A stretch of 64,000 nucleotides of DNA from Gemmatimonadaceae bacterium (GTDB taxonomy: Bacteria; Gemmatimonadota; Gemmatimonadetes; Gemmatimonadales; Gemmatimonadaceae): the NCBI GenBank assembly GCA_025358925.1, contig JANYHT010000044.1, positions 1 through 64,000 on the forward strand. Reading direction: 5' to 3'. The translations under genes were made by a program, and so were the position numbers. The notes beneath the pieces were generated by a model. That model saw nothing but the letters and a program-made list of their open reading frames with translations, ran no database searches and was not told the origin of the DNA. Below, in pieces: positions 1-64,000 of this stretch (positions are counted from its first letter, which is position 1; every line of letters begins with the position of its first letter).

Positions 1-2
1 CG

Positions 3-2414
3 CCTCGCGCGAGAATCGTGACGGTGGTGTCGGCGTTGGCGGGCGTGACCGACGCGCTGCTGGCACTCACCGCCACGGCTTTGCGGGGAGACCAGCACCA
101 CGTGGATGTTGGCGTGGCACTCATACACGCGCGTCATCGGATCGTGGCTGCGGGTGTCGTGTCGGGCGTGCGCGCGCAGCGCGCGTTAGCGAAAGAGGTC
201 GCGCTGGCCTTCGATGACTTACGGACGTTGTTGCATGGCGTGGCCAGTTTACGTGAGCTCACCGCACGCACGCGCGATTTTATTATTGCGCGTGGCGAGC
301 AGCTTTCGGCGCAGCTCGTGGTCGCGGGACTGACGGCGCGCGGCATCAAGGCAGAGTACGTCGACGCGGCGACACTGATTCATACCGACGGCGTCTTTGG
401 CGGTGCGTTTCCGGAATTGAACACCACGGACCGTGTGGTGCGCGCGCGACTTTTGCCGATGGTATCGCGACGTGTAATTCCCGTGGTGCCGGGATTTGTC
501 GGTGGTGCACCGGACGGCGTGGTGGTCACGCTCGGTCGCGGCGGCAGTGACCTTACGGCGACCGTGCTTGGTCGCGCCCTGCGCGCCCAACGCATTACGC
601 TGTGGAAGGACGTGCCGGGCGTGATGACCACCGACCCGCGGTTAGTTCCGACAGCGCGCATCATTCCGCAACTAAATGTGCGTGAGGCGGCAGAGCTGGC
701 GTATTACGGCGCCAAGGTATTGCATCCGCGCGCGCTCATTCCACTTGCACGTTTGCGAGTCCCACTGTTCATCCGTCCGTTTGCGACACCGGAGGCGGAC
801 GGTACGGAAATCTCCATGCGGCGCACGCTGCGTCGCTATCCAGTGAAGGCGCTCTCGGTCATTCACGGACAAGCCCTCGTCACAGTGACGGGCAACGGCA
901 TGCTCGGCGTGCCAGGCATTTCGGCGCGCACGTTCACCGCCTTGCAAAATGCCGACGTGTCAGTGGCGCTCATCTCGCAGGCATCATCGGAACATTCGAT
1001 TTGTGTGTGTGTGCCGGCTGCGCGCAGTGCCGACGCAAAGCTCGCACTTGAGCGTGCCTTCGCGTTGGAGCTGTCACGTCGCGAACTGGAAAGTGTCGAT
1101 GTGCAGACGGGGATGGCGATGCTCGCGATTGTCGGATTGGGGATGGCGGGCACACCGGGCATCGCAGCGCGCATGTTTGGTGCGTTGTCATTAGCGCGCG
1201 CCAATATCGTGGCTATCGCACAGGGTTCGTCCGAGTTGAACATCTCAGTGGTCATTGCAGAAACGGATGTTGCGACTGCGGCGCATGCCGTGCACGACGA
1301 ATTTCAGATGGACAAAATTGGCGGCGGCGGTATTCGGAAGGATGACCGCCTCGATATCGTGCTGTTGGGCTTCGGACAGATTGGACGTGAATTGGTGCGC
1401 ATGCTGCCGCGCGTGCGCGCGAAGGTGCGACCAACGATTGTCGCCTTGATTGATCGCAGCGGTTTTGTTTTCGAACCTGAGGGGCTCTCCGCACGTCGAC
1501 TGGCGGCGTTGGCCGACGAAAAGGCGGATGGGCGTCCACTCGCATCGTTTGAGGGTGGACAGGCGGCGTCGGCGCGGGACGCGATAGCCTACGTTGCGAA
1601 GCACGCACTGGTGCGCCCCGTGATTGCTGATGTGACGGCGAACGAAACGTTGCCAGCATTGCGTGCTGCGCTTAGCGCCGGCATGGACATTGTCCTCGCG
1701 AATAAACGACCACTCGCGGCATCATTGCCTGATGTGGAGGCGTTGCAGGCGCTGGCGGCGTCGAAGGGTCGTCGCATTTTGTACGAGACAACGGTTGGTG
1801 CGGGATTGCCAGTCATGGATTCGTACGCCAAGCTCGTCGAGACGGGTGATCGCGTGTTGCGTATTGAAGGGTGCACCTCGGGAACACTGGGTTTTGTGCT
1901 GACCGAAATTGGACGTGGCCGTCCGTTCAGCGAGGCGTTGCGCAGAGCCATGAGCCTGGGTTTTACCGAGCCCGATCCACGCGATGATCTGTCGGGTACG
2001 GACGTCGCGCGAAAGGCGCTTATCCTTGCGCGATTGCTTGGGTTTCGAGGGGACCTTGCTGATGTCAAAGTCGAATCGCTCGTACCAACAACGATGCGTA
2101 CGATGCCGCTCGATACATTTCTTGCACGACTTGAGCGACAGGATGCAACGTGGGCACGGCAGCAAGATGCTGCAACCCGCAAGGGTCGCGTGCTCCGCTA
2201 TGTGTTGCTCGCCACTGCGCGTCGCGTCGACGTTGGATTGCGCGCTGTTCCAACGTCGCATCCGCTGGCTGGTTTGCGTGGCACTGACAACCAGATTGTG
2301 TTCACGACCCGGCGATATCGTGAACATCCACTCGTGATAACGGGACCTGGCGCTGGTCCCGTCGTCACGGCGGCCGGTGTGATGAACGACCTTCTGCAAC
2401 TCGCTCCAAAGTGA
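3..2414 (+). CDS. thrA: Bifunctional aspartokinase/homoserine dehydrogenase, 5' end outside window
   Basis: Fused enzyme that phosphorylates aspartate and reduces aspartate semialdehyde to homoserine (first and third steps towards threonine and methionine). The open frame continues upstream of the first GTG (base 18) to the window edge, and the usual N-terminal KFGGTS motif of aspartokinases is not in view, so roughly 40 residues are missing. Seen in order, counted from base 18: kinase motifs VVSALAGVTD, GRGGSDLTAT and YYGAKVLHPR (to about 265), a tandem ACT regulatory region (about 280-425), the NAD(P)-binding GFGQIG motif near 450, and the dehydrogenase catalytic stretch from VGAGLPVMDS (about 592) to DVARKAL (about 661). 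The ACT pair implies end-product feedback by threonine, as is known for the ThrA family. The stop overlaps the thrB start, so this is the head of the visible thr operon. Confidence 0.96.
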   Translation, partial: PRARIVTVVSALAGVTDALLALTATALRGDQHHVDVGVALIHARHRIVAAGVVSGVRAQRALAKEVALAFDDLRTLLHGVASLRELTARTRDFIIARGEQLSAQLVVAGLTARGIKAEYVDAATLIHTDGVFGGAFPELNTTDRVVRARLLPMVSRRVIPVVPGFVGGAPDGVVVTLGRGGSDLTATVLGRALRAQRITLWKDVPGVMTTDPRLVPTARIIPQLNVREAAELAYYGAKVLHPRALIPLARLRVPLFIRPFATPEADGTEISMRRTLRRYPVKALSVIHGQALVTVTGNGMLGVPGISARTFTALQNADVSVALISQASSEHSICVCVPAARSADAKLALERAFALELSRRELESVDVQTGMAMLAIVGLGMAGTPGIAARMFGALSLARANIVAIAQGSSELNISVVIAETDVATAAHAVHDEFQMDKIGGGGIRKDDRLDIVLLGFGQIGRELVRMLPRVRAKVRPTIVALIDRSGFVFEPEGLSARRLAALADEKADGRPLASFEGGQAASARDAIAYVAKHALVRPVIADVTANETLPALRAALSAGMDIVLANKRPLAASLPDVEALQALAASKGRRILYETTVGAGLPVMDSYAKLVETGDRVLRIEGCTSGTLGFVLTEIGRGRPFSEALRRAMSLGFTEPDPRDDLSGTDVARKALILARLLGFRGDLADVKVESLVPTTMRTMPLDTFLARLERQDATWARQQDAATRKGRVLRYVLLATARRVDVGLRAVPTSHPLAGLRGTDNQIVFTTRRYREHPLVITGPGAGPVVTAAGVMNDLLQLAPK

Positions 2415-3385
2415 GCGCGAAATCTCGCGAGCGCGGCGGGGTAATTGCTTTCGCGCCGGGTAGTATTGGCAATATGGGGCCCGGTCTTGATGTGCTCGGC
2501 TGCGCCATCACGGGAGCGGGCGACGAAGTACACGCCTGGTGGAGCGACGATGGCGGTGTGACCGTCGTCGATGCGGGTCATCCGGAGTTACCAACTGACG
2601 CTGCGCGAAACGCTTGTGCCATTGCCGCACACGCCGTGATGCAGCGAGCGCCACATCTCACGCGCGGCGTAATGCTATCAGTCCGCAAAGGCTTACCCTT
2701 ATCGGCAGGGCAAGGTGGCAGCGGTGCTTCCGCAGTGGCGGCGGCGGTAGCCGTGAATCAACTCATCGTGAACGCCGGCGGCGATGCACTTGATACCTCC
2801 GGGCTATTAGCAGCGAGTCTCATTGCAGAAACACACGTGGCGGGTCGTCATCTGGACAATCTCGCAGCATCGCTAATGGGCGGCGTGATTTGTATTCGTG
2901 GGATCGATCCGCCCGACGTCGCAAATGTGCCGGTCAACACTCCGCTCTGGTTTGCGCTCGCGCATCCTGACATTCGTGTCCGCACTGCAGATGCGCGTGC
3001 CGCGCTGCCGATGATGGTATCGCGCGACATTCTGATTGCGCAAATGGCGAGCGTTGCGTCGTTGGTTACCGGATTGGTGCTCGGCGATCTCGCCTTAGTG
3101 GGCCGCGCAATGGTGGATCACGTCGCTGAGGCGGCTCGCGCGTCACTTATTCCAGGGTTCATGGCCGCAAAGCGCGCTGCGCTTGAAGCGGGAGCGCTGG
3201 GGGCGTCGTTGTCGGGCAGTGGGCCAACAACATTCGGTGTTTGCGCAACAGAAGCGAAAGCAATTGCGGTCGCTGAGGCGATGCGTTGGGCGTACGCCGC
3301 GGCCGGGCACGCGTGCAGTGCGCGCGTTGCCACCCTCGACTTCCAAGGCGCCCGATGGCGCATGGCGAAAGGTGCGCATGAATAG
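2411..3385 (+). CDS. thrB: Homoserine kinase (GHMP family)
   Basis: ATP-dependent kinase converting homoserine to O-phosphohomoserine, the ThrC substrate. It has 324 residues, a normal family length. The GTG start overlaps the thrA stop (GTGA), indicating translational coupling. Seen: N-terminal APGSIGNMGPGLDVLG, a glycine-rich ATP loop PLSAGQGGSGAS (about residues 95-106), and the C-terminal GHMP motif GASLSGSGPT (near 263). The ATP loop differs from the usual GLGSSAAS form, with Gln and Gly where Leu and Ser are common, but the Gly/Ser-rich character is kept. Position between thrA and thrC supports the substrate assignment over other GHMP kinases. Confidence 0.93.
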   Translation: MSAKSRERGGVIAFAPGSIGNMGPGLDVLGCAITGAGDEVHAWWSDDGGVTVVDAGHPELPTDAARNACAIAAHAVMQRAPHLTRGVMLSVRKGLPLSAGQGGSGASAVAAAVAVNQLIVNAGGDALDTSGLLAASLIAETHVAGRHLDNLAASLMGGVICIRGIDPPDVANVPVNTPLWFALAHPDIRVRTADARAALPMMVSRDILIAQMASVASLVTGLVLGDLALVGRAMVDHVAEAARASLIPGFMAAKRAALEAGALGASLSGSGPTTFGVCATEAKAIAVAEAMRWAYAAAGHACSARVATLDFQGARWRMAKGAHE

Positions 3386-4724
3386 TGTAGCAGAAGTATT
3401 TCTCGCGCCTGGAGCGCCAAGTGTGCAGCGCTGTGCACGGTGCGGCACGGTGCGCGACGAGCTCGATGCGGCGCCCGCGTGCCCCGAGTGCGGTGGCCTC
3501 TTAGAAATTTTACATGGACGTCCCGTCGATGCATCCGGCAACGTGCTCGATGCGCTGTCAATCAAGCATGCTTTTGCGCAACACTGTTGCGCGCGTCCGC
3601 TCGGGTATGCGTCGGGCGTGTGGCGGTTTGAGTCCATCGTGATGCCGAGCGCTGGTTCGGCAATCACGAGTCATCCAGAAGGGAACACGCCGCTCCTCTC
3701 CCGTGCGGCGTTGTCGCGTTGGAGTGGCGTGAATGGCTTGCTCATAAAGCACGAAGGGCATAATCCCACTGGATCGTTTAAAGATCGCGGTATGACCGTT
3801 GGCGTCACGCAAGCGGTGCGCGTCGGTGCGACCGCGGTTGCGTGCGCGTCAACCGGTAACACGTCGGCCTCGCTCGCATCGTATGCCGCGCAGGCGGGAA
3901 TTCCTGGGTTGGTGTTCGTGCCCGAGGGCAAGGTCGCGGTGGGGAAGCTGGCACAGACGTTGGCGTATGGTGCGCGCACGTTGATGGTGCGCGGCGACTT
4001 TGATGCGTGTTTGCGACTCGTTCAGGAATCGGCGCGCGAGCTTGGTATCTATTTGCTCAACTCGATCAATCCGTGGCGCGTCGAAGGTCAAAAAACTATC
4101 GTGCTGGAATTGCTGCAACAGTTGGATTGGAAGGCACCGGACTTCATCGTTTTGCCGGCTGGCAACTTGGGCAACACCGCCGCGTTTGGCAAAGCGTTGC
4201 GCGAGTGTTACGCGCTTGGCCTGATAGATCGTTTGCCGAGACTTGTCGCCGTGCAGGCCGCTGGTGCGGCACCGTTCGCCAAAAGCTTTCGCGAGGATTT
4301 TGCAACGCGTTACACGGTTGCCGCCGAAACGGTGGCCACGGCGATTCGCATCGGTGATCCCGCGTCGTGGGATCGCGCGGTGCGCGCTATTCGAGGCACA
4401 AACGGTATTGTGTTGGCCTGCAGCGATGAGGACATCGTGGATGCAAAGGTCGTGATCGATGCGGCGGGTGTTGGGTGCGAAGCGGCGAGCGCGGCCAGCA
4501 TTGCAGGCGTGCGTCGACTCGTCGCGGACGGCATTATCCAGTCGGCAGACCGTGTGGTCGCAGTGCTCACAGGTCATGTGCTCAAGGATCCCGGGATGCT
4601 TATTGAACTGCACCAAACGCGCGCAGACTTTGCGAATGCCAATCGACCGATCGTGATCGATGCGAACGTCGCGGCCGTCGCGCGTGTACTCCGCGAAACG
4701 CAATCACTTTCAATAACCCCATGA
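3378..4724 (+). CDS. threonine synthase thrC: Threonine synthase with N-terminal zinc-ribbon-like motif
   Basis: PLP-dependent (fold type II) enzyme converting O-phosphohomoserine to threonine. The ATG at 3378 overlaps the thrB stop by 8 bases and follows an AAAGG purine run; the frame stays open further upstream inside thrB, but that part reads as thrB antiframe. 448 residues. Residues 19-38 hold two CxxC pairs (C19, C22, C35, C38), a rubredoxin/zinc-ribbon-like knuckle before the catalytic domain. The PLP lysine is K135 in the motif NPTGSFKDRG; a glycine-rich phosphate-binding stretch (LPAGNLGN) follows. This is the long-known short-branch ThrC type (about 350-residue catalytic core) with an extra N-terminal ribbon. 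The last four bases overlap the next start. Confidence 0.94.
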   Translation: MNSVAEVFLAPGAPSVQRCARCGTVRDELDAAPACPECGGLLEILHGRPVDASGNVLDALSIKHAFAQHCCARPLGYASGVWRFESIVMPSAGSAITSHPEGNTPLLSRAALSRWSGVNGLLIKHEGHNPTGSFKDRGMTVGVTQAVRVGATAVACASTGNTSASLASYAAQAGIPGLVFVPEGKVAVGKLAQTLAYGARTLMVRGDFDACLRLVQESARELGIYLLNSINPWRVEGQKTIVLELLQQLDWKAPDFIVLPAGNLGNTAAFGKALRECYALGLIDRLPRLVAVQAAGAAPFAKSFREDFATRYTVAAETVATAIRIGDPASWDRAVRAIRGTNGIVLACSDEDIVDAKVVIDAAGVGCEAASAASIAGVRRLVADGIIQSADRVVAVLTGHVLKDPGMLIELHQTRADFANANRPIVIDANVAAVARVLRETQSLSITP

Positions 4725-5458
4725 CCGGCAAGTCAGCGCGACGCACGCTCATCACCGGTGCAGCGCGCCCAATCGGCGTCGAACTCGTACGTCAGAGTTT
4801 GATGCGTGGAGACAAGGTGTATGCTGCGGCGCGCAATCCCGCACGCGTACCCATTCTCGCGGATTTACGCGCCGCGTTTCCTGGGCTCGAATTGCTCGCG
4901 CTTGATCCGGCAGACGCGGCATCAGTGGCCGACGCCATTCCCGTGCTTGAGTCGCTCACCGATTCACTCGATCTGCTCATCATTGCGCCTGCTGACCCCG
5001 GACCGCACGAGAGACTTGCCGATGCGGCGCGCGACGAGGCGCTGTCCACACTGTCGGGCATTGGACTGGTGGAGCATTTTCGTCGACATGCCGTTGCACC
5101 ACTCCTGCTCGTTCGGACCCTACTGCCGTGGCTCACGCTCGGTGACAACGCACGCATTCTGGTCGTGAGCAGTTGGCTTGGATCACTCGCCGGCAAGGCA
5201 GAAGGTGGTGATTATGCGCTCTGCGGAAGCGCGGCGGCCCTACATATGATCACGCGTGCCCTTGCCAATGACTTGGCCGAGGTGCGCATCACCGTGTGCG
5301 TAGGCAACGCGGGCGATTACGCGACGACGCCGGATGGGCCGACGTTTCAAGTGCCGATTGACGAAGCGGCGTTGGGGTTATTGAGCGTCATGGATGGACT
5401 TCCGCTGGCGCGGAGTGGAAGCTTTCTTGACTGGACGGGTGCGGAGCGCGCGTGGTGA
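4721..5458 (+). CDS. SDR-family protein lacking the canonical catalytic lysine
   Basis: Short-chain dehydrogenase/reductase fold, 245 residues, coupled to thrC by an ATGA overlap. The nucleotide-binding motif appears as TGAARPIG (13-20), where the classical pattern is TGxxxGIG; here Pro replaces the middle Gly. The expected YxxxK active site lies at the DYALCG stretch, so the Tyr is present but Gly sits where Lys is expected. The SSWLGSL segment upstream keeps the catalytic Ser region. It resembles the C-factor/sniffer-like group of small SDRs. Substrate is unknown, and the lost Lys suggests altered or absent oxidoreductase activity. It is probably co-transcribed with thrABC, but I see no reason to give it a role in threonine synthesis. 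Confidence 0.8.
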   Translation: MTGKSARRTLITGAARPIGVELVRQSLMRGDKVYAAARNPARVPILADLRAAFPGLELLALDPADAASVADAIPVLESLTDSLDLLIIAPADPGPHERLADAARDEALSTLSGIGLVEHFRRHAVAPLLLVRTLLPWLTLGDNARILVVSSWLGSLAGKAEGGDYALCGSAAALHMITRALANDLAEVRITVCVGNAGDYATTPDGPTFQVPIDEAALGLLSVMDGLPLARSGSFLDWTGAERAW

Positions 5459-5482
5459 GCGCTAGTCGATAGTAGGGACGTA

Positions 5483-6127
5483 CTAATCGCGTCGTTGGGT
5501 CCGCACGTCATCGTCTTTCTTGCGTTCGTCGGCAAGAAATATTTGCAAAAGCGAATCTGCTTTGACGCGCTGCACGTCGTTGAGTTGTCCGCGCGCGCGA
5601 TCACGATAGGCATCTTGAATGTCTGTGAGCCGACTGACGAGTGCGCGTACGGTGTCAGACGCGCCACCTGATCCGCCGCGGCTTCGTCTGCCCCCATCTG
5701 CTCCACCGGCCTCCGTCCCGCCACCGTCGCGCATTCCGCCACCATCGCGCATTCCACCGCGCGCCGGTGCTGGGTCGGCTTGCGCCACCATTTCCTTAAA
5801 CAGTGGTTCCTGCATATGCTGCATTTCCTTCCGGAGCGACTTCAGCGAATCTTTCTGCGGGTTCGTGAGCGCTAAGGGTTTTTTACGATCCAGCAAAAAG
5901 GCAATGGGATCGTTGTGCTCGAGGTTCGCTTTCACCGTCTCCTCCGCCGACTTCATCTGTCCCATGCCACCACCGCGACCCATGCCGCCGCCGCGCGAGC
6001 TGCCGCCACCGCCACCAGCTCTCCCCATACCACGCTGTGCGGAGAGTGATGTCGTGGATACCAGCGTGAGCACTGCAATGACGGTCAAAGCCGCGAGAAC
6101 GCGAGCGAGCGAAACCGAATGGCGCAT
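5483..6127 (-). CDS. Exported Gly/Arg-rich protein with LTxxQ-like motif
   Basis: Predicted periplasmic protein of 214 residues. The ATG at 6127 starts a clean signal peptide (short RH-containing n-region, hydrophobic core, SLSA|Q cleavage site). The frame stays open further upstream, but that part overlaps the divergent lipoprotein gene and lacks export features. The mature N-terminus is Gly-rich (RGGGMGRGGGMG); a helical core contains LTNPQKDSL, resembling the LTxxQ motif of Spy/CpxP proteins, then a Met-Arg-Asp-Gly-rich repeat segment and a charged helical C-terminus. Family known: Spy/CpxP-like envelope chaperones and metal sensors; membership here is an inference from motif and layout only. 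Its start codon overlaps head-to-head the start codon of the divergent gene. Confidence 0.75.
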   Translation of the reverse strand: MRHSVSLARVLAALTVIAVLTLVSTTSLSAQRGMGRAGGGGGSSRGGGMGRGGGMGQMKSAEETVKANLEHNDPIAFLLDRKKPLALTNPQKDSLKSLRKEMQHMQEPLFKEMVAQADPAPARGGMRDGGGMRDGGGTEAGGADGGRRSRGGSGGASDTVRALVSRLTDIQDAYRDRARGQLNDVQRVKADSLLQIFLADERKKDDDVRTQRRD

Positions 6128-7523
6128 GAAAAGCTGTCCGGGACGAAGAAACGCACGAGGTGGGCAATGGTGCGCGCTCGTGCTACTGAGTGCGGCAAGC
6201 GCATGTGGCGTGAACACGTCGCCTAGGCTCAACCCTACGCCTGTGGTCGCCGTTGGTCTGTTGCCGGAAACATCGGTGGCGATCGTGCCGGTGCGCGTCA
6301 CGTACGTGTTGCGTTCGTTGCGTCCTGCGCTGGACTCGTTATTTCCGATGCGAGATTCGCTCGATCCGTCACAGTGTAACATCCTCGTCTGCCGTCAATA
6401 TGTCTATCGTCGAGATTCGCTGGCGCTGAGTGCGTTGGGTGATCGGCTGACCATTGTCACGCACCTCGGGTATCGCGCGCAACTGGGCGTCATCGGCGGT
6501 ACGCGCGTGGCGAGTTGTGGATATGCGCCAGAACCGATGCGCCGCGTGACGTTGTCAATGCATATGTCCTTGTACTGGCGCAAGGATTGGCGCATCGGTG
6601 CACGGAATTCACAGCTGAACGCCGAGTTACTCGATCCGTGCCTTGTCTCCGCTCTCGGTGTGGATGCAACGAAAGGATTGCGAAGTCTGATTGATCGACA
6701 GCTTGCGGACTTTGCTGCAGAAGCCGATACCGCCATACCACGCGTTGCCAACTTGCAACCATTGGCGGACTCGTTGTGGCGTAGCTTTCTGGAGCCTACG
6801 GCGCTCGACTCAACGAACTCGCTGTGGCTCATGCTCGATCCGCAGGATGTGCGCGTGGCACCGTTTGATGGTAACGGCCCGAGCTTTCGTACCGCACTCA
6901 TTTTGTATGCGCGACCGCGTGTCGTCGCAGGTGCAAAACCGAAAACGATCGCACGTCGACTGCCGCCACTGACACTTGCTGACGTGCCTGAGGGATTCGA
7001 CGTGCCCGTTGCGGTCGAACTGCCTTTTCGCGAAATCGAACGACGCGCGGGGGTCGTACTCGCGGCGGAAACGGCAACGGGCAGTGTCCATGTGGACAGC
7101 GTGCATGTTCGCGGACAAGCGGATACGGTGCGCATTGATCTTGATGTACACGGCGCGCTCCGCGGCCGGCTCTCGCTGGTCACGCGATTGCGTTGGAACG
7201 CCGTGACTCGCGAACTTGAGCTGGACAACCTCGACTGGTCGATCGAAAGTCGCGGTGTGATGTCTCGGATGAAAGTTACACTCGCCGCCCCATTGATTTC
7301 CCGCGCAGTGCGTCGTGCGACTCTGGGAGGCCATGTGCCACTTGGTGCACAACTGGACTCCGTGCGGGTAGAACTGATGCGCAAGTTAAACGGACCGGTG
7401 GGCAAGGGCGTCGTGATGGGAAGCAGCGTGAGTGGCTTGCACATCGTCGGCGTTACGTCAACCGCAACCGCGTTTGTTGTGCAGGCCCGACTTATTGGGC
7501 AAGCTGGCGTATGGTTTCAGTAG
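6126..7523 (+). CDS. DUF4403-family putative lipoprotein
   Basis: 465-residue envelope protein. The N-terminus has a basic region, a hydrophobic stretch and a Cys in SAASAC (near residue 28), a plausible but weak lipobox. The body starts with alternating hydrophobic VPVRVTYVLRSL then LDSLFP, and the C-terminus ends in GLHIVGVTSTATAFVV, features I associate with DUF4403 proteins (TULIP/BPI-like lipid-binding fold). Function unknown; a lipid-handling role is family-level inference. ATG 6126 was chosen as the last start that keeps the export signal; it overlaps the divergent start by two bases (CATG). The next gene starts 37 bases after its stop and may be co-transcribed. Confidence 0.72.
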   Translation: MKSCPGRRNARGGQWCALVLLSAASACGVNTSPRLNPTPVVAVGLLPETSVAIVPVRVTYVLRSLRPALDSLFPMRDSLDPSQCNILVCRQYVYRRDSLALSALGDRLTIVTHLGYRAQLGVIGGTRVASCGYAPEPMRRVTLSMHMSLYWRKDWRIGARNSQLNAELLDPCLVSALGVDATKGLRSLIDRQLADFAAEADTAIPRVANLQPLADSLWRSFLEPTALDSTNSLWLMLDPQDVRVAPFDGNGPSFRTALILYARPRVVAGAKPKTIARRLPPLTLADVPEGFDVPVAVELPFREIERRAGVVLAAETATGSVHVDSVHVRGQADTVRIDLDVHGALRGRLSLVTRLRWNAVTRELELDNLDWSIESRGVMSRMKVTLAAPLISRAVRRATLGGHVPLGAQLDSVRVELMRKLNGPVGKGVVMGSSVSGLHIVGVTSTATAFVVQARLIGQAGVWFQ

Positions 7524-7560
7524 TAGTCTTTCACCGCGTGTTCACTCTTTCCAAAGCCCA

Positions 7561-8541
7561 ATGCGTGTTGCTCGCTGCTGGTACTCGCTGCCGTTGACGT
7601 ATGCGATTACGCTCTTGGCGTGCGCAATCTTGTATGCGTCACCGGCGCTCGGCGCCCAAAGCGCTTTTTCGGTAGCAACGGACACGATCACTCGACGATT
7701 AATGCAGCGCGTTAGCGCACTTTCAGCTGACTCCATGGAAGGGCGTCGTGCCGGCACCGACGGCTCACGACGTGCGCGCCGCTGGATTGTCGCGGAATTA
7801 ACGGCGATCGGCGCGAAACCGATCGGTGCTTCGTTCGAGCAGACCGTCAAACTTCCGATTCGCGCTGGCGCGGACACGCTCGGCGCAAACATTATTGCGC
7901 GGATCCCCGGGCGCACCAACGGTGGCAGGACCATTGTGCTGAGTGCGCACTATGATCATCTCGGTGTAAGAAACGGCGTCATCTACAACGGCGCAGACGA
8001 TGATGCATCGGGATGCATCGCACTCCTCACGATCGCCGAGCGATTGTTGCGTGAACCGCCGCAGCACGATGTGATTCTGGCGTTCTTCGACAATGAGGAG
8101 GGTGGCATGCATGGCTCGCGCACGTTTGTCGCTAGTCCTCCGGTCCCGTTAGCGCGTATCGCGATAGATCTCAGCCTTGATATGATCAGTCGACAAGACG
8201 GCAAGGCGCTGTGGGTTACGGGTACGGCGCACTATCCATTTCTTCTGCCGATTGCAGCGGACGCCGTCAAGCTTGCGACCATCGCTATTCGTTTTGGTCA
8301 CGAGAGTAAAACGCTAACGCCGGGTGATGACTGGACCACCTCGTCCGATCATGCGGCCTTTCATGCGAAAGGTATTCCATTTCTGTATCTCGGCGTCGAG
8401 GATCATCCCGACTACCACCAGCCTGGCGATGATGCCGAGAAAATCGATCCGGCGTTTTACCGCGCCGCGGTCGAGTTTTCGTACACCTTGTTGCGCACAG
8501 TAGATGTGCGTCTTGAAACGTTTCCTTCGCGGACACCGTGA
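7561..8541 (+). CDS. Secreted M28-family zinc aminopeptidase
   Basis: 326 residues with a signal peptide ending SPALGA|Q. It belongs to the M28 (aminopeptidase Y/S-like) di-zinc peptidases. Likely metal ligands and catalytic residues, in order: SAHYDHLG (His and Asp), NGADDDASG (bridging Asp), DNEEGG (catalytic Glu and ligand Glu), LDMISR (Asp) and DYHQPGDD (His). These cover a complete M28 set, so it should be active, probably releasing N-terminal amino acids from peptides in the periplasm or outside. The ATG at 7561 is the start that yields a good signal peptide. Its stop overlaps the downstream HhH gene. Confidence 0.92.
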   Translation: MRVARCWYSLPLTYAITLLACAILYASPALGAQSAFSVATDTITRRLMQRVSALSADSMEGRRAGTDGSRRARRWIVAELTAIGAKPIGASFEQTVKLPIRAGADTLGANIIARIPGRTNGGRTIVLSAHYDHLGVRNGVIYNGADDDASGCIALLTIAERLLREPPQHDVILAFFDNEEGGMHGSRTFVASPPVPLARIAIDLSLDMISRQDGKALWVTGTAHYPFLLPIAADAVKLATIAIRFGHESKTLTPGDDWTTSSDHAAFHAKGIPFLYLGVEDHPDYHQPGDDAEKIDPAFYRAAVEFSYTLLRTVDVRLETFPSRTP

Positions 8542-8816
8542 TGCCACAGCGTGACGAACGCCGACTGGAAGACGTCCCCAATGTTGGCCCGGCGATCGCG
8601 GGCGACTTTCGCCTCCTTGGCATCACCGAGCCATCGCAGTTAATTGGCCGCGATCCGTATCAGTTGTACGATGCGTTGTGCGCGATCACCGGTGAGCGAC
8701 AAGATCCGTGCGTCGCCGACGTGTTTATTGCCGCCGTTCGGTTCATGGAAGGCGCACCGCCACATAAGTGGTGGTATTACACGCCGGAACGCAAACGCGT
8801 TTTTGCCGCGCGGTAG
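8541..8816 (+). CDS. Helix-hairpin-helix protein, Cdd1-like
   Basis: Small cytoplasmic protein of 91 residues. The N-terminal half contains a helix-hairpin-helix pattern (LEDVPNVGPAIAGDFRLLGI) of the type used for sequence-independent DNA binding. The later WWYYTPERK segment and overall size match the Cdd1 family (once called pathogenicity locus), whose function is unknown. The ATG at 8541 overlaps the M28 stop (TGATG); a GTG one codon upstream is an equal alternative. Co-transcription with the peptidase appears incidental. Confidence 0.75.
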   Translation: MPQRDERRLEDVPNVGPAIAGDFRLLGITEPSQLIGRDPYQLYDALCAITGERQDPCVADVFIAAVRFMEGAPPHKWWYYTPERKRVFAAR

Positions 8817-8830
8817 CACGGTGTCAATTG

Positions 8831-11005
8831 TCATGGCACGACCGGTTTGACGGGGAGAATTGGCTTCACCGGTACCACCGGAATACCAACCTCTGACGCT
8901 GGCGGTAACGTGCGATCACGATACCAGCGTTGACGCGCCTGGTTGACGCGATCAGCGCGTAAAATCCACAGTTGCTGCGCCTGATCAAAACGCGCCATGA
9001 TATTGTTGAGCCAGTATGGTTTGTTCTCGCGCAACCACGATGCTTCGTACATCGTGCGCAACACGCCGTACTCGTCGCGCAAATCCTGCAGTCGTCCATT
9101 GATACCGGTAATGTCACCCAAGTCGCGTGTGGGCACGGTCGCGGCAATTGTATCCGTGGCAGATGCATATGCACGCGCGTACATCTCCGCCACTTCTTCA
9201 GCGAACTGAAATTTCATGCCGATCATGTTGAGTCGGCGCGCGCCTAGTTCCATCGCCGTGACCGCATCGGGCTCACGTAACGACTGCCCATGATTGGCCG
9301 CGTGCAAATCCAAGAGAGCACCTTCTGCCAAGAGCCGCAACTGTCGGAGAATCGGTTTCGTTTTCTCGGTAACAAAACGCCCTTCAGCACTCCATGGGTC
9401 AAGCCAAAACAAATAGTTACTTGCATCACCGACACGGACCGACTGCAAGAGTGTGTGTGCGGCCATCAACTTCCGTTGGGCTTCGTTCACACGGCCTGTC
9501 GTGTCGCCGTGAAATGCGCGCCCATAGGACGATTGAAATTGCGGAATGCTACTTTCACCTGATTGCCACGAAGCCGCCGCACCAAACAATACGCCGTACC
9601 ACGCTTGGTTGAAGATGGCGTCGCCGTCGTCATCCCAGCTGGTGTTGAGCATCCCGGTTGAACCGAGTCGCTGACCATCTCGCACGAAATTCCGAATGTT
9701 GATGAGCATTGCTGCATTGTTCGGAAAGACGCGATTCCAACTATTTACACCCGGTGCAACCCACGTTTCGATACCCGCATCACGGAATGGTACCAGATAA
9801 CTGTCGTAGCGATCCTTTGGGTCATACCACCACGCCACAGCGATCATGTCTTTTGGCAATGTCTTCGCGAGCGCCGGATGATTCATTGCCACATCGCCCC
9901 AAAAGAGGAGACGCTTGTGCAGCGGTGCGAGCGCCGTCGCAATGCGGTTGACAAAATCCACATACACCGCGCCCACGCCTTCGCGCGCATCCTTCCCTAG
10001 TCGTTTCCCCTCCGCTTCCACACGTTCCTGGGTTTGTCCGCGACCCAGTTCAAACGTTTCATCGGCGCCGATGTGCAAAAACTTGCTCGGAAATAGCGCC
10101 GCGATTTCGGCAAACGTTGAACGAACGAAATCCATACTGCCCGGTTGTCCAGGTGCGAGTACGTGACCATGCGGCGTTTCCGCTAAGGAAGAATATGTTT
10201 CCCACTTGAGCAGATGATGCAGGTGGCCGAACGCCTCCTGCTCGGGAATCACGTCAATGTGTAATGTCGTAGCGTACGCCACCAACTCGCGAATATCGGC
10301 GTTGCTGAATTGGCCGCCAGGCGGCGCGGCTAGTGGATAGGATTCATAGGCCAGCGTGTGTTCGAAGTACGGCGAATACACGTTCAGCTTAAAGGCCGCG
10401 AGCGTACGTAACTGTTGTTTCTGAAATGCCAATGTCGGAATTGGACCACGCGACAGATCATCATGAAACCCGCGCCAACGCATCGCGGGCCAGTCGCGAA
10501 TTCGTGCGCCAAGCAACGACGCGGTTGCGCCCGATCCCTGTACGAGCTGCAAAAAAGTTTGCACGCCATAAAAGACGCCGGCATCGCTCGCCCCGATTAT
10601 GTCCACGCGAGATTCGGTCGTCCGGAGCACATACCCTTCGGCGACCATAGTGCTATCGAAGTGCAGTGTGTCGTGCGCTAGCACGCGCTGCGCGTTCACA
10701 TCCGATGCACGAGACAATGCCACAGCGACCGCACCGACCGCCGCCGTGTTCACCACGCGAATTCCGCGCGCACGTAGCGCCGCGCGCAATTGTGCAACGG
10801 TTGCGCGGTCCGCCGCGTGCTGTGTCGGCGCGACGTACACACCGCCGCGTAAGGCGATCATCGAACGCACCACGAGTTCACGTGGGGCTGGAATCAGGGC
10901 GTACGACTCGGCGGCAGTCGTCTGTGCAGACGTGGCGCGCTGCGCCTCGAGCGCTCGCCCGAACGCAAACGCCAGCAGCATGCAGAATAGCAGTGATCTT
11001 TTCAT
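8831..11005 (-). CDS. Exported GH20-family beta-N-acetylhexosaminidase
   Basis: Glycoside hydrolase family 20 enzyme of 724 residues, expected to remove terminal N-acetylhexosamine from chitin, glycan or murein fragments by substrate-assisted catalysis. The ATG at 11005 opens a signal peptide ending RALEA|Q; a TTG four codons upstream is possible but weaker. Seen: an N-terminal alpha/beta GH20b-like domain beginning at LIPAPRELV, the TIM-barrel start around MRWRGFHDD, the catalytic Asp-Glu pair in HIGADE, and aromatic substrate-site residues (AWWYDP, NTSWDDDG). The C-terminus ends in a Pro-Val-Lys-Pro repeat. It is convergent with the Cdd1-like gene, and a short leader ORF and hairpin precede it. 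Confidence 0.92.
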   Translation of the reverse strand: MKRSLLFCMLLAFAFGRALEAQRATSAQTTAAESYALIPAPRELVVRSMIALRGGVYVAPTQHAADRATVAQLRAALRARGIRVVNTAAVGAVAVALSRASDVNAQRVLAHDTLHFDSTMVAEGYVLRTTESRVDIIGASDAGVFYGVQTFLQLVQGSGATASLLGARIRDWPAMRWRGFHDDLSRGPIPTLAFQKQQLRTLAAFKLNVYSPYFEHTLAYESYPLAAPPGGQFSNADIRELVAYATTLHIDVIPEQEAFGHLHHLLKWETYSSLAETPHGHVLAPGQPGSMDFVRSTFAEIAALFPSKFLHIGADETFELGRGQTQERVEAEGKRLGKDAREGVGAVYVDFVNRIATALAPLHKRLLFWGDVAMNHPALAKTLPKDMIAVAWWYDPKDRYDSYLVPFRDAGIETWVAPGVNSWNRVFPNNAAMLINIRNFVRDGQRLGSTGMLNTSWDDDGDAIFNQAWYGVLFGAAASWQSGESSIPQFQSSYGRAFHGDTTGRVNEAQRKLMAAHTLLQSVRVGDASNYLFWLDPWSAEGRFVTEKTKPILRQLRLLAEGALLDLHAANHGQSLREPDAVTAMELGARRLNMIGMKFQFAEEVAEMYARAYASATDTIAATVPTRDLGDITGINGRLQDLRDEYGVLRTMYEASWLRENKPYWLNNIMARFDQAQQLWILRADRVNQARQRWYRDRTLPPASEVGIPVVPVKPILPVKPVVP

Positions 11006-11023
11006 CTGTGGATGCAACGACGA

Positions 11024-11054
11024 AGGGCCGCCGCGGTCAAGCCGCGACGGCCCT
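11024..11054 (-). promoter_or_regulatory. GC-rich inverted repeat upstream of the GH20 gene
   Basis: Two 14-base arms (11024-11037 and 11041-11054) flank a CAA loop. In minus-strand RNA the single internal mismatch becomes a G-U pair, leaving 13 paired positions; on the plus strand it stays C-A. No clear T-run follows on the minus strand, so it is not a standard terminator. It lies between the 21-codon leader ORF stop (11101) and the GH20 ATG (11005), a position suited to attenuation or RBS occlusion. Inference only. Confidence 0.5.
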
Positions 11055-11100
11055 CTTGTCCTGTGCCAGCTCGAGACGATGCCCGAACCGGAACCCGAAA

Positions 11101-11166
11101 TTACCGGGCGTCGATCAGGAGATCGTTTGCCCAGGCCGAGCCGGCAAAGGGACGGGTGTTAGACAA
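11101..11166 (-). CDS. Putative 21-residue leader peptide with extended SD
   Basis: Short ORF TTG to TAA encoding 21 residues (begins MSNTRPFAGS, ends LLIDAR). The start is placed by an exceptionally strong ribosome-binding site: 12 consecutive bases complementary to the usual 16S rRNA 3' end, with seven bases between AGGAGG and the TTG. No run of a single amino acid is seen, so a classical amino-acid attenuator is not evident; there is one Trp. It is followed by a hairpin and the GH20 gene, so it could be a leader peptide controlling that gene or an independent small protein. I do not recognise the sequence. A TTG start and tiny size keep confidence moderate. Confidence 0.45.
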   Translation of the reverse strand: MSNTRPFAGSAWANDLLIDAR

Positions 11167-11167
11167 T

Positions 11168-11179
11168 GGATCACCTCCT
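11168..11179 (-). promoter_or_regulatory. Twelve-base extended Shine-Dalgarno
   Basis: The minus strand reads AGGAGGTGATCC, a perfect complement of the canonical 16S rRNA tail. Most genes in this window have weak or no SD, so this site stands out and sets the start of the leader ORF at 11166. Confidence 0.6.
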
Positions 11180-11217
11180 GACTAAAAGGGTTGGACTTCG
11201 GGCGAAAACCGAGATCC

Positions 11218-11256
11218 TGCAAACAGCACCAACACGTGTTGCAAACAACACCAACA
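11218..11256. repeat. Pair of 17-bp direct repeats, 22-bp period
   Basis: TGCAAACAGCACCAACA (11218-11234) and TGCAAACAACACCAACA (11240-11256) differ at one base and are separated by five bases. The 22-bp period places both on the same DNA face (about two helical turns), as in tandem operators. They sit between the leader ORF/GH20 unit (minus) and the S9 peptidase (plus), so a regulator binding here could act on either gene. Confidence 0.6.
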
Positions 11257-11259
11257 TTT

Positions 11260-11461
11260 TGCACTCGGCGCTCCTCCGCGTGCAACGTCATGGTAGGATC
11301 AGAGGTCGCGACGCGCAAGCATGAATTTCTGCACAACACACTCCGCGGATGGGCCGCATTGCAGTCTTCAGTCACGAACGCCAGAATGTGGACAACACGT
11401 CACGTCGCAAAAACGTAATCTGCCTGTTCCTATCCCCATGGCCCCATTCTCGAGAGCCTTT
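11260..11461. other. Intergenic region between divergent GH20 and S9 units
   Basis: About 200 bases upstream of the S9 peptidase. I see a loose TGCAC...GTGCA inverted pair near 11260-11284 and no convincing -35/-10 pair, no RNA gene and no supported ORF. The promoter of the S9 gene must lie here. Confidence 0.5.
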
Positions 11462-13735
11462 ATGTCCGTCGCAAAAAAGTGGCGCCACACGCGCCACATT
11501 TCGTTCACCTTGCTCGCACTCGTCCTTCCGACCGCGCTCGCTGCGCAACGCGCCGGTGGTGCAGGAACAGCGACTCCAATGACGGCAGAAGCACAATCCA
11601 CGAGGCTTCCCAAGGGTCCGCGCGCGATGATGTCGGCCGACTGGTATCGCGTCGCAACCGTTAGCGCTCCGGTGCTCTCGCCAGACGGCAAGCGCGTGGC
11701 GATGACCGTGACGACGTCGAAAGAGACTGAGAATCGTCGCCATAGCGAAGTGTGGGTAGTGAATGCAGCAGGCGGCGAGCCGCAACGCTGGACATCGCCG
11801 AGCACGGAGAGTTCGAACCCGCGCTGGTCGCCGGACGGCAAGTATTTGTTTTTTAGTTCGCAACGTCCGGGCGGTCGAGGTAACACGTGGGCCATTCGCC
11901 TTGATGAACCATCCGGCGAAGCGATTCAAGTGGACACGTATCCAACGGGTTCAATGCCGTCGAACAGCGCCTTTGCCGTGTTTACACAACCGGCGCGTGA
12001 TGACACCCCGCCGCGCGCGATGACTGATCCATTTGCGCGGATGCTGCCCATTGCCAAGCCGCCATTTGAAGCCATCACACGCCCTGCGGATCCCGCACGT
12101 TTCGACGGACGGCACGTGACCGATATGGGGTACAAAGTGAACGGTGTGGGCTACGTCCCGAGCCGTTTGATTGCCCGCGCGTGGCACCCGCAACAGATCT
12201 GGCGTCAGACTATGGGCGACACCACGAAGCGGATGCTGACGAACACGTTGTATTCGCATCGTGGTGTAACGGTGTCGCCAGACGGGAAGCTCATCGCATT
12301 TATCGCGGACGTCAAACTGCGCGCTGATTCTGCCGTTGAACTCGATCGAGATTCGCTGGCGAAACTCCCGTACAACAAGTTGCGCGATGAGATGGAGCGC
12401 AACGACATGGATTTGTATGTGATGCCGATCGAGGGCGGCTCACCTCGAAAGGTGGCTGAGTGGATGGGTACGGAAGCGGATGTCGCATGGTCGACCGATA
12501 GCAAGTCGATCGCGTTTATTGGACGACCAGCGCGAGTCAAGTCAGCACGCATCTATGTTGTTGACGTCGCGGGTGGAACGCCGCGCAACGTGATTGGCGA
12601 CTGGCAGTATGAACCGTCCTCGATTGACTGGCTCCCAACGGGCGCGCTGATGTTTACCGCCGACGTCGGCGGACGTTCGGCCATTTTACAGGCAGATCTG
12701 TCTGGAAAGATGACACCAAAGGAACTCATTGGTGGTCGTCGACAAATCCGCGGTAGTGCGTACGATGCGAATGGTAAGCTGGTCGCCTTCGTCGCCACCT
12801 CGATGACCAAGCCGACCGAGTTATTTATTGCCAATGCCGACGGAAGTGGCGAGCGCAAGTTGACAAACTTCAACGATGACGTGAACCGCGATGTGGTGTG
12901 GAGCGATGCCGATCGTTTCACCTACAAAAGCGTCGGCAATTTGGAAATCGAAAGCTGGCTGATGAAGCCGTACAACTACGATCCGTCCAAGAAGTATCCA
13001 ATGGTCATCTACATTCACGGGGGCCCGCATTCGTCGTACGGTGAAGGCTGGTTCGACGAATTTCAAAACCTCGCCGCGCAAGGCATGTTTGTCTTGTTCA
13101 CGAATCCGCGTGGATCAACTGGTTACGGTGCACCGTTTACATACAGCACGCGCGGTCGTTGGGGCCTTGAAGATTACGAGGATCTGATGAAAGCCGTCGA
13201 CATTGTGGCGAAGCGCCCCGACGTGGACTCCACCAAGATGGGTGCAACGGGCGGTTCGTACGGCGGCTTCATGACCACGTGGCTGGCGACGCGCACCACG
13301 CGTTTTAAAGCGATCGAAACCGATCGGACCATCACCGAGTGGACGTACTGGTATGGGTCGAGCGATGCCCAAGGGCTCACGGAGTTTGAGTTCTATGGCA
13401 AGCCGTGGGACAATCAAAAGTTGTACGACACGCTCTCGCCAATTCGCTACGTGCACAAGGTGAAAACGCCGATGCTCATGGTGCAATCGGAAGAAGACTT
13501 CCGCACGCCGATGGGGAACGCCGAGATGTGGTACATGGCGCTCAAGAAACAGGGCGTGCCAGTGGAGCTGGTGCGCTACCCGCGCAGCAATCACGACTTG
13601 TCACGTACTGGTGAGCCGTGGTTGCTGGTTGATCGCTTAGGTCGCATTCGCCAGTGGTTCGCGTACTGGTTGCAAGGCGAGAAACCTAAAGATCCGGCGC
13701 CGACGCGTGCGGCCGGATCGGCGCCGGAGCGCTAG
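11462..13735 (+). CDS. Exported S9-family prolyl oligopeptidase/dipeptidyl peptidase
   Basis: 757-residue serine peptidase of the S9 family with a signal peptide (basic n-region KKWRHTRH, cleavage ALAA|Q). An N-terminal beta-propeller made of PD40/TolB-like repeats (recurrent LSPDGK, WSPDGK and SPDGKLIAF motifs) covers roughly residues 60-480, followed by an alpha/beta hydrolase domain. Catalytic triad by position and motif: S599 in GGSYGG, D679 in SEEDFRTP, H711 in RSNHDLSR. Expected to degrade short peptides in the envelope. An in-frame ATG at 11438 is an alternative start but gives a longer n-region. It converges on the acylase gene with a four-base gap, leaving no room for a separate terminator. 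Confidence 0.92.
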   Translation: MSVAKKWRHTRHISFTLLALVLPTALAAQRAGGAGTATPMTAEAQSTRLPKGPRAMMSADWYRVATVSAPVLSPDGKRVAMTVTTSKETENRRHSEVWVVNAAGGEPQRWTSPSTESSNPRWSPDGKYLFFSSQRPGGRGNTWAIRLDEPSGEAIQVDTYPTGSMPSNSAFAVFTQPARDDTPPRAMTDPFARMLPIAKPPFEAITRPADPARFDGRHVTDMGYKVNGVGYVPSRLIARAWHPQQIWRQTMGDTTKRMLTNTLYSHRGVTVSPDGKLIAFIADVKLRADSAVELDRDSLAKLPYNKLRDEMERNDMDLYVMPIEGGSPRKVAEWMGTEADVAWSTDSKSIAFIGRPARVKSARIYVVDVAGGTPRNVIGDWQYEPSSIDWLPTGALMFTADVGGRSAILQADLSGKMTPKELIGGRRQIRGSAYDANGKLVAFVATSMTKPTELFIANADGSGERKLTNFNDDVNRDVVWSDADRFTYKSVGNLEIESWLMKPYNYDPSKKYPMVIYIHGGPHSSYGEGWFDEFQNLAAQGMFVLFTNPRGSTGYGAPFTYSTRGRWGLEDYEDLMKAVDIVAKRPDVDSTKMGATGGSYGGFMTTWLATRTTRFKAIETDRTITEWTYWYGSSDAQGLTEFEFYGKPWDNQKLYDTLSPIRYVHKVKTPMLMVQSEEDFRTPMGNAEMWYMALKKQGVPVELVRYPRSNHDLSRTGEPWLLVDRLGRIRQWFAYWLQGEKPKDPAPTRAAGSAPER

Positions 13736-13739
13736 CACG

Positions 13740-16241
13740 TTACGGTCGCAAGTGTTCGACCGATTCCGCGCGCTTGGCGACCGCCGAGCGCGCGTACGGT
13801 AACGGCGCATAAACACCCTGTGTCCACGGCAGGAAGAGATCACGATAGTGAGCACTGCGCGGGTCTCCACTTTGCCCTGGTGTATTAGTCATTACTGCGC
13901 GTTCCCAGTCAGCCAAGTCGATCACGACACGGACGCTCGCACCGGCCGTTTGATTGTCGGTATTGCCCGTAGCATTGAGCGTATTGGCGTAACCACCGCG
14001 CGCTACCGGTCCAGGTGAGAGCCACTGGCGCAGGGAATCGTTAACCGCACCGTCGAGCGGATGCGCAATGCGCACGTGATGAAACGTGACTTGCCCGTAT
14101 TGCCAACGTGTCATTGCGGCACCGAACTTTGCCGTCAACTCAGCGACCGCATCAGTGAACGCACGTCGCACCAACGAATCGCGGACAACGGTCGGGTGTG
14201 GGCCGAGGATAGTGTCCGCATTCGAGAGCCAATCAATTAAGCGAGAAAGCGGCACGGTGCGCATAGCGGTCCGCGCATTCGCTGGCAACGTTGCGTCGGC
14301 AACGAGTCGCGTGAGCGAGCGCTCCCACAGCGCATATATGCCAGCGCCAATCGACTGGACGGCGAGCACGCCGTTCCATGCAAGCACAGAATCTTTCGCG
14401 GCACTGACTGACGCGCTGCCAAACGTGACGCCGCGCAGCAACGGTACAAGCGCGCGCGCGGCCACGGCCGTTTCGTCATGTTGCAACGCTTCCATCGCGG
14501 CGACACTGGCATGCGTTGTTGTGTCGAGTACTTCCGTGAGCCGGCGCAATCGCCACGGTTCTGCCCACGTGCGCGCAATCGCATCATTGTGCGGGTAGGT
14601 GGGCGATACGTTAAGCGCGTTGGCCGTACCGAAAAATCCGCGCGCTGGTGAAGTCGCGTGCGGCAAGTCCACGATGCGCAGAAATCCACTCCACTCAAAA
14701 CGTCCGTTTCCTGGAACTGGCACTAAGCCATCCCAATTTTTCCGGATGGGTGCGATGCCTGCACTCTGCCATCCGATCGCACCCGACGTATCGGCCCAGA
14801 GCCAGTTCAGCGCGGGCATGTGCGCGTATCCAACAGCGGCACGAAAATCAGACCATGTCCGCGCCTGATCGATGCGCAAACTTGCAAGATATGGCGCGCC
14901 GCCCGGCTCAAACCAAGCCGCGCGCAGCGCTACCGCCACGTGTTGCGCTGCGTTTTTAAAGATCACCGGTCCATGTCGCGTGAAGTGCATCGTGATGGGC
15001 ACCGCCGCACCGCCGCGCACGCGAATCGTGTCGTACACAACGCGCATCCGCGTCGCGATCCCCTTATAGTCGTACGACAACGGATCGCCCGTTGTCGTCG
15101 CGTACGTATACAAGTCTTCGACGTCGAGTCCGAAGATCGTTAACCCCCATGCGCCATGCTGATTATGACCGATCGCAACGCCGGGAATCGCGGGTTCACC
15201 TGCACCGATGACGTCCCAGCCCGGCGCGCTTAAATGCACAAGGTAGCGCAACGATGGTGTCGTGATCGTGCGATGCGGATCGTTCGCCAACATGGGTTTT
15301 CCGCTCGCCGTGCGTGAGCCCGCGAGCACCCAGTTGTTGCTCTCCCACCGATCAGCCGTTGCGGCAGTCGTTCCGGGATCGCGTTCCAGATTTGCGTCGG
15401 CGTCACCGAACATGTCGCGCAAGGTCCCGTTGCGGTTTATCGCGCCGGATGTTCCAACTTTTCGTACCGACGCAGCAAGATCCTCCGAACGAAACTGCGG
15501 TGCATTCTTGAAGGCGTCGTAGACCGCAAGCAGTGCGTCATCCGAATCCGCGTCGAGTGCGCGTGTAATCGCCGAATCAACGGAAAGCCGCGCGGGGTCA
15601 GGTTCGAAGCGTCGGCGGCGCAATACGGCAGCTTCACCAATGGCGCGTACCGCTCGTGCCGTACTCAGCTCGTCGCGCGCATTCGACGCCAACGCATTGT
15701 GTCGCGAAATCACCACGGCTGTTGTCCATTTTCCGGGTGTGATTCCCAACCATTGCAATTCTGGTGGAAGCAGCGTGCTGTCGCGTGACACTCGTGCGAC
15801 GTACGCGTTCACACCGTCAACGAACGCGGTGATAATCGTCACACCGTGCGGATGATAGTGTGCGAGTTCTGTCGCCATCGAACCTCGATAGCGCAAAAGT
15901 CGCGATGCGCGATCACGCGCAACCCATCGTGAGCCGAGCACTTCGGCCATGGTTCCCGTTGCCTGACGGCGCCACAACTCGAGCTGAAAGAGGCGATCGC
16001 GAGCGGCGTTGTAACCCTGCGCGAAAAACAAATCGTGTTCGTTGGCCGCGCGAATATGTACAACGCCGGCGGAGTCGCGTGTCAGATCAACCGGAGCCCG
16101 CAGTCCCGGGACGCTGAGCGATTGCGCGTACAACGTGCGCGCCGTTCCAAAGAGAAGCACCGTGGTCGTCACAACACACCGACCTGCGTAACGCGCGATA
16201 ACAAGTAACCGTGTGGCAGGGTAGGGATTCGCGCGCGTCAT
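13740..16241 (-). CDS. Penicillin-acylase-family (S45) N-terminal nucleophile hydrolase
   Basis: 833-residue exported amidase of the penicillin acylase/acyl-homoserine-lactone acylase family. A membrane or signal segment covers residues 10-40, with a TLYA|Q site. The alpha chain begins at VPGLRAPVDLTRD with the family's GVVHIRA and AQGYNAARDRLFQLE motifs. The auto-processing nucleophile is S301 in ESNNWVLAGSRT, preceded by a linker that would be excised, and the beta chain includes LANDPH. Members hydrolyse beta-lactam side chains, AHLs or other acyl amides; sequence alone does not tell the substrate. It stands alone on the minus strand, divergent from the SDR/DUF2867 gene across about 110 bases. 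Confidence 0.9.
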   Translation of the reverse strand: MTRANPYPATRLLVIARYAGRCVVTTTVLLFGTARTLYAQSLSVPGLRAPVDLTRDSAGVVHIRAANEHDLFFAQGYNAARDRLFQLELWRRQATGTMAEVLGSRWVARDRASRLLRYRGSMATELAHYHPHGVTIITAFVDGVNAYVARVSRDSTLLPPELQWLGITPGKWTTAVVISRHNALASNARDELSTARAVRAIGEAAVLRRRRFEPDPARLSVDSAITRALDADSDDALLAVYDAFKNAPQFRSEDLAASVRKVGTSGAINRNGTLRDMFGDADANLERDPGTTAATADRWESNNWVLAGSRTASGKPMLANDPHRTITTPSLRYLVHLSAPGWDVIGAGEPAIPGVAIGHNQHGAWGLTIFGLDVEDLYTYATTTGDPLSYDYKGIATRMRVVYDTIRVRGGAAVPITMHFTRHGPVIFKNAAQHVAVALRAAWFEPGGAPYLASLRIDQARTWSDFRAAVGYAHMPALNWLWADTSGAIGWQSAGIAPIRKNWDGLVPVPGNGRFEWSGFLRIVDLPHATSPARGFFGTANALNVSPTYPHNDAIARTWAEPWRLRRLTEVLDTTTHASVAAMEALQHDETAVAARALVPLLRGVTFGSASVSAAKDSVLAWNGVLAVQSIGAGIYALWERSLTRLVADATLPANARTAMRTVPLSRLIDWLSNADTILGPHPTVVRDSLVRRAFTDAVAELTAKFGAAMTRWQYGQVTFHHVRIAHPLDGAVNDSLRQWLSPGPVARGGYANTLNATGNTDNQTAGASVRVVIDLADWERAVMTNTPGQSGDPRSAHYRDLFLPWTQGVYAPLPYARSAVAKRAESVEHLRP

Positions 16242-16350
16242 GCGGCTCCAGCGAGGTTGAGAACGGGAACGTCAGCGAACAGCGATATGCTTACCTTACC
16301 AGTTCGCCGCCTTCGTCGCCAATCGCGTTCTTTTTCAGCAAACTTGACGC

Positions 16351-17802
16351 ATGTCCGTGCTCATCACCGGCGCCACCGGATACATTGGCGGCCGTTTAAC
16401 CTCTCGCTTGGTCGAACGCGGTATCCGCGTGCGGCTCTTCGTGCGCGATGCTCGCCGAATTAAGGGGCGTTGGTGGGAGCGTGACGTCGAGGTAGTGACT
16501 GGTGACATGTTTGACGCGGCGTCGCTCGTGCGCGCGCTCGATGGCGTGGAGCAGGCGTACTATCTCGTACACAGTATGAGCAGCGCGGACGACTTTGCGG
16601 ATCGTGATCGGATTGCAGCGCGTAACTTTGTGCACGCGGGACGTAATCTGCGTCACTGTGTCTACTTAGGTGGCCTGGTTCCGGAAGCGGAGGACGTCTC
16701 CCGTCATCTGGCGAGTCGCGCTGAAACAGGCGCGATTTTGCGCGGCGGTTTGCCAACGACGGAGTTTCGCGCGGGGCCGATCGTTGGCTCGGGCTCCGCC
16801 TCATTTGAAATGGTGCGATACCTCACCGAGCGATTGCCCCTCATGATCGCGCCGAAATGGATTGTGAATGAAGTGCAGCCGATCGCGGTACGCGATGTAC
16901 TCACATATCTCATGGAAGCGCGAGAGCAAGCACCAAGCGGAATCGTCGAAATTGGTGGTGCGGATCGCTTGTCATTTCGCGACATGATGTACGGCTACGC
17001 GGCCGTGCGCGGTTTGCGGCGCACTATTCTTCCGGTGCCGATACTTGCCCCCAGGCTGGCCGCACTGTGGGTGGTGCGAGTGACGCCGATTCCACGTCGT
17101 ATCGCTGAACCATTGGTCGAAGGCATCGTGCATCCGGTGGTGGCCGACACCACCAAAGCGCAGCGCTTGTTCCCGCATATTCGTCCCATGCCGTACAAGC
17201 AGGCGGTTGAGCGCGCTCTCTTACAGATGAGCGCACACGCAGTCGAATCACGGTGGAGCGATGCCCTCGGTGCTGGACAATCGTACGAGCTGCGTGATCG
17301 CGAAGGCGTGTTGGAAGAAACGCGTTCGATTTACGTGGAGGCGTCACCCGATCAGGTGTTTCGCGCGTTTTGTCGACTCGGCGGCGAGCAAGGATGGCTT
17401 GCGTGGAACCTTCTGTGGCGCATTCGAGGTTTTATCGATCGGTTGTTTGGCGGACCTGGATTGCGTCGTGGGCGTCGCGACCCGGCGTGGTTATACCTCG
17501 GCGAGGCCGTTGACTTCTGGCGCGTTGAAATGATCGAACGTCCGCGTCTGCTTCGGCTGCGAGCCGAGATGCGCGCGCCGGGACATGCATGGCTGCAGTT
17601 TACAGCGATATCGGAAGGGAACGGCACACGTCTAGTACAAACGGCGCTCTTTGCACCACGAGGTCTCATGGGCTTGTTGTACTGGTACGCGATGTTCCCA
17701 GCCCACCTCTTCATCTTTGACGACATGATCAAAGGCATCGCGACGCTCGCACTCGCCGAACCAGAGTTGTCGGACGAACCCCGGCACGGCATCGTGGCGT
17801 GA
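16351..17802 (+). CDS. NAD(P)-binding SDR/NmrA-like protein with C-terminal DUF2867
   Basis: 483 residues in two parts. Residues 1-300 form an atypical SDR/NmrA-type Rossmann domain with TGATGYIGGRL at the N-terminus and a YYLVHSM segment. Residues from about 320 onward match DUF2867, a START/polyketide-cyclase-like domain, with WLAWNLLWRIRG and a hydrophobic C-terminal region around LMGLLYWYAMFP. This fusion is common in bacteria but has no established substrate. It is coupled to the following glycosyltransferase by a four-base overlap, so a joint role in lipid or pigment modification is possible; that is inference only. Confidence 0.85.
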   Translation: MSVLITGATGYIGGRLTSRLVERGIRVRLFVRDARRIKGRWWERDVEVVTGDMFDAASLVRALDGVEQAYYLVHSMSSADDFADRDRIAARNFVHAGRNLRHCVYLGGLVPEAEDVSRHLASRAETGAILRGGLPTTEFRAGPIVGSGSASFEMVRYLTERLPLMIAPKWIVNEVQPIAVRDVLTYLMEAREQAPSGIVEIGGADRLSFRDMMYGYAAVRGLRRTILPVPILAPRLAALWVVRVTPIPRRIAEPLVEGIVHPVVADTTKAQRLFPHIRPMPYKQAVERALLQMSAHAVESRWSDALGAGQSYELRDREGVLEETRSIYVEASPDQVFRAFCRLGGEQGWLAWNLLWRIRGFIDRLFGGPGLRRGRRDPAWLYLGEAVDFWRVEMIERPRLLRLRAEMRAPGHAWLQFTAISEGNGTRLVQTALFAPRGLMGLLYWYAMFPAHLFIFDDMIKGIATLALAEPELSDEPRHGIVA

Positions 17803-19007
17803 TGCAGGCAGTCGACACCATTCGCTGCACCGGCGTCGCGCTTTTGGGTGTGCAAGTTGCGGCGTTGCTGTTGGTGCTGACGCGGCTCATGCCGGGCCGC
17901 ACTCGTCGTCCGCCTGTCAACGCGCGGTTGACGCCACGATACGACACCACGGTTTCCGTCATAGTGGCGACGCTGAATGAAGCGGCGCGCATTGGCCCCT
18001 GCCTCGAAGGATTGATGGCGCAAACGGAGCCATTGTTGGAAGTGCTGGTGATTGACAGTCGCTCCACTGATGGCACGCGTGAGTTGGTGGCCGCCGCCGC
18101 TGCACGCGATCCACGCATTCGGTTACTCACCGACGAGCCGTTACCCGATGGATGGGTTGGCAAGGTGTGGGCGCTTGAAAGCGGACTTCGACACGCGCGC
18201 GGTGAGTGGGTTCTGGGCATCGATGCCGACACCGTGCCGACGCGCGGACTTGTCGGAGCGGTCGTCGATGCGATGGAGCTCGATCACTTCGACGTCGCCT
18301 CATTCGCGCCGCGCTTTGTGGGACAAAGTGCAGGTGAACGCTTTGTGCAACCTGCGATGCTGGTGACGTTGGTGTATCGGTGTGGTGCCGCCGGTGCAGC
18401 GCAGCCGCCGCCAGATCGCGTGTTGGCAAACGGGCAGTGTTTTATGGTTCGGCGCGCGCTGCTCGAACAGCACGGCGGCTACGCGTCGGCGCGCGCCTCG
18501 TTTAGCGACGATGTGACGTTGGCGCGTCATCTGGCAGCCCACGGAGCGCGCGTGGGATTTCTTGACGGTTCACGCATCATCTCGGTGCGCTCGTATGTGT
18601 CGCTCCCCGAAATGTGGCGCGAGTGGGGACGCAGCTTTGATCTCAAAGATGCAACGCCCACGTGGCGTTGTTGGACCGATGTGGTGATGGTCTGGAGCGC
18701 GCAGGCATTGCCTGTGCCGCTGTTACTGGTGCTGGCGCTGCTCGCCGCACTGCTCGGTGGCGCCGCGCCGGAACATCCGTTGTGGATGTTGCTGCAAGCA
18801 CTTGTGTTGGTCAACGCGTCGGCGTTGCTGGTGCGCTTGATGCTGCTGGTCGCGTTGCGCGGGAGCTACGCGCAACGTGGATTGCCATTCTGGTTTTCGT
18901 GGCTGGCGGATATTCCAGCGGCATGGCGATTGACACTAAGTACGGCGCGTGTTCCTCGAAGTTGGCGCGGCCGCCGCTACGCCGACCTTTCCGTGGGCGA
19001 GAACTGA
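17802..19007 (+). CDS. Membrane glycosyltransferase, GT2 family
   Basis: 401 residues. An N-terminal membrane helix is followed by a GT-A domain: VIVATLNEAARI, the VIDSRSTDGT motif, the DXD-like IDADTVP metal site and FSDDVTLARHL acceptor motif; then two or three C-terminal membrane helices (LPVPLLLVLALLAALLGG and following). It resembles the hopene/carotenoid-type GT2 enzymes such as HpnB and CruG, so a lipid or carotenoid sugar transfer is plausible but not provable here. ATG 17802 overlaps the previous stop; a GTG one codon upstream is equivalent. The last 72 bases overlap, tail to tail, the thioredoxin-like gene on the other strand. Confidence 0.85.
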   Translation: MQAVDTIRCTGVALLGVQVAALLLVLTRLMPGRTRRPPVNARLTPRYDTTVSVIVATLNEAARIGPCLEGLMAQTEPLLEVLVIDSRSTDGTRELVAAAAARDPRIRLLTDEPLPDGWVGKVWALESGLRHARGEWVLGIDADTVPTRGLVGAVVDAMELDHFDVASFAPRFVGQSAGERFVQPAMLVTLVYRCGAAGAAQPPPDRVLANGQCFMVRRALLEQHGGYASARASFSDDVTLARHLAAHGARVGFLDGSRIISVRSYVSLPEMWREWGRSFDLKDATPTWRCWTDVVMVWSAQALPVPLLLVLALLAALLGGAAPEHPLWMLLQALVLVNASALLVRLMLLVALRGSYAQRGLPFWFSWLADIPAAWRLTLSTARVPRSWRGRRYADLSVGEN

Positions 19008-19589
19008 GTGCGCAATTCGAGGCGATTCGAGTAGGAGGAGGAGTTCAGCCTCCGTCGTGACTCCCGCATCCTGCGTGTACCAGTCACGCACAAACGGACT
19101 TCGAGCTGATGTTTCGATGCATTGCATCTCGGTCTCGATCCACGTTTGCAATGGGGATGGACGCGGTCCCCACCAACCGCATTCGTAGCCGTGGTGGTCG
19201 AATGACATGACGACGGGAATGGAGCGTGCGGCACCGACGTGATGCGCATCCATCACGTCGAGATGCTCGTCGCGCCGGAGCACCCGCAACGACAACAGCG
19301 CGTTCGCCTCAACCAACCGTTGCGCGACGCCCGCGGCGTGCACGGCGTCGATACACCAATCTTCGAGCAGAATCAGCATGCGGCGCTCGTGCGCGATTGC
19401 GGCAGCGCGCTCGACATGTTCTGGCGACAGGCGCGGTACACACAATGTCGAACGCCACAACATTTGATTGGCCGTTGCGGCGTTCACGAAATCGCTGAGT
19501 GTTTGCGCGGAGACCCAATGCTCGTCAGTCAAGCGTGCCGCGTGCGAGGCCGCGTGATGCAACGAGCGCATGCGCGAGGTGTCAAGCAT
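18936..19589 (-). CDS. Thioredoxin-fold protein with single active-site cysteine
   Basis: 217 residues of the Thioredoxin_9-like group. Seen: ILLEDWCIDA (active-site region near residue 79), LRVLRRDE, the MDAHHV segment, a cis-Pro SIPV (P125) and a WWGPRPSP motif, all typical of this family. The usual CxxC is C79-I-D-A82, so only one Cys remains; it cannot form the standard disulfide and may act as a monothiol enzyme or not at all. The ATG at 19589 overlaps the PfpI-family stop by eight bases, so the two are coupled. Its 3' end overlaps the glycosyltransferase gene on the opposite strand. Confidence 0.82.
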   Translation of the reverse strand: MLDTSRMRSLHHAASHAARLTDEHWVSAQTLSDFVNAATANQMLWRSTLCVPRLSPEHVERAAAIAHERRMLILLEDWCIDAVHAAGVAQRLVEANALLSLRVLRRDEHLDVMDAHHVGAARSIPVVMSFDHHGYECGWWGPRPSPLQTWIETEMQCIETSARSPFVRDWYTQDAGVTTEAELLLLLESPRIAHSVLAHGKVGVAAAAPTSRNTRRT

Positions 19590-20112
19590 GTCGTCGCGCC
19601 TGTTCGTCCAGCACGTGCAGCATCGCACGAGCAAACGCGGGTAAGTCTTGGGGAACGCGGGCGCTGACGAGGTGTCCGTCGATCACCGTCGGCTCATTCA
19701 CCCACAGCGCCCCGGCGTTCACCACATCGTCACGAATACCAACGGTCGACGTCATGCGTTTCCCACGTACGACGCCGGCAGAAATCAAAATCCACGGACC
19801 GTGACAAATGGTGGCCACGAGTCCGCCAGCATGATCCACGTGACGGACGAGATTCAGTACTGCTGGATCTCGTCGAAGTTTGTCCGGTGCCCACCCACCT
19901 GGAGCCAACACGCCGCATAATGTGGCAGGATCAACGTCAGCGACGTGGCGATCCATTACGGCTGGGTAGCCCCACTTTCCGCTATAGGTGCGTTCGCCCA
20001 AGCCAATCAACGGTGTCTCGTACCCTGCCTCCTCGAGTCGCAATTTGGGATACCAGACCTCGAGGTCTTCGTAGTCTGCAGCAACAAGAATGGCAATCGT
20101 GCCTTTAGACAT
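19582..20112 (-). CDS. DJ-1/PfpI-family protein (class I glutamine amidotransferase fold)
   Basis: 176 residues, standard length for PfpI/YhbO-type proteins. Nucleophile elbow Cys is C103 followed by H104 in ATICHGPWIL; the acidic partner is expected in ADYEDLE (12-18). An APGGWAPDKLR segment binds near the active site. Family members are described as peptidases, deglycases or stress proteins; the activity is debated. The ATG at 20112 is a clear start. The frame is open further upstream, but that sequence is an antiframe of the 53-residue protein gene. It forms a two-gene unit with the thioredoxin-like gene, consistent with a redox or carbonyl-stress role (inference). Confidence 0.9.
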   Translation of the reverse strand: MSKGTIAILVAADYEDLEVWYPKLRLEEAGYETPLIGLGERTYSGKWGYPAVMDRHVADVDPATLCGVLAPGGWAPDKLRRDPAVLNLVRHVDHAGGLVATICHGPWILISAGVVRGKRMTSTVGIRDDVVNAGALWVNEPTVIDGHLVSARVPQDLPAFARAMLHVLDEQARRHA

Positions 20113-20196
20113 GGCGAGCGCGGACGAAGGAGAGTTGCGTGTGCCGACCGAACGTGCAATTTCGCGCACGCACAGCTGGCTTTGGCACCGGGAATC

Positions 20197-20227
20197 AAAA
20201 AGGGCGACCCGTTTGAGTCGCCCTTTG
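20197..20227 (-). terminator. Rho-independent terminator after the 53-residue gene
   Basis: Perfect ten-base arms AAAGGGCGAC / GTCGCCCTTT around an eight-base loop, followed on the minus strand by further Ts. It lies 23 bases beyond the stop of the small membrane gene and upstream of the PfpI gene. Confidence 0.85.
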
Positions 20228-20249
20228 CACTGCAACAGCAACGAGCGAC

Positions 20250-20411
20250 TTAGACCTTCTTCGCGAAGCGGTCTTGAATCCACGTCATCGGAATCATGAA
20301 CAGCGGCGACAAAAACAATCCCAGCAGGATGTTGATCCAGATGAGCGCGATGTAGTAGGCCGTCATGCCGAGCGACGCCCAAATGGTGCCGAAAGTTCCG
20401 TGTGATTCCAC
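20250..20411 (-). CDS. Small 53-residue membrane protein
   Basis: GTG start with GGAG seven bases upstream, stop TAA, own terminator downstream. The protein begins MESHGTFGTIWA, has a hydrophobic stretch from about residue 18 to 41 (AYYIALIWINILLGLFL then a Pro break), and ends in the basic tail RFAKKV, predicting one long or two short membrane helices. No family recognised. Clear RBS, terminator and hydrophobic pattern argue it is real, despite its size. It is divergent from tilS. Confidence 0.7.
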   Translation of the reverse strand: MESHGTFGTIWASLGMTAYYIALIWINILLGLFLSPLFMIPMTWIQDRFAKKV

Positions 20412-20537
20412 AGCACATCTCCGAAAACGAAGGTCAGACTAGTTCGCACGCAGTGTACCTAGTGCAACGGCGCGAGGGTAGGGGGTCATTCGCCCTTGCC
20501 TGACGTCGCGGGCTCTGAACAGCGTATCATACATCCG

Positions 20538-21875
20538 ATGACCGATGACCATTCCCTGTTAATTCGGGCTACGCTGCAACGAGCACTCGCGGAGGTGCCT
20601 GGCCCGCTCGTGCTTGCGATCTCGGGCGGATGCGATTCGATGGCACTGCTACATGCGGTTGCACGCTGGGCTCCGGACCGCGTTGCTGCGGTCGCGACGT
20701 TCGATCATGCCTCGGGCCAATATGCGACCGACGCCGCGTCCCTCGTCGCAGCTGAAGCGCGTCGATTGGGTTTCACGGTCGTGCGAGAGCGTGCTCGCGT
20801 GACGGGAGCGAGTGAAGCGGCGTGGCGCACCGTACGCTGGCAGTTTCTGCATCGCGTCGCACGAGCTCACCGCGCGCGCGTCGTCACGGGGCATACGCGC
20901 GACGACCAGGTCGAGACGATTGTCATGCGGCTCCTGCGCGGAGCAGGCGCTCGTGGGCTCGCTGCGCTCGCAGCGCCGTCGTCAATCGTCCGTCCTTGGC
21001 TGACCCTCTCTCGTCGCGAGATCAACGACTGGGTCGCGCACGAGCAACTGCCGTATCTCGACGATCCATCCAACGCGTCGCTGCATTATACGCGTGGTCG
21101 CGTCCGACATGACTTGCTGCCGATGCTTGAAGGTGTACACGCCGGTTTTGATATGGAGATGCTTACGGTCGGCGCGCGCGCGGCAGCGTGGCGACGCGAT
21201 GTTGACCAATTCGTCGACAGTTTGGGCGTGTGGTCACCATACGCGGGCGCACTCCGTGTTCCTGTAGTCGGCATCGCGTCAACGAATGCTGCTGGGCGCG
21301 CGGTGCTCTGGGCGGCGCTCTTCGCGCGTGTTCGAGTTGCGCTCGACGCGTGCGGAACCACCGCCTTGGTTCGGTTTACCAACGGGAGCCGCCGAGGGGC
21401 ATATGTCACACTGGCTGGCGGTGCTGTTGCGATGCGCAATGGCGCCGGTGAGCGCGAATGGTTCGAGCTGCGCGGCCCAGCTCGGGAGAGGTCGCTCACT
21501 GATCGTTCATGGCAGGGCGCGTGGCGCGCCATCCCGCGACAGCTCGGTGCGTGGCGATGGCGGCGTCTCGCGGCGATGTCTGCGTTAGATACCTTGGACC
21601 CTTGGTGCTGCGCGCTCCCCGAACACGAGCACGTGCGAATCAGACCATGGAACGCGGGAGATCGAATTCGAACGCCGGGTGCAGAGGCGGGACGGCGTGT
21701 GACGCGATATTTTTCGGAAGCACACATACCCGCACTTGACCGGCCGACGTGGCCAGTCGTCCTCGTTGCAAACGAGGTAGTGTGGATCCCCGGAATCTGC
21801 CGCAGTGTCGCGGCCCCGCACTGGCCCGGTCGGCCGGACTTGATCTGGTATCGGTGTGAGCGCGAGTACGACTGA
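20538..21875 (+). CDS. tilS: tRNA(Ile)-lysidine synthase
   Basis: Modifies C34 of the CAU anticodon tRNA-Ile to lysidine so that it reads AUA. 445 residues. The N-terminal PP-loop ATPase has SGGCDS (29-34), followed by the family's TFDHASGQ and [12 protein letters not shown] motifs; a C-terminal TilS domain includes [12 protein letters not shown] and the [12 protein letters not shown] segment. The ATG at 20538 was chosen; a -10-like TATCAT lies at 20525-20530. The stop lies inside hpt (20-base overlap), matching the conserved tilS-hpt-ftsH order of many bacteria. Confidence 0.95.
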
Positions 21876-22443
21876 CTCTCAGAACGAACCTCCTGTCGCG
21901 CTCGTCGCGGACCCACGTCTCGATGGGCGCGCGGTGAAGCGGGTGGTCTATGATGTCGAGACTATCCAAGCGCGCGTGCGTGAACTTGGCGCTGATATTA
22001 CTGCAGCGTATCCCGATGGCGAACTGCTTGTACTCGGCCTGCTCAAAGGCAGCTTTATTTTCCTCAGCGATCTGGTACGCAACATCGAACGTCCATTGCA
22101 AGTCGATTTCCTTGTCGCGTCGTCGTATGGCGACGCGATGGAATCGAGTGGTGTGGTACGTTTGCTCTATGATCCTGAAACTGAATTGGAGGGTAAACAC
22201 ATTCTGCTCGTGGAGGACATTGTTGATTCCGGACGCACGCTCAATCGTCTGATTGAGCTGCTCCGTGATCGGCGACCAAAATCGTTGGAGATCTGTGCTC
22301 TGTTGCATAAGCATATCGCCGTCGAACTTATGCATCCCACGCGGTTCATCGGGTTCGATGCACCGCACGAGTTTCTGGTCGGGTACGGTCTCGACCATGC
22401 CGAAAATTTTCGACACCTTCCGTACGTTGCCAGCCTGCAGTAA
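21856..22443 (+). CDS. hpt: Hypoxanthine phosphoribosyltransferase
   Basis: Purine salvage: converts hypoxanthine or guanine plus PRPP to IMP or GMP in the cytoplasm. 195 residues from a GTG start 20 bases inside tilS. Seen: [16 protein letters not shown], the [10 protein letters not shown] flexible-loop region and the PRPP-binding [10 protein letters not shown], then the C-terminal [13 protein letters not shown] and Asp-His motif. All expected residues for a type I PRTase are in place. It sits between tilS and ftsH, 12 bases before the latter. Confidence 0.96.
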
Positions 22444-22455
22444 CCCGGTCATACG

Positions 22456-24441
22456 ATGCCAGCACCCATGACACCAACTCCGAAAAAGCCCACGAATTGG
22501 GGCCGCACCTCAAAGACGGTTTCGTTCTGGATTCTCGTGATCCTGATCCCCGTCGCCTTCCTCTCCTACAATGGCGGGAGGGAAACGCAGGCGCCCGAAA
22601 TCGATTACACCGCATATCGGCAACAGCTTGACGCTGGCAATATCCTCGGCGTCATCTTCCAACCGGAAAACGTGGTGGCGGGCCAGTTTCGCCAGCCAGT
22701 GCGCGTCAACAATCGCGAAGCGCGCAAGTTTCTGGTGCGCTTACCACAAGGATTGACACCGGCCGAAACCGATCGCCTGCAAAATCGAGGCGTGCGTATT
22801 TCCTCGCAGGAGGCGCGCTTCAGCGGCATCAGTTTTCTCATCACGATTTTGCCGTACGTGCTGCTCATCGGATTCTGGGTGTTCCTGTTCCGACAAATGC
22901 AGTCCGGTGGCAACAAGGCGTTTTCCTTTGGGAAGAGTAAAGCCAAACTGCTGAGCGGCGACACGCCAAAAATTACGTTTGCGGACGTGGCCGGGGCTGA
23001 TGAAGCGAAAGTTGAGCTGCAAGAGATTATTGAGTTTTTGAAGGATCCACAAAAATTTACAAAACTTGGCGGACGCCTGCCAAAAGGCGCGTTGTTGGTC
23101 GGTCCACCGGGCACGGGCAAAACGCTGCTCGCGAAGGCCGTTGCCGGCGAAGCGGGACGACCATTCTTCTCGATGTCTGGCTCTGATTTTGTAGAGATGT
23201 TTGTTGGCGTTGGCGCATCGCGTGTGCGCGATTTGTTTGAGCAAGGCAAGGCTCATGCACCGTGTATCATCTTCATCGATGAAATCGATGCCGTCGGACG
23301 TCACCGCGGCTCTGGTATGGGCGGCGGACATGATGAGCGCGAACAGACGCTGAACCAGTTGCTCGTGGAGATGGACGGTTTCGAATCTAACGACGGCGTC
23401 ATTCTGATTGCGGCCACCAACCGTCCGGACGTGCTCGACCCCGCACTGCTTCGGCCAGGCCGTTTTGATCGACAGATTGTTGTCGATTTGCCCGACCTGC
23501 GCGGCCGCGAAGGCATTTTGAAGGTTCATCTGCGCAACAAGCCGCAATCGGACGACGTGAGCGTCACCTCGCTGGCGCGCGGTACTCCAGGTATGGCAGG
23601 TGCCGACTTGGCGAATCTCGTGAACGAAGGTGCCTTGCTCGCAGCGCGCAAAAATCACGACAAAATTTACATGAGCGATCTGGAAGAAGCGAAAGATCGT
23701 GTCATGTTGGGCGCCGAACGCAAGTCGTTGGTGATGAAGGACGACGAGCGCCGTCTGACCGCGTTTCACGAAGCGGGGCACGCGGTGTGTGCGATGATGG
23801 TGAAGGGCAACGATCCGCTGCATAAAGTCACCATCGTGCCGCGCGGTCGTGCGCTGGGTATCGCGTTCACCCTGCCGGAAGATGATCGCGTGTCGGTCAC
23901 GCGCGAACAGCTCGAAGCACGGTTGGTGATGGCGTACGGAGGTCGTGCGGCGGAAGAAATTGTCTTCGGTCACAATCGCGTTACCACCGGTGCTGCCAGC
24001 GACATTCAACAGGCGACAGGTATCGCGCGCCGATACGTCACACAGTGGGGCCTTTCCGATACCATCGGACCAATCCTCGTTGGCGACAATGAGCAGGAGT
24101 TGTTTCTAGGCCGCGAGATGCAGTCGCGTCGTGAAGTGTCAGAGCAAACCGCGCAGTTGGTTGACGCGGAAGTGAAGCGCGTGGTCATGGAAGCGCATGC
24201 TCGTGCAGTCGCCGTGCTCACGGAAAATCGACCGCTGCTCGACATCGTCGCCGCGCAGTTGCTCGATCGTGAAACGCTCACGCGCGACGACATCATTTTG
24301 CTCAAAGATGGCAAGCCCCTCGGCCCGCGTCCGCTCCCGGACGGCCTGCCGTTCACGCCAACGCCAACCGCCATTGTCCCGCCATCGCCGCGTCCGATTA
24401 TTCCGCCGCTGCTTGGCGGTCCGGAAATCGCGCCTGCCTGA
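22456..24441 (+). CDS. ftsH: ATP-dependent zinc metalloprotease FtsH
   Basis: Membrane-anchored AAA+ protease that degrades misfolded membrane and regulatory proteins. 661 residues. Two membrane helices (about 22-38 and 126-145) flank a periplasmic domain; the AAA domain has Walker A GPPGTGKT (216-223), Walker B FIDEID (273-278) and the second region of homology with RPGRFDR; the zinc site is HEAGH (438-442). The C-terminal tail is Pro-rich ([11 protein letters not shown]), as in several FtsH proteins. It is the last gene of the tilS-hpt-ftsH unit and is followed by a strong terminator. An ATG four codons later is an alternative start. Confidence 0.97.
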
Positions 24442-24486
24442 GTTCAAGTTGTGCCGCACGATGCTGCGGTGAGCAAAACTTGTCAG

Positions 24487-24522
24487 CGGGTCCGGAAGCG
24501 GTTAATCCGGACCCGTTTTTTT
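24487..24522 (+). terminator. Rho-independent terminator after ftsH
   Basis: Ten-base perfect stem CGGGTCCGGA / TCCGGACCCG, nine-base loop, then seven Ts. It separates the tilS-hpt-ftsH unit from the cdaA unit. Confidence 0.93.
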
Positions 24523-24549
24523 GTTCGGCATCGCAATTTCGCCTATTAA
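24521..24549 (+). promoter_or_regulatory. Candidate promoter of the cdaA unit
   Basis: TTGTTC (24521-24526), a 17-base spacer and TATTAA (24544-24549), immediately after the ftsH terminator and 15 bases before the cdaA start. The boxes are only partial consensus matches; position and spacing are the main support. Confidence 0.3.
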
Positions 24550-24564
24550 CTCTCGCGCGCTCTC

Positions 24565-25365
24565 GTGAACGATTTCGGTCTCCTGCGTACACTACAGTTC
24601 AATTGGCGCGACGCCGTTGAAATTGTCGTCGTGACGCTGCTGTGCTATCGCGTATTGCTGCTCATCGAAGGCACGCGCGCGTTGCAGATGCTCGCGGGCA
24701 TCGTGGTGTTGTTTGGCGCATTTGCTCTGGCGTGGTTTCTGAAGTTGACGATGATCACGTACCTGCTTGGATTGGTGTTCACGTACGGTGCATTTGCTTT
24801 GCTCATTATTTTTCAGCCGGAGTTGCGCGCGGCGCTGGCGCATCTCGGTCAAGCACCGGTGACGAGATTTTTCCGTCACCGCGAGCAAGGACCACTTGAA
24901 GACGAGATTGCCGATGCAGTCGAACGTCTCGCGCGTTCCGGTATCGGCGCCATTATCGCTGTCGAGCGTGACGTGCCGTTAAGTGATTACATCGAAAGCG
25001 GTTCGTCGTTGCAAGCCAAGCTCACCGCCGATCTGTTGACCACCATTTTTACACCGTATTCGCCCTTGCACGATGGGGCAGTGATCGTGCGCGGTGACAG
25101 CATTGTCGGCGCTGGGTGTATCCTGCCGCTCTCGCAGGCGCCGGTCAGCAATCGTAGCCTTGGGACGCGTCATCGAGCGGCGCTGGGCTTGAGCGAAGAG
25201 ACCGACGCGCTGGTCATTGTCGTGTCGGAAGAGTCAGCAACGGTGTCGGTAGCGCACGGCGGCGTGTTGCAACAACAAGTGACGTCAGTGCAAGTGCGTG
25301 ACTTATTGGCCGGTCGAGCGCCGCGACAGACGAACGAGTTTCAGATCGTAGGTCGACCGACATGA
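24565..25365 (+). CDS. cdaA: Membrane diadenylate cyclase CdaA
   Basis: Makes the second messenger c-di-AMP from two ATP. 266 residues from a GTG start. Three N-terminal membrane helices lie within residues 17-85; the DAC domain carries the DGA motif (170-172) and RHR motif (202-204), both needed for ATP binding and catalysis in the family. The PRTEMRRFF-like start of the domain appears as APVTRFF. It overlaps the DUF2723 gene by four bases. folP and cdaR-type partners, often adjacent in other phyla, are not seen here. Confidence 0.95.
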   Translation: MNDFGLLRTLQFNWRDAVEIVVVTLLCYRVLLLIEGTRALQMLAGIVVLFGAFALAWFLKLTMITYLLGLVFTYGAFALLIIFQPELRAALAHLGQAPVTRFFRHREQGPLEDEIADAVERLARSGIGAIIAVERDVPLSDYIESGSSLQAKLTADLLTTIFTPYSPLHDGAVIVRGDSIVGAGCILPLSQAPVSNRSLGTRHRAALGLSEETDALVIVVSEESATVSVAHGGVLQQQVTSVQVRDLLAGRAPRQTNEFQIVGRPT

Positions 25366-27209
25366 ATGCGCGCCAACGTGCGCGTCGCAGCATGCGACTG
25401 CCGAGTAGCGCTGTCGCCGGTGTTGCGAGCGCTGTTGTGCTGGGCGCGGCATATCTCGCTACGGCGGCTTCTGATCTCACCGTATGGGATGCGTCGGAGT
25501 TGGTAACCGCCGCGCGAACGCTCGGCATTCCACATCCACCGGGTACACCGCTATGGGTGCTAATCGCGCACGTGGCATCGCTGGTGTTCAACGCTGCAGG
25601 CCCAGTGCGATCGGTGACGTTGCTGTCGGTGTGTGCCACCGCGATGGTCGGCGGCCTCGGCGCGGCAATGATTGCGCGGTGGGTCGGTGCGCGCGGAGCC
25701 GTTGTTGCCGTGGTGAGTGCAGGCGGTATGATGAGCGTCTGGAACAACGCGACCGAGGCGGAAGTGTATGCAGTGTCGCTGCTGTGCGCTGTTGCCATGC
25801 TGTACGCTGGCGAGCGCGCGGGGCGTCAAGATGTCGATGATGACGTACGATCCCGATGGCGCGCGCTGTTAGTATTTCTCGCGGCGTTGTCCGTCCCACT
25901 GCACCTCAGCGCGTTCGTTGCATTTCCTGCGGCTGTATTGCTGGCGTGGCGTGGAGCACGACCAACGAGGCGCGACGTTGCGGTGTGGGTCGCGCTCGCG
26001 CTGCTGGCGTTGTCGGCGGTTGCGGTATTGCCGATGCGCTCGCATTTCAATCCGCTGTTGGATTCTGGACATCCCGTCACTGTGCGCGCGTTACTTGATG
26101 TGCTGCAGCGCGAACAGTATGCCGTCGCGGGTTTACTGCCGCGTCGTGCGCCGTTGTGGTTGCAGATGGCCAATGTGCTGGAATGGGCCGACTGGCAAGT
26201 TGCGTTTGGTCTCCATCCGTTCGCTGCGCCATCGTGGACGCGCACATCGTTGTCGATCCTGTGGGTGTGGCTCGCAGTGCTTGGCGTGAAGCCATTGTGG
26301 CGTCATGATCCGCGCGTCGCGCGCGCGATGGTCCTGCTCCTTGCGAGCGGCACGATCGGCGTGGCGTTCTGGCTGAACATGCGCATGGGTCCAAGTTTTG
26401 GCGTTGGCATTGTACCTGCCGACGCCGTCCACGAGGCGCGTGAGCGTGATTACTTCTTCGTGCTCGGTTTCTGGGCCTGGGGCGTGCTCGCTGGCGTCGG
26501 CCTTGTGTCGATCGCTTCGAAACTTGCGCGACGTGTACCCAGTGCATTGGCGAACAGCATACTCGTGTTTGCCGCGGTGCCGTTAGTGGCGAATGGACCT
26601 GTGCTGGATCGGCATCGCGAACCCACTGCCTCGCTGCCGCGTGTCTTTGCGCGGTTGTTGTTAGACGCCGTGCCAACAAACGGAATTCTTATCTCGGCGG
26701 GCGACAACGACACATTTCCGTTGTGGTATTTGCAACAGGTTGAGGGCTATCGTACCGACGTGACGGTTGTGACGGCACCGCTACTCGGTGCGCGGTGGTA
26801 TCGCGAACAGCTGGCTGCGCGCTATGCATTGCTACCCATCGAAAGCGCCGCGTCGTGGTCGGGGCTCGACGTCGCGTTATCCACGGTTGCCGCACGCGCA
26901 CGCGCGTTGCGACGGCCGCTGCGCGTTAGTGCGCTCGTCGATCGGGCGCAGCGCGTCGCGGTGGACTCTACAATGGGTTGGGCACTACAGGGGCTGGTCT
27001 ACCAGCCGTCACTGCTCTTGCCGCGTGGGACTGTCGGGCTCGACCAGTCCGCGTTGGCACGCGCTCGCGAATTGGTGCCGCCGACATCTCTCGCCGCATT
27101 GCCCGAAGGCGAAGACGGCGCCGTCACGCAGATTCAGTCGCTACTGCGTTGCACGCGTATTATGAGCCTCGCCGATCCGTTACTTGTGTCTGCCTGTAAC
27201 GGCCCCTAA
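25362..27209 (+). CDS. DUF2723 polytopic membrane protein (GT-C-like)
   Basis: 615 residues with around nine hydrophobic segments in the first two thirds, then a soluble C-terminal part. The N-terminus has the DUF2723 hallmark: VWDASELVTAARTLGIPHPPGTPLW, where an acidic pair sits before the HPPGxP motif, as in GT-C glycosyltransferases using lipid-linked sugars. Later NDTFPLWYLQQVEGYRTDV is another recognised DUF2723 block. Probably transfers a sugar or remodels a surface glycan; substrate unknown. It overlaps cdaA by ATGA, so both are translated from one message. Confidence 0.85.
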   Translation: MNARQRARRSMRLPSSAVAGVASAVVLGAAYLATAASDLTVWDASELVTAARTLGIPHPPGTPLWVLIAHVASLVFNAAGPVRSVTLLSVCATAMVGGLGAAMIARWVGARGAVVAVVSAGGMMSVWNNATEAEVYAVSLLCAVAMLYAGERAGRQDVDDDVRSRWRALLVFLAALSVPLHLSAFVAFPAAVLLAWRGARPTRRDVAVWVALALLALSAVAVLPMRSHFNPLLDSGHPVTVRALLDVLQREQYAVAGLLPRRAPLWLQMANVLEWADWQVAFGLHPFAAPSWTRTSLSILWVWLAVLGVKPLWRHDPRVARAMVLLLASGTIGVAFWLNMRMGPSFGVGIVPADAVHEARERDYFFVLGFWAWGVLAGVGLVSIASKLARRVPSALANSILVFAAVPLVANGPVLDRHREPTASLPRVFARLLLDAVPTNGILISAGDNDTFPLWYLQQVEGYRTDVTVVTAPLLGARWYREQLAARYALLPIESAASWSGLDVALSTVAARARALRRPLRVSALVDRAQRVAVDSTMGWALQGLVYQPSLLLPRGTVGLDQSALARARELVPPTSLAALPEGEDGAVTQIQSLLRCTRIMSLADPLLVSACNGP

Positions 27210-27220
27210 CCTTATATGCT

Positions 27221-27985
27221 ATGCCACTTTCGGACCGTATCCCGGCTGATGCGGCGGGCAGCACGGAAGCGCGTGCGGCGGGTGCGTTGACGCAGTCGTT
27301 TGACATTGTTGGCGCGCGCTTCGCCGAACGTGTACGAGAGGTGCGGGAGCGCATTGCCCAGGCAGTCGCTCGCGGAGGGATCGGTCAAGCTGTCACGCTC
27401 GTCGCCGTTACCAAAACGCACGGTCCCGAGGCGGTGGAAGCCGCATGGGCCGCAGGCATCGCGGACGTTGGTGAGAACCGCGTGCAGGAGGCCGAATCCA
27501 AAATGTCTCGCGTGCAGGTACCGGTGCGGTGGCATTTAATCGGTCATCTGCAGCGCAACAAAGCGAAGGCTGCAACGCAATTTTCACTTGTGCATGGTGT
27601 GGATAGCCTGCGTCTTGCGGAGGCGCTCAATGCGGCGTCGGGCGAGAGAGGCGTCGTGCTCGATGTGCTGGTCCAGGTCAACGTGAGTGGCGAAACCAGT
27701 AAAAGCGGCTTTGCAACGACCGACATCTCAGTGGTCGCCGCAGCGCTGCATCACTTCACACATTTGCGTGTGTGCGGCGCAATGACGATGGCGCCGTACG
27801 ACGCTGCTGAGCCCGTATTACGGCAAGTCTTCGCGGACACGCGACGTGTGCGTGATGACTTGCGGGTCGCCGGACATCCAGCGGCGTTCCTCAGTATGGG
27901 GATGTCTGGTGACTTCGAGATTGCAGTAGAAGAGGGCGCAACGCATGTGCGCCTAGGTAGCATCCTGTTTGGTTCGCGTCCGTAG
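27221..27985 (+). CDS. yggS: YggS/PLPBP-family pyridoxal phosphate homeostasis protein
   Basis: PLP-binding protein without known catalytic activity that buffers vitamin B6 and affects amino-acid pools. 254 residues. The PLP lysine is in LVAVTKTHG; GENRVQEAESKM, WHLIGHLQRNKA, VNVSGETSKSGF and the C-terminal LSMGMSGDFEIAVEEGAT and RLGSILFG motifs are all characteristic. The first 25 residues extend beyond the usual start; an internal start cannot be excluded. It is 11 bases downstream of the DUF2723 gene, and in many bacteria it lies next to cell-division genes, as it does to divIVA here. Confidence 0.95.
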   Translation: MPLSDRIPADAAGSTEARAAGALTQSFDIVGARFAERVREVRERIAQAVARGGIGQAVTLVAVTKTHGPEAVEAAWAAGIADVGENRVQEAESKMSRVQVPVRWHLIGHLQRNKAKAATQFSLVHGVDSLRLAEALNAASGERGVVLDVLVQVNVSGETSKSGFATTDISVVAAALHHFTHLRVCGAMTMAPYDAAEPVLRQVFADTRRVRDDLRVAGHPAAFLSMGMSGDFEIAVEEGATHVRLGSILFGSRP

Positions 27986-28049
27986 TGCGTGCGCGCACCG
28001 TCGTGACGTCTTTTCGATTCCTTCGCGGCGCGCAACTCCGGGAGTGTGC

Positions 28050-28625
28050 ATGACGGACGACGCCTTTCATCTTACAGCGCTCGATGTCCGGCGCTACGAC
28101 TTTGGCAACGCACTGCGTGGCTATGATCGCGCGCGTGTTGACCAGTTCCGTGATCAGGTCGCCGAGGAGCTGGAGCGACTCTCGAGGGCCAATCAGGAGC
28201 TCGACGCAAAAGCGCGGAGCTTCCACGAACAGCTGCGTGCCTTCCGTGATCGCGACAAAGCGATCAACGAGGCGCTGGTCAGTGCGCAACAGCTGCGGGG
28301 GGAAATTCGTCAACAGGCGGAACGCGAAGCGCTCTTGATCGTGCGTGAGGCACAAGCGGAAGCCGATAAGTCGCTGCAGCAGGTGCGTGAGGATGTGCGT
28401 CGTGCGGAGGAAGAATTGCAGCAGTTGTGGCGCGCGCGTCGCGCGTATCTCTCACAGTTGCGCAATCATCTCGAGCGGCAGCTCAACGAGTTGCAGGCTG
28501 CCGAGGACGAACCGGTGCCAACGTTTGGGTTAGCCCGTGAAACCCTACGTGAGACGCTGCGCGATACCCCGCGCGCCGCACCAGCGCCAACGCCTTCGTG
28601 GCTGGACGTGGTCGACGAGCTATGA
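28050..28625 (+). CDS. divIVA: DivIVA-domain protein
   Basis: 191-residue coiled-coil protein. The N-terminal LTALDVRRYDF and LRGYDRARVDQF blocks (about 7-31) match the DivIVA membrane-curvature-binding domain, followed by a long charged coiled coil (about 32-155) and a Pro-rich tail. In other bacteria DivIVA marks poles or division sites and recruits partners. ATG 28050 has a GGGAG Shine-Dalgarno. It overlaps the phosphorylase start (ATGA). Location upstream of a polarity-type GTPase cluster is notable, but a link is only inference. Confidence 0.9.
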   Translation: MTDDAFHLTALDVRRYDFGNALRGYDRARVDQFRDQVAEELERLSRANQELDAKARSFHEQLRAFRDRDKAINEALVSAQQLRGEIRQQAEREALLIVREAQAEADKSLQQVREDVRRAEEELQQLWRARRAYLSQLRNHLERQLNELQAAEDEPVPTFGLARETLRETLRDTPRAAPAPTPSWLDVVDEL

Positions 28626-29521
28626 AAGCACCAGAATCATTTCCGCAGCTGCAGTACACGCAGGAGCACAAAGCGGTTGGACTCGCGAACCCGGCACTTG
28701 GTCTGCATGCGCGAGAACGCATTGAAGCGTGCGCGCAGGCCGTCCGTTCGCGCTTCAGCAGGTCGGTCGATGCCGCCATCATTCTCGGCACGGGACTCGG
28801 CGCGTTAGCGGACGAGATGCACGTCGATACCGTGATTGACTACGGCGAGCTTCCCAATTTTCCGCTCTCCACCGTTGAATCGCACAAGGGCCGACTTTTG
28901 TGCGGCACATTGGCCGGGCGGACGGTGGTGGCAATGCAGGGGCGCTTTCATCGCTACGAGGGTTATTCTCTGCAACAGGTCACGTTTCCTGTGCGCGTGT
29001 TGCGAGCGCTGGGTGCGGAAACGTTGATCGTGAGCAACGCCTGCGGTGGTATGCATCCATTGTGGGCTCCCGGTGACCTCATGCTTATCGCTGACCATCT
29101 GAATTTGCTCGGCGACAATCCGCTGATTGGTCCGAACGATGACGCGTTAGGTCCGCGTTTTCCGGATATGTCAGAACCGTATGATGCCGGCTTGCGCACC
29201 ATCGCGCGCGCTGTTGCGGTCGCCAATGGGATTACGTTGCGCGAGGGCGTATACGCGGCTGTGCAAGGGCCCAACCTCGAAACGCGGGCGGAATATCGCT
29301 TTTTGCGTGCGGTCGGTGCTGATGTCGTCGGGATGTCTACGGTGCCTGAAGTGATCGTGGCGCGACACGGCGGTATGCGTGTACTCGGGTTATCGATTCT
29401 CACTGATCAGTGTTTGCCGGATGCACTTGAACCATCCAGTATTGCACAAATCATTGCCGTTGCGCGTGCCGCTGAACCAAAGCTTGCGGCCGTCGTGAAA
29501 GGCGTGCTCGCGCAATTGTAG
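28622..29521 (+). CDS. Purine-nucleoside phosphorylase, class I trimeric type
   Basis: Phosphorolysis of purine nucleosides to free base plus ribose-1-phosphate. 299 residues. Seen: ILGTGLGALAD, the SHKGRL phosphate-site motif, GRFHRYEGY, SNACGG, GPNLETRAEYR, and GMSTVPEVIVARH. The base-recognition segment reads SILTDQC: Asp stands where guanine/hypoxanthine-specific trimeric enzymes have Asn (SxITN), which may broaden base preference to 6-aminopurines. The ATG overlaps the divIVA stop by four bases. Salvage role fits the presence of hpt in the same window. Confidence 0.93.
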   Translation: MKAPESFPQLQYTQEHKAVGLANPALGLHARERIEACAQAVRSRFSRSVDAAIILGTGLGALADEMHVDTVIDYGELPNFPLSTVESHKGRLLCGTLAGRTVVAMQGRFHRYEGYSLQQVTFPVRVLRALGAETLIVSNACGGMHPLWAPGDLMLIADHLNLLGDNPLIGPNDDALGPRFPDMSEPYDAGLRTIARAVAVANGITLREGVYAAVQGPNLETRAEYRFLRAVGADVVGMSTVPEVIVARHGGMRVLGLSILTDQCLPDALEPSSIAQIIAVARAAEPKLAAVVKGVLAQL

Positions 29522-29556
29522 TTCATTTATCATCACGGTTGACACACACGATCCTC

Positions 29557-32500
29557 ATGACGGCACCGTTGTACCCGCTGCTCCCAGATCTTGGCGCTGA
29601 CGCTTTCGAACGCGAGCTCTTGTCGCGTTGGGATGATGAGCACCTTTTCGAGCGTGTGCAGGAACTACATAAAGATGAGAAGCCGTTTGTCTTCTATGAG
29701 GGGCCGCCCACGGCCAATGGTCGCCCCGGTATTCATCACGTGTTTGCGCGCACGATCAAAGATCTGTTTTGCCGTCATCGCGCTATGCAAGGGCATTTTG
29801 TGCCGCGCAAAGCCGGTTGGGATACGCACGGACTTCCTGTTGAGATTGAAGTCGAGAAAGAATTGCAGCGCGAAGCGGCGGCGCGTGACGGAGCGGATGC
29901 CGCGCAGATAGCGAAGCTTGGTGGTAAGCAACTGATCGAGCAGGTGGGGATCGTGGAATTTAATCGTCGGTGTCGCGAGAGCGTGTGGAAGTATCGCGGC
30001 GAATGGGAAAAGTTGTCGCAGCGGACGGCGTACTGGTTGGACTATGACAATCCGTATATCACGTACTCCAACAATTATGTCGAAAGCGTGTGGTGGGCAC
30101 TGCGCACACTGCACGGCAAAGGGTTGTTGTTTCGCGGGCATAAAATTCTGCCGTACTGCGCGCGTTGTGGTACCGCGTTGTCGAGTCACGAAGTTGCGCA
30201 GGGGTACGACGACGTCGAAGCGCCGAGTGTCTATGTTGCGCTCGATCTCCTCGATGCGCACGGGCAGCCCACATCCAGGGTCCGTCGCCGCTTGTTGGTG
30301 TGGACCACCACGCCGTGGACCTTGGTGTCGAACACCGCACTTGCCGTACATCCGGAATTGCACTACGTCGAATTGCGGAAGCAGCAGGTGCACGAATGGA
30401 CCGTCATCATGGCGGAGCCACGTGTGGCGGCGGTCCTTGGGGCGGACTGGGCGGATCGCTGGGACGTGATCGGCGCGCATCGCGGCGCTGATCTCGTTGG
30501 ACTTAAATATCAGCGACCGTTGGATTGGGTCCCGTATCCGGAAGAGGGGCGTCACGAGATCATTGTTGGTGAAGACTTCGTATCTGCGGACGATGGCAGT
30601 GGCATCGTGCACATGGCGCCTGCCTTTGGCGCGGACGATTACGCGGCAGGCCAGCGTCACGGTCTCGCGTTTATGCAGCCCGTCAACGCGCGCGGCGAAT
30701 TCACGGCCGACGTGACACAAGTCGCCGGTGTGTTTGTGAAGGACGCAGATGCGCACATTATCGACGTGCTGCGCGAACGCGATGTGTTATGGAAGGCGAG
30801 CACGTTCGTGCACTCGTATCCGCACTGCTGGCGTTGCGGTACACCGCTGTTGTACTACGCCCGCGGTTCATGGTTTATCCGCACTACTGCCGTCAAAGAC
30901 GACATGATCGCGCGCAACGCGCGCGTGAACTGGAATCCGCGCGAAGTGGGGTCCGGACGATTCGGTGAATGGCTCGTGAACAACGTGGACTGGGCGGTAT
31001 CGCGCGATCGCTACTGGGGCACACCGCTTCCGGTGTGGATCAACGATACCGATCCAACCGAAGTTGATGTGCTCGGGAGCTTCGCGGATTTGAGCGAACG
31101 CCTTGGTCGCGCGTTGCCCAGTGATTTCGATCCACACAAGCCGAATATCGATCAGTACACGTGGCCGTCGCCAACCGGCATCGGCACTATGCGACGCGTG
31201 CCCGAAGTCATCGATACGTGGTTTGACTCGGGTTCGATGCCGTTTGCACAATGGCACTATCCGTTTGAAAACGCGGACGTGGTGGCGCAGCAGTTCCCGG
31301 CCGATTACATCGCCGAAGGCGTTGACCAGACGCGCGGATGGTTCTACTCGTTGCTCGCCATTGCCACGGGTTTAGGCGATGCGCTGCCCAATAATGCGGA
31401 TGGATCGGCGGCGCCGTATCGCAACGTCGTGGTGAACGATCTCGTGCTTGACGCAAACGGGCAGAAGATGTCCAAGAGCAAAGGCAACGTCGTAAATCCG
31501 TGGGACGTGCTGGAGCGTCACGGTGCGGACGCGGTGCGATTGTTTCTCGTGGCGTCCAGTCAAGTATGGGTGCCACGTCGGTTCGACGAAAACGCCATTC
31601 GCGAAACGGCCGGCCGGTTTTTACTCACGTTTCGCAACGTGTACAACGGCATCTTCGCGCAGTACGCCAACTTTGGGTGGTCGCCAAGTGCGAGCGATCC
31701 GTTCGTGGCCGATCGTCCGGCGCTGGATCGATGGATTCTGTCTCGGTTGGCGCGCGTCGAATCTGAAGTCGATGCACACATGACCAATTTTGACGCCACC
31801 GTCGCGGCGCGGCGCGTGATGCAGTTCATGGATGATGATGTCTCGAAGTGGTACGTGCGGCTTTCGCGCGCCCGTTTTTATGACGTGGAACACGCGGACA
31901 ATCGGGCGGCGTTCGCGACATTGCATGAAGTGCTCGCGGTGACGTGTCGACTGCTGGCGCCATTTGCGCCGTTCATTTCGGACGCGGTGCACCGTGCGCT
32001 GGTCGGAACCTCTGTGCACCTGGCGTCGTACACGCGTGGGGGCATGCTGGCGGTCGATGCGGAGCTTGAGCAGGCGATGGACGACATCCGCGCGCTGGCG
32101 GGGTTAGGGCGTGCGGCACGTGACGTGGCGGCGGTGAATGTGCGCCAGCCACTACCGTTGGTGCAGTGCGTGGTGCCCGGGCATCGCCAAGGGGTGGTGG
32201 CGTTAGGCGATTTGCTCGCGTCCGAGTTAAACGTCAAACGTGTTGAATTCGTTACCTCAACCGATGCGCTCGTCTCACTCGAGGCGAAGGCCAATTTTCG
32301 CGCGCTCGGCAAGAAGTTTGGCAAGGAAACACCACTCGTTGCGGCCGCTTTTTCAGCGCTCACGGACGAGTCGTTACATGCGTTGGCGGCGGGATTGACG
32401 ATTACAATCGAAGTTGGCGGCGTCGCGCGCTTGATTGAACCGGGCGACCTGACCATCATCCGGCGCGCGTCGGGTGACGCCGTGGTTCAGGAAGACGGGG

Positions 32501-32838
32501 GCTATGGCGTTGCGTTGGATCCTACCGTGACGCCTGAACTTCGGGCCGAAGGACTAGCGCGTGAGGTGATTAGTCGCATTCAACGACTTCGCAAAGAGGC
32601 GCAGTTGGATGTGAGTGATCGGATTGCTGTCGCGGTTGCAGGCGACAGTGAGTTGCAAAGCGCGGTGGCTACACATCGGAGTCGCATCGCTGACGAAGTA
32701 CTCGCCGTGCGTTTTGTGCTTGGCGATGAACCGGGCTCGCCGTTCCATGCCAATGGACACGGCTCTATATGGACTGCGACGCAAGTGTCAGACGTCGATG
32801 GACGTGCTCTCTCAATCGCGCTCAGCAAGGAAGGTTAG
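29557..32838 (+). CDS. ileS: Isoleucyl-tRNA synthetase, type 2
   Basis: Charges tRNA-Ile; 1093 residues. HIGH-signature variant HHVF in GRPGIHHVFART (about 60-64) and KMSKS at 637-641. The CP1 editing domain spans roughly 180-400 (CARCG, WTTTPWTL, WRCGTPLLYY motifs). Overall length, the VPRRFDE segment after KMSKS and C-terminal architecture match the eukaryote-like type 2 IleRS, known from some bacteria to resist mupirocin. The ATG at 29557 is taken; a TTG six codons upstream is possible; neither has a good SD. dksA starts two bases after the stop. Confidence 0.96.
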   Translation: MTAPLYPLLPDLGADAFERELLSRWDDEHLFERVQELHKDEKPFVFYEGPPTANGRPGIHHVFARTIKDLFCRHRAMQGHFVPRKAGWDTHGLPVEIEVEKELQREAAARDGADAAQIAKLGGKQLIEQVGIVEFNRRCRESVWKYRGEWEKLSQRTAYWLDYDNPYITYSNNYVESVWWALRTLHGKGLLFRGHKILPYCARCGTALSSHEVAQGYDDVEAPSVYVALDLLDAHGQPTSRVRRRLLVWTTTPWTLVSNTALAVHPELHYVELRKQQVHEWTVIMAEPRVAAVLGADWADRWDVIGAHRGADLVGLKYQRPLDWVPYPEEGRHEIIVGEDFVSADDGSGIVHMAPAFGADDYAAGQRHGLAFMQPVNARGEFTADVTQVAGVFVKDADAHIIDVLRERDVLWKASTFVHSYPHCWRCGTPLLYYARGSWFIRTTAVKDDMIARNARVNWNPREVGSGRFGEWLVNNVDWAVSRDRYWGTPLPVWINDTDPTEVDVLGSFADLSERLGRALPSDFDPHKPNIDQYTWPSPTGIGTMRRVPEVIDTWFDSGSMPFAQWHYPFENADVVAQQFPADYIAEGVDQTRGWFYSLLAIATGLGDALPNNADGSAAPYRNVVVNDLVLDANGQKMSKSKGNVVNPWDVLERHGADAVRLFLVASSQVWVPRRFDENAIRETAGRFLLTFRNVYNGIFAQYANFGWSPSASDPFVADRPALDRWILSRLARVESEVDAHMTNFDATVAARRVMQFMDDDVSKWYVRLSRARFYDVEHADNRAAFATLHEVLAVTCRLLAPFAPFISDAVHRALVGTSVHLASYTRGGMLAVDAELEQAMDDIRALAGLGRAARDVAAVNVRQPLPLVQCVVPGHRQGVVALGDLLASELNVKRVEFVTSTDALVSLEAKANFRALGKKFGKETPLVAAAFSALTDESLHALAAGLTITIEVGGVARLIEPGDLTIIRRASGDAVVQEDGGYGVALDPTVTPELRAEGLAREVISRIQRLRKEAQLDVSDRIAVAVAGDSELQSAVATHRSRIADEVLAVRFVLGDEPGSPFHANGHGSIWTATQVSDVDGRALSIALSKEG

Positions 32839-32840
32839 CG

Positions 32841-33260
32841 ATGGCCGGATCGAACGCAGCGAAAAAACCGAAAGCGATGTCCAAGAAGTTGCTTACATAC
32901 TTTGAGAAGCGATTGCTCGAAGAGCGTCGGCGTGTGCTTAAAGAACTCGGCCACCACGGCGACACGTTTGGTCCGAACGGCGACGGCGATAACGGGGGGG
33001 CCGACGCGTATTCGTTTCACATGGCGGACCAAGGAACAGACGCAATGGAACGCGAGAAAGCATTCCTGTTTGTCTCGCAAGAAGGCCGTTTCTTATGGCA
33101 CATTGATCAAGCGCTGCGTCGCCTGTATAAGTCACCGGAAACGTTTGGCAAGTGTCATCAGTGTGGTGAAGAGATCGCGTTTGATCGACTCGATGCATTG
33201 CCGCACGCACGTTTCTGCTTCGCGTGCAAGCAACGCGAAGAAGAGGCGAAGAAGAACTGA
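32841..33260 (+). CDS. DksA/TraR-family zinc-finger transcription regulator
   Basis: 139 residues. A coiled-coil N-terminal region leads to a C4 zinc finger CHQCGEEI...FCFAC near the C-terminus, the DksA/TraR hallmark; the ADQGTDAMEREK segment fits the acidic tip of the coiled coil. Known family members bind the RNA polymerase secondary channel, often with ppGpp. The ATG at 32841 has an AAGGAAGG Shine-Dalgarno overlapping the ileS stop. Placed between ileS and lspA as in several other phyla. Confidence 0.9.
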   Translation: MAGSNAAKKPKAMSKKLLTYFEKRLLEERRRVLKELGHHGDTFGPNGDGDNGGADAYSFHMADQGTDAMEREKAFLFVSQEGRFLWHIDQALRRLYKSPETFGKCHQCGEEIAFDRLDALPHARFCFACKQREEEAKKN

Positions 33261-33262
33261 TC

Positions 33263-33772
33263 GTGAAGGCTCTTGTCTCGTGGCCCGTGCTGATCGTGAT
33301 TGTGCTGCTTGATCGGCTCACGAAGGTGTTGGCTGTTTCGTTATTGCCGCCCTCGGGCATGCCGCATAACGTCATCGGCGAAGGCGTGCGGTTTGCGCTG
33401 GTTTACAATCCGGGTGCGGCCTTCGGATTGTACCTCGGCGGGTATTCGCGTTGGATTTTTATGGCGCTCACCCTCGGTGCGCTTGTCATTTTGTGGCGGT
33501 TATTTAAACAGACGTCGCGCGATGATATCTGGCGCGTGTTTGCGATTTCGTTGGTGGCTGCTGGCGCGATTGGCAACCTCATTGATCGCGTGCAGACTGA
33601 ACTCGGCGTCGTGGATTTTATCGATGTCGGCGTTGGCGTGCATCGTTGGCCAACGTTTAATGTGGCAGACATGGCCGTGAGCACCGGCGCCTTTTTACTA
33701 GCGTGGGTGCTGTGGGGTGACGAGCGCCGACAGCCACTGTCGACGGTCCCAACGGAGAGTCACGATGAGTAG
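33263..33772 (+). CDS. lspA: Lipoprotein signal peptidase, first copy
   Basis: Aspartic protease cleaving prolipoproteins at the lipobox Cys in the inner membrane. 169 residues from a GTG two bases after dksA. Four hydrophobic segments. Conserved motifs: YNPGAAFG, GNLIDR and FNVADM, giving the two catalytic Asp. It overlaps the second lspA by eight bases. Substrates in view include the DUF4403 lipoprotein. Confidence 0.94.
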   Translation: MKALVSWPVLIVIVLLDRLTKVLAVSLLPPSGMPHNVIGEGVRFALVYNPGAAFGLYLGGYSRWIFMALTLGALVILWRLFKQTSRDDIWRVFAISLVAAGAIGNLIDRVQTELGVVDFIDVGVGVHRWPTFNVADMAVSTGAFLLAWVLWGDERRQPLSTVPTESHDE

Positions 33773-34301
33773 TGTGATGTCGTCGTCCCAATATGCGTCA
33801 GAACCGAAAGCGCGCACGCCGTCAGCCACCGTTCCGTTTTGGTTGATCGTCATTGCCGTTACCGTGCTTGATTTTGTCACCAAAGCCTTCGCCGTGGAGC
33901 GTCTGGCGCCGCGGCATATCCCTCATCGTGTACTCGGCGACTTCGTACGGTTCACGTTGGCGTACAACCCCGGCGCGGCTTTCGGCATGCACCTTGGGTC
34001 CGCGTCACGATGGATTTTTTCCGTTCTGAGTGTGGTGATTGTCGTTGTGCTCTTGCGATCTACCGCTGAGCTCACGCGTCTGTCGAAACTCGCAGCCGTT
34101 GGTGTACCAATCGTGATCGGCGGAGCCGTGGGCAATCTGTTGGATCGCATCCGTTTGCGTGAAGGCGTGGTGGATTTCATTGATGTCGGGATAGGCGACG
34201 TTCGCTTCTGGACGTTCAACGTGGCCGACAGTGCGGTGACGGTTGGTGCAGTGTGTCTCATTTTGGCGCTCTGGAGCCAAGAACGTGAGCAACGAACGTG
34301 A
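33765..34301 (+). CDS. lspA: Lipoprotein signal peptidase, second copy
   Basis: Tandem paralogue of the preceding gene, 178 residues, with an extended N-terminus of about 20 Ser/Ala-rich residues before the first helix. All catalytic motifs are kept: YNPGAAFG, GNLLDR and FNVADS. ATG 33765 has an ACGGAGAG Shine-Dalgarno. Two intact copies side by side suggest divided substrates or conditions; neither shows decay. The stop overlaps the rluD start (GTGA). Confidence 0.93.
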   Translation: MSSVMSSSQYASEPKARTPSATVPFWLIVIAVTVLDFVTKAFAVERLAPRHIPHRVLGDFVRFTLAYNPGAAFGMHLGSASRWIFSVLSVVIVVVLLRSTAELTRLSKLAAVGVPIVIGGAVGNLLDRIRLREGVVDFIDVGIGDVRFWTFNVADSAVTVGAVCLILALWSQEREQRT

Positions 34302-35323
34302 CTGATGCCGTCGCAACGACTGTTGAATTTGACGTCGCCGAAGCTGTGGGAGAACGACTCGATTTAATGGTCGCGCGACACTGCGAAACGTCGCGTACCC
34401 AGGCCGCGACACTGATCGCCAACACGCACGTCACCGTCAACGGCAAGCACCAGAAAGCCTCGTATCGCGGTGAGTCAGGTGATCACGTGCAGGTGATCAT
34501 TCCGCCGCCGCCGGGACGGGACATTGAGCCGGAACAGATTCCGCTCAGCATCGTGTACGAAGATGAGTCGCTCGTCGTGATCGATAAACCTGCTGGCATG
34601 GTGGTGCATCCGGCGCCCGGCAATTGGTCCGGCACGTTGGTGAACGCGCTTATGGGTCGCGGTGAACCGCTGGCTGATGGTGGTGGCAATGATCGACCGG
34701 GGTTGGTGCATCGTCTCGACAAAGAAACTTCCGGGCTGCTCATTGTTGCGAAGACCGACTCAGCGCACCGTACCCTGAGTGCGGCACTCAGCGCGCGTCG
34801 TATTGTCCGACGGTATGCATTACTCAGCTGGGGTCACCTGAAAGAAGAAATATTGAAAGTGGACAAGCCCATTGATCGCGATCCAAAGGATCGGACGCGT
34901 ATGGCCATTGTGCAAACGGGTAAGTCGGCGCGTACCGACTTTATGCGCCTTGCGCGGTTCGATGCCGTCGACCTGTTGCGCGCGCACTTGCACACCGGCC
35001 GCACCCATCAAATCCGCGTGCACTTGAATTCTGTGGGGCATCCGGTAGTAGGTGACGATACTTATGGAGGGGGCGGAGGACGGCGGCTCGCGGCGTTGCC
35101 GCCGAAGCGGTTCTTCCTGCATGCAGCTTGGTTGCGCTTTCGTCATCCGGTGACGGGCGAACAGCTAGACCTGCGAGCCCCCTTGCCCGCCGACCTGCGA
35201 ATTTCGATCGCAGCACTCGGTGGCATGCCGGAACTCGCCACCCAGGAAGATCCGCTCCATGTCTTCGGTTTCTATAACTACGACGAAACTCCCAAACCCG
35301 ACGTCGTCGACACAGACGACTAG
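34298..35323 (+). CDS. rluD: RluD-family 23S rRNA pseudouridine synthase
   Basis: Isomerises uridines in rRNA (RluD targets helix 69 in known species). 341 residues: an N-terminal S4 RNA-binding domain (GERLDLMVARHCETSRTQA, about 18-60), then the catalytic domain with HRLDKETSGLL, whose Asp is the nucleophile, and the HTGRTHQIRVHL motif. GTG start overlaps lspA by four bases. The last 65 bases overlap the start of cheW in another frame, so the signalling operon begins inside this gene. Confidence 0.93.
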   Translation: MTDAVATTVEFDVAEAVGERLDLMVARHCETSRTQAATLIANTHVTVNGKHQKASYRGESGDHVQVIIPPPPGRDIEPEQIPLSIVYEDESLVVIDKPAGMVVHPAPGNWSGTLVNALMGRGEPLADGGGNDRPGLVHRLDKETSGLLIVAKTDSAHRTLSAALSARRIVRRYALLSWGHLKEEILKVDKPIDRDPKDRTRMAIVQTGKSARTDFMRLARFDAVDLLRAHLHTGRTHQIRVHLNSVGHPVVGDDTYGGGGGRRLAALPPKRFFLHAAWLRFRHPVTGEQLDLRAPLPADLRISIAALGGMPELATQEDPLHVFGFYNYDETPKPDVVDTDD

Positions 35324-35753
35324 TGCGTCGCAGTTCGACGAGGATGACGAGCAACAGCCGCGTATCCTCGTCGTCAGCGTCGGGACTGTGCAGTATGGAA
35401 TTCCAGTGGCTCAAGTGCGTGAAGTCGTCCGCCCGGAGCGCATCACGCGCGTGCCTGGTGCGCCTGCCACGGTTCGTGGGATCGTTAATGTGCGGGGCGC
35501 CATCGTCACGGTGCTGGACCTCGCGGCGCTCTTGTCAAGAGAGCGTGCCGTCACGGCAGGGTCGGTCGTCCTCCTTGAACACGGCACCCGATTTATCGGA
35601 CTCGCCGTAGACACGGTGCGGGATGTTCAAGTTGTGGACCTCGCACGCCACACCGCGTCGGAATTGTCGACGCATGGCGACGTGGTCGTGCCACTGGATG
35701 CCGCCGCCCTGTGCGCGCAGCACCTGCTCTCTTCCGAGGAGATGGGACCGTGA
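35259..35753 (+). CDS. cheW: CheW-type coupling protein, first copy
   Basis: Adaptor linking chemoreceptors to CheA. 164 residues: about 30 disordered Ser/Thr/Asp-rich residues then a CheW beta-barrel domain (ILVVSVGTVQYGIPV, RVPGAPATVRGIVNVRG and IVTVLDLAALL are typical). The ATG at 35259, nine bases after GGAAG, is the only in-frame start before the domain, giving a 65-base overlap with rluD. Starts the chemosensory operon; its stop overlaps cheY by GTGA. Confidence 0.9.
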   Translation: MSSVSITTTKLPNPTSSTQTTSASQFDEDDEQQPRILVVSVGTVQYGIPVAQVREVVRPERITRVPGAPATVRGIVNVRGAIVTVLDLAALLSRERAVTAGSVVLLEHGTRFIGLAVDTVRDVQVVDLARHTASELSTHGDVVVPLDAAALCAQHLLSSEEMGP

Positions 35754-36115
35754 GCCGAACAGTTTTGATATGCGACGATGCGTTGTTCATGCGCACGATG
35801 GTTGGAGACATTCTGCAGCAAGCCGGCTTTGAAGTGGTCGGTGAAGCGGAAACCGGCGTGCAAGCCGTAGAGAAGTACCGCTTGCTGCGACCAGATCTCG
35901 TCACGATGGACATCGTGATGCCGGACATGGGCGGTATTGATGCGGTGCGGGAAATCACCAAATCCGATCCGTCCGCGCGCATCCTGATGTGTAGTGCAAT
36001 GGGTCAACAGGCGCTGGTGGTCGAAGCCATTCAGGCAGGCGCGAAAGATTTCGTCGTCAAGCCGTTTCAGCCGAGTCGCGTGTTGGAAGCAGTAAATCGC
36101 GTGCTGGCGGCGTAG
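35750..36115 (+). CDS. cheY: CheY-type single-domain response regulator
   Basis: 121-residue receiver domain. Acidic pair D9-D10, phospho-acceptor D54 in TMDIVMPD, S82 in CSAMG and K104 in VKPFQP complete the phosphorylation site. There is no output domain, so it should act as diffusible CheY for CheA, either on a motor or on a partner in this operon. Starts at GTG 35750; cheA starts 26 bases downstream. Confidence 0.94.
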   Translation: MSRTVLICDDALFMRTMVGDILQQAGFEVVGEAETGVQAVEKYRLLRPDLVTMDIVMPDMGGIDAVREITKSDPSARILMCSAMGQQALVVEAIQAGAKDFVVKPFQPSRVLEAVNRVLAA

Positions 36116-36141
36116 CTCGCGCGACCGCGCGCCTCGCGCTC

Positions 36142-38091
36142 ATGGATCAGACGAAATACGCGGAACTCTTCCGCACCGAATCGCGTGAACATCTGGCGGA
36201 GCTAGATGACGCGCTGCTCGCGCTCGAAGCGCGTGATGCATCGCGCAACACTGCCGCGATCGATGCCGCGCATATAAGTACGCTCTTTCGCAATACGCAT
36301 TCGATAAAAGGCATGGCCGGCGCGATGGGCTATCGCGTGGTCGAACGTATTGCGCACGCACTAGAATCGTTGCTCGATGACTTGCGTAGCGGGCAGGCAA
36401 TTGATGTGACGGTACTGACGCTGCTGTTCGATGGCAGTGATGCGATGCGCGGAGCGATTGACGACGCTTCAAACGGCCGCGCCACGCACGAAAGCGACAC
36501 GTTACGTACCGTACTACAGCGCCTCACCGAAGCGCAAAGTCGAGACGTTGATCTTGACGGCGGTGCGCCACTCTGCGCCGCGATCGGTGTCGGCGCCATG
36601 CTCCTCACCGATGATCCCGCGGTCCCAGCGGCCGAGGAGAATTCGACACTCGAAATTGACGTGCGCTTGACGCACGATTGTCCATTGAAAGGCGTGCGCG
36701 CGCTGCTGATCCTTGGGCGAATCAATGCCGTGGCCACGGTGCACGCATTGTCTCCGCTGCAACACACTTGGCAAGACGAATCGTTCGACGGTCGCTTTTC
36801 CGTCATCCTCACCACGACAGCAACAGCCGACGAAGTAGAAGCCACGGTTCGCGCCGCTGGCGACGTGTTGCGCGTTACAAGTCGTGTACCGGAGCCCGCG
36901 ACGTCGCGTGGCGCGGGAGAAGCGCTGCGCACCGTGCGCATTGATTTGCGTCGATTGGACACCCTGTTGGAGTTGGTGGGAGAGTTGGTCATCACGCGCG
37001 ATCGCTTGCTGCGCGTCGCTGATGCAGCCGTCGAGCAGGGAGCGAATCGCGCGATTGCTCGGGCCGCACACGATACCGCGCGCTTGATCAGCACATTGCA
37101 AGACGAAGTATTGCAAGCGCGAATGGTGCCCATTGGGCAAGTGTTCGATCGCTTTCCGCGCTTAGTCCGCGACATTGCCCGCGATCTGCACAAAGACGTC
37201 GAATTCGTCACCGAGGGTCGTGAAATTGAACTTGATCGATCACTGCTGGATGCCATTGGCGAACCCATATTGCATTTGTTGCGCAACGCACTCGATCATG
37301 GACTCGAGGATGCTGCCACCCGACGCAGCGCCAACAAACCACCAAGGGGTCAGCTCATTCTGCGAGCGGCGCGTGATCGTGGTGCGGTGGTGATCCAAGT
37401 GGAGGACGATGGTCGAGGCATTGATCGTTCGACAATTCTCACGCGGGCACGATCGCAAGGTATTTTGAGCGCGGACGTCACGAGGCTAGATGACGATCAG
37501 CTGCTGCACGTGCTGGCACATCCGGGATTTTCCACAGCACACGCGGTAACGTCAATCTCCGGACGTGGCGTCGGCGTCGACGTCGTTTCAACGCGCGTCC
37601 GAGCGTTGGGAGGTTCGCTCACGTTGGAGACGTTGGAGGGACTGGGGACTGCCTTCACCCTCCGTCTCCCCGTAACGTTGGCCATCACGCGCGCCTTGCT
37701 GGTGCAAGTCGGCGACGGGATCTATGCCATTCCCGCCGCACAGATCGTTGAGGCCTTGCAATTCGAACCCGATACAAAGGTTGCACCCCCGGAACACGGA
37801 ATCGTGCAGCGACCCGCACGTGAGACGGTACGCGTGCGTGGGGAAACGTTGCCAGTCTTGCGGCTCCGCGACCGTTTTGATTGCGGACCAAATGAAAATG
37901 ATAGTTTCGTCACGGTGGTCGAAATTTCTGGTCGGCGCACCGCCGTGGTCGTCGACGCGCTCATCGGTCAGCAGGACGTTGTTGTGAAGCGCTTTGACGC
38001 GCCACGTGAGGGCGCACCGTGGTTTAGCGGTGCGACCGTACTCGGTGACGGGACACCGTCTCTCATCGTCGATCTCAGTAGTCTCTGCTGA
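36142..38091 (+). CDS. cheA: Chemotaxis histidine kinase CheA
   Basis: 649 residues. P1 Hpt domain with phospho-His H53 in NTHSIKGMAG; a P2-like beta/alpha segment around 170-250; P3 dimerisation helices near RIDLRRLDTLLELVGELV; P4 HATPase with N-box LLRNALDHGLED, G1 VEDDGRGID and G2 GRGVGVDVV; and P5 CheW-like domain beginning LALLVQ-type at ALLVQVGDGIYAIPAAQIVEAL. A full CheA without an attached receiver. It would feed cheY and cheB of the same operon. Confidence 0.95.
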   Translation: MDQTKYAELFRTESREHLAELDDALLALEARDASRNTAAIDAAHISTLFRNTHSIKGMAGAMGYRVVERIAHALESLLDDLRSGQAIDVTVLTLLFDGSDAMRGAIDDASNGRATHESDTLRTVLQRLTEAQSRDVDLDGGAPLCAAIGVGAMLLTDDPAVPAAEENSTLEIDVRLTHDCPLKGVRALLILGRINAVATVHALSPLQHTWQDESFDGRFSVILTTTATADEVEATVRAAGDVLRVTSRVPEPATSRGAGEALRTVRIDLRRLDTLLELVGELVITRDRLLRVADAAVEQGANRAIARAAHDTARLISTLQDEVLQARMVPIGQVFDRFPRLVRDIARDLHKDVEFVTEGREIELDRSLLDAIGEPILHLLRNALDHGLEDAATRRSANKPPRGQLILRAARDRGAVVIQVEDDGRGIDRSTILTRARSQGILSADVTRLDDDQLLHVLAHPGFSTAHAVTSISGRGVGVDVVSTRVRALGGSLTLETLEGLGTAFTLRLPVTLAITRALLVQVGDGIYAIPAAQIVEALQFEPDTKVAPPEHGIVQRPARETVRVRGETLPVLRLRDRFDCGPNENDSFVTVVEISGRRTAVVVDALIGQQDVVVKRFDAPREGAPWFSGATVLGDGTPSLIVDLSSLC

Positions 38092-38110
38092 CGAACGCAC
38101 AGGAATAGCC

Positions 38111-38731
38111 ATGCAAGCAATCAAGACACTCAAGAGCATTCAACTCGACGCATTGCGTGAAACGGCAAATATTGGTGCCGGCCACGCGGCGACGGCGCTG
38201 TCGCAGATGACGGGAAGCACCATCATGATCAAGGTACCGGCGATCACAGTGGCCGGGATGGATGAACTACCGGAACAATTTACGGCCGATGAAGAACCCG
38301 TTGCCGCGGTGCTCATGCACATGCTCGGTGATCTGACGGGTCGCACCATGCTCGTCTTTCCGCGCCCCACGGTCATGCGACTCGCTGAGCTCATGTTGCA
38401 TCGCCCAGTGGGTTCATCGATGGCACTCGGCGAGCTCGAAGCGTCGGCCATCAAGGAAGCGGGAAACATTTTAAGCGGTGCGTACATGAATGCGCTCAGT
38501 GATTTCCTTGGTATGCTCCTGCTGCCGTCGCCACCGAGCTTGGTGATCGACATGTCAGCGGCGGTAATGACGAGTGCGTTTGGTGAGTTTGCCACCGACC
38601 CGGATGCGATTCTGTGTGTGGAAAGTGAATTTATTCTGACGGAAACGGGACATACGTTGCGCGGCTTTTTTCTGTTGTTGCCAGATCCTGCGTCGTTGCA
38701 GGTGATGTTGCGCGCGCTGCGACTGGCCTAA
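38111..38731 (+). CDS. cheC: CheC-type CheY phosphatase
   Basis: 206 residues with two phosphatase signatures: ETANIGAGHAATAL near the N-terminus and EAGNILSGAYMNAL around 118. Each keeps the Glu and Asn needed to dephosphorylate CheY-P, and CheC is known to pair with CheD, present downstream. ATG 38111 follows AGGAA. Lies 19 bases after cheA. Confidence 0.92.
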   Translation: MQAIKTLKSIQLDALRETANIGAGHAATALSQMTGSTIMIKVPAITVAGMDELPEQFTADEEPVAAVLMHMLGDLTGRTMLVFPRPTVMRLAELMLHRPVGSSMALGELEASAIKEAGNILSGAYMNALSDFLGMLLLPSPPSLVIDMSAAVMTSAFGEFATDPDAILCVESEFILTETGHTLRGFFLLLPDPASLQVMLRALRLA

Positions 38732-38754
38732 CGGAGGTGGTGGTGGAGGCGCCA

Positions 38755-41406
38755 ATGACGGGAAGCGCGTCCACCAATCGCGATAAGGCGTTGTTGCGTG
38801 GCTTGGCGGATCGTATCGATCCGCAGGATCCCGGCGCGTTCAATAATCTTGGCGTGCTCTATCACAGCAAAGGCCTGCATGCCGAGGCAGTCGCGGTATT
38901 CTTGCGTGCGCTGACCCTCGATCCTCGCATGCGTACGGCGGCGCGGAATCTTGAGATTGCCGCGTCGCACGAAGGGGCATGTAGCACATTGTTGCTGCAT
39001 CTCGACGCGCGCTTGACCGCGAGTGCCGACGACACGAGCGCGCGCCGCGAGCGCGCTCGCTTGCTGCGACTCATCGGTCGGCATCGCGAAGCCACCGACG
39101 AGCTGGACAAGTTGCTCGCTGCTGATCCGGATGATGCGGCCTCGGTGTTCGAGCGCGGATTGATCGAGCAGCGCGCTGGCGATCTGCGTCGCGCGCAACG
39201 ATGGTTCGAACGGGCCGCCAATGCGGCGCCGCAAGATCCAATGCCGCGACTCCATCTCGCAGAGGTCCTGTATCAACGCGGTCAGAACGAGCAGGCACTC
39301 GAAGTTTTGGATGCCTTGCTGGCGCAGTGTCCGACCATCGCCGATGCACACCTGCTTCGGGGCTTCGTACTCGGCGACATGGGACGTCACGACGCGGCGC
39401 TTGAGGCATCGCGACACGCAGCGATGTTGAATCCGTCACTGCATTCGTTGCAGTCCGACCTTTCGCTTGATTCCGCCGCGCCCGCAATGCTCGCTGATGT
39501 ATCGAGTGGTCAGCGAGGCGATAGCACGGCAGTGCAGGACGTCGCGCTTGCACGCTACGGTTTGGGTCTCGCGTTCCGTCAGCGCGGATACTTTGACGAG
39601 GCGCGTCGCGAATTCGAACGGTCGCTCGCCAGCGGGGAAGAGGCAGAATTGGCACGGCACGCGATCGCGGAGCTCGATCTGCTTGCCGGCAGTTTTGCTG
39701 CCGCGCTTGCGCAGTATGACGTGCTGCTTGCTGTGCACCCGGACGAACCGCGTTATTGGAATGAGCGCGGCGTTGCCTTACATCAAGGCGGGAACGTCGA
39801 AGGCGCGGCGGAGAGCTATCGTCGTGCGCTCCAAGGTGATCCGCGTAGCGCGTTGCTGTACAACAATCTTGGTGTCGCACTGTCCGATCTTGGTGAGCAC
39901 TCGGCGGCACGCGAGGCCATCACGCGCGCGAGCGAACTCGATCCAACGTTCACGCGCGCGCGCCTCAATCTCGCGCGATGGAACCTTGAGCAGCGAGATC
40001 CGTTGGCAGCGCTGGCCCTCTTGCGCGAACTTGTGGCATTTCATCCGACCGATGCGGATGCGTGGCACGCAATGGGTATTGTGCTGCAGGAATTGCATCG
40101 ACCAAGCGACGCCCGCGATGCGTTTACGCGCGCCATCGAACACCGGCCCGAACATGCAGAGGCGCGATATGCCCTGGCGCAAGTACTCGGTGTGTTGGGT
40201 GATGCAGATGGTGCACTGCGCGAGACGCAACACGCATTAGGGCTCGCGCCAATGCGCGCTGAGTCCCGGCTGACCGTATGTATCGAGCTGCAGTACGAAT
40301 GCCCAGAAGCGGCTGGAACGCTTGACCTGCTTGCGTTGCGTGCGCACGACCCACTCGCCGGTGTGAGGGTTGATGCATCACTCGTCGCGGGCTTGTTACC
40401 AGAACAGGGAACTCGCGGCCCTGCACATAGTGACCACGACGAACGAACGCTTGATCCGATCGCGCAGGCCTTGCGCGGTTGTGCCGACGGCGACGCCTTT
40501 GCGATGCGCGGTGTGCATGGCGAGGCCATTGAGCGTTTCGAAACCGCGCGTCGCTCGCTCGAACCGATAGATCACTTTGCATCGACAGCGCATCGCGCGA
40601 TGTGGCGCCGTGCCGCCATCGGTGAAGCGCGATCCCGCTGTCTTATGGGCGAAGGACATATCGTCCATGACATGCTACGCGCGCTCGGCGCTGTCGATCC
40701 GCACGACCAGGAAGTGTTGGCGCTCTTCGCGGACAGCGCGGCAGAAGCATCACACCGTGATGGTTCCGAGCCCGAGGCCACCCGCAAAATCATGCAACGA
40801 TTGTTGCGCATGGATACGACGAGCGCGGCTCTGATGCATTTCGTTGGTGATACCGCCGTACGCATCCGTCATGAAGCGTTTGCTATGGCGTTTTTTCGAC
40901 GCGCGCTAGCAATCGATCCCACTCGTCCGTCGCCCCGCGTGGCGATCGCGCGTCTCCTGCGCGCGCGTGGGGAACTCCTGTCGGCTCGTCTCGAGTTGGT
41001 GGCAGCGCTGAGCACGGCACCGGGCTGGCGCGAGGCGGTGCTGGAACTTGCGCGGGTGCATCGCGATGCCGCGCGTGGAACAGAAGCAGTCGCGCTCTTA
41101 GCACGTCATCTCGCGCAGACACCGACAGACCTCGATGCCATCCTCCTCTTGTCACAAGTGCTCATCGCACTTGAACGCGACGATGATGCACGCGTGACGG
41201 TTGATCGCGCGGTCCGACATGCGCCGGATGACCAGGGGGCACTCTGGTTCGATGGCCTTTTGCTGTTTCGGCAGTCGCGACAACGCGATGCGACCGAGCG
41301 GTGGACGCGTCTCCTCGCGCAGGAAGGAGATGAACGCGGGTTTGCGGCGGACGCACGAGCGGCCCTCGATTCGCTTGCCTCATCCTCCTTGCGGCTTGCG
41401 TCGTGA
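38755..41406 (+). CDS. Large TPR-repeat protein
   Basis: 883 residues made almost wholly of tetratricopeptide repeats, with motifs such as AFNNLGVLYHSKGLHAEAV, YNNLGVALSDLGEHSAAR and WHAMGIVLQELHRPSDA, and no signal peptide or membrane helix, so a cytoplasmic scaffold is likely. ATG 38755 has GGAGG five bases upstream; a GTG at 38737 is an alternative. Sits between cheC and the first PATAN gene with a GTGA overlap at the end. The partners held by the scaffold are unknown; neighbours suggest CheA, CheC or the GTPase module. Confidence 0.82.
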   Translation: MTGSASTNRDKALLRGLADRIDPQDPGAFNNLGVLYHSKGLHAEAVAVFLRALTLDPRMRTAARNLEIAASHEGACSTLLLHLDARLTASADDTSARRERARLLRLIGRHREATDELDKLLAADPDDAASVFERGLIEQRAGDLRRAQRWFERAANAAPQDPMPRLHLAEVLYQRGQNEQALEVLDALLAQCPTIADAHLLRGFVLGDMGRHDAALEASRHAAMLNPSLHSLQSDLSLDSAAPAMLADVSSGQRGDSTAVQDVALARYGLGLAFRQRGYFDEARREFERSLASGEEAELARHAIAELDLLAGSFAAALAQYDVLLAVHPDEPRYWNERGVALHQGGNVEGAAESYRRALQGDPRSALLYNNLGVALSDLGEHSAAREAITRASELDPTFTRARLNLARWNLEQRDPLAALALLRELVAFHPTDADAWHAMGIVLQELHRPSDARDAFTRAIEHRPEHAEARYALAQVLGVLGDADGALRETQHALGLAPMRAESRLTVCIELQYECPEAAGTLDLLALRAHDPLAGVRVDASLVAGLLPEQGTRGPAHSDHDERTLDPIAQALRGCADGDAFAMRGVHGEAIERFETARRSLEPIDHFASTAHRAMWRRAAIGEARSRCLMGEGHIVHDMLRALGAVDPHDQEVLALFADSAAEASHRDGSEPEATRKIMQRLLRMDTTSAALMHFVGDTAVRIRHEAFAMAFFRRALAIDPTRPSPRVAIARLLRARGELLSARLELVAALSTAPGWREAVLELARVHRDAARGTEAVALLARHLAQTPTDLDAILLLSQVLIALERDDDARVTVDRAVRHAPDDQGALWFDGLLLFRQSRQRDATERWTRLLAQEGDERGFAADARAALDSLASSSLRLAS

Positions 41407-42515
41407 GTCTAGAGGGACGGCTGCGTGATCTCGGGCCCCTCGAGCTCTGTCAAATGCTCGCGACGAGTCGAAAAACCGGCGTACTCGTCGTGCACGCGCC
41501 GCTGCACGCGCGTGCCGCAGAAATTCGCTTCCTGCGAGGTACGGTTGTCGATGCGAGTCAATGGCCGATCGATCCGAGCGCACCGGACGCACTGATGCCG
41601 CGCGCTTCACCAGTAACGGCCGACGCGCGCACAGTTCAAACGTGTGTACTGGATTTATTGACGTGGCGCGATGGCGATTTTCGTTTTGTTGCGGAAGACG
41701 CCGCGACCAAGTTACACACGTCGGTGCGCATTTCGCTCGAGCCACTCCTCGTCGAAGCAGCACAGCGCGCCGAGGTGTGGGAGCGTGTGGCGGATCGCGT
41801 TGTACATCCGCGCGTAATACCCGCTTTCCTTGATGTCGAACCGCAGCAGTTGCCATTGCTTCGCCTGGTGCCACAAGAATGGGAAGTACTGACGCGGGTG
41901 GATGGACGACGTGATCTCACTGCGTTGGCCGACGTGCTGGGACGCGATCTCTTAGACATCGCGCAGATCGTGCACGGACTGATCGGCGCTGGATTACTCA
42001 CGTTGCGAGAACCCGGCAGTGCGCCTCGTCGTCATCCAACGCCGCCTGCGCAATCCGTCGTCGACCCGTCACCGGATTTTGCTGGACAAACTGGAGACCT
42101 CTGGATTCCCGCTGCGGAGCATCGGCTCACGCCGCCCGATGAGGCCGCCCTTGAAGACGACTCCATCTTCGATCCGGTCAGTTTCGGTGTACTGAGCGCC
42201 GATGGTATGCCGCGATGCGGTTCGCACGCGAATGATGCCGGTATTCCCGCGTCGGTTGCGTCGTCGGCAACTGAGCCGTCTGAAGAGCAGAGCGCGACGC
42301 GCTGGCCAACCCCCAACATGGATGCGATGTCGCTGTGCGTCTACGGCGATGATGCAGCGCGCTCGGGCGATCTTGCTGGCGCCTTGACGTTTTGGAGTGC
42401 GGCGCTCCGTTCGGTGGAGCCACCTGCGGACGCTGATCGCATCCGCGAGGCGATCGCACTTGCTGCGCGACTGCACGCACTTCTACATCCAATTCGAGTC
42501 GGCACAGGACACTAG
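41403..42515 (+). CDS. DUF4388 (PATAN) domain protein
   Basis: 370 residues from a GTG overlapping the TPR stop. The N-terminal 150 residues fit DUF4388/PATAN (LEGRLRDLGPLELCQMLATSRKTGVLVV, then an IRFLRGTVVDA strand). A winged-helix-like middle part (WEVLTRVDGRRDLTALADVLG) and a low-complexity linker follow, then a short helical end (ALTFWSAALRSVEPPAD) that resembles a single TPR. PATAN domains occur in bacterial signalling and gliding or pili proteins; their biochemical role is unresolved. It ends four bases before the GTPase gene. Confidence 0.82.
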   Translation: MSLEGRLRDLGPLELCQMLATSRKTGVLVVHAPLHARAAEIRFLRGTVVDASQWPIDPSAPDALMPRASPVTADARTVQTCVLDLLTWRDGDFRFVAEDAATKLHTSVRISLEPLLVEAAQRAEVWERVADRVVHPRVIPAFLDVEPQQLPLLRLVPQEWEVLTRVDGRRDLTALADVLGRDLLDIAQIVHGLIGAGLLTLREPGSAPRRHPTPPAQSVVDPSPDFAGQTGDLWIPAAEHRLTPPDEAALEDDSIFDPVSFGVLSADGMPRCGSHANDAGIPASVASSATEPSEEQSATRWPTPNMDAMSLCVYGDDAARSGDLAGALTFWSAALRSVEPPADADRIREAIALAARLHALLHPIRVGTGH

Positions 42516-42519
42516 TCGC

Positions 42520-43131
42520 ATGCCTATCGTTGATCACGCTACGCGACTGATCACCTGCAAGTTGGTCTACTACGGTCCGGGACGTTCGGGCAAAACCACC
42601 AACCTGAGCTACTTGCATTCGGCGTTGCCGAGCGGGCAGGTCGGCTCGCTGACATCGCTTGCAACACGTCGTGATCGCACGTTGTTCTTCGATTACCTCC
42701 CGGTCAATCTCGGTACCGTCGGCGCTTACCGCGTGCGCTTTCAACTGTATACCGTTCCTGGCCAACCATACTATCGCGCTATTCGCCAGCTGGTACTGCA
42801 AGGTGCGGACGGTATTGCTTTTGTCGCTGACAGTCAGCGGCATCGTTGGGAAGACAATATCGAAAGCATGCAGGATTTGCACGCGAATCTCGCGGAGCAC
42901 GGAGTGGACGCGCGCGGATTACCCATGGCGATCCAATACAACAAGCAGGACTTGCCACCGTCGCTCTCAACACCCGTGAACGAACTGTCGGATGCACTCA
43001 ACTTTCGCAACGTTCCAGAATTTGCTGCGGACGCATTGAACGGGGTCGGCGTTTTCGACACGTTGCGCGCCTTGGGCATGCGCGTACTCCGTCGTCTCGG
43101 CGCCGCCGAAGCACCGGGTATGGCTGCGTGA
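42520..43131 (+). CDS. mglA-like: MglA-type small Ras-like GTPase
   Basis: 203 residues. P-loop GPGRSGKTT (19-27), switch residue R53 in DRTLFFDYLP, G3 motif VPGQ with Q82, and G4 NKQD (141-144). The numbering of G21, R53 and Q82 agrees with those described for MglA, where R53 acts as an intrinsic arginine finger. MglA sets cell polarity in Myxococcus and binds GTP at the leading pole, with MglB as GAP; no MglB (Roadblock) gene is in this window. The gene is sandwiched between PATAN and twin-AAA+ genes, overlapping the latter by four bases, indicating a functional module. Confidence 0.92.
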   Translation: MPIVDHATRLITCKLVYYGPGRSGKTTNLSYLHSALPSGQVGSLTSLATRRDRTLFFDYLPVNLGTVGAYRVRFQLYTVPGQPYYRAIRQLVLQGADGIAFVADSQRHRWEDNIESMQDLHANLAEHGVDARGLPMAIQYNKQDLPPSLSTPVNELSDALNFRNVPEFAADALNGVGVFDTLRALGMRVLRRLGAAEAPGMAA

Positions 43132-45074
43132 GCGGACTACTGGACGGAAGCTATCGGTTCGAGACCTTCGTGGTTGGGTCCTCGAATCGCCTCGCCGTAT
43201 CCGCCGCACGCGCGGTCGCGGACGCGCCTGGTACGGTTTATAACCCCCTCTTCATTTACGGAGAATCTGGGCTCGGCAAAACGCATCTGGCGGCCGCGAT
43301 TGCGTATCACGCCGTCTTGGCGGATCCAGGATTACGCGCAGAAATACGCTCGGGTGAGGCGCTTGCTGAGGAACTGCATCGCGCCATCGCGACGGGTGAA
43401 TCCGAACGTTTTGCACAGCGCTTTGAGGCTGTTGAGCTACTGATCCTGGATGATGTGCAATTCCTCACCGGACAGCGCGAAACACAGAGCGAGCTGCTGC
43501 GACTTTTTAACGCGATGCAGGGCAGCAGCCGTCAACTGGTGCTCACGAGTGATCGACCGCCAGCCGACATTCCCGATGTCGATCAGCGATTGCTGTCGCG
43601 TCTCTCTGGCGGTCTTGTTGTTGACGTGGGTGCACCCGACTACGAAATGCGCTTGGCGATCGTGCGTAACGTGTGTGCCGAGCGGGCGCTTTCCTTTGAT
43701 GACGGTGTGCTCGAAGAGGTCGCGCGCCAGGCCTTTGGCAACGTGCGTGAACTGAAGGGTGCGCTCAATAAATTGTCGGCGTTTCAACAGTTGGCCGGCA
43801 ACACCATTTCACCGCTCGATGTGCGTGCGGTATTGAGCGAGCGCTCTACCGCCTCACACGTCGCGGTCGATGGCGCTACAGAGTACGAGGGTTTCCTCGC
43901 GGATGTGTTTCAAGAAGTCGAGACGCGCGTCGAAGCGTGGCGAGTCACGCTCGGTGAAGCGTGCACCTACTGGCGCGGTGAGGGCTATGCGACCGCAGTC
44001 TTGGAACGCGCATTAGCATATCCCGTGCGTCCCGACGTTGACGGTTTACTGGGCGCTTTCGTCGCAGCCATCGATCATTTGCGCCTGATTGAAGCGCAGG
44101 CGGTCCGCATTGATCCGGCGTTGCGGGGGCACGCCGAATTTCGTAATCCTGCAGCGATGGCTGCCGCGCAGGCGGCGTTGCAACGTGCCATCGCGGCGGC
44201 ACAGCCGCTTCCGTTACCGATGGCAACACTCACTCGTGCGGCGTTGGAAATCGGAACCGCCAATCAGCTGGCATTAAAGGCGTGTGACGTGGTCGTAACG
44301 GCACCCGGACACCGGTACAATCCACTGCTGCTCCATGGCGCCAGTGGTGTTGGAAAAACACATATTGCGCATGCACTGGGCAACGCGCTCCGCGCAGCAT
44401 GGCCTACGAAATCTGTGGCGTGCTTGTCCGCAGCGACGTTTGCCGAAGATTTTGTCAGTGCCATGCAGGACGGGAGTGTTGAACGATGGCGCGCACGTTT
44501 TCGCGCTGCCGACGTGCTCATCTTGGATGATGTGCAGCATCTTGGCGACAAGGAGCGCACGCAAGAAGAACTGTTCCATTTGTTCAATCAACTCTTCGAT
44601 CGTGGCGGACAAATCGTGCTCACGGCCGATTGCCCTCCGCGAGAACTGCATGGGTTTGCAGATCGTCTTCGTTCGCGCTTCGAGGGTGGATTGGTAGTGG
44701 CTTTGCAGCCGCCAGATCGTACGCTTCGAGAGCGACTGGTGCATCGGTGGCTTCTCGAAGCTGGTCAAGAGCCATCGCAAGCGCTTGTGACGTTCCTCGC
44801 AGATCGTGATGTCGCGAGCGCGCGTGAACTTGGCGGGCTCCTCACGCGACTGCTCGCTGCTGCTGAATTCACGCAGCGTCCGCTGACACTCGATCTCGCA
44901 CAAAGTGAGCTCGGTGTGCCGCGCGTTGCGATGGCGATGCGCGGGGCGGCGACGCAGTCGCGGACGCCATCCGATCACGGGGACCGTCGTCCGGATGATT
45001 TCTTCCTGGATCGAGAGAAAGTCATTTGGGATTGGCCCGATCTGAGTGGCCGATTGATCGAGGAGCTCCGCTAA
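43128..45074 (+). CDS. Twin DnaA-type AAA+ ATPase without DnaA domain IV
   Basis: 648 residues from GTG 43128, which overlaps the GTPase stop. Two DnaA-family AAA+ modules: first, Walker A GESGLGKT (45-52), Walker B LILDDVQF (105-112), arginine-finger stretch RLLSRLSGGL (154-163), sensor II NVRELKGAL (205-213); second, Walker A GASGVGKT (404-411), Walker B LILDDVQHL (464-472), RLRSRFEGGL (513-522), sensor II SARELGGLL (564-572). The DnaA initiator-specific helix is recognisable before Walker B of the second module and partly in the first. A helical linker (250-365) with YWRGEGYATAVLE joins them. No HTH domain IV that binds DnaA boxes is seen; the protein ends in a charged aromatic tail (WDWPDLSG). 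The frame is open upstream into the GTPase gene, but that is not domain sequence. Not a replication initiator; closer to Hda-like regulators by domain loss. Function unknown. Confidence 0.87.
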   Translation: MSGLLDGSYRFETFVVGSSNRLAVSAARAVADAPGTVYNPLFIYGESGLGKTHLAAAIAYHAVLADPGLRAEIRSGEALAEELHRAIATGESERFAQRFEAVELLILDDVQFLTGQRETQSELLRLFNAMQGSSRQLVLTSDRPPADIPDVDQRLLSRLSGGLVVDVGAPDYEMRLAIVRNVCAERALSFDDGVLEEVARQAFGNVRELKGALNKLSAFQQLAGNTISPLDVRAVLSERSTASHVAVDGATEYEGFLADVFQEVETRVEAWRVTLGEACTYWRGEGYATAVLERALAYPVRPDVDGLLGAFVAAIDHLRLIEAQAVRIDPALRGHAEFRNPAAMAAAQAALQRAIAAAQPLPLPMATLTRAALEIGTANQLALKACDVVVTAPGHRYNPLLLHGASGVGKTHIAHALGNALRAAWPTKSVACLSAATFAEDFVSAMQDGSVERWRARFRAADVLILDDVQHLGDKERTQEELFHLFNQLFDRGGQIVLTADCPPRELHGFADRLRSRFEGGLVVALQPPDRTLRERLVHRWLLEAGQEPSQALVTFLADRDVASARELGGLLTRLLAAAEFTQRPLTLDLAQSELGVPRVAMAMRGAATQSRTPSDHGDRRPDDFFLDREKVIWDWPDLSGRLIEELR

Positions 45075-46756
45075 TGGCGATCCGTGGCAACCTCTCCGAG
45101 GCCAATCTCACGGACGTCTTGCAGCTACTCGCGCTCGGTCAAAAGACGGGCTGCCTGAGTGTGGGACGTGAAGGCAGCTTTGGCACGATTCACTTTGATC
45201 GCGGTCGCATCGTGTATGCGGCCATTGTGAACCGTCATGACCGACTCGGCGACCGATTAGTGCGCAGCGGCGCCATTTCGGCAGACACGCTTGCACGACT
45301 TATTGCACAAGCCGCGCCACTCGATGATCGGGCGCTCGCTGCCGCGCTACTCGACCAGCAGCTCGTGGTACGCGAGCTGCTGGAGGTGCAATATCGGCAA
45401 CAAGTAGAAGAAGCGGTCTATCATCTGTTTAGCTGGACGCACGGCACATTCACCTTTGAGGCGGATGCATATCCACCGGAGGATGATGCGTTGGTGTCGG
45501 TCAGTGCCGACTCGCTCTTGCTCGAAGGTGCGCGCCGTGTTGACGAGTGGACGCTCATCGCCAAGAAAATTCCCAGCCTCGATCTTATTTTTGAAGTCGA
45601 TGGTGATCGCCTCGCGCAGCGCGAAGTAGCCCTGAGTGCCACGCAGGAGCGCATCTTACCGCTGCTTGGCGGAACGAATGACGTGACGGCGGTCATCGAG
45701 CGGTCAGGACTCGGCGAGTTTGACATTGGCAAGGCGATTTACGGTTTGCTCACTGCGGGATTCGCGCATCGCGTTGGACGCAGCGCGGCGCGGCGGCAAC
45801 CGTCACCCGAAAGCCGTGTGGCTGAGCACCGGAATCTTGGCGTTGCATTCTATCGAACAGGTTTGTATGACGAGGCACAACGCGAATTCCGCCGCGTGCT
45901 CGAGCTCCGCGATGCCGATGTGGCCGCACGATTTCATCTCGGACTTATACACCTGCGACGCGCGGAATATGCGGACGCCGTGGAAACATTTCGACGCGCC
46001 GCTGCAGAACCAGACGCGCCGACTGCGGTGTATCACAACCTCGCCTACGCGCTCGAACGCATAGGGCGACTCGATGAGGCGGCGGACATGCTGTCCGAGG
46101 CGGTACAGCGGGGAGTGACACCTGATCCACGCACGGCGCTCTCGCACGCAACGTTGGCCTTAGCGTGCGGGGATCTCGCAACGGCGGAAGCACATCTCGC
46201 GGCAGCGCGCGCGCACTGGGGTGCACGGCAGCCGTCAGCGTCGTGGTACCATATGGCTGGACTATCCGCTGCACTGGCGGGAGACCTCATACGCGCCGTT
46301 GTGACACTCGAGGAGGGTATTGCCGTGCATCCGCACGCTGCGGTCCTGCACAATAATCTTGCCGTCACGCAGGAGCGTCTTGGTAGCTATGAGTTATCAG
46401 CACGCACGTTGGAGCATGCCTTGTTAGAAGACACCAATCTCGTGCACCTCCACAAAAATCTCGGCGACTATTTGTATCGCGCACAGCGCTACGATGAAGC
46501 GTTCGAGTCGTTTACGCGGGTCGTCAGGCTGTCGGTGAATCACGGCGCCGATGTACACCTCAAGTTGGGTAATATTCATTATCGTCGCGGCGTGATGGAT
46601 CAAGCGCAACGTGCGTGGGCTCGCGCGCTGGCCATTGAACCGGGCAATCGGATCGTACGCGCCAATCTGGACGCGTTGCGGCGCGTGGAGGTGCGCGATC
46701 TCGATGACGCGCAACACGAGATGAGCGACGCAGTCCTTGTGGGCGAGGCCGCGTGA
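45074..46756 (+). CDS. DUF4388 (PATAN) protein with C-terminal TPRs
   Basis: 560 residues. PATAN domain at residues 1-160 (RGNLSEANLTDVLQLLALG, KTGCLSV, IHFDRGRIVYAA), a winged-helix-like middle, then at least five TPRs from about 255 (LGVAFYRTGLYDEAQREF, FHLGLIHLRRAEYADAV, LHNNLAVTQERLGSYELS and HLKNLGDYLYRAQRYDEA-type). The ATG overlaps the twin-AAA+ stop by one base (TAATG) with AGGAG eight bases upstream. It pairs with the other PATAN gene to bracket the GTPase and AAA+ genes. Its role is inferred as scaffold or adaptor. Confidence 0.85.
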   Translation: MAIRGNLSEANLTDVLQLLALGQKTGCLSVGREGSFGTIHFDRGRIVYAAIVNRHDRLGDRLVRSGAISADTLARLIAQAAPLDDRALAAALLDQQLVVRELLEVQYRQQVEEAVYHLFSWTHGTFTFEADAYPPEDDALVSVSADSLLLEGARRVDEWTLIAKKIPSLDLIFEVDGDRLAQREVALSATQERILPLLGGTNDVTAVIERSGLGEFDIGKAIYGLLTAGFAHRVGRSAARRQPSPESRVAEHRNLGVAFYRTGLYDEAQREFRRVLELRDADVAARFHLGLIHLRRAEYADAVETFRRAAAEPDAPTAVYHNLAYALERIGRLDEAADMLSEAVQRGVTPDPRTALSHATLALACGDLATAEAHLAAARAHWGARQPSASWYHMAGLSAALAGDLIRAVVTLEEGIAVHPHAAVLHNNLAVTQERLGSYELSARTLEHALLEDTNLVHLHKNLGDYLYRAQRYDEAFESFTRVVRLSVNHGADVHLKLGNIHYRRGVMDQAQRAWARALAIEPGNRIVRANLDALRRVEVRDLDDAQHEMSDAVLVGEAA

Positions 46757-47232
46757 TACCAATCACGGTCAAGATCGCTGACCATGCCGTCGCCACTGGA
46801 GCCGAGCAGTTGGTGACCATTGGGTTAGGGTCGTGCGTCGCCATCGCGTTGTATAACCGCGATGCGCAGGTAGGCGCACTCGCGCACGTGCTTCTGCCCA
46901 ACACTACGCATGGGAACACGGCAGTTTCTGTGGGCAAGTTCGCCGCCACAGCGGTGCCCGCAATGCTCCAGCGCATGCGTGAACTTAACGCCAATGGCCG
47001 GGTCGACGCGCGACTCATTGGCGGCGCAACCATGTTCGCCCCACTATCGAGCACGGGTGCACTTTCACTTGGTACGCGCAATGTCATTGCGGCGCGTGCC
47101 GCATGTTTTGCCGAAAATATTGAGGTGGTGGCTGAAGATGTGGGCGGCGCGCATGGTCGCTCGGTGTATTTCGACGTCGCTGATGGCGCCGTGCTGGTGC
47201 GCGCGATGCTGAGAGCCGATGTCCTCCTCTGA
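46753..47232 (+). CDS. cheD: CheD chemoreceptor deamidase
   Basis: 159 residues. Catalytic C28 in GLGSCVAI and H45 in LAHVLLP; a GKFAATAVPAML segment and the LIGGATMF block are family features. CheD deamidates receptor glutamines and stimulates CheC. GTG start overlaps the PATAN-TPR stop; the end overlaps cheB by 14 bases. Its presence implies receptors encoded elsewhere. Confidence 0.94.
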   Translation: MIPITVKIADHAVATGAEQLVTIGLGSCVAIALYNRDAQVGALAHVLLPNTTHGNTAVSVGKFAATAVPAMLQRMRELNANGRVDARLIGGATMFAPLSSTGALSLGTRNVIAARAACFAENIEVVAEDVGGAHGRSVYFDVADGAVLVRAMLRADVLL

Positions 47233-48313
47233 GCGTCCGATGCAGACTGCTGCGTCTACGGATGTTCCCAAACGTGTGCTGGTTGTAGACGATAGTGCGT
47301 TCATGCGAAAGTTGGTGAGCGAAGTGGTCGCATCGAGTGGTGAATTTACCGTGATCGGCACCGCGTGCGACGGTGCGGATGGGTTGCGACAAGTCGCGTT
47401 GCTCAATCCGGATATCGTGACGCTCGATATTGACATGCCGCAGCTTGATGGTCTGGGCGCGTTGCGACGCATTATGCATGAGTATCCGCGCGCCGTCGTG
47501 ATGTTGAGCGCGGGCGGGTCAGACGGTGGTGCCGTCGCCACTCTGCGCGCGCTCGAATTGGGAGCGGTGGACTTTGTGCGCAAACCATCGGGCGCCATCA
47601 GTCTTGATCTTGATGACGTTCGAGAGCAATTGTTGCAGGCCTTGCGTGCGGCGGCGTGCACCAACGTTGCGACCCTGAAGCGCCCGGAACGGGTGCTAGA
47701 CGTGACGGCGCCTGCGACCGCCGCCGTACGGACGCGCGCCACAAGTTTGGTGTGTATTGCCGCATCAACGGGCGGACCAGCGGCGCTTGCGGACGTAATA
47801 CCGATGTTGCCCTGCTTCGCACACACTGCTGTGCTGATCGTGCAGCACATGCCGACCGGATTCACGGCGAGTCTGGCGGCACGCCTTGATGCGGCGGCGT
47901 CACTCACAGTGAGCGAGGCAAGCGACGGCGATGAGATCTGCGCCGGGCACGCGTACATTGCGCCGGGTGGATTTCATTTGCGAGTGAACGCCCGTACGCT
48001 CACCCTTGATCGGGGACCAACGCATTGTGGTGTTCGACCGGCCGCGGATCCATTGTTTGCGTCTGCGGCGCTCGCCTTTGGTACCTCCGTCGTTGGCGTC
48101 GTGCTCACCGGCATGGGCCGCGACGGCGCTGACGGGTTACACGCGATTCGTCGTGCTGGTGGCGTAGGTGTGGTGCAAGATGCCGCGTCTGCGGTGATCA
48201 GTGGAATGCCAGAGGCCGCGCTGCGTCATGCTGGCGCAGAGCGCGTAGAACCTCTGGCACGCGTCGCCGCCGCGATCACGGATTTAGTGTACCACATTGA
48301 GGGTGGACGATGA
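47219..48313 (+). CDS. cheB: CheB receptor methylesterase
   Basis: 364 residues: receiver domain (VVDDSAFMRK, phospho-acceptor in LDIDMPQ) then methylesterase domain with Ser in AASTGGP, His in QHMPTGF and Asp in GMGRDGADG. Removes methyl groups from receptors and can deamidate. An ATG at 47240 could also start the protein. No CheR, which adds the methyl groups, is present in this window. Overlaps the second cheW by ATGA. Confidence 0.95.
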   Translation: MSSSERPMQTAASTDVPKRVLVVDDSAFMRKLVSEVVASSGEFTVIGTACDGADGLRQVALLNPDIVTLDIDMPQLDGLGALRRIMHEYPRAVVMLSAGGSDGGAVATLRALELGAVDFVRKPSGAISLDLDDVREQLLQALRAAACTNVATLKRPERVLDVTAPATAAVRTRATSLVCIAASTGGPAALADVIPMLPCFAHTAVLIVQHMPTGFTASLAARLDAAASLTVSEASDGDEICAGHAYIAPGGFHLRVNARTLTLDRGPTHCGVRPAADPLFASAALAFGTSVVGVVLTGMGRDGADGLHAIRRAGGVGVVQDAASAVISGMPEAALRHAGAERVEPLARVAAAITDLVYHIEGGR

Positions 48314-48831
48314 TCATGCCACGATTCCGATCCACGGCGGCATTCCTGCCGAGGTTGCGCGCGACGTCACCGACGATCGAACGCGCGACGTTCGTAATTT
48401 TTGCGCTTGGCGCGCATCGGTTTGGCGCATATGTGGAAGCCGTCGAGCGGGTGCTGCGCGTGTCGCCGTCTGCGGGCGCGAGTGCGACGGTGCTCCACGC
48501 AGGCGTTATCGTGCCCGTCATGTCACTCGCGGAATCGCTCGAGGTAACGGCACGTCGCTCAAACGCTTCGCGTCTTCTGGTCATTGTCGCTGGATCGCGC
48601 TGGGTCGCAGTGGAGGTCGACGTTGTGTATGAAGTGGTCGCGATCGATGCGGCGACGGTGCAGCCGCTTGTGTCGGACGGGTCCAGAACGTATTTGCCAA
48701 CGGGCGTACGCGGTGTGTTCCGCCGAGCGGATCACGACGTGCTTGTGCTGGACGTCGCACGCATGGTCGAGACGGCATCGAAGCGCGTGCGCACCCAAAC
48801 AATCCAAGAGGGTGGGGAGACATACGCGTGA
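48310..48831 (+). CDS. CheW-like protein, second copy
   Basis: 173 residues with a diverged CheW domain (about 25-160): FVIFALGAHRFGAYVEAVERVL, VIVPVMSLAESL and YLPTGVRGVFRRADHDVLVLDVARM. Less conserved than the first copy, so it may couple to other receptors or replace a receiver-type adaptor. About 25 basic residues precede the domain. Overlaps cheB and the next gene by four bases each. Confidence 0.85.
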   Translation: MIMPRFRSTAAFLPRLRATSPTIERATFVIFALGAHRFGAYVEAVERVLRVSPSAGASATVLHAGVIVPVMSLAESLEVTARRSNASRLLVIVAGSRWVAVEVDVVYEVVAIDAATVQPLVSDGSRTYLPTGVRGVFRRADHDVLVLDVARMVETASKRVRTQTIQEGGETYA

Positions 48832-49778
48832 CGGAGCGTTTGCCGCTCGAGGCGGTGCAATCGGTGACGGACTTGGCAACCGCGCTCGAATCAGGCATCG
48901 CGCTGCAATCGTTCGCGCTCTCGGATGGCACGTTACTCGCCGCGCGCCACGCCCGGATTGCCACCGCGCTCGCAGCGCATCCGACTGCAACCGAACTTGC
49001 GCAACTCAAAGACGATATTGTTGCCCTGTTCCGCGAGGCGAGCGCCGCAGCGTCAGCGTACGCGACATTTAAGTGCAGCGTGAAATCACTCGCGGAGCAG
49101 TGGAAGCAGATAGATGGGCGACCGTCTACCATCCCTTCGGGGAGCGGCGCTAGGAACACAGGCACGTCACGCGTCGATCACTTGGGTGCATCAACGTTTG
49201 TCGAAAAAGGGTGGTCGCGGCTCTCGCTGGGCGATGCGCCGGGCGCCGAAGCAGCATTGCACCGCGCGCTCGAACTATCTCCCGGCAATAGCGAAGCAGA
49301 GTCGCTCCTCGGCTGGGCGCAAATGTTGCAAGAGCAGTACGACACTGCGCTGCTCACGTTCCACAATGTGCTCATGCGCGATCCACACAATACGCTGGCG
49401 CGTACGAATGTTGGCTACATCTGTTTGCGCAAAAAGATTTACGGCGAAGCGATTGAACACTTATCTCGCGCAATTCGCCTCGACAATGATCGCAAGGCCA
49501 CGCTATACGCACATTTATATCTTGGGATGGTATATCGCGAACGTGAAATGTACGATGATGCGGAACTGTTCTTTCACAAAGCGTTGGAGCTCGGACCAAA
49601 CTTGTTGCAAGCGTGGTACGAAATGGGGCGTGCGCGATGGTTCGCTGGTGACCGCAGCGGTGCAATGAACGCGTGGCGTCAAGGCGCGAACGCGAACAAG
49701 TTCAATCCATGGGGGAAGCGCTGCGCGGAGATGGTGGAGCAGGTAGATGCAGGCGCTGCGCCGCCGCGCGTCGATTAA
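48828..49778 (+). CDS. TPR protein with uncharacterised N-terminal helical domain
   Basis: 316 residues from a GTG overlapping the second cheW-like gene. The first 110 residues are helical without a recognised family; four TPR-like repeats follow (GWSRLSLGDAPGAEAALHRAL, LLGWAQMLQEQYDTALLTF, VGYICLRKKIYGEAIEHL, LGMVYREREMYDDAELFF). Cytoplasmic by lack of signal. Its end overlaps the peptidase gene by 70 bases. Likely another scaffold of the signalling operon. Confidence 0.82.
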   Translation: MTERLPLEAVQSVTDLATALESGIALQSFALSDGTLLAARHARIATALAAHPTATELAQLKDDIVALFREASAAASAYATFKCSVKSLAEQWKQIDGRPSTIPSGSGARNTGTSRVDHLGASTFVEKGWSRLSLGDAPGAEAALHRALELSPGNSEAESLLGWAQMLQEQYDTALLTFHNVLMRDPHNTLARTNVGYICLRKKIYGEAIEHLSRAIRLDNDRKATLYAHLYLGMVYREREMYDDAELFFHKALELGPNLLQAWYEMGRARWFAGDRSGAMNAWRQGANANKFNPWGKRCAEMVEQVDAGAAPPRVD

Positions 49779-50791
49779 TTGTTTGCGCGGTCGCGTTTCT
49801 CGCGAGCGCTTTGCTGTCGTACCCAGCGGCGACACAAGCCCCGGCTGTACATCCACTCACTGCAGCGCCCATAGAACCACCAACGGGCGTGCGTCTCGAC
49901 GCGGGCCGTTTCACCGTTGTCGCCGAACGTGGGGATGAGCGACTGGCGCAAGCGCTGTTAGCAGCGGCTCAAGTGCACGATACGTTTCCTGGATTGCCCA
50001 AACCCACCGCGCATGTGTTGATCGCGCTCGCACCGGATGCGGCGCGATTTCGGCAATGGGTGGGACCCAATGCGCCAGAATGGGGCGCGGCGATCGCAAT
50101 ACCCGATCAACGTCGCATTGTGATGCAAGGCGGCTTCGCCGGCAGCGATGCCGGTGACCCACTCGTGGTGCTGCGGCACGAGTTGGCGCATCTCGCGCTT
50201 CATGAAACGATGGGACGTCTGCCGCCTCGCTGGTTCGATGAAGGCTACGCGAGTGTGGCTGCCGGCGAATGGTCGCGTGAAACAGCATTTGCCACATCGG
50301 TTGGCATGGTGTGGCACGCGATGCCATCGCTTGCGTCATTGGAAGAGGGATTTCAGCATGGTGCCACGCGCGCCGAGTGGAGCTACGCACTCGCGTATCG
50401 CGTCGTCGACGACATGGCCTCGCTTGATGCACAACACGGTCTCGCCAACTTCTTTGCCTATTGGAAGGAATCAGGCGCGATGGAGCCAGCGATTCGCCGT
50501 GCATTCGGCATGACCGGTGAGCAGTTCGAAAAACATTGGCAACAGCAAACGCGCCTTCGGTACGGTGCGTTGGCCTTCGCGACGGACATTTCCGTCGTGC
50601 TAGCGTTCTTTGCGCTGCTGCTTGGCCCCCTGTACTGGATGCGGCGTCGTCGTGATCGACGTCGCCTGGAGGCGATGCGCGCCGTCGACCGAGCGCAGGA
50701 TCTCGCCGCGCGAGAAAGCGTGCTAGACGCCCTGCTCGCTGTTACGATGCCGTTGCCGCCCGCCTCCGATTCCGATATCCTCCAGTCATGA
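49709..50791 (+). CDS. Peptidase MA-like metallopeptidase with C-terminal membrane helix
   Basis: 360 residues. An Arg-rich n-region and hydrophobic LIVCAVAFLASALLSY form a signal or anchor; the start is ATG 49709, the last good ATG before that segment, inside the TPR gene. Zinc motif HELAH with a downstream FDEGYA Glu is the gluzincin (peptidase MA) pattern. A second membrane helix (about 302-320) precedes a basic cytoplasmic tail. An envelope protease role follows from topology; substrate unknown. It overlaps the 56-residue gene (ATGA). Confidence 0.82.
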   Translation: MGEALRGDGGAGRCRRCAAARRLIVCAVAFLASALLSYPAATQAPAVHPLTAAPIEPPTGVRLDAGRFTVVAERGDERLAQALLAAAQVHDTFPGLPKPTAHVLIALAPDAARFRQWVGPNAPEWGAAIAIPDQRRIVMQGGFAGSDAGDPLVVLRHELAHLALHETMGRLPPRWFDEGYASVAAGEWSRETAFATSVGMVWHAMPSLASLEEGFQHGATRAEWSYALAYRVVDDMASLDAQHGLANFFAYWKESGAMEPAIRRAFGMTGEQFEKHWQQQTRLRYGALAFATDISVVLAFFALLLGPLYWMRRRRDRRRLEAMRAVDRAQDLAARESVLDALLAVTMPLPPASDSDILQS

Positions 50792-50958
50792 CTGAGATCG
50801 AAAAGAACCGTTCGCGCGCTCTGCTGTTCTGGGGAGCGGCGCTGTTGGTGTTGCTGGCGGGATATGTTGACTTAGCCCGCGGCGGTGAGACGCTTGCACC
50901 CATTTTGCTGGTTGTCGGGTATATCGTTCTGGTACCGCTCGCGATTTTAAAGGGCTGA
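50788..50958 (+). CDS. Small 56-residue membrane protein
   Basis: Starts by ATGA overlap with the peptidase stop; begins MTEIEKNRSR and has two hydrophobic stretches (LLFWGAALLVLLAGY and LAPILLVVGYIVLVPLAIL) joined by a short polar loop. No family recognised. The overlap and two-helix layout support a real gene at the end of the operon; possibly a partner of the adjacent membrane peptidase (inference). Confidence 0.72.
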   Translation: MTEIEKNRSRALLFWGAALLVLLAGYVDLARGGETLAPILLVVGYIVLVPLAILKG

Positions 50959-51018
50959 GTCGTTCCGCTATTTGTATGAGCTGCTGCGTGGCGTGTATGT
51001 TGCGCAGCGTAGAAGTGA

Positions 51019-51092
51019 GGGCGAATAGCTCAGCTGGTTAGAGTGCCTGTCTTACACACAGGATGTCGGGGGTTCGAGTCCCTCTTCGCCCA
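51019..51092 (+). tRNA. tRNA-Val (anticodon TAC)
   Basis: 74 bases folding as a cloverleaf: acceptor GGGCGAA / TTCGCCC, D-arm around GCTCAGCTGGTTAGAG, anticodon stem CCTGT / ACAGG with loop CTTACAC (anticodon TAC, reading GUA), T-arm with TTCGAGT. CCA is not encoded. It lies 60 bases after the signalling operon. Confidence 0.93.
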
Positions 51093-51286
51093 CTAACGTG
51101 AACGGTCCAACGCTCGCGAGCGCCTTGCGAGTCATTCGGGCCAGTGGCAGCTTGTGCAGTTGACCCCCTCGACCCGACTTGGCTCGCGCACGGCCAACGG
51201 GTTGTCTCGCTCCTCGGCAGCATTTGAGTCTTCACTCGGTGTCTGTTCGAGACCTACGGCTACTTGGTGCGGAGGTTACGACTTTG

Positions 51287-52999
51287 ATGACACGGCATTT
51301 TCAGGCGATGGTCGGGTTGGGTCTGACGGTTTGTGGTACGATCGCAGCGTCCACAGTCGCCTCAGCGCAAGGCACGTACAATCGGGTCCCCGATCCAGGG
51401 GCGACCCGTGTCTTAGTGCCGGTGTTTAAAGGTTCCGAAAAGGGACTTGGGGTTTTAGCGGCAGATGCTGTGCGTTCGCGCATCGGGAACGAATTCCCGT
51501 TCAAGCAAGTGTACGTGCTCCCGAAAACTGAGATCAATCAATATCTCGAAGCGTCTGGATTCCCCATCGCGGAGCCGCTGCAGGCGCACGATGCTCGCGC
51601 TTTAGCCAATCTCATGCGTGCCGATGAGTATCTCACCGGAAACGTCACCAAAACGGCAACGGGATATAAGATCGATGCGTCGTTGGTGCTGGCGCGCGAT
51701 AACGCGTTGGTGCAGCCGCTTGGGGTGTTTGAAGCCGCGAAACTCGATGCAGCGGCCGGACTGCTGTCGAAGGAACTGAAGGAAGCCCGCAAACAGCTCG
51801 ACACCGAAAAGAAGTGCGTCAATAGTGTCCGTGACGGAAAGTTGGATGCCGCAGCGGCGTTTGCAAAAGAAGGCATCGTCGCGTATCCGAAGGCGACACT
51901 CTCTCGGGTGTGCTTGGCCAACGTGATGAATGCACAGAAAGCACCACCCGATAGCATGCTTCGCATTTCGCGCGAAATCGTGGCGCTCGATCCGCGCAAT
52001 CGATTCGGCCTGCAGTTTCTTGCAAACGCTTATCGTGCCGTCAATCAGCCCGATTCCGCCGTTCGTGCGATGACTACGTTGCTGTCAACGGATCCAGCCA
52101 ACCCGCGACTGCAGAAAGACGTGGTTGAGGCTATTGCGCAGCTCGCAAATCCAAAAGTGGCGCGCCCGGTCATCGATACCGCCGTTGCATTGAATCCTGG
52201 TGATCCAGATCTGCTCCGTCTGCGCTGGCTCATCTTGCTGGCGACGAAAGACTACAAAGAAGCGTATATACAGGGCGAAGAACTGGTGAAGCTCGACACG
52301 TCCTTCGCGGACACGACGTACTTCATTCGTACGTCAATCGTGTACGCATCCGACAGTCAGTATCAGAAGTCAGCCGAGTTCGCGGCGAAAGGACTGGCGA
52401 AGTTTCCTGGGCAGCCCAGCCTGACGTACCAACAGATCGTTTCACTCCGGTCCGCTGGACAAAATCAGCAGGCGTTGGATGCGTTAACGAAAGCGCTTGA
52501 GGCAAAGATTCCGGTTGAGAACGGCTCCTACATCCGCCTCACGTTGTTGAAAGACCTGAATCGCAATGAAGAGGTGCTTCCCGCAGCGCGAGCCATCATC
52601 GCGGCCGGGGACACAACGAATTCAGTGCGTCAGATGATCGTCGGCATTGGACAAGCGCAGAGTAACGCCGCGGGAAAGAGCGCGAATCCGGACGACTTCC
52701 AAACTGCAATCAACACGCTGATGTACGCGGATTCGGTTTCGAAGGGACAAACCAAAGCGCAGGCACAGTTCCTCCTAGGATCAACGTATGTGCGCTACAG
52801 TCAGGTGAAGTTGCAGCTTGGTCAAGCGCAAAAGTCGTGCACGTTGTTAAAGGAAGCGAAGAATCTGCTCGCTGACGCACAGATTCAGTTGCCGAAAGGT
52901 GGTTCGTTTGCGGTGGACCAGATGCGGACGCTCATGGGTGCTGCAATGCAGCTAGACACCGGCGCCGACCAGCTCCTTAAACAATTCTCTTGTAAGTAG
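51287..52999 (+). CDS. Exported TPR-containing protein
   Basis: 570 residues with signal peptide ending TVASA|Q. The N-terminal domain (about 28-190) binds the pattern RVLVPVFKGSEKGLGVLAADAVRSRI and a YLTGNVTKTATGY strand, resembling the N-terminal domain of surface/regulatory TPR proteins that assemble FlgO- or TolB-like folds; that match is tentative. The rest is TPR-like helices (LANAYRAVNQPDSAV, GEELVKLDTSF, GLAKFPGQPSLTYQQI). Start ATG has GGAGG eleven bases upstream; TTG 51284 is a closer-spaced alternative. It is monocistronic, ending in a strong hairpin. Envelope role unknown. Confidence 0.8.
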   Translation: MTRHFQAMVGLGLTVCGTIAASTVASAQGTYNRVPDPGATRVLVPVFKGSEKGLGVLAADAVRSRIGNEFPFKQVYVLPKTEINQYLEASGFPIAEPLQAHDARALANLMRADEYLTGNVTKTATGYKIDASLVLARDNALVQPLGVFEAAKLDAAAGLLSKELKEARKQLDTEKKCVNSVRDGKLDAAAAFAKEGIVAYPKATLSRVCLANVMNAQKAPPDSMLRISREIVALDPRNRFGLQFLANAYRAVNQPDSAVRAMTTLLSTDPANPRLQKDVVEAIAQLANPKVARPVIDTAVALNPGDPDLLRLRWLILLATKDYKEAYIQGEELVKLDTSFADTTYFIRTSIVYASDSQYQKSAEFAAKGLAKFPGQPSLTYQQIVSLRSAGQNQQALDALTKALEAKIPVENGSYIRLTLLKDLNRNEEVLPAARAIIAAGDTTNSVRQMIVGIGQAQSNAAGKSANPDDFQTAINTLMYADSVSKGQTKAQAQFLLGSTYVRYSQVKLQLGQAQKSCTLLKEAKNLLADAQIQLPKGGSFAVDQMRTLMGAAMQLDTGADQLLKQFSCK

Positions 53000-53030
53000 C
53001 ACCGGCGAGCGCGTTCCTTGCGCTCCAATC

Positions 53031-53074
53031 GCGAGCCCGCCGTCGCCTGCGACGGCGGGCTCGCGTGCGTTTCC
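53031..53074 (+). terminator. Inverted repeat, probable terminator
   Basis: A perfect 16-base inverted repeat (arms 53031-53046 and 53049-53064) with a two-base centre, then GTGCGTTTCC. Stem is very stable but the T-run is short. Placed 31 bases after the exported TPR gene, it likely ends that transcript and insulates the cell-wall cluster. Confidence 0.7.
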
Positions 53075-53169
53075 GACATCATCATTCACTGTTCGCTCAC
53101 GCTACACGTACCGCCTCACATCTGTTCACGGAAATGGGTAATACACATTTTGCTTCCACATCCCCTCGC

Positions 53170-53199
53170 TTGACGCTGCTCCGTGCGTCGCACTAACAT
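53170..53199 (+). promoter_or_regulatory. Candidate promoter of the division/cell-wall cluster
   Basis: TTGACG (53170-53175), 18-base spacer, TAACAT (53194-53199), 21 bases before the rsmH GTG. Good match to a sigma-70-type site. No SD precedes rsmH, so the leader would be short. mraZ, the usual first gene and regulator here, is absent. Confidence 0.5.
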
Positions 53200-53220
53200 G
53201 TCGCGCTCCAACCCAAGCGC

Positions 53221-54171
53221 GTGAGCCCGGTCCGTACAATCCCATCCGCGCGAGTAAGCGCCTACCACGTCCCCGTACTGCTAGCCGAAATCGAGTCGCT
53301 TTTGACAGGCGCGACGACCATTCTCGACTGCACACTCGGCGGCGGCGGACATACTGCCGCGCTGCTTGAGCGCGGCATGCGTGTCACCGGTATTGATCGT
53401 GATCCACGCGCGCTCGCATCAGCGCGAGAGCGCTTGGCCGACTTCGAGCGCGCTGGCCAGTTCCGCGCATTGCTTGGCAATTACGCGGCGTTGAGCGACG
53501 CGGGCCTCGCGTATGCCGAACACTTCGGCGGCATCTTGCTCGATCTGGGCGTGTCATCGCATCAGTTTGACGATCTCTCGCGAGGCTTCACGTTTCGCGA
53601 GGGAGCGCCGCTCGACATGCGCATGGGTGACGATTCTGAGTTTGATGCGGCGGAGCTGCTCAACACGATCGACGAAGTCGACCTTTCTGCGTTGTTACGC
53701 GCGTACGCTGATGAACCCCGCGCAGCACGCCTCGCGCGCGAAATTGTACGTCGGCGGTCGCGGCGACCGTTCGCCACGGCGGATGATTTGGTCGATGCCA
53801 TTCGCGCCGTGCTCGGGCCTCGCAGCGGTGCGCCAGATTTTGCGCGCGTTTTTCAGGCAGTGCGTATCGCGGTGAACGACGAACTGGCCGGGCTCGAACG
53901 TGCGCTCCCACTATTACGTGATCGGCTGGAGCCGAACGGCGTGCTCGCCATCATCAGCTATCACTCCGGCGAAGATCGTCTTGTGAAAAACGCATTTCGT
54001 GATTGGAGCGCGAGTTGTATTTGTCCACCAAAGCTGATGATGTGCGCCTGTCGTGGCGTGGCGTTGGGCGAGACGCTGACCAAGCGTCCCGTGAGCGCCG
54101 GTGATGTAGAAACCGAGGGTAATCCGCGTGCGCGAAGCGCGCGCCTCCGTGCGTGGAAGCGCGCCGTCTAA
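53221..54171 (+). CDS. rsmH: 16S rRNA (cytosine1402-N4)-methyltransferase
   Basis: SAM-dependent methylation of C1402 in the decoding centre; also known as MraW. 316 residues from GTG 53221. Motifs: YHVPVLLAEI, SAM-binding DCTLGGGGHT, LLDLGVSSHQFDD, and the C-terminal SYHSGEDRLVKNAF, typical of RsmH. First gene of the cluster; stop overlaps ftsL by one base (TAATG). Confidence 0.95.
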   Translation: MSPVRTIPSARVSAYHVPVLLAEIESLLTGATTILDCTLGGGGHTAALLERGMRVTGIDRDPRALASARERLADFERAGQFRALLGNYAALSDAGLAYAEHFGGILLDLGVSSHQFDDLSRGFTFREGAPLDMRMGDDSEFDAAELLNTIDEVDLSALLRAYADEPRAARLAREIVRRRSRRPFATADDLVDAIRAVLGPRSGAPDFARVFQAVRIAVNDELAGLERALPLLRDRLEPNGVLAIISYHSGEDRLVKNAFRDWSASCICPPKLMMCACRGVALGETLTKRPVSAGDVETEGNPRARSARLRAWKRAV

Positions 54172-54485
54172 TGGCAACAGCAAAACGTGCCACACGCTCG
54201 GCCGCCGACTCGCGAACACGCGTAGCGCTCGGACTGCTCGTCTTCGTCGTCGTCGCGAGCATTGTGGTGTGGCGACGCGCGCTTGGCGCCTCAACCGAAC
54301 GACAAATAGGTGTGCTGGAAACGGAGCGACGTTCGCTGGCCTCCGCACGCGCGCTGCTCGAGAATGAATTACGGGAGGCCACCAGTCGTCGCCGTATTGT
54401 GGCAGAAGCGGAGCGGCGTTTGGGGATGCATGTTGCAACAGACGCGCAAACGCGAAATCTGGCAGATACGGTCGTGACGCAATGA
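54171..54485 (+). CDS. ftsL: FtsL-like cell-division protein
   Basis: 104 residues, a bitopic membrane protein: basic cytoplasmic start, one helix (about 18-34) and a periplasmic coiled coil (RQIGVLETERRSLASARALLE), with the LGM segment often seen at the end of FtsL. Sequence is poorly conserved in the family; the call relies on topology and position between rsmH and ftsI. Overlaps ftsI by ATGA. Confidence 0.85.
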   Translation: MATAKRATRSAADSRTRVALGLLVFVVVASIVVWRRALGASTERQIGVLETERRSLASARALLENELREATSRRRIVAEAERRLGMHVATDAQTRNLADTVVTQ

Positions 54486-56590
54486 TTCTGGACTCGGGAG
54501 CTCCGACGCAGGTGCAGCGTGGCATGGAGCCACAAGACGTCGGACCGCTCGTGAGCCGCATGCGTGCTCGATTGGTGCATTACTCATTGGTGGCGGTCGC
54601 ACTGACCATTCTTGCGCGATCGGTACAGCTCCAGCTAGTCGAAGGTGCACAATGGGGGCTGGTCGCCGAGAAGCAACAAATACGCGAACTCACGACGATG
54701 CCGCTGCGAGGACGCATTCTCGACGCGACAGGTCGCGTGCTGGTCGAGACGCGAGAGCTGACGCGCGTGACCATCACGCCGTACCAACTTCGGACAACAA
54801 AGAAGTTGGGTGACTCTCGCGCGCGCGTTCGCGATGGTATGCGGGCGTTAGATGTGCCCGCGGCATTGATTCGACGTGCGATGGACACCACGCAGAAGTG
54901 GGTCGAGTTGCCGGGTCTTTATGCACCGAGTGCGGTGGAACGCTTCGCGGGCATTCCCGGCGTCAAGCGCGAATTGGTGTATCGTCGTATGCAATCGGCC
55001 GCGATGGGTATTCAGCGCGTGATCGGAACAGTCGACAATGCGGACCTGCCACAGGGTGGAATTGAACAAGCGACAGATTCACTGTTGCGCGGTGTGAAAG
55101 GGCGTGATGCGCTGATGCTCGATGGACGCGGCAATCGTGTGATCACGCCAACGCTATCGGGTGTGAGCGCGCAACCTGGTCACGCGGTGACGCTCACACT
55201 CAATCAATCGCTGCAAGAAATCGCAGAGAATGAATTGGCGAAGGCGATGACGCGCACGGGCGCGACTGGCGGCGATGTTGTGATGCTCGATCCGCGTGAC
55301 GGGTCCGTGCTTGCGCTCGCAGGGGCGCGTGACGGTGAGCCATCGCCGACGAGTACTGCGCTCACACAGGCGTATGAACCCGGCTCGGTCATGAAGCCGT
55401 TTATCGTAGCGCGCTTGTTGGACGCACACCGTGCAACGCCAGACGAAATGGTGAATACGGAGAATGGCGTGTTCACGTTGGCCAAACGCACGATCAGGGA
55501 TGAACACATCGCCTCGCAACTTCCCGTCCGTGATGTCATTCGCTTTTCCAGCAACATTGGCATCGTCAAACTAGCGCAGCGGTTTACAACGCGAGAAGAG
55601 TTTGAACTGCTACGGGACTTTGGTTTTGGCGCATATTCCGGTGTGCCGTATTCTGCCGAGTCGCGCGGTCGTTTGCGTCTGCCAAAGGATTGGGAAGCGC
55701 AATCCTCCGCATCTATTGCGATGGGTTACGAAATGCTCGCCACGCCGTTGCAGATTGCGGTGGCGTATGCCGCCATTGCCAATGGTGGTGAACTGTTACA
55801 GCCACACCTCATCAGGAACATCGTTGACGCCAATGGCGTCGTGACGTATGCGCAGGATCGACGCGTAATACGTCGCGTCATGTCGCCGCAAACCGCGCTC
55901 ACGATGCGTACGATGCTTGAGTCGGTCGTGGATAGTGGCACATCAAAAGAGGCGGAACTCGCCACATTTGACGTTGGAGGCAAGAGCGGCACCGCGCGCC
56001 GAAGTGAGCGTGGTCGTTATCTCGTCGGCGCCTACAACGCCACCTTCGCCGGCATGTTTCCGGCGCGCGCTCCACAGTTTGTGCTGGTAGCGCGCTTGAT
56101 TGATCCGATTGGCAAGATCTATGGTGGTGTAGTTGCAGGTGCACTTGTCAACGGAATTTTACAGGCCGCCCTCGCCACGCGTGATGTGTCGCTGGATCGT
56201 GACGCGCTCTCGCGTCAAGCAAAGCCGCTACCGCTGCCCAAGCCAAAGTCCGAACACGCGCTCGAATTAGCCGCCCGTGACTCCGCGCGTTTCGATTCGC
56301 TGCGCGCACCGGTGCCACCTGCGGCCGTTCTATTATCGGCTCCGGCCAGCGTGGTGGTCGAACTACCGCTCCGCACCTTCGTAGCGCGGGGTAGTGTCGA
56401 CAGTGGACGGTCCGACCGCATGCAGGTGATGCCATCGGTGTACGGACTCGATCTGCGGCAAGCTGTTCGCACATTGCACGCGTTAGGGCTGCATGTAAAA
56501 ATCATGAACGGCAAGCTTGGACAAACGCGTCCCGCCGCTGGTGCGCTCGTTCGCGCGGGAGCAACCGTCGTGCTCGAGTCGGCGCGATGA
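54482..56590 (+). CDS. ftsI: Division-specific peptidoglycan transpeptidase (PBP3) with PASTA-like end
   Basis: 702 residues. One N-terminal helix (about 33-50), pedestal domain with RGRILDATGRVL, and transpeptidase domain with S302-x-x-K305 (PGSVMKPF), SSN at 356-358 and KSGT at 501-504. After a Pro/Lys linker, residues from about 640 (VMPSVYGLDLRQAVRTLHALGL) form a PASTA-like domain. Works with FtsW. PASTA on FtsI is common in Gram-positives and some diderms. Overlaps murE by ATGA. Confidence 0.95.
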   Translation: MILDSGAPTQVQRGMEPQDVGPLVSRMRARLVHYSLVAVALTILARSVQLQLVEGAQWGLVAEKQQIRELTTMPLRGRILDATGRVLVETRELTRVTITPYQLRTTKKLGDSRARVRDGMRALDVPAALIRRAMDTTQKWVELPGLYAPSAVERFAGIPGVKRELVYRRMQSAAMGIQRVIGTVDNADLPQGGIEQATDSLLRGVKGRDALMLDGRGNRVITPTLSGVSAQPGHAVTLTLNQSLQEIAENELAKAMTRTGATGGDVVMLDPRDGSVLALAGARDGEPSPTSTALTQAYEPGSVMKPFIVARLLDAHRATPDEMVNTENGVFTLAKRTIRDEHIASQLPVRDVIRFSSNIGIVKLAQRFTTREEFELLRDFGFGAYSGVPYSAESRGRLRLPKDWEAQSSASIAMGYEMLATPLQIAVAYAAIANGGELLQPHLIRNIVDANGVVTYAQDRRVIRRVMSPQTALTMRTMLESVVDSGTSKEAELATFDVGGKSGTARRSERGRYLVGAYNATFAGMFPARAPQFVLVARLIDPIGKIYGGVVAGALVNGILQAALATRDVSLDRDALSRQAKPLPLPKPKSEHALELAARDSARFDSLRAPVPPAAVLLSAPASVVVELPLRTFVARGSVDSGRSDRMQVMPSVYGLDLRQAVRTLHALGLHVKIMNGKLGQTRPAAGALVRAGATVVLESAR

Positions 56591-58089
56591 GCTCGCGCGC
56601 CATACCCGTTGCGCAAGTAATAGAGGCACTGGGCGAATCTGGGTTGTTGGTGTCCGTGGATGCGAATCTGCCAGCTACGATTGTTGATATCGTAGATGAC
56701 AGCAGACGCGCGTCACTCGATGCGGGGTTTGTAGCGGTGCGTGGCCACGCGCAAGACGGGCACGATTGGATCGATGCTGCGCGCGTTGCTGGAGCAAGTA
56801 TGGCGATCGTCGAAGATGAAACGCGTTCGACATTGCCCTGCGTTGTGGTACGTGATGGACGGCGCGCGGCAGCCGTTGCCGCAGCTGCCTTTCATGATTG
56901 GCCCGCGCGTGAGCTATCGATTATTGGCGTCACTGGAACAAACGGCAAGACCACAACGGTCGGACTCATACGCCATCTGCTCGACACGCCGGAACAACCT
57001 GCTGCATCCATTGGCACGCTCGGCGTCTTGATCGGCAGCGCCGGAATACCGATAGACGGTGGCGATGGACTTACGACACCCGGCCCCGTTGAACTGCAGC
57101 GATTGTTGCGTCTGCTGGTCGATCAGGGTGTGCGCACAATCGCTATGGAAGTATCCTCGCACTCGCTCGATCAGCGCAGGGTCGATGGCATCGCGTTCGC
57201 CGCTGCCGTGTTTACCAATCTCACGCGAGATCATCTCGACTATCACGGCACGATGGAATTGTATCGTGCTGCAAAGTTGCGGTTGGTAGGATTGCTGGCG
57301 CGTGACGGCACGGCACTTTTTAATGCAGACGATGCGGCGTGGCGCGGTATCGTGAACGCGCCGCGGCAATGGACGTTCGGTGTCGACTCATTCGCCGATG
57401 TCTCGGCGCGCGATGTGACATATACGCAAAATGGGAGCCAGTTTTTGCTTGTGACCCCCAAAGGTGCTGCGGTCGTCTCATTGCCCCTTATTGGTGATTT
57501 CAACGTCGCTAATGCACTCGCGGCCACGTCGGCAGCGCTGGCGTTGGGCATGTCGCTCGCACATGTCGTATCGAAACTCGAGACCGCACCGCAAGTCCCT
57601 GGTCGACTGGAGCGACTGCGTAGCTCACCCACCGTGTTGCGAGACTACGCGCACACCCCAGATGCGCTTGATCGCGCCCTTCGTGCAGTGCGACCCTTCG
57701 CCGCAAACGCGGGTCAACTGATTGTCGTCTTTGGTTGTGGCGGCGATCGTGATCGTGGCAAACGCCCCGAGATGGGACGTATCGCCGAGATGTTGGCCGA
57801 CGTGGCCATTGTCACCAGCGATAATCCACGCACCGAGAACCCTGATCGTATTCTCGATGATATTGAAGCCGGCATGTCGCGTCGCGATCATGCGCGCATC
57901 GAGGATCGACGCGAGGCGATTGCACATGCACTGTCCATCGCGATGCCGAGTGATGTGATACTGCTCGCGGGCAAGGGGCATGAGACGTATCAAATCCGCG
58001 GGACGACGTCATTTCCGTTTGATGAACGCGAAATTGTCGCTGCGCTCTTCCTCGATGCGCCAACGGCCGATGTGCAAGGAAGTCCGTGA
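56587..58089 (+). CDS. murE: UDP-MurNAc-tripeptide synthetase, meso-DAP type
   Basis: 500 residues. Adds the third amino acid to UDP-MurNAc-Ala-Glu. ATP site GVTGTNGKTTT, NLTRDHLDYHG motif, and D412-N-P-R415 at the position that selects meso-diaminopimelate over lysine, so the wall is DAP-type. Overlaps both neighbours by four bases. Confidence 0.96.
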   Translation: MSSRAIPVAQVIEALGESGLLVSVDANLPATIVDIVDDSRRASLDAGFVAVRGHAQDGHDWIDAARVAGASMAIVEDETRSTLPCVVVRDGRRAAAVAAAAFHDWPARELSIIGVTGTNGKTTTVGLIRHLLDTPEQPAASIGTLGVLIGSAGIPIDGGDGLTTPGPVELQRLLRLLVDQGVRTIAMEVSSHSLDQRRVDGIAFAAAVFTNLTRDHLDYHGTMELYRAAKLRLVGLLARDGTALFNADDAAWRGIVNAPRQWTFGVDSFADVSARDVTYTQNGSQFLLVTPKGAAVVSLPLIGDFNVANALAATSAALALGMSLAHVVSKLETAPQVPGRLERLRSSPTVLRDYAHTPDALDRALRAVRPFAANAGQLIVVFGCGGDRDRGKRPEMGRIAEMLADVAIVTSDNPRTENPDRILDDIEAGMSRRDHARIEDRREAIAHALSIAMPSDVILLAGKGHETYQIRGTTSFPFDEREIVAALFLDAPTADVQGSP

Positions 58090-59495
58090 CCTCCACCACT
58101 CCTGCGGGGATTGCGTTCAACGCGGCGCTGCCGGTACTCCCCGACACGCCGCACGCGTACTGGACACTCGAACGCGTCGCACGCGCGCTCGGCACCGGGC
58201 CTCGTTCAACGGTCGCGGTGGGCGGTATCTCTACTGATACCCGCGCGATCAAACGCGGCGACGTGTTTGTCGCACTCAGCGGTGAGTGCTACAACGCGCA
58301 CGATTTTCTCACGGTTGCTCGAGATGCCGGTGCCGCGGCGTGCGTGATCTCCGACGCGTCAGCCGCCGTTGGACTCGGGCTGCCAGTTTATATCGTGCCG
58401 GACACGCGGATCGCGTTGGGCCAACTCGCCACGGCGTGGAGACGGGCGTGGGGACGCAGTGTTATTGCGGTCGCCGGGTCGAACGGCAAAACGAGCACAA
58501 AAGAGTTGCTGAAGGCGGCGCTTGGTCAGACATTGGCGGTGCATGCAACGGTCGGTAATCTCAACAACGAAATCGGTGTGCCGCTGTCGTTGTTGGCTAT
58601 ACCGTCTGACGCAGAAATTGCGGTCATTGAATTGGGCACGAATAGTCCGGGCGAAATTGCGCGCTTACGCGCGATGACTGAGCCGGATGTGGCGGTGCTC
58701 ACGTCGATCGGCGAAGAGCATCTTGAAGGCTTGACCGATCTGGCGGGAGTGCTGCGTGAAGAGGCCGACGTATTTGACGGCGTCACGCTGGCCATTGTAC
58801 CGGCAGCGCATCCGGAGGTTGCAAAGGCCGCGCTAGGTCGCGCCCGCGCCATTGTGAGCGCAGGACTGGTAGACGCTGACGTGATGCCAAGTGCGTGGGG
58901 GCTCGATGCAGAAGGTCGACCATGGTTGGACGTCGAAGGTGTGCGCATCACGCTGCCGTTGCGTGGTGCGCATCAGGCAGCAAACGCGATGCTCGCGCTC
59001 GCCACGGCGCGTGCGTGTGGAGTCTCCATTGCTGACGCAGCGGCGGGCATGGCAACGATGCCGGTGCCGAGTATGCGCGGTGTGTGGACGTCGCTTGGCG
59101 ATGCCGTGCTGATTCACGATGCGTACAATGCCAACCCCGCCTCCATGCGCGCGGCGTTGCAACTGTTGGATAGTGTTGGCGAGGGGAAGCAACGTGTGGC
59201 TATTCTCGGCAGCATGCGCGAGCTCGGCGCGCAGTCAGGAGCACAACATGTGGAGATCGCACATGCCGCGTTAAAGTCCTCAGCGGATGTCATCGTAGCC
59301 GTAGGCGATTTTGTCGCTGCCTTTGCACAGGTGGTGCCGAATGATCCGCGAGTCATTGCGGTGGACGCGCTCGAGGACGTGTGGCCGCTGCTGGAGCCAC
59401 GCCTCGCACGGCATGCCGTCGTGCTCCTGAAAGCCTCGCGAGGTATGCAGTTCGAACGTCTCGTTCCTATCCTTACACAGTGGGCGAACCGCTAA
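58086..59495 (+). CDS. murF: UDP-MurNAc-tripeptide-D-Ala-D-Ala ligase
   Basis: 469 residues from a GTG overlapping murE. Completes the cytoplasmic murein precursor by adding D-Ala-D-Ala. ATP loop VAGSNGKTSTKE, the ELGTNSPGEI motif, the HDAYNANPASM motif and the long N-terminal domain with STDTRAIKRGDVFVAL are diagnostic. A short N-terminal extension precedes the usual start. Directly abuts mraY. Confidence 0.95.
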   Translation: MTSTTPAGIAFNAALPVLPDTPHAYWTLERVARALGTGPRSTVAVGGISTDTRAIKRGDVFVALSGECYNAHDFLTVARDAGAAACVISDASAAVGLGLPVYIVPDTRIALGQLATAWRRAWGRSVIAVAGSNGKTSTKELLKAALGQTLAVHATVGNLNNEIGVPLSLLAIPSDAEIAVIELGTNSPGEIARLRAMTEPDVAVLTSIGEEHLEGLTDLAGVLREEADVFDGVTLAIVPAAHPEVAKAALGRARAIVSAGLVDADVMPSAWGLDAEGRPWLDVEGVRITLPLRGAHQAANAMLALATARACGVSIADAAAGMATMPVPSMRGVWTSLGDAVLIHDAYNANPASMRAALQLLDSVGEGKQRVAILGSMRELGAQSGAQHVEIAHAALKSSADVIVAVGDFVAAFAQVVPNDPRVIAVDALEDVWPLLEPRLARHAVVLLKASRGMQFERLVPILTQWANR

Positions 59496-60638
59496 GTGCT
59501 TTACACTCTGTTGCAGCCGTTCGCACGCGACCTCCGCATACTCAACCTCCTGAATTACATCACGTTTCGATCGGCGGCGGCGTTTGTGACGGCGCTTGTT
59601 GTTTCGTTTGTAATGGGGCCAATCATTATTCGACGCTTGCGCGAACTCTCGGTGAATCAAGTCGTGCGCGCTGGCACACCAGACACGCATGCAGGGAAAG
59701 GATCGACGCCAACAATGGGCGGGTTGATCGTGCTCGCGGCGTCGGTGCTGCCGGTGCTGTTGTGGGCTCGACTTTCCAATCACTACGTGCAACTGGCGGT
59801 GGGCGTCATGGTGTGGATGGGTGCCATTGGGTTTCTCGACGACTACCTGAAGCTCAAGCAGAAACGCGAAGGGAAAAAAAATGAAGGGTTAGTTGAGCGC
59901 TACAAGTTGCTTGGGCAGATCACATGCGGCATTGCACTCGGGCTCATTTTGTGGCTCGCGCCGTTGTCCACGTTACCGGGCGCATCGACGACACTGCCGT
60001 TTTTCAAATACATTCTGCTGGTACCGTTTGCGAGTTGGCTCGCGTTTCTCTACGTGCCGTGGGTCACGTTTGTTCTCACGGGTGTTAGTAACGCGGTGAA
60101 TTTGACGGACGGTCTCGATGGTCTCGCTGCTGGTCTGGTGGCCATTGCTGTACTCACCCTCGGACTGTTCGCCTACATCTTCGGACGTGTTGATACCAGT
60201 ACCGCACTCCTCGTATTCTATTTGCGTGGTGCAGGTGAACTGACGGTATTCTGCGCCGCCGTGTTTGGTGCGTGCATCGGATTCTTGTGGTACAACGCGC
60301 CGCCGGCACAGGTGTTCATGGGTGATACCGGCGCGCTCGCACTTGGCGGAGCGCTCGGCGCAGTGGCGATTCTGCTCAAGAGCGAACTGTTGATCGCGAT
60401 TATTGGATTTGTGTTTCTTGCCGAAACGGTATCCGTCATTCTGCAGCGAATGGTCTTCAAATATCGCAAACGCAAATACGGCCTGGTCTACGCGCAGGAG
60501 CACCGTGTGTTCAAACGCGCGCCGCTCCATCACCATTTCGAAATGTTAGGCTGGCCAGAGTCGCAGGTTGTCGTGCGGTTTTGGATTGTCGGCGTGTTGT
60601 GCGCGATCTTGGCGCTGAGCACGCTCAAGCTGCGCTAG
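59496..60638 (+). CDS. mraY: Phospho-MurNAc-pentapeptide translocase
   Basis: 380 residues, about ten membrane helices. Transfers phospho-MurNAc-pentapeptide to undecaprenyl phosphate giving lipid I. Motifs: TPTMGG, the catalytic Asp pair region GFLDDYLKLK, NAVNLTDGLDGLAAG, FMGDTGALALGGALG and HRVFKRAPLHHHFE. The GTG start immediately follows the murF stop. murD starts two bases after its stop. Confidence 0.96.
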   Translation: MLYTLLQPFARDLRILNLLNYITFRSAAAFVTALVVSFVMGPIIIRRLRELSVNQVVRAGTPDTHAGKGSTPTMGGLIVLAASVLPVLLWARLSNHYVQLAVGVMVWMGAIGFLDDYLKLKQKREGKKNEGLVERYKLLGQITCGIALGLILWLAPLSTLPGASTTLPFFKYILLVPFASWLAFLYVPWVTFVLTGVSNAVNLTDGLDGLAAGLVAIAVLTLGLFAYIFGRVDTSTALLVFYLRGAGELTVFCAAVFGACIGFLWYNAPPAQVFMGDTGALALGGALGAVAILLKSELLIAIIGFVFLAETVSVILQRMVFKYRKRKYGLVYAQEHRVFKRAPLHHHFEMLGWPESQVVVRFWIVGVLCAILALSTLKLR

Positions 60639-60640
60639 AC

Positions 60641-62077
60641 ATGACGATGATTGAGGGGTCGGCGTCTTCGCGGCTTGCATCCACCGTTGCGCGAATATTG
60701 GCGCAACGTGAGGGTGAGTTTGCGGTCATTGGTTTGGGTCGCAGTGGCGTCGCCGTGTCCAAGCTGTTGCACGTAGCGGGCGTTGCCGTATACGCATCCG
60801 ACGCAACAAACAGTGCGTCTATTGAGAGCGCGGCGCTGGTGCTGCAGGCTGATGGCGTGGTGACCGACAGCGGGACGCACAATCTTGATCGTATTAGCCG
60901 TGCCTCGGTTGTGGTTGTAAGTCCCGGCGTCCCACCGTCTGCGGCGCCCTTGCGTGTTGCGCGTGAAGCCGGCATTCCCATTGTGAGCGAAGTCGAGATC
61001 GCGCTGCGATTGCAACCCGCGCTGCGTTACATCGCCACGACGGGTACGAACGGTAAGACGACCACCACCGCGTTAATCGGACATCTGTTGCGTTCGCTCG
61101 GGTATGACGCGATGGACGTCGGCAACATAGGCACGCCCGTTTCAGAAGTCGGGTTGCTGCGCGTACCTCCAGTGTGGGCATCTCTGGAGATGTCGTCGTT
61201 TCAACTGCATGACACACCGGGCCTGCTGCCGGATGTCGGTGTGCTCACCACGCTCAGCCCGGATCATTTGGATCGCTATCCAAACGTCGAGGCGTATTAT
61301 GCGGACAAACGTTTGTTGTTCGCCAACGCCTCGGTGGCATCGCAGTGGGTGTCAACGGCAGACAATGCTGATGTCGACTCGATGATTGCGGGCGTGGTGG
61401 GTCATCACGCTCGTTTCTCCACACTTCGCACCGATGTGGATGCGTACTTCGATCACGACTCAGGAATGCTGCACGTTCTCGGTGCTCCGCTTGTTGCGCG
61501 CGAACGGCTATTGCTCACCGGCGATCACAACGTAGCGAACGCCCTCGCCGCACTCTTGGCTGTTATGCTCGCCGATCGTGTGCATCGGTCGCCGGCGGCG
61601 CGCATGCAGCTTGCTGACGCGATCGCGACGTTTCGGGCATTGCCCAATCGCTTGGAACCCGTCGCTGATCGACTTGGCGTATTGTGGCTCAACGATTCAA
61701 AGGCCACGAATATCGCGTCAACGCAGGTCGCGCTGGCCGGCATGCAGCGACCAACGATTGTACTGTTAGGCGGACGTCACAAAGGTGCACCATATACAGC
61801 GCTTTTGCCGGAGCTCGCGCGTACGGCGAAAGCGGTGCTCGCGTTTGGCGAAGCGGGCCCGCTCATCGTGCAGGATCTTGCGTCTGCGCTTAGCGGACGT
61901 GTGTCCGTTGAGCTGTTGACCGATGCGACGCTGGCGGATGTCGTGGCGCGTGCTCGAGTGCTCGCGGTCGCTGGCGACGTGGTACTGCTGTCACCAGCGT
62001 GTTCGAGCTACGACATGTTCCGCGATTACGAGGATCGTGGTCGACAGTTCGCCAGCCTTGCGCGACACGACACATGA
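60641..62077 (+). CDS. murD: UDP-MurNAc-L-alanine D-glutamate ligase
   Basis: 478 residues. N-terminal uracil-binding domain with VIGLGRSGVAVSKLL, ATP loop ATTGTNGKTTTT, MSSFQLHD and NDSKATN motifs typical of MurD. Adds D-Glu. The ATG at 60641 is taken; the third residue is also Met. Overlaps ftsW by ATGA. Confidence 0.95.
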   Translation: MTMIEGSASSRLASTVARILAQREGEFAVIGLGRSGVAVSKLLHVAGVAVYASDATNSASIESAALVLQADGVVTDSGTHNLDRISRASVVVVSPGVPPSAAPLRVAREAGIPIVSEVEIALRLQPALRYIATTGTNGKTTTTALIGHLLRSLGYDAMDVGNIGTPVSEVGLLRVPPVWASLEMSSFQLHDTPGLLPDVGVLTTLSPDHLDRYPNVEAYYADKRLLFANASVASQWVSTADNADVDSMIAGVVGHHARFSTLRTDVDAYFDHDSGMLHVLGAPLVARERLLLTGDHNVANALAALLAVMLADRVHRSPAARMQLADAIATFRALPNRLEPVADRLGVLWLNDSKATNIASTQVALAGMQRPTIVLLGGRHKGAPYTALLPELARTAKAVLAFGEAGPLIVQDLASALSGRVSVELLTDATLADVVARARVLAVAGDVVLLSPACSSYDMFRDYEDRGRQFASLARHDT

Positions 62078-63249
62078 CGCGCATCCGTTGGCGCATGGGT
62101 GTGGAAGCACGCGCGTTGGTGTTCGTCACATCGGTGCTCTGCGCATTTGGTCTTGCGGTGTTGTACAGCGCCAGTGCGTTTGTGGCCATTGGGCGCGGCG
62201 TGCCAGGCTCGTTCTATTTTCTGAAACAGCTGAGTGGCGTTGCGGTTGGCGCGATTGGCTTTGCGATCGCCGCAAAGATGGATGCCGAACTGTGGAAGAA
62301 GTTGGCTTGGCCAATCATGATTGTAAGTTTGCTGCTCATGCTGATTACCGTGCTTCCATTCACCGAAGGACTCGTGCCCCGCAAGGACGGATCGCGTCGC
62401 TTTCTGTTGGGTGGGTCCATGCAACCGTCAGAATTTGCGAAGTTTGCGGTCTTGGTGTGGACGCCAATGTTGCTGGTGAAAAAAGGAGACGCCGTGCGAC
62501 GACTCGGCAAAGGACTCCTCCCGTTCATCTTGGTTATCGGCGCACTGAGTGTCATGGCATTGAAGGAGCCGGATCTGTCGGTCGCGATGACATTTTGCTT
62601 GCTGATGGCCGTGCTGCTATTTGTCGGCGGGGCGCGCGTTGCACATTTCATTTTTATCGGTGCGCTCGCGCTGCCGCTGTTGGCGCAACAAATACAAAGC
62701 AGACCATATGCGAGCGCGCGGGTGCTCAGTTTTTGGAATCGTGAACAGTCTGATACGTCAAAGGCGAAGACGAACGGCATTGGCGACCAGCAAAAGCAGT
62801 CGCTCATTGCGGCCGGCTCTGGCGGAATTTATGGCGTTGGGTTTGGACGGGGCAACCAACAGCGCGGGTGGTTGCCGCTCGCGTATAACGATTTCATTGC
62901 GTCGGTGATCGGCGAAGAGTTCGGCTTTCTTGGGATTACCGGTCTCACGGCGGCGTTTGCCATTTACGCATGGCTTGGTTTTCGCATTGCGAAGCACGCG
63001 CGATCGCCATTTACGTCGCTGCTGGCGGTTGGGCTGACGTTCACTACCGTCCTCACGGCGTTCATTCACGTTGGTGTCGCGATTGGATTGCTACCGAACA
63101 CCGGACTCACGTTGCCCTTCGTATCGTATGGTCGATCCAACTTAGTGTTGACGTTGGTCATGACGGGCATTCTCGTCAATGTGGGCAGTGAACGCGAGCG
63201 CGTGTACGGCGAACACGCGACCGATCCGCTTATGGCGCGAACCGCATGA
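62074..63249 (+). CDS. ftsW: SEDS peptidoglycan polymerase FtsW
   Basis: 391 residues, about ten membrane helices. SEDS glycosyltransferase working with FtsI at the division site. Motifs: LYSASAF near the first helix, KEPDLS with the catalytic Asp region, GGIYGVGFGRGNQQ, DFIASVIGEEFGFLG, and LPNTGLTLPFVSYG near the end. Overlaps murG by ATGA. Confidence 0.94.
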   Translation: MTRIRWRMGVEARALVFVTSVLCAFGLAVLYSASAFVAIGRGVPGSFYFLKQLSGVAVGAIGFAIAAKMDAELWKKLAWPIMIVSLLLMLITVLPFTEGLVPRKDGSRRFLLGGSMQPSEFAKFAVLVWTPMLLVKKGDAVRRLGKGLLPFILVIGALSVMALKEPDLSVAMTFCLLMAVLLFVGGARVAHFIFIGALALPLLAQQIQSRPYASARVLSFWNREQSDTSKAKTNGIGDQQKQSLIAAGSGGIYGVGFGRGNQQRGWLPLAYNDFIASVIGEEFGFLGITGLTAAFAIYAWLGFRIAKHARSPFTSLLAVGLTFTTVLTAFIHVGVAIGLLPNTGLTLPFVSYGRSNLVLTLVMTGILVNVGSERERVYGEHATDPLMARTA

Positions 63250-64000
63250 TCGGCGGCCAGATATCGACGCGACGGATGCATGTCTTCTTTGCGGGCGGCG
63301 GTACGGGCGGTCACTTGTATCCCGGACTCGCGATTGCTCGTGCGTTGGTCCAACGTGCGCCCGAGATCGAGCCGTACTTTATCGGCGCACGTCGCGGGAT
63401 TGAGCGCGAGATTCTACCTACGACGGGCTTCCCGTACCAGCTCTTGTCGTTGCATCCGTTGTATCGGCGGACGCCATGGAGTAATTGGCGCACGCTGTTT
63501 GGGGCAATAAGTGCATGGCGAGCGCTCACGCGTGTAGCGGTGGCAGCGCCACCGTTGGCCGTTATTGGTACCGGTGGGTACGCTGCGGGTGTTGCACTCG
63601 CTTGGGCGCGCGCGCGCGGCGTCCCCACGGCGTTGCATGAGCCCGATAGTCATCCCGGGCTCACCACGCGCGCATTCGCCGGTGGCGCACGCGACATCTA
63701 TCTTGGTTTTCCTGAAGCTGCGTCACTCCTGCGCACCGGACCGCAGACGCGCGTGCTGCCGTTCGGGTGCCCGATTGAGCCGCCGCCTATCGTACGACGT
63801 TCTCGTGCCGACGCGCGACGTGCATGGGGTTTTGCGGATGACCTCTTCGTGCTCTTGGTATTTGGTGGAAGTCAAGGCGCGCGCGCGTTGAATGAGGCGA
63901 TCGCCGCATGGTGTCGTCACGGATTGCCGAGTAACGTGGCGCTTGTCTGGGCGACTGGCCGAGCGCAGGTTGCTGCTTATACGCAGTATGAAAGCGCGCG
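63246..64000 (+). CDS. murG: UDP-GlcNAc transferase MurG, 3' end outside window
   Basis: Adds GlcNAc to lipid I giving lipid II. About 251 residues are visible; the gene runs off the right edge. ATG 63246 overlaps ftsW; an internal ATG at 63276 (MHVFF) is the more usual start point of the family. Seen: GGGTGGHLYPGLAIA, GTGGYAAG, GGSQGARALN. The region after the inter-strand loop reads HEPDSHPGLTT, where most MurG have HEQN...GLTN, so two usually invariant Asn are Asp and Thr here. Confidence 0.93.
   Translation, partial: MIGGQISTRRMHVFFAGGGTGGHLYPGLAIARALVQRAPEIEPYFIGARRGIEREILPTTGFPYQLLSLHPLYRRTPWSNWRTLFGAISAWRALTRVAVAAPPLAVIGTGGYAAGVALAWARARGVPTALHEPDSHPGLTTRAFAGGARDIYLGFPEAASLLRTGPQTRVLPFGCPIEPPPIVRRSRADARRAWGFADDLFVLLVFGGSQGARALNEAIAAWCRHGLPSNVALVWATGRAQVAAYTQYESA

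Follow-up and report, generated by a model that had tools for sequence, protein, structure and literature searches.

Genomes with more than one gene for the lipoprotein signal peptidase LspA have been described. For Myxococcus xanthus, a 2021 review (PMC8689077, citing Xiao and Wall 2014) counts four lspA paralogues: lspA1 and lspA2 form a tandem in the lgt operon with a proposed housekeeping role, and lspA3 and lspA4 belong to the myxovirescin cluster. The review also gives two lspA copies for Streptomyces hagronensis, a globomycin producer. Because the proposed housekeeping genes of M. xanthus already stand side by side in that account, a tandem of lspA genes is not new as such. The enzyme itself is an antibacterial target, and the S. 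aureus LspA structure paper (PMC6952399) argues that mutations in its conserved site would be hard to reconcile with a working enzyme; the paper describes 14 highly conserved residues, the catalytic Asp pair among them, and those of the FNxAD segment cluster around the bound inhibitor. Among the literature matches listed, which covered few subscription papers, none dealt with the LspA copies of Gemmatimonas or of Gemmatimonadota.

The window analysed here, a stretch of 64,000 nucleotides from a Gemmatimonadaceae bacterium, was noted in a first-pass annotation for two intact lspA genes in tandem, overlapping by eight bases, the second with a Ser-rich N-terminal extension. Each of these observations held on inspection: both reading frames are complete, the overlap covers 33765-33772, and the extension is present. 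The genes around the pair are as follows.

29539..32838, + strand: ileS-type class I tRNA synthetase gene (PF00133), a conserved upstream neighbour; "ileS" is our reading, as Pfam gives the I/L/M/V class only
32877..33260, + strand: dksA/traR-type zinc-finger gene (start inferred), a conserved upstream neighbour
33263..33772, + strand: lspA1, GTG start, 169 aa, canonical Trp-Pro type lipoprotein signal peptidase
33754-33757: GGAG, 8-11 nt 5' of the lspA2 ATG
33765..33772, + strand: overlap of the lspA1 and lspA2 reading frames, 8 bases
33765..34301, + strand: lspA2, ATG start, 178 aa, Phe-Trp type lipoprotein signal peptidase with N-terminal extension
34298..35323, + strand: rluA/rluD-family pseudouridine synthase gene, a conserved downstream neighbour with a 4-base overlap with lspA2

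The gene order at the pair is ileS-dksA-lspA1-lspA2-rluD, and a gap of 2 nt separates the stop codon of the dksA/traR-like gene from the lspA1 GTG. Since the reading frames touch or overlap, co-transcription is likely, and the two lspA genes are probably co-expressed from one operon. The main-locus order ileS-dksA-lspA-(lspA)-rluD is found repeatedly in the family and also outside it. Details of the junction vary among 16 loci of the Gemmatimonas clade, several of them named MAG records placed by the first of two trees: a candidate lspA2 start with a 4-base overlap is found in 9 of the 16, and the 8-base overlap occurs in the window genome only. With starts inferred, LspA2 extensions of very roughly 20-30 residues, rich in Ala, Thr and Ser, recur across these loci, and the run of serines is likewise particular to the window genome.

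Directly 3' of the rluD-family gene lie cheW, response-regulator, cheA, cheC and TPR genes (window 35220-41406), and cheY, cheA and cheC homologues recur downstream of that gene in many relatives. A tandem lspA pair with PNP-, ileS- and dksA-like genes upstream of it is also present in a Latescibacterota record (L088, 4683-5962); its copies are 43% identical, with Pro in one and Trp in the other.

Both proteins of the window are assigned to the LspA family by Pfam PF01252 (LspA1 117.4 bits, LspA2 119.9; cut-off 25) and by the NCBIfam equivalog TIGR00077 lspA (84.3 and 102.4 bits; cut-off 73.95). The first-pass annotation had every catalytic motif kept in both copies, and indeed each has all 14 residues highly conserved in S. 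aureus LspA: in LspA1, by an alignment of 13 sequences, D17, K21, N49, G51, G101, N105, D108, R109, V116, D118, F132, N133, A135 and D136, and in LspA2 D36, K40, N68, G70, G120, N124, D127, R128, V135, D137, F151, N152, A154 and D155. The Asp of GNxxDR is absent in 3 of 176 rows (L005, L018_T1 and L151_T1). The codons of the catalytic dyad, as that dyad is given in PMC6952399, and of the residue pair that sets the copies apart are these.

33614..33616, + strand: LspA1 D118, first catalytic Asp
33647..33652, + strand: LspA1 W129-P130, just 5' of T131-F132-N133, canonical type
33668-33670, + strand: LspA1 D136, second catalytic Asp
34173..34175, + strand: LspA2 D137, first catalytic Asp
34206..34211, + strand: LspA2 F148-W149, the diagnostic aromatic pair that replaces x-Pro
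34227-34229, + strand: LspA2 D155, second catalytic Asp

An AlphaFold2 model of LspA2, made from 22 sequences, has a mean pLDDT of 85.5 and consists of four helices plus strands. Foldseek aligned it to P. aeruginosa LspA (5dir) with a target-normalised TM of 0.81-0.84, and the top PDB hits of the model are 5dir and 6ryo/6ryp, all of them LspA. LspA2 is thus modelled with the LspA fold of four helices and a beta-cradle, and the same fold is predicted for LspA1 from its sequence.

The phylogeny of the two copies, proposed in the first-pass annotation as a check, shows that the duplication is old, and a duplication that is recent and strain-specific is excluded. LspA1 and LspA2 are 46% identical in the window genome and 42-47% identical within one genome across the 16 Gemmatimonas-clade loci; compared with the other 15 loci, the window copies have mean identities of 67.5% (LspA1) and 73.0% (LspA2). 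Median dN/dS is 0.154 for LspA1 (maximum 0.266; 115 of 120 possible pairs, dS<2) and 0.117 for LspA2 (maximum 0.284; 117 of 120 pairs, dS<2); dS is high in many pairs, and close pairs such as L033/L120 agree. Values this low indicate that both genes are maintained under purifying selection. A second copy that is functionless, having arisen by a recent duplication in one strain or arrived laterally, is scarcely credible beside dN/dS well below 1, copies 46% identical, deep clades and a tandem pair that is visible in 26 of the 30 genomes of genus Gemmatimonas, and nothing in the window genome spoke for it. The four without a visible tandem (G286, G289, G294 and G295) are all fragmented drafts.

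Two trees bear on the age of the pair. The first has 177 rows (one short row dropped) and a group "other_phyla" in which one Gemmatimonadetes record, L089, is counted; it sets first tandem copies apart from second ones with 6 and 5 label changes, where shuffling gave means of 38.7 and 38.9. For the second tree, 227 rows that scored >160 bits and had the motif were reduced by similarity to 113, and the two motif columns were removed. This tree places 52 of 57 aromatic rows in one clade (support 85/90), together with one long-branch Latescibacterota row; the aromatic rows outside are L007_T1, L047, L153, L073 and L170. A single clade of the 52 aromatic rows, a group named after the tree had been seen, is not rejected (p-AU 0.444), and neither is a duplication before the split of the window's family, f1, from its sister family, f2 (p-AU 0.184). 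Trees and p-AU values together place the duplication at family level or deeper. The aromatic copies of f2 may have been inherited or transferred.

The two columns just before FNxAD fully separate the copies in 42 of the 43 tandem pairs (L015 was left out of this column comparison), with Trp-Pro in one and Phe-Trp or Phe-Tyr in the other. With identical copies counted once, all 43 tandem loci consist of one Pro-type and one Phe-Trp/Tyr-type copy: 41 have Trp-Pro first and Phe-Trp second, and two (L007 and L008) are swapped, with Phe-Tyr before Trp-Pro. The solved LspAs have Phe-Pro before FNxAD, so the canonical Pro is present there. Within the genus, 44 of 157 alignment columns separate the two copies nearly or fully. 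As the diverged residues adjoin the active site, functional divergence of LspA2 is plausible. The same counts weigh on the reading in which both copies carry out one task on one set of substrates and the second simply raises LspA capacity: type-specific residues by FNxAD in 43 of 43 tandem pairs, and 44 separating columns, exceed what neutral dosage needs, and the copy identity of 0.42-0.47 in the genus set speaks against recent gene conversion. We regard such plain redundancy as rather unlikely, with two points in its favour: some family genomes have either type alone, and there is no sign of a second pathway, with one Lgt match in the window genome (on contig C29, the lspA pair being on C26) and one in 22 of the 30 genus genomes. 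Two side observations concern Lgt: one Gemmatimonas genome has an extra divergent LGT match that adjoins an extra LspA (G291:C3:117980-119322), and another genome (G048) has three LGT matches.

In many other genera a second lspA lies away from the main locus, and 34 of 35 such unlinked copies have an aromatic residue at the motif site. The exception, L005 (G039), is a weak match (133 bits) with Trp-Pro and a foreign look that groups with other phyla; its GNxxDR motif has Asn instead of Asp, and none of the main-locus neighbours lie beside it. The unlinked copies share no single conserved neighbour across lineages; in sub-clades, what we take from the look of their sequences to be an HrpB-like helicase gene and an S41-peptidase-like gene recur beside them.

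Of 28 single copies at the main locus, 23 are of the Pro type, the exceptions being L042 (a contig-edge record), L047, L149, L073 and L153. In genera g30 (Phe-Trp) and g7 (Trp-Trp), the sole LspA copy lies at the main locus and belongs to the Pro-type clade, and Phe-Trp is also found in main-locus copies of the other-phylum records L090, L093, L096 and L101. The aromatic motif is therefore not confined to LspA2. Its presence in these main-locus copies indicates that it arose more than once and is compatible with ordinary function as the only enzyme. In L047 (g30), Phe-Trp within the Pro-type clade points to either convergence or gene conversion. In the three g30 genomes (L047, L149 and L266) this main-locus Phe-Trp LspA is the only copy found.

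Copy number was surveyed in 249 genomes of the phylum with completeness of at least 90%, and 246 have at least one LspA match. Among the 93 genomes of f1, 13 have one copy, 45 have two, 32 have three and 3 have four; all 13 members of genus Gemmatimonas in the sample have three. The first-pass annotation's remark that a single lspA is the rule among bacteria agrees with several other families of this phylum (for example most genomes of f5 and f7) and fails for f1, f4 and f6. A DNA pattern for the aromatic type matched 96 of the 249 genomes, and the table of matches lists none for the reversed control pattern; all 30 loci fetched from pattern matches are LspA. The pattern misses some copies, such as the YNVAD variant in L140, so its counts are lower bounds: at least 78 of 93 genomes in f1 (among them six of genera g30 and g7, matched at the main-locus copy), 13 of 49 in f2 and 5 of 107 in the rest of the phylum. 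Each of the 13 genus members has one aromatic-type site, and all 13 pattern-positive f2 genomes have at least two LspA copies. The LspA pair is thus an old arrangement of two distinguishable types, common to much of the family.

A single LspA without the aromatic pattern was found in 8 of the 93 family genomes and a single LspA with it in 5, where some apparent copy losses may reflect incomplete assemblies. Genomes that have one copy, of either type, suggest that neither type is strictly indispensable in the presence of the other and argue against a strict division of labour.

Besides the tandem pair, the window genome (a Gemmatimonas of 4.0 Mb in 72 contigs) contains a divergent PF01252 match on contig C71, which makes three matches in all.

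L114:6113-6661 (G000:C71), outside the window: third LspA-like copy; the genus rows of this type are L183-L209

Such a third protein occurs in 27 of the 30 Gemmatimonas genomes, once with an internal stop. In S. aureus numbering, its 27 distinct rows keep both catalytic Asps and have Ser for D109, Met, Ile or Leu for R110, and Ala, Met or Val for F132; Table 1 of PMC6952399 lists the S. aureus R110A variant as having no activity. The idea that the third copy has lost a catalytic Asp was dropped, as the dyad given in that paper is the other Asp pair, which is kept. The copy of the window genome scores 54.4 bits with TIGR00077, below the cut-off of 73.95, and its model shows an LspA fold (mean pLDDT 79.4; target-normalised TM to 5dir 0.78-0.80). 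An RNase D-like gene adjoins the third copy in 26 of 27 loci, itself below the cut-off of its family (TIGR01388, 186.7 bits against 298.95). The third copy is probably not a standard LspA.

A further possibility is that LspA2 compensates for a missing apolipoprotein N-acyltransferase (Lnt). TIGR00546 was over its cut-off in 0 of 30 Gemmatimonas genomes (weak matches in 25), and the Lnt family PF20154 was found in 0 of 13 genus members against 126 of 249 genomes of the phylum. The lack of detectable Lnt in the genus, and a negative association between the aromatic pattern and Lnt over the 249 genomes (Fisher p 6.5e-10), speak for the idea. Inside single families the association loses significance (f1 p 0.18, f2 p 0.11, f7 p 0.063), and Lnt is present in 19 of the 78 pattern-positive family genomes, which makes compensation highly improbable. 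A link of LspA2 to Lnt loss was accordingly set aside, the association over 249 genomes being mainly a between-family effect.

LspA2 might instead be an isozyme tolerant of globomycin or myxovirescin, as the extra LspAs of producers may be. The extra lspA copies in producers described in the review (PMC8689077) would suit this, as would the position of the changed residues next to the FNxAD segment that, in the S. aureus structures (PMC6952399), clusters around the bound inhibitor. The inhibitor contacts named in the latter paper are conserved residues, however, and both copies keep them. The surroundings of the pair also argue against tolerance: nine neighbouring proteins, from 28,598 to 41,403, were scanned without finding an antibiotic biosynthetic cluster around it, the families seen being a phosphorylase (upstream), the tRNA synthetase, the dksA/traR-type protein, the pseudouridine synthase and che and TPR proteins. 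No open reading frame of the 64,000-nt window exceeds 1,099 aa, which leaves no room for a large synthase gene next to the pair. Tolerance as the role of LspA2 is accordingly quite improbable.

The reading that we favour, with a probability of about 0.6, is that LspA2 is an ancient, active paralogue with an altered pocket edge, and that the pair is partly redundant, probably a set of subfunctionalised isozymes. LspA1 would be the phylum's housekeeping prolipoprotein signal peptidase, kept at the ileS-dksA-lspA-rluD locus. LspA2, a paralogue that appears to be at least as old as the family Gemmatimonadaceae, would have kept the full aspartyl-protease site while gaining Phe-Trp for x-Pro just before FNxAD, the motif of the second catalytic Asp, and further differences that became fixed. 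Most likely the two are active enzymes of the inner membrane, with the diacylglyceryl-modified prolipoproteins made by Lgt as their substrates. A changed pocket edge could alter the choice of signal peptide or inhibitor, and the two isozymes probably differ in signal-peptide preference or in response to natural LspA inhibitors; the divided substrate sets or differing inhibitor sensitivity that the first-pass annotation raised as possibilities are, like the activity, an inference. The narrower proposal, in which two isozymes are stably retained and the Pro-to-Trp switch itself gives LspA2 different prolipoproteins or a different inhibitor sensitivity, is put forward tentatively, at somewhat short of an even chance. 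A lipobox check over 381,313 bases of the window genome found nothing bimodal among 21 regex candidates, a small sample of which some members are probably false; the -1 position was A in 9, G in 8 and S in 4.

Most genomes of the family have two full LspA types, distinguished by an aromatic/Pro switch at the edge of the active site, and nature thus provides a test of whether that edge sets the substrate or inhibitor choice of LspA. If the isozymes do differ in substrates or inhibitors, they would form a natural pair for studying how LspA chooses its substrates.

Compared by description with M. xanthus, as presented in the 2021 review (PMC8689077), the Gemmatimonas pair is alike in that its two lspA genes adjoin and are presumed to serve housekeeping; unlike lspA1-lspA2 of M. 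xanthus, which are in the lgt operon, it lies in ileS-dksA-lspA-lspA-rluD, with lgt on another contig. With S. hagronensis, as that review describes it, it shares the presence of more than one LspA per genome, and unlike that producer it has no large synthase gene in the window around it. Both proteins resemble the solved LspAs of peptidase family A8 (P. aeruginosa 5dir, S. aureus 6ryo/6ryp) in predicted fold, catalytic dyad and the 14 conserved residues. The solved enzymes and LspA1 have an aromatic residue and Pro before FNxAD, whereas LspA2 has Phe-Trp there and an N-terminal extension.
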